Position numbers and translations under genes: made by a program
Shown here: in pieces, positions 1 through 6,940 of the stretch
How the letters are laid out: each line of letters starts with the position of its first letter
How positions within the stretch are numbered: position 1 is the stretch's first letter
From: Bacteroidota bacterium
GTDB taxonomy: Bacteria > Bacteroidota > Bacteroidia > Bacteroidales > UBA1556
Length of the DNA stretch: 6,940 nucleotides
Direction of reading: 5' to 3'
Assembly (NCBI GenBank): GCA_003648395.1
Contig: QMPB01000234.1
Location: forward strand, 1-6,940
The notes under the pieces: model-generated
The model's database searches: none
Seen by the model: the letters and a program-made list of their open reading frames with translations, nothing else
What the model was told of the DNA's origin: nothing

Positions 1-2
1 CC

Positions 3-1100
3 AGCGACAGTCGTGGGGGCACTCAGTTAGGAGAGAGCCAAGCAAATGGACATAATGCTTATATTATGCGTAAAATGGCGGCTTTGGCAAATTATAAGAA
101 TGTAGATTTCTTTCAATTTACTGGTGATATGATTAATGGCTATAAGTCTGACAAAGAGCAAATGCGCTTTGAATATACTAACTGGCTACGTACTATGTCA
201 CCATACTTTAGAAGCATGCCGCTAAATGTAGGAATGGGAAATCACGAAGCATTTCTTAAGAACTATGGCGATGAGAAAAAGTATTTATCAGTGGATAATT
301 TCCCTTTTGAAACTGAATCTGCAGAGGCTGTTTTTGGGGAATTTTTTGAAAACAATAATAATGGGCCAGAAAGCGAAGATGGATCTATATATGATCCAAA
401 TAAAAATGAAACTGACTTCCCTAGCTATAAGAAAAACGTGTATTCATACACTTATGGCAATACAGCAATGATAGTAATGAACTCAAACTATTGGTACACC
501 CCAAATCAAAATATCATTCCTCAAATTGGAGGTAATGTGCATGGTTATATTATGGATAATCAATTAAAATGGCTTAAGACGCAAATAAATAATTATGAGA
601 ATGATAAGAATATTAAACATGTTTTTGTAAGTATTCACACACCTGCATTCCCAAATGGAGGTCACTCTCATAATGATATGTGGTACAAAGGTGATAATAA
701 AGTTAGACCATATGTTGCAGGCAAGGCTGTAGACAAAGGAATAATTGAAAGACGCGATGAATTTCTGGATATTCTTGTAAATCAAAGCACTAAGTTTAGA
801 ATATTACTTACTGGCGATGAACATAATTATACTCGATTAACTATTGACAATAATTCTGAAATTTATCCTGAGAATTGGAAAGGCAAGAGAATAAGCTTTA
901 AAAGACCATTTATTCAAATAGTAGATGGAGCAGCAGGCGCTCCTTATTACGCAGAAGAGAAATTACCTTGGTCGAATAATTTGAATAAATTTTCAGCACA
1001 GTTTGCTTTAGTAATATTCCAAATTGAAGGAGAGCATATCAGTATAGAAGTTTATAACCCTGACACATTGGAATTAATAGAGAAATTACAACTAATATAA
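3..1100 (+). CDS. Calcineurin-like metallophosphoesterase, N-terminus cut by window edge
   Basis: The reading frame is open from base 3, so the ATG at 66 is an internal methionine and the true start lies left of the window. About 365 residues are visible. The metal-binding blocks of the calcineurin-like/purple acid phosphatase superfamily occur in order: SDSRGG at the very edge (bases 3-20), GDMINGY shortly after the ATG at 66, GNHE near base 240, SIHTPAF near base 640, and GDEHNYTR near base 815. These supply the Asp, Asn and His ligands of the usual two-metal centre. The family hydrolyses phosphate esters or diesters; the substrate here cannot be read. Many relatives are exported, but the signal peptide region is missing. 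The gene points away from the metal-cluster operon and looks unrelated to it. A weak hairpin follows the stop. The superfamily is fairly certain, the specificity unknown. Confidence 0.88.
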   Translation, partial: SDSRGGTQLGESQANGHNAYIMRKMAALANYKNVDFFQFTGDMINGYKSDKEQMRFEYTNWLRTMSPYFRSMPLNVGMGNHEAFLKNYGDEKKYLSVDNFPFETESAEAVFGEFFENNNNGPESEDGSIYDPNKNETDFPSYKKNVYSYTYGNTAMIVMNSNYWYTPNQNIIPQIGGNVHGYIMDNQLKWLKTQINNYENDKNIKHVFVSIHTPAFPNGGHSHNDMWYKGDNKVRPYVAGKAVDKGIIERRDEFLDILVNQSTKFRILLTGDEHNYTRLTIDNNSEIYPENWKGKRISFKRPFIQIVDGAAGAPYYAEEKLPWSNNLNKFSAQFALVIFQIEGEHISIEVYNPDTLELIEKLQLI

Positions 1101-1114
1101 TTTAAAATTAAATC

Positions 1115-1138
1115 AATTAAGTATCTAAATACTTGATT
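1115..1138 (+). terminator. Weak AT-rich hairpin after the phosphoesterase gene
   Basis: Ten pairs (one G-T) between 1115-1124 and 1129-1138 close a CTAA loop, 14 bases after the phosphoesterase stop. A T-rich but interrupted stretch follows. The stem is almost all A/T, so it may be only a partial terminator. Confidence 0.35.
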
Positions 1139-1204
1139 ATTAATGTTATCTTTACATGTATAATACTAATTTATGGTCAAAAAGATGAGAAATATAAAAT
1201 TTCT

Positions 1205-1236
1205 CTTGACTTTTGTTTCATATTTAACTATATTTG
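1205..1236 (+). promoter_or_regulatory. Orphan rightward Bacteroidota-type promoter
   Basis: CTTG at 1205-1208, a 20-bp spacer and TATATTTG at 1229-1236 match the Bacteroidota primary-sigma consensus (TTTG, 19-21 bp, TAnnTTTG). The next bases, CAGT, also follow the -7 box of the leftward operon promoter at 6279-6310. The start site would be near 1241-1243. No protein gene follows on this strand before the converging gene at 1474, so the likely product is an untranslated RNA ending at the 1415-1440 hairpin. Confidence 0.6.
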
Positions 1237-1242
1237 CAGTTC

Positions 1243-1441
1243 TATGACATATAAGGTTGTATCTTTATCTATAATATGATCACAAAATTGTGCTTTAATG
1301 TAGATTCTATTGGTTAACACTGCAGCAAGACAACTTATATCTCTGAATGTGTGTATCATATTTCTTATTTTGTTGGGGAAATAAATAAGAGATACAAAAT
1401 CTTATATAAGATTGAAGGCTAGGTCGAATGACCTAGCCTTT
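1243..1441 (+). ncRNA. Candidate structured small RNA of about 200 nt, 6S-like rod
   Basis: The stretch lies between an orphan promoter and a perfect hairpin, and it pairs with itself over long distance. A closing stem joins 1249-1264 to 1390-1407 (ATATAAG with CTTATAT, TTGTATCT with AGATACAA, one possible G-T pair, a 2-nt bulge). A second stem joins 1273-1284 to 1350-1362 (AATATGAT with ATCATATT, CACA with TGTG, one bulged T). An inner short stem may join 1288-1294 to 1324-1333. Between the first two stems is an unequal internal loop, about 6 nt on the left and 25 nt on the right. The large side contains TATTTTG, one base short of a -7 box. A 180-200 nt rod with a large central bubble is the layout of 6S RNA, which mimics an open promoter and binds RNA polymerase. 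The RNA call rests on visible pairing plus promoter and terminator; the 6S identity is inference, and another regulatory RNA is possible. The rest of the 1101-1473 gap (1139-1204, 1442-1473) shows nothing clear. Confidence 0.45.
1415..1440. terminator. Strong hairpin, likely bidirectional terminator
   Basis: A perfect 11-bp stem (AAGGCTAGGTC at 1415-1425, its complement at 1430-1440) closes a GAAT loop. On the + strand it is followed by TGTAGTTATATTT, a moderate T-rich tail. On the - strand it lies 33 bases past the NifX-like gene's stop and is followed by a poorer tail. It would end the candidate small RNA and probably also the leftward operon. Confidence 0.75.
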
Positions 1442-1473
1442 GTAGTTATATTTATTATTGACTGTAAGAAATT

Positions 1474-1812
1474 TTAAATTCTTTTTAAGTCTCCCTTTCT
1501 AAAAGCATCATAAGCCTCCTTCATAGTCATATCACCTGCACCAATATAACAAGTAGTTCCTAATTTTTGTAATACTGTTGCAGCATTACCACCTGGTCCA
1601 TTACCAGTAATTAATATGTCAGCCTTAATTTCAGCAATTTTCTGAGCGGCTTTTGGTCCAGCTCCATGAGCTTCGTTCTCAACATCCTTATTGCTTACTG
1701 TAGTTAATGTTTTTTTATCCTCATCGAATACCATAAAATATTCTGCTCTTCCAAATCGGGCATCCATATTTGAATCCCAATCTGTTCCTTTTGTTGTAAA
1801 TGCTATTTTCAT
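1474..1812 (-). CDS. NifX/MTH1175-like (COG1433) metal-cluster-binding protein
   Basis: A 112-residue protein of the dinitrogenase Fe-Mo cofactor biosynthesis family (Nitro_FeMo-Co domain), a small RNase H-like fold that fills the whole chain. Visible hallmarks are the MKIAFTTKG start, DARFGRAEYF near residues 17-26, HGAGPKAAQ near 49-57 and GNGPGGNAATVLQKLG in the second half. Family members bind FeMo-co precursors or, as in Desulfovibrio ORP, a Mo-Cu-S cluster. They usually sit beside ferredoxin-containing MinD ATPases, as here. The start at 1812 was chosen because the family begins there. An in-frame opening reaches 1932, but those 40 extra residues come from the octamer repeats and the end of the neighbouring gene. 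There is no Shine-Dalgarno; the repeat array ends 7 bases before the ATG. It is the last gene of the leftward set. The exact ligand is unknown. Confidence 0.87.
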   Translation of the reverse strand: MKIAFTTKGTDWDSNMDARFGRAEYFMVFDEDKKTLTTVSNKDVENEAHGAGPKAAQKIAEIKADILITGNGPGGNAATVLQKLGTTCYIGAGDMTMKEAYDAFRKGDLKRI

Positions 1813-1819
1813 AATAATG

Positions 1820-1877
1820 TTTATTTGTTTATTTGTTGAATTGGTTATTTGTTTATTCTGTTTATTCTGTTTATTTC
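1820..1877. repeat. Degenerate octamer tandem array upstream of the NifX-like gene
   Basis: On the + strand the units are TTTATTTG twice, TTGAATTG, GTTATTTG, TTTATTCTG twice (9-mers), then TTTATTTC. The array fills most of the 91-base gap between the reductase stop and the NifX-like start, ending 7 bases before the ATG. The same 8-base period and some of the same units occur at 6190-6221. Function is unknown; leader-region control or copy-number variation is possible. Confidence 0.8.
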
Positions 1878-1903
1878 TAGTATTTTTTTGGCTATAGCTC
1901 TCC

Positions 1904-3757
1904 CTAAATCCTCTGACTAAGACTATACGCATCGAAAATAGCCGTTTGAGCTTTTCCTACTTTAGATGCATCTCCAATGACATGTATTTCCTTATTAAAT
2001 TCACCACTATCAAAAGGAACATCCTTTTTCATTCCTGTAGCAACAACTAGCATATCAATGCCTTCAATCTCTTGTTTTATATTATCTTTAATAAAAATTA
2101 TTTTATCACCATTTATTTCTTCCACTATTGCAGATGTAAAAATCATAATATTTTCATTTTGAAATGCCTTTAATGTTAATTTTTGCTCAATCATTTCCAT
2201 ACCATTTGCCACGCTTTCAAGCATTTCAAAAACAAATACTTCATTATTATTAGCTAGCAAATGGTTAGCAACCTCAGTACCTATTAAACCACCACCAATA
2301 ACAGCTACTCTTTTATTTGTTGGAGTATTTTGTTTCTTTAAAATTTCTGCCCAATAATAATTCTTCAATCCCTTAATAGGAGGAACACTTGGTTTTGAAC
2401 CTGAGGCTATTATTATTTCATCATAAGATAATAAATCCGAAATTTCAGCATTCTTATAAATTATTTGAATATTGTAAAAATCAACCTCATCAAAATAAAA
2501 ATCTATTAACTTTTTTAAAGACTGTTTATGCGGAGGCAAATATGCAAGATTAAACTGCCCACCAACTTGGTTCTTCTCAAAAAGAGTAATCAAATAACCT
2601 CTTTTCTTCAACTCAACAGCAGCCTCCAAACCTGCTAATCCTGCTCCAATAATTGCTACTCTTTTTCTTTCTAATATTTTTTTTCCTTGAATCACATTAG
2701 TACCCACTTTTGGATTAACCAAACACTGTAAGCCCTTTCCTCCTTTTACTCCCCCCAAACAACCTTCGGCACAAGCCAAGCAAGGCCTAATATTCTCCTT
2801 AATAATACCCTGATATTTCCCCACAAAATCTTCGTCAGCAATAAGAGCACGACCTAGAGCAATATATTTTGCACCATAATTTACCTTTAAGTTTTCAATA
2901 TCCTTAACCGTATTTATTTGTCCTAAGAACATAGCTAAAACTCCTGTATCTTCTTGTATCTTCTTGGCAAAATCCCACGTTTTACCCTTAGGTACAAACA
3001 TATGCTGATAATACCAAGGTGCAGTATTACAAACTGTTCCTGCAGAAACATGAACTATCTCTACACCTATTTTCTTAAGCTCCTTAACCAATACAATGCT
3101 TTCTTCCAATTTTATTCCATCAGGAATCATTTCATCGGCACTAATTCTTGCAATTATTGGGATTGAAACAGCTTCTTTTATTGCTTCTAATATTTCCAAT
3201 GGAAACCGCATTCTATTCTCTAAACTACCACCATATTCATCTATTCTATCATTAACTTTTGGCGATAAAAATTGTGCTAATAAATAACCATGTCCAAACT
3301 GCAATTCAATAATATCAAAGCCTGTTTTTTTAGCTCGAATACTAGCATCAACAAATAAGTCTTTTACTTTAGAAAAGTCATTTTTAGTCATACTCCTAGG
3401 GGTTGCCCCCATTACTTCACAAGCCTTATCGGTAGAAGAAATATAATAGTTTCCTGGTAATTTTGGGTTAGCCATTCTTCCAGGGTGACTAAGGTGGGCA
3501 ATAGCTTTTGATCCATTATTATGAATTACTTCTGTAAGTTTAAGCAAACCTTCATTCTTCTCATCAGAATCAATTCCCATCTGAACAGGTAATTCCCGAA
3601 TACCCTTATCTAAATAAAAAGGCTCTGGAATTACTGCAGCCACATATTTACTGTGACGTTTATAAAACTCCAAATGTCTATCATTAACTAAACCACTTTG
3701 ATCTCCATATCCAGTTTTAATGGGGGCAAAAATAAACTCGTTTCTTAATTCTAACAT
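1904..3757 (-). CDS. Old-yellow-enzyme/FadH-type flavin and 4Fe-4S NAD(P)H oxidoreductase
   Basis: This 617-residue protein has the three-part build of 2,4-dienoyl-CoA reductase relatives (E. coli FadH is about 670). Residues 1-320 form an FMN-type TIM barrel with the OYE signature near 154-190 (FGHGYLLAQFLSP, then YGGSLENR). A CxxCxxxCx11C set (C326, C329, C333, C345) should hold one [4Fe-4S]. GAGLAG at 371-376 opens the FAD fold, GGGLIG at 488-493 the NAD(P)H fold, and HVIGDA near 592 closes the FAD site. Electrons would run NAD(P)H to FAD to Fe-S to FMN to substrate. Tyr158 matches the FadH active-site tyrosine, but where FadH has its catalytic histidine (a WHEARIP stretch) this protein reads WYYQHMFVP, so a dienoyl-CoA substrate is doubtful. 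The start is fixed by AGGAGG six bases upstream. It lies between the ATPase and NifX-like genes, which suggests, but does not prove, a redox role for that system. Confidence 0.88.
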   Translation of the reverse strand: MLELRNEFIFAPIKTGYGDQSGLVNDRHLEFYKRHSKYVAAVIPEPFYLDKGIRELPVQMGIDSDEKNEGLLKLTEVIHNNGSKAIAHLSHPGRMANPKLPGNYYISSTDKACEVMGATPRSMTKNDFSKVKDLFVDASIRAKKTGFDIIELQFGHGYLLAQFLSPKVNDRIDEYGGSLENRMRFPLEILEAIKEAVSIPIIARISADEMIPDGIKLEESIVLVKELKKIGVEIVHVSAGTVCNTAPWYYQHMFVPKGKTWDFAKKIQEDTGVLAMFLGQINTVKDIENLKVNYGAKYIALGRALIADEDFVGKYQGIIKENIRPCLACAEGCLGGVKGGKGLQCLVNPKVGTNVIQGKKILERKRVAIIGAGLAGLEAAVELKKRGYLITLFEKNQVGGQFNLAYLPPHKQSLKKLIDFYFDEVDFYNIQIIYKNAEISDLLSYDEIIIASGSKPSVPPIKGLKNYYWAEILKKQNTPTNKRVAVIGGGLIGTEVANHLLANNNEVFVFEMLESVANGMEMIEQKLTLKAFQNENIMIFTSAIVEEINGDKIIFIKDNIKQEIEGIDMLVVATGMKKDVPFDSGEFNKEIHVIGDASKVGKAQTAIFDAYSLSQRI

Positions 3758-3763
3758 AATAAA

Positions 3764-3769
3764 CCTCCT
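3764..3769 (-). promoter_or_regulatory. Strong Shine-Dalgarno for the reductase gene
   Basis: AGGAGG on the - strand, six bases from the ATG at 3757. It decides the start. A full consensus site is unusual here, since five of the seven other intact or start-bearing genes' starts show none and only the second ATPase shares it. Confidence 0.8.
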
Positions 3770-3879
3770 ATTTTTAATTAATTTTATTTAATACTTTGTT
3801 TCTGGCAAAACTCTAAATCTAAATAAATAGTAATAACATACCTATTCTAAGGTCATCTATTTACATGACACCTACAAAG

Positions 3880-4752
3880 TTATAAAATATTTCTTACTTT
3901 ATCCCATATTTGATATAAATTATCCTTAATTACACTTCCTTCATATTCCACTATAGTTTCTCCATTAACCATTGCTTTAGTAAAGTTTTCATCATAAGGC
4001 AAATTTGCAAGGTGAATTATGTTCTCTTCTTTTAGAAATTCTTTTATTTCATTGGTTACTTCCAAATTAATATCGTGCTTATTGATTATACATCCTGCTT
4101 TAATTCTAAACTTTGCAACTAACTCATAAACTCTCTTTAGGTCATGTAAACCAGAAACACTTGGTTCGGTAACCAAAATTACAAAATTAGCACCTGACAA
4201 TGAAGATACAACAGGACAGCCAACACCCGGAGATCCATCAACAATAATATATTTCCTATTCTCCTTTTCAGCAATAATTTTAGCCTCATTCTTTACTTTA
4301 GCAACCAATTTTCCAGAATTATCAGCACCAATACCAAGTTTTGCATGAACCATTTTGCTAGCAGTTTTAATTGAAGAAATATGCCATTTACCAACATTTA
4401 ATGGAATATTTGTAATTGCTTCCACAGGACACACTCTGGCACAATAACCGCAACCTTCGCAGGATAGGTCATCCACAATATGTACACCATCATTAACATC
4501 AATAGCATCAAACCTACATACATCAAAGCATTTCCCACATTGGGTACATATTTCTTGGTTTATCACTGCCAGTTCTCCGCTATAAAAGTCTTCTGAAACT
4601 ATACTCTTTGGCTTTAGTAAAAGGTGCATATCTGCAGCATCTACATCACAATCGGCTACAACCACATCTTTTCCTCCCAATACTGCCAAAGATGCTGTAA
4701 TAGAGGTTTTACCTGTTCCTCCTTTTCCTGAAATAACAACTATCTCCTTCAA
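3880..4752 (-). CDS. MinD-type ATPase with inserted 2x[4Fe-4S] ferredoxin domain (second copy)
   Basis: A 290-residue member of COG1149, P-loop ATPases of the MinD/Mrp/CooC type with a ferredoxin inserted after the first strands. Seen: deviant Walker A GKGGTGKTS at residues 9-17, ADCDVDAADMH at 33-43, two clusters CxxCxxCxxxC at 69/72/75/79 and 98/101/104/108, switch-like DGSPGVGCPV at 172-181, and VTEP at 194-197. Relatives act as nucleotide-dependent partners of COG1433 cluster proteins, perhaps loading or releasing a metal-sulfur cofactor; the exact role is unproven. The start is TTG at 4752, preceded by AGGAGG seven bases upstream, and it overlaps the TGA of the upstream ATPase gene (TTGA), so translation is probably coupled. 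A gap of 122 bases separates it from the downstream reductase gene. Cysteine positions are identical to those of the upstream paralog, which points to an old duplication. Confidence 0.92.
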   Translation of the reverse strand: MKEIVVISGKGGTGKTSITASLAVLGGKDVVVADCDVDAADMHLLLKPKSIVSEDFYSGELAVINQEICTQCGKCFDVCRFDAIDVNDGVHIVDDLSCEGCGYCARVCPVEAITNIPLNVGKWHISSIKTASKMVHAKLGIGADNSGKLVAKVKNEAKIIAEKENRKYIIVDGSPGVGCPVVSSLSGANFVILVTEPSVSGLHDLKRVYELVAKFRIKAGCIINKHDINLEVTNEIKEFLKEENIIHLANLPYDENFTKAMVNGETIVEYEGSVIKDNLYQIWDKVRNIL

Positions 4753-5615
4753 TTTAGAACCTCCTTTCTCTTGCTATGTATTAGCCGTTCAATTTTCATT
4801 AATTCTTCTTTTACCTCTGGTATTTTATTGTAGAGAAGTTCTCCTCTTGAGTACAAATGTGCAATTTCTTTCATATTTGGGATTTTTGCAATAATTGGAA
4901 TATTATTATTGGAACAATATTTTTCAATTTCATTATTGCCTATTCCATGACGATTTATTACAATTCCAAATTCTTTTTTAAGCTCCTTCATCGTTTCAAT
5001 GGCAAGTACAACATCATTAAACCCAAATGGTGTTGGCTCAGTAATTAATATTACATAATCCGCATCTTTAGTAGCTTCTATAACAGGGCATGAAGTACCA
5101 GGGGGAGAATCATAAATCTTAATAAATGTATTATCAAACTCTTTATCCACAAATTTCAGTGTTTGCTTAATTAATGGAACGGCCTGTTCTTCACCAATTA
5201 CTAAGCGACTTTCTACAAAATCAAAATTATCAGTTTTAGAGTGCTTCAATTCTCCCATTTTCTTTGGTATCATAGGAAGTGAATTTGTCGGACAAAGTTC
5301 AGAGCAAGCATAACAAGAATGACAAAGCTCTGGGAATACCATTATTGAGTCCATTATTTGAATTACAGCGTGATAATTACATACCGATTGGCAATTTCCA
5401 CAAAGAATACATTCTTTTTCATTCCATTGTGGAATCATTTTTACTTTATCCTCTTGGTGAATTAGTTTAGAATCGAGAAAAAGTCCAGAATTAGGTTCTT
5501 CAACATCTAAATCAGTAAGTACAACTTTCTCAGTTTGTGCTAAAAAAGAAGATAAATTAGTAGAAAGAGTGGTCTTTCCTGTACCACCCTTTCCACTAGC
5601 AATGGCTATTTTCAT
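4749..5615 (-). CDS. MinD-type ATPase with inserted 2x[4Fe-4S] ferredoxin domain (first copy)
   Basis: A 288-residue paralog of the next gene (COG1149). Walker A GKGGTGKTT lies at residues 8-16, TDLDVEEPNSG at 34-44, and the ferredoxin insert has cysteines at 69/72/75/79 and 98/101/104/108. DSPPGTSCPVIEA follows at 169-181 and ITEP at 191-194. The cysteine of the SPxGxxCP motif is conserved in both copies, as is usual in this family, and may touch bound metal or a partner. Two different copies side by side suggest a heterodimer; MinD-type ATPases dimerise around ATP. The ATG at 5615 lies four bases after the stop of the cysteine-knuckle gene and has no Shine-Dalgarno, so it probably relies on coupling. 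The Desulfovibrio orp cluster carries a similar ATPase pair. Soluble and cytoplasmic, since no membrane segment is seen. Confidence 0.92.
   Translation of the reverse strand: MKIAIASGKGGTGKTTLSTNLSSFLAQTEKVVLTDLDVEEPNSGLFLDSKLIHQEDKVKMIPQWNEKECILCGNCQSVCNYHAVIQIMDSIMVFPELCHSCYACSELCPTNSLPMIPKKMGELKHSKTDNFDFVESRLVIGEEQAVPLIKQTLKFVDKEFDNTFIKIYDSPPGTSCPVIEATKDADYVILITEPTPFGFNDVVLAIETMKELKKEFGIVINRHGIGNNEIEKYCSNNNIPIIAKIPNMKEIAHLYSRGELLYNKIPEVKEELMKIERLIHSKRKEVLN
4760..4765 (-). promoter_or_regulatory. Shine-Dalgarno supporting a TTG start
   Basis: AGGAGG on the - strand, seven bases before the TTG at 4752 and inside the last codons of the upstream ATPase gene. It supports the non-ATG start and likely re-initiation after the overlapping TGA. 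Confidence 0.75.
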
Positions 5616-5619
5616 ATAC

Positions 5620-5844
5620 TTATTTTGTTTTAGTTTTAAGCAATTCTTCTCGAATCATCGTGTGACCACATTCAGGGCATTTAATTGTAGTACATTTAAT
5701 ACCCTGCTGATGTGGAATCTTCTCTCCGCATTTTGCACAAACGCAATATCCACCACTGCCAAAACTTCCACCATTATTTCTTCCTTGACCTCCTCCTCTA
5801 CCTAATCCTTTTCCTCCACCAAGGCCTTTTCCTTTTCCATTCAT
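5620..5844 (-). CDS. Small Gly-rich protein with C-terminal cysteine knuckles
   Basis: This 74-residue protein has two parts. Residues 1-33 are a Gly/Lys/Arg-rich low-complexity tail with a repeated GKGLG unit. Residues 34-61 hold six cysteines (C34, C36, C39, C51, C56, C59) with the CAKCGEK and KCPECGH knuckles, plus His45 and His61. The layout suggests a rubredoxin/zinc-ribbon-like site for Zn or Fe. I recall similar short proteins with a CxxCG...PHQ...CPxCG pattern beside COG1433/MinD genes, but the function is not established. It lies 12 bases after the DUF5320-like gene and 4 bases before the first ATPase gene, so all three are almost certainly co-transcribed. No Shine-Dalgarno is seen at the ATG. 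The basic glycine tail might bind nucleic acid or a partner; this is inference. Confidence 0.8.
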   Translation of the reverse strand: MNGKGKGLGGGKGLGRGGGQGRNNGGSFGSGGYCVCAKCGEKIPHQQGIKCTTIKCPECGHTMIREELLKTKTK

Positions 5845-5856
5845 AATCTAATTTTT

Positions 5857-6147
5857 TTAAAGGTTCTTTAATCTTTCCTCCAAACTAGAAAGTTGATCTT
5901 TAAGAATATTAATTTCATTTTGCACTAAAGTTTTCTCGCTTACATCCGTAAAACTCCTTCTACCTTGGCCATAGCCTCTTCCAAAACCTTGACCATTACC
6001 AAAGCCTCTTCTTTGTCCAAAGCCTCTACCAAAGCCCTGACCTCTATTCTCTAGATATCCAGCTGTTTCGTTTCCTACGCAATATCCTAGCGCTCTTCCT
6101 GTTTTCGGACCACTTCCGTTGGGTCCTGTTCTGTCTCCTCGTGGCAT
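5857..6147 (-). CDS. DUF5320-like Gly/Phe/Arg-rich protein with C-terminal coiled coil
   Basis: A 96-residue protein beginning MPRGDRTGPNGSGPKTGRAL, typical of the DUF5320 family, whose genes accompany COG1433 and ferredoxin-MinD genes in many anaerobes. Residues 21-35 contain the only cysteine (GYCVGN, C23). Residues 36-65 are low complexity, with repeated GFG, GYG and RG units. Residues 70-96 form a clean leucine heptad series (V75, I79, L82, L86, L89, L93, L96 at 4-3-4-3-4-3 spacing), so the protein should oligomerise. No biochemical role is known for the family; a scaffold for the metal-cluster system is a guess. It is the first gene of the leftward operon, with a leader of about 125 bases carrying the second octamer array. 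No Shine-Dalgarno is visible. Confidence 0.85.
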   Translation of the reverse strand: MPRGDRTGPNGSGPKTGRALGYCVGNETAGYLENRGQGFGRGFGQRRGFGNGQGFGRGYGQGRRSFTDVSEKTLVQNEINILKDQLSSLEERLKNL

Positions 6148-6189
6148 AATTTTTATGTTTTAAATTGTTAAATATTATATGTTAGATTG

Positions 6190-6221
6190 TGTATTTGTTT
6201 ATTCGTTTATCTGGTTATTTG
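6190..6221. repeat. Octamer array in the leader of the leftward operon
   Basis: Four exact-period octamers on the + strand: TGTATTTG, TTTATTCG, TTTATCTG, GTTATTTG. They lie between the predicted start site near 6273 and the DUF5320-like ATG at 6147. Period and units match the array at 1820-1877, in the same orientation relative to the downstream gene. Confidence 0.75.
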
Positions 6222-6278
6222 AACTGTAAAATTGACAAATATTCCTGTTTCAAAAAACATAACCTCATATTATGACTG

Positions 6279-6310
6279 CAAAGATAATGAACATTTGTTC
6301 ATAAAACAAA
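6279..6310 (-). promoter_or_regulatory. Promoter of the leftward metal-cluster operon
   Basis: On the - strand TTTG (6310-6307), a 20-bp spacer and TATCTTTG (6286-6279), followed by CAGT, form an exact Bacteroidota primary-sigma promoter. The start site would be near 6273, giving a leader of about 125 bases. A perfect palindrome fills most of the spacer, so a bound regulator would block polymerase. Confidence 0.75.
6287..6302. promoter_or_regulatory. Perfect palindrome, probable operator in the divergent promoter region
   Basis: ATGAACATTTGTTCAT has 7-bp arms around TT. Read as TGAAC-N4-GTTCA it has the half-site spacing of FNR/DNR-type Crp-family sites, though the half-sites differ from FNR's own TTGAT. 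It lies between the -33 and -7 boxes of the leftward promoter and 15 bases behind the -33 box of the rightward one, so one regulator could act on both genes. The regulator is unknown. Confidence 0.6.
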
Positions 6311-6317
6311 TTTATTT

Positions 6318-6350
6318 ATTGATATTTTATGATTTTTTTAACTATATTTG
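6318..6350 (+). promoter_or_regulatory. Promoter of the divergent NifX-family gene
   Basis: ATTG at 6318-6321, a 21-bp spacer and TATATTTG at 6343-6350 fit the Bacteroidota consensus. The start site falls near 6356, about 18 bases before the ATG at 6374. The -7 box lies downstream of the earlier in-frame ATG at 6329, which argues against that start. Confidence 0.65.
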
Positions 6351-6373
6351 TCATAACTTTAAAAACTACGACT

Positions 6374-6793
6374 ATGAGCTTAGTATTTGCTTTTGCATTA
6401 AACAATGATAATCAGTTTGAAAACTGCCATTTTGGTGATTCCCATAAATTTGCTATTTATCATCAGAATGAAGAAAGAATTGAGTTTTTTACTGAAATAG
6501 ATAATATTTTCCGAAATGGGAAACATGGTGATAATCAGAAAGGTAATTCCATTATTAAATATCTAGAAAATCTAAATGTTAATATACTTGTTTCAAGAGA
6601 ATTTGGGAGAAATATTATTATGGTAAACAAACATTTTATACCAGTAATAATATCAAAAGAGAGTCCTGAAGAAGTAATAAAAGTACTGCAAGATAAACTT
6701 CATTGGATACTTGACGAATGGAATAGTTCTAACTCAGACTATAAGTTATTTAAAATAAAATCTAGTGTTCTGAAACTTCGGATTAAGGAATAA
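6374..6793 (+). CDS. Divergent NifX-family (COG1433-like) protein
   Basis: A 139-residue protein related to the NifX/MTH1175 fold. After the first strand (MSLVFAFALNND) comes ENCHFGDSHKF, matching the RFGRAEYF region of the other copy. Further on are KHGDNQKGNSIIKYL (the HG-loop region), VNILVSREFGRNI, and a final IPVIISKESPEEVIKVLQ helix region. A C-terminal extension of about 30 residues, rich in Trp, Ser and Lys, goes beyond the usual domain. The fold is likely, but identity with the 1474-1812 protein is low. ATG 6374 is chosen because it starts the first strand and the promoter lies within the longer opening from 6329. It is transcribed away from the operon from a shared regulatory region, so it may be a partner, a cluster sensor or a variant carrier. 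It ends 16 bases before the converging winged-helix gene. Confidence 0.78.
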   Translation: MSLVFAFALNNDNQFENCHFGDSHKFAIYHQNEERIEFFTEIDNIFRNGKHGDNQKGNSIIKYLENLNVNILVSREFGRNIIMVNKHFIPVIISKESPEEVIKVLQDKLHWILDEWNSSNSDYKLFKIKSSVLKLRIKE

Positions 6794-6809
6794 ATACTGA
6801 ACAGTAAAC

Positions 6810-6940
6810 TTATACCTTCATGTAAAATACTCCTCTATTTTGAACTTCCTTACGAATCATTCCGCTTTCTTCGAGAACACTAAGATATTTATTAATTTCA
6901 TTGATATGAATTCCCAGAATTAACCTTAGGTCATCTAAGG
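6810..6940 (-). CDS. Winged-helix DNA-binding regulator, C-terminal part only
   Basis: The - strand is open from the right window edge to a TAA at 6810-6812, giving 42 visible residues with no start in view. The stretch LDDLRLILGIHINEINKYL reads as helix-turn-recognition helix. SVLEESGMIRKEV is the following helix and turn, and NRGVFYMKV is a beta wing ending the protein. This pattern fits small winged-helix regulators (ArsR, FeoC-like or similar); the subfamily cannot be set from this part, and metal-ligand residues upstream are not visible. It converges on the NifX-family gene. Being close, it is a candidate regulator of the divergent promoter region, but that is inference. Confidence 0.7.
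   Translation of the reverse strand, partial: LDDLRLILGIHINEINKYLSVLEESGMIRKEVQNRGVFYMKV

Follow-up and report, generated by a model that had tools for sequence, protein, structure and literature searches.

A putative metal-sulfur gene module of Bacteroidota with a linked flavin/Fe-S reductase and a candidate DUF134-type operator

The 6,940-nucleotide stretch of contig QMPB01000234.1 analysed here (the window) carries on its minus strand an operon for a DUF5320 protein, a cysteine-knuckle protein, two MinD-type ATPases with inserted ferredoxins, a flavin/Fe-S reductase and a COG1433 (NifX) protein of the orange-protein (ORP) type, while a second NifX gene is divergent from it. We tentatively favour the reading that these genes are one copy of a widespread module whose products build, carry or store a metal-sulfur cluster; the module would be controlled by a DUF134 regulator and, in Bacteroidota, would have gained a dedicated NAD(P)H-dependent reductase. 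COG1433/MinD clusters are found in many anaerobes, and their role outside Desulfovibrio is largely undescribed; we found no literature that names both COG1433 and COG1149, and none of the matches listed deals with the function of DUF5320 or with a DUF134 operator. The host had been taken for a member of the Bacteroidota, in agreement with the best named match (a Bacteroidetes MAG, 82% identity) and with a promoter of the Bacteroidota type.

The NifX/MinD gene set and its distribution

All six families that the initial annotation had placed between positions 1474 and 6793 lie there, as judged by Pfam or, for the knuckle protein, by conservation of its Cys and His residues. The proposed bounds were too narrow in one respect, as the set also takes in an operator/promoter (6279-6310) and, at 6938-6810, the C-terminal part of a radical-SAM protein. 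On the minus strand, the DUF5320 protein (5857..6147, 96 aa; PF17253, 8.5e-23) is followed by the knuckle protein (5620..5844, 74 aa), which has a Gly-rich N-terminus and reached no Pfam cut-off. Among 52 aligned relatives, a sample not de-duplicated by genome, at least 90% share each of its six Cys and its single His. Some long open reading frames first counted as knuckle proteins ('ZNK') encode DUF134 proteins that end in a Zn-ribbon-like tail; these were excluded from this alignment and from the locus counts given below.

The two ATPases, MinD1 (4749..5615) and MinD2 (3880..4752, with a TTG start and overlapping MinD1), are both encoded on the minus strand and both match CbiA and two Fer4 stretches in Pfam. 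The predicted model of MinD1 (pLDDT 67.7 overall, below 50 at residues 48-119) has MinD, a HypB-type ATPase and BchL as its nearest folds, and supports the ATPase core only. Cys176 of MinD1 had been considered as the counterpart of the NifH cluster ligand on account of its spacing, but the alignments did not pair the two and the assignment is not claimed. A single MinD1-MinD2 fusion was counted (L074), onto the wrong half of which the MinD1 rows fell in a mixed alignment (A4); a second candidate, L012, contains an ambiguous residue and was not counted.

The small NifX protein (1474..1812, minus strand, 112 aa) matches PF02579 (Nitro_FeMo-Co) at 1.3e-14. An ATG at 1932 would give a longer protein, but the most likely start, in agreement with its relatives, is 1812. 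The diverged NifX protein (6374..6793, plus strand, 139 aa) matches the same family at 5.6e-8 within 6329-6793. Neither is a nitrogen-fixation NifX by the curated model TIGR02663, against which the two proteins score 23.1 and 20.1 bits (cut-off, 112 bits).

Across 80 related loci, NifX was present in 76 and the MinD pair in 76. Loci from many phyla group these families together more often than chance would, which bears out their co-occurrence as a set. The core set is thus of an already known kind and is not specific to Desulfovibrio: these COG1433/COG1149 gene clusters of anaerobes combine NifX with tandem MinD genes as the window does, often together with DUF5320, knuckle and DUF134. Metal and sulfur genes were recurrent neighbours among the loci: NifU_N (13), ArsP_2 (12), DUF364, a metal-chelation family (9), FeoB (8) and FUR (6).

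A reductase linked to the set

The reductase, too, had been noticed before, and its type can now be refined. The 617-aa protein (1904..3757, minus strand) resembles Old-Yellow-Enzyme/2,4-dienoyl-CoA-reductase-like flavoenzymes: an FMN barrel (Oxidored_FMN, 1.3e-49), an FAD/NAD(P)H domain (Pyr_redox_2, 4.5e-31) and a four-Cys Fe-S motif were all found, and the Cys quartet is invariant in 56 relatives. The whole domain plan and the quartet are shared with E. coli 2,4-dienoyl-CoA reductase (DCR) and 2-naphthoyl-CoA reductase, at about 21-25% identity. Tyr166 and His252 of DCR are its catalytic residues. The window protein has this pair only in part: Tyr158 aligns with Tyr166, and His156 is kept as well, whereas DCR Trp251-His252-Glu253 is replaced by Thr241-Val242-Cys243, so that Val242 stands opposite His252. 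An invariant Cys lies beside the position of the lost His.

Within one Bacteroidales order, 393 genomes were surveyed, with only three candidates scored per genome, and 32 encode the reductase subfamily; such counts may be low. In 17 of these 32, a NifX gene sits no more than 5 kb from the reductase gene, where 0.38 would be expected, and one of them, L154, repeats the exact gene order of the window, with DUF134 next. Relatives of the diverged NifX flank the reductase in four further loci (L164, L165, L170 and L178). These observations bear out the suggestion that the reductase is tied to the set, and establish it as a linked subfamily of the module in Bacteroidota. Within the module at large it is rare: only three of the 80 MinD loci carry it, and its profile matched in one of nine genomes of MinD loci. 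In 13 of the 32 genomes no core family was found within 5 kb of it (5 of 13 where both sides are visible for at least 3 kb), and likewise none near it in G057.

In the module as we picture it, electrons would pass from NAD(P)H via FAD, [4Fe-4S] and FMN to a module partner, and the reductase could in this way supply electrons for cluster assembly. The acceptor may be the MinD ferredoxins or the NifX cluster, or else a small sulfur or other compound needed for cluster building. A less probable but serious alternative is that the protein works on small molecules as an ene- or acyl-CoA reductase of the ordinary kind, whose Fe-S cluster the NifX/MinD set matures or which the set merely neighbours. 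Such a role would suit its best matches (acyl-CoA, amine and ene reductases or dehydrogenases), the retained Tyr158 and His156, and its distance from the set in several genomes. It fits poorly with the strong proximity to NifX and with Val242 opposite the DCR histidine, and the protein scores far under the curated NCBIfam cut-offs for BaiCD (360 vs 825 bits) and bilirubin reductase (341 vs 750 bits); moreover, a mere maturation role would not call for a partner restricted to a single subfamily. For the favoured reading, a module-linked reductase would provide an enzymatic handle on cluster identity and charging.

Relation to the orange-protein complex and to IssA

The initial annotation had compared the set with the orange-protein cluster of Desulfovibrio (Orp3, Orp4, Orp5, Orp8 and Orp9), and this likeness holds for part of it. 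Orp3, Orp4 and Orp8 are reported to co-purify in D. vulgaris (PMC6345978). Counterparts of this trio are found in the window: the two ferredoxin-bearing MinD ATPases stand for Orp3 and Orp4, and the single-domain, ORP-like NifX would, from its sequence, stand for Orp8. It matches the PDB ORP chain 2wfb at 9e-10, ranked behind two other family members, and the two share D-x-RFGRA and HGAG stretches. The divergent arrangement is also common to both systems. In contrast, the window has no gene like Orp9 (MrpORP, with P-loop and NifX domains in one protein) and no sigma-54 site (TGGCAC-N5-TTGC, up to one mismatch), and it adds DUF5320, the knuckle protein, the reductase and a DUF134-type operator. 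The Desulfovibrio complex holds a non-covalent Mo-Cu-S cluster; the NifX of the window may carry a Mo-Cu cluster as well. We envisage that the MinD pair acts as an ATP-driven, redox-active couple that would load or unload the small NifX/ORP protein holding the cluster, with DUF5320 and the knuckle protein as possible accessory proteins that bind metal or partners.

Improbable, by comparison, is a role like that of IssA or ORP, in which the set would store or detoxify thiometallates or iron-sulfide and the reductase would keep the store soluble. ORP and IssA of Pyrococcus furiosus are placed in one domain family (PMC6345978 and PMC5524996), the window proteins share the NifX domain (IPR003731) with IssA, and ArsP_2, DUF364 and FeoB recur nearby. 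However, IssA has a long C-terminal tail (cationic, aromatic and Gly-rich, as described in PMC5524996), which both window NifX proteins (112 and 139 aa) lack, and the ATPases and neighbouring NifU_N are better fitted by assembly.

A candidate operator in the operon promoter

A promoter of the form TTTG-N20-TATCTTTG reads into the operon (6279..6310, minus strand); 0.57 such sites are expected by chance, which makes it weak alone, and its layout is common to relatives. Its -33/-7 spacer is filled by a palindrome with the core TGAACATTTGTTCA (6285..6304; 0.01 expected), which is conserved before DUF134 and DUF5320 genes. Of 42 DUF134 genes, 25, in nine phyla, have this core in front of them, and 22 of 39 do when loci retrieved through the pattern itself are left out; among control regions, the figure is 12 of 1133. 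In a search allowing two mismatches, it was not found before the other 17 of 42. Two-mismatch matches located 126-163 bp before DUF5320, and the one at 137 bp in L101, fall inside DUF134 coding sequence, on the codons of C-G-H-M-F, and a DUF5320 tally of 20 of 31 was discarded.

We regard the palindrome as a candidate operator of the DUF134 type. A DUF134 protein, most likely a repressor, would bind it inside the core promoter and so control the operon; no DUF134 gene lies in the visible window. That the palindrome belongs to another metalloregulator is very improbable: its core resembles ArsR/SmtB operators, metal-related neighbours recur and a FUR-family gene occurs in six MinD loci, but the site precedes DUF134 genes themselves in nine phyla, and no ArsR-type gene is among the annotated recurrent families (part of 18 families).

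With a candidate operator before DUF134 genes, members of a regulon could be found from sequence. A bolder version of our proposal, which we consider rather unlikely as a whole, holds that DUF134 regulates a cross-phylum metal-sulfur regulon, sensing cluster status through NifX partners at the core-promoter palindrome, and that the Bacteroidota reductase is a new NAD(P)H-dependent type that acts on a metal-sulfur carrier or sulfur donor and not on an enoyl compound. In line with the favoured reading, one DUF134-NifX fusion was found, and a Cys/Met PLP enzyme adjoins an operator-led DUF134 gene in L196 and L209; L196 had been taken for a DUF134-NifX locus, which was dropped, its neighbour being this enzyme.

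At the left end of the window lies a metallophosphoesterase-like gene (3-1100), with no match in the 80 related loci. A GC-rich hairpin 3' of the operon (1413..1442) is a candidate terminator with a T-rich tail on the plus strand only; the search returned four terminator-like sites where 2.2 were expected. At the right edge, the window end cuts a radical-SAM protein of a kind that recurs in such clusters, and its C-terminal 42 aa with an HTH-like tail (6810..6938, minus strand) were aligned by eye to the radical-SAM C-termini of L155, L165, L176, L178 and L179.

Conservation of the core operon

The minus-strand operon of the window consists of the genes for a DUF5320 protein (6147-5857), a cysteine-knuckle protein (5844-5620), two MinD-type ATPases with inserted ferredoxin (5615-4749 and 4752-3880, with a four-base overlap), a flavin/Fe-S reductase of 617 residues (3757-1904) and a NifX-family protein of 112 residues (1812-1474). 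A second, diverged NifX gene (6374-6793) is divergent from this operon. Gene calls and domain matches place in the window all six families listed in the initial annotation, with the reductase inside the minus-strand set. The operon is real and conserved, and its core is already known, though little studied; the new parts are the coupling of the reductase and a conserved operator.

To survey the neighborhood, an alignment of the first ATPase (MinD1) was scanned against species genomes; 325 loci were confirmed, of which the 80 best were taken. Home-made profiles applied to the entire fetched loci (up to 10 kb per side) found NifX in 76/80 and the MinD pair in 76/80, followed by DUF5320 (48), the presumed regulator DUF134 (30) and a short knuckle (29), in agreement with the co-occurrence proposed initially. 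Three of the 80 loci (L016, L021 and L066) have the reductase. By record title, they include members of Bacteroidota, Neomarinimicrobiota, Calditrichota, Campylobacterota, Spirochaetota, Chloroflexota, Desulfobacterota, Planctomycetes and archaea. When a strict MinD1 motif was used as anchor, 56 loci were kept and 24 dropped; within 5 kb of it we counted NifX in 55, the partner MinD in 54, DUF5320 in 30, DUF134 in 22, the knuckle in 19, NifU and radical SAM in 8 each, and the reductase in 2. NifX, the MinD pair, DUF5320 and the knuckle all lay within 5 kb in 16/56. Both sets of counts indicate that the core set is common and the reductase exceptional. In a Spirochaetales MAG, the two ATPases are naturally fused in a single 621-residue frame (L074:6032-7894), which suggests from sequence that they act as a pair.

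Coupling of the reductase to NifX

The reductase contains OYE and pyridine-nucleotide-oxidoreductase domains. Its predicted structure (pLDDT 86.7) resembles 2-naphthoyl-CoA reductase, E. coli 2,4-dienoyl-CoA reductase (DCR), and histamine and trimethylamine dehydrogenases over almost the full length; since the model is weak at 249-251, no geometry was read from it. An alignment of 56 relatives shows no variation in the Cys quartet 326/329/333/345, in Cys243 or in Gln251-His252-Met253-Phe254. Tyr166 and His252 are catalytic residues of E. coli DCR. Tyr158 of the reductase aligns with this Tyr166, whereas Trp251-His252-Glu253 of DCR aligns with Thr241-Val242-Cys243.

A profile of the reductase subfamily matched 32 of 393 genomes of the order to which G001 (record titled Bacteroidales) belongs, all 32 of which carry PF02579 (NifX) genes (98 in total). 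The number of genomes with NifX near the reductase was 9 at distances up to 500 bp (0.10 expected if randomly placed), 13 up to 1.5 kb (0.16), 14 up to 3 kb (0.25) and 17 up to 5 kb (0.38), supporting the earlier view that the reductase belongs with the set. The corresponding P values (3e-25-scale to 5e-16) overstate the significance, because the genomes are related and their sizes were rounded. At least one core family lay within 5 kb of the reductase in 19/32 genomes, and in 8 of the 13 loci whose visible flanks both exceed 3 kb.

L154 has the order of the window (DUF5320-knuckle-MinD1-MinD2-reductase-NifX), followed by DUF134; in L123, NifX overlaps the start of the reductase ORF, and in L165 and L178 the reductase and a diverged NifX follow the core after 1.5-2.0 kb. 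A separate phylum-level search detected the reductase in 4/395 genomes: NifX directly adjoins it in G001, G194 and G332 (4-bp gap in the latter two), and no NifX was found in 18 kb around that of G057. The more distant reductase of a Calditrichaceae locus (L182, order NifX-DUF5320-reductase) suggests independent recruitment. ArsP_2, a putative heavy-metal exporter, lies near the reductase in L165, L170, L176, L178, L179 and L120, at 9-62 bp in L179, L120 and L165.

According to PMC6345978, Orp3, Orp4 and Orp8 of D. vulgaris co-purify, and MrpORP passes Fe-S clusters to them in vitro. The likeness to the Desulfovibrio orange-protein system claimed initially holds for these three proteins, which have counterparts by sequence in the window. 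In the simplest reading, to which we give somewhat less than even confidence, NifX would be a putative cluster carrier served by the MinD-type ATPase pair, and the reductase would be a lineage-specific electron source.

A conserved operator linked to DUF134

The region separating DUF5320 from the divergent NifX contains a palindromic operator, TGAACATTTGTTCA (6285-6304), inside the spacer of a promoter, TTTG-N20-TATCTTTG (6279-6310), that reads into the operon. The operator core TGAACATATGTTCA, derived from Bacteroidota relatives, was searched for within 160 bp upstream of DUF134, allowing two mismatches. After removal of duplicates and short flanks, 64 DUF134-like ORFs gave 42 distinct upstream regions, 25 of which contained the core (28 at up to three mismatches; shuffles 0.8); as L196, L199 and L209 had been fetched using the operator pattern, the unbiased count is 22/39. 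By record title, the 25 belong to Bacteroidota, Neomarinimicrobiota, Calditrichota, Campylobacterota, Cloacimonadota, Chloroflexota, Alphaproteobacteria, Spirochaetota and Desulfobacterota.

Among 1133 other upstream regions that served as control, 12 matched: six were the opposite side of a DUF134 operator, one that of a NifX operator and one DUF5320 itself. The others precede genes for a cytochrome c protein (L197:1503), a KaiC-like ATPase (L177:8322), a DUF364 putative heavy-metal chelation protein (upstream of L032:8369) and one further gene; the three named are possible further regulon members. At up to two mismatches, the core was absent before the knuckle (0/54), MinD1 (0/67) and MinD2 (0/195), and present before small NifX (1/194), diverged NifX (2/19, one being the window) and DUF5320 (10/76, four of them DUF134 coding sequence). 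It also occurs in promoter context at -36 and -54 of two stand-alone reductase genes (L140 and L144; 2/40 upstream regions), which is only suggestive, as the control rate predicts 0.4.

Across ten whole genomes, a 19-base form of the operator, searched with two mismatches, matched 16 times in forward and 17 times in reverse orientation, compared to 3 and 4 for the reversed-pattern control; G648 had none. The merged sites numbered 18; all but G501:C35:44799 were inspected, and 13 of the 18 lay at DUF134 or DUF5320 promoters.

DUF134 (PF02001) includes a sigma-70 region-4-like part, and that of L016 has a Zn-ribbon-like tail below Pfam's cut-off. One of the 64 ORFs, in an alphaproteobacterial MAG (L068:1671-2264), is a DUF134-NifX fusion with the exact core upstream. 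We infer that DUF134 binds the palindrome. Away from the core set, operator-led DUF134 genes adjoin NifX (L199, L209) and, in two genomes, a Cys/Met metabolism PLP enzyme (L196:1-759, L209:3-536), a possible sulfur supplier.

Recurrent neighbors

The neighbor comparison covered 117 loci, made up of the 80 MinD loci and 37 further ones; the window is among them, and L016 and L123 represent one contig. Each family was named from one annotated representative. DUF134 recurred in 26, radical SAM in 24, ARMT1-like and another family in 19 each, CoA-disulfide-reductase-like in 16, NifU_N in 13, ArsP_2 and CGGC in 12 each, a sigma-54 activator in 10, DUF364 and a methyltransferase in 9 each, TrmO and FeoB in 8 each and FUR in 6. 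The tail of a radical-SAM gene (6810-6938, minus strand) forms the right edge of the window, and such a gene overlaps the reductase ORF once (L158). Left of the operon, an incomplete metallophosphoesterase/PhoD-like gene (3-1100, plus strand; Metallophos 22.3 bits, cut-off 21.5) did not recur among the 80 MinD loci. Tandem 8-base repeats of the TGTTTATT type occupy two intergenic stretches of the set (1818-1876 and 6187-6221).
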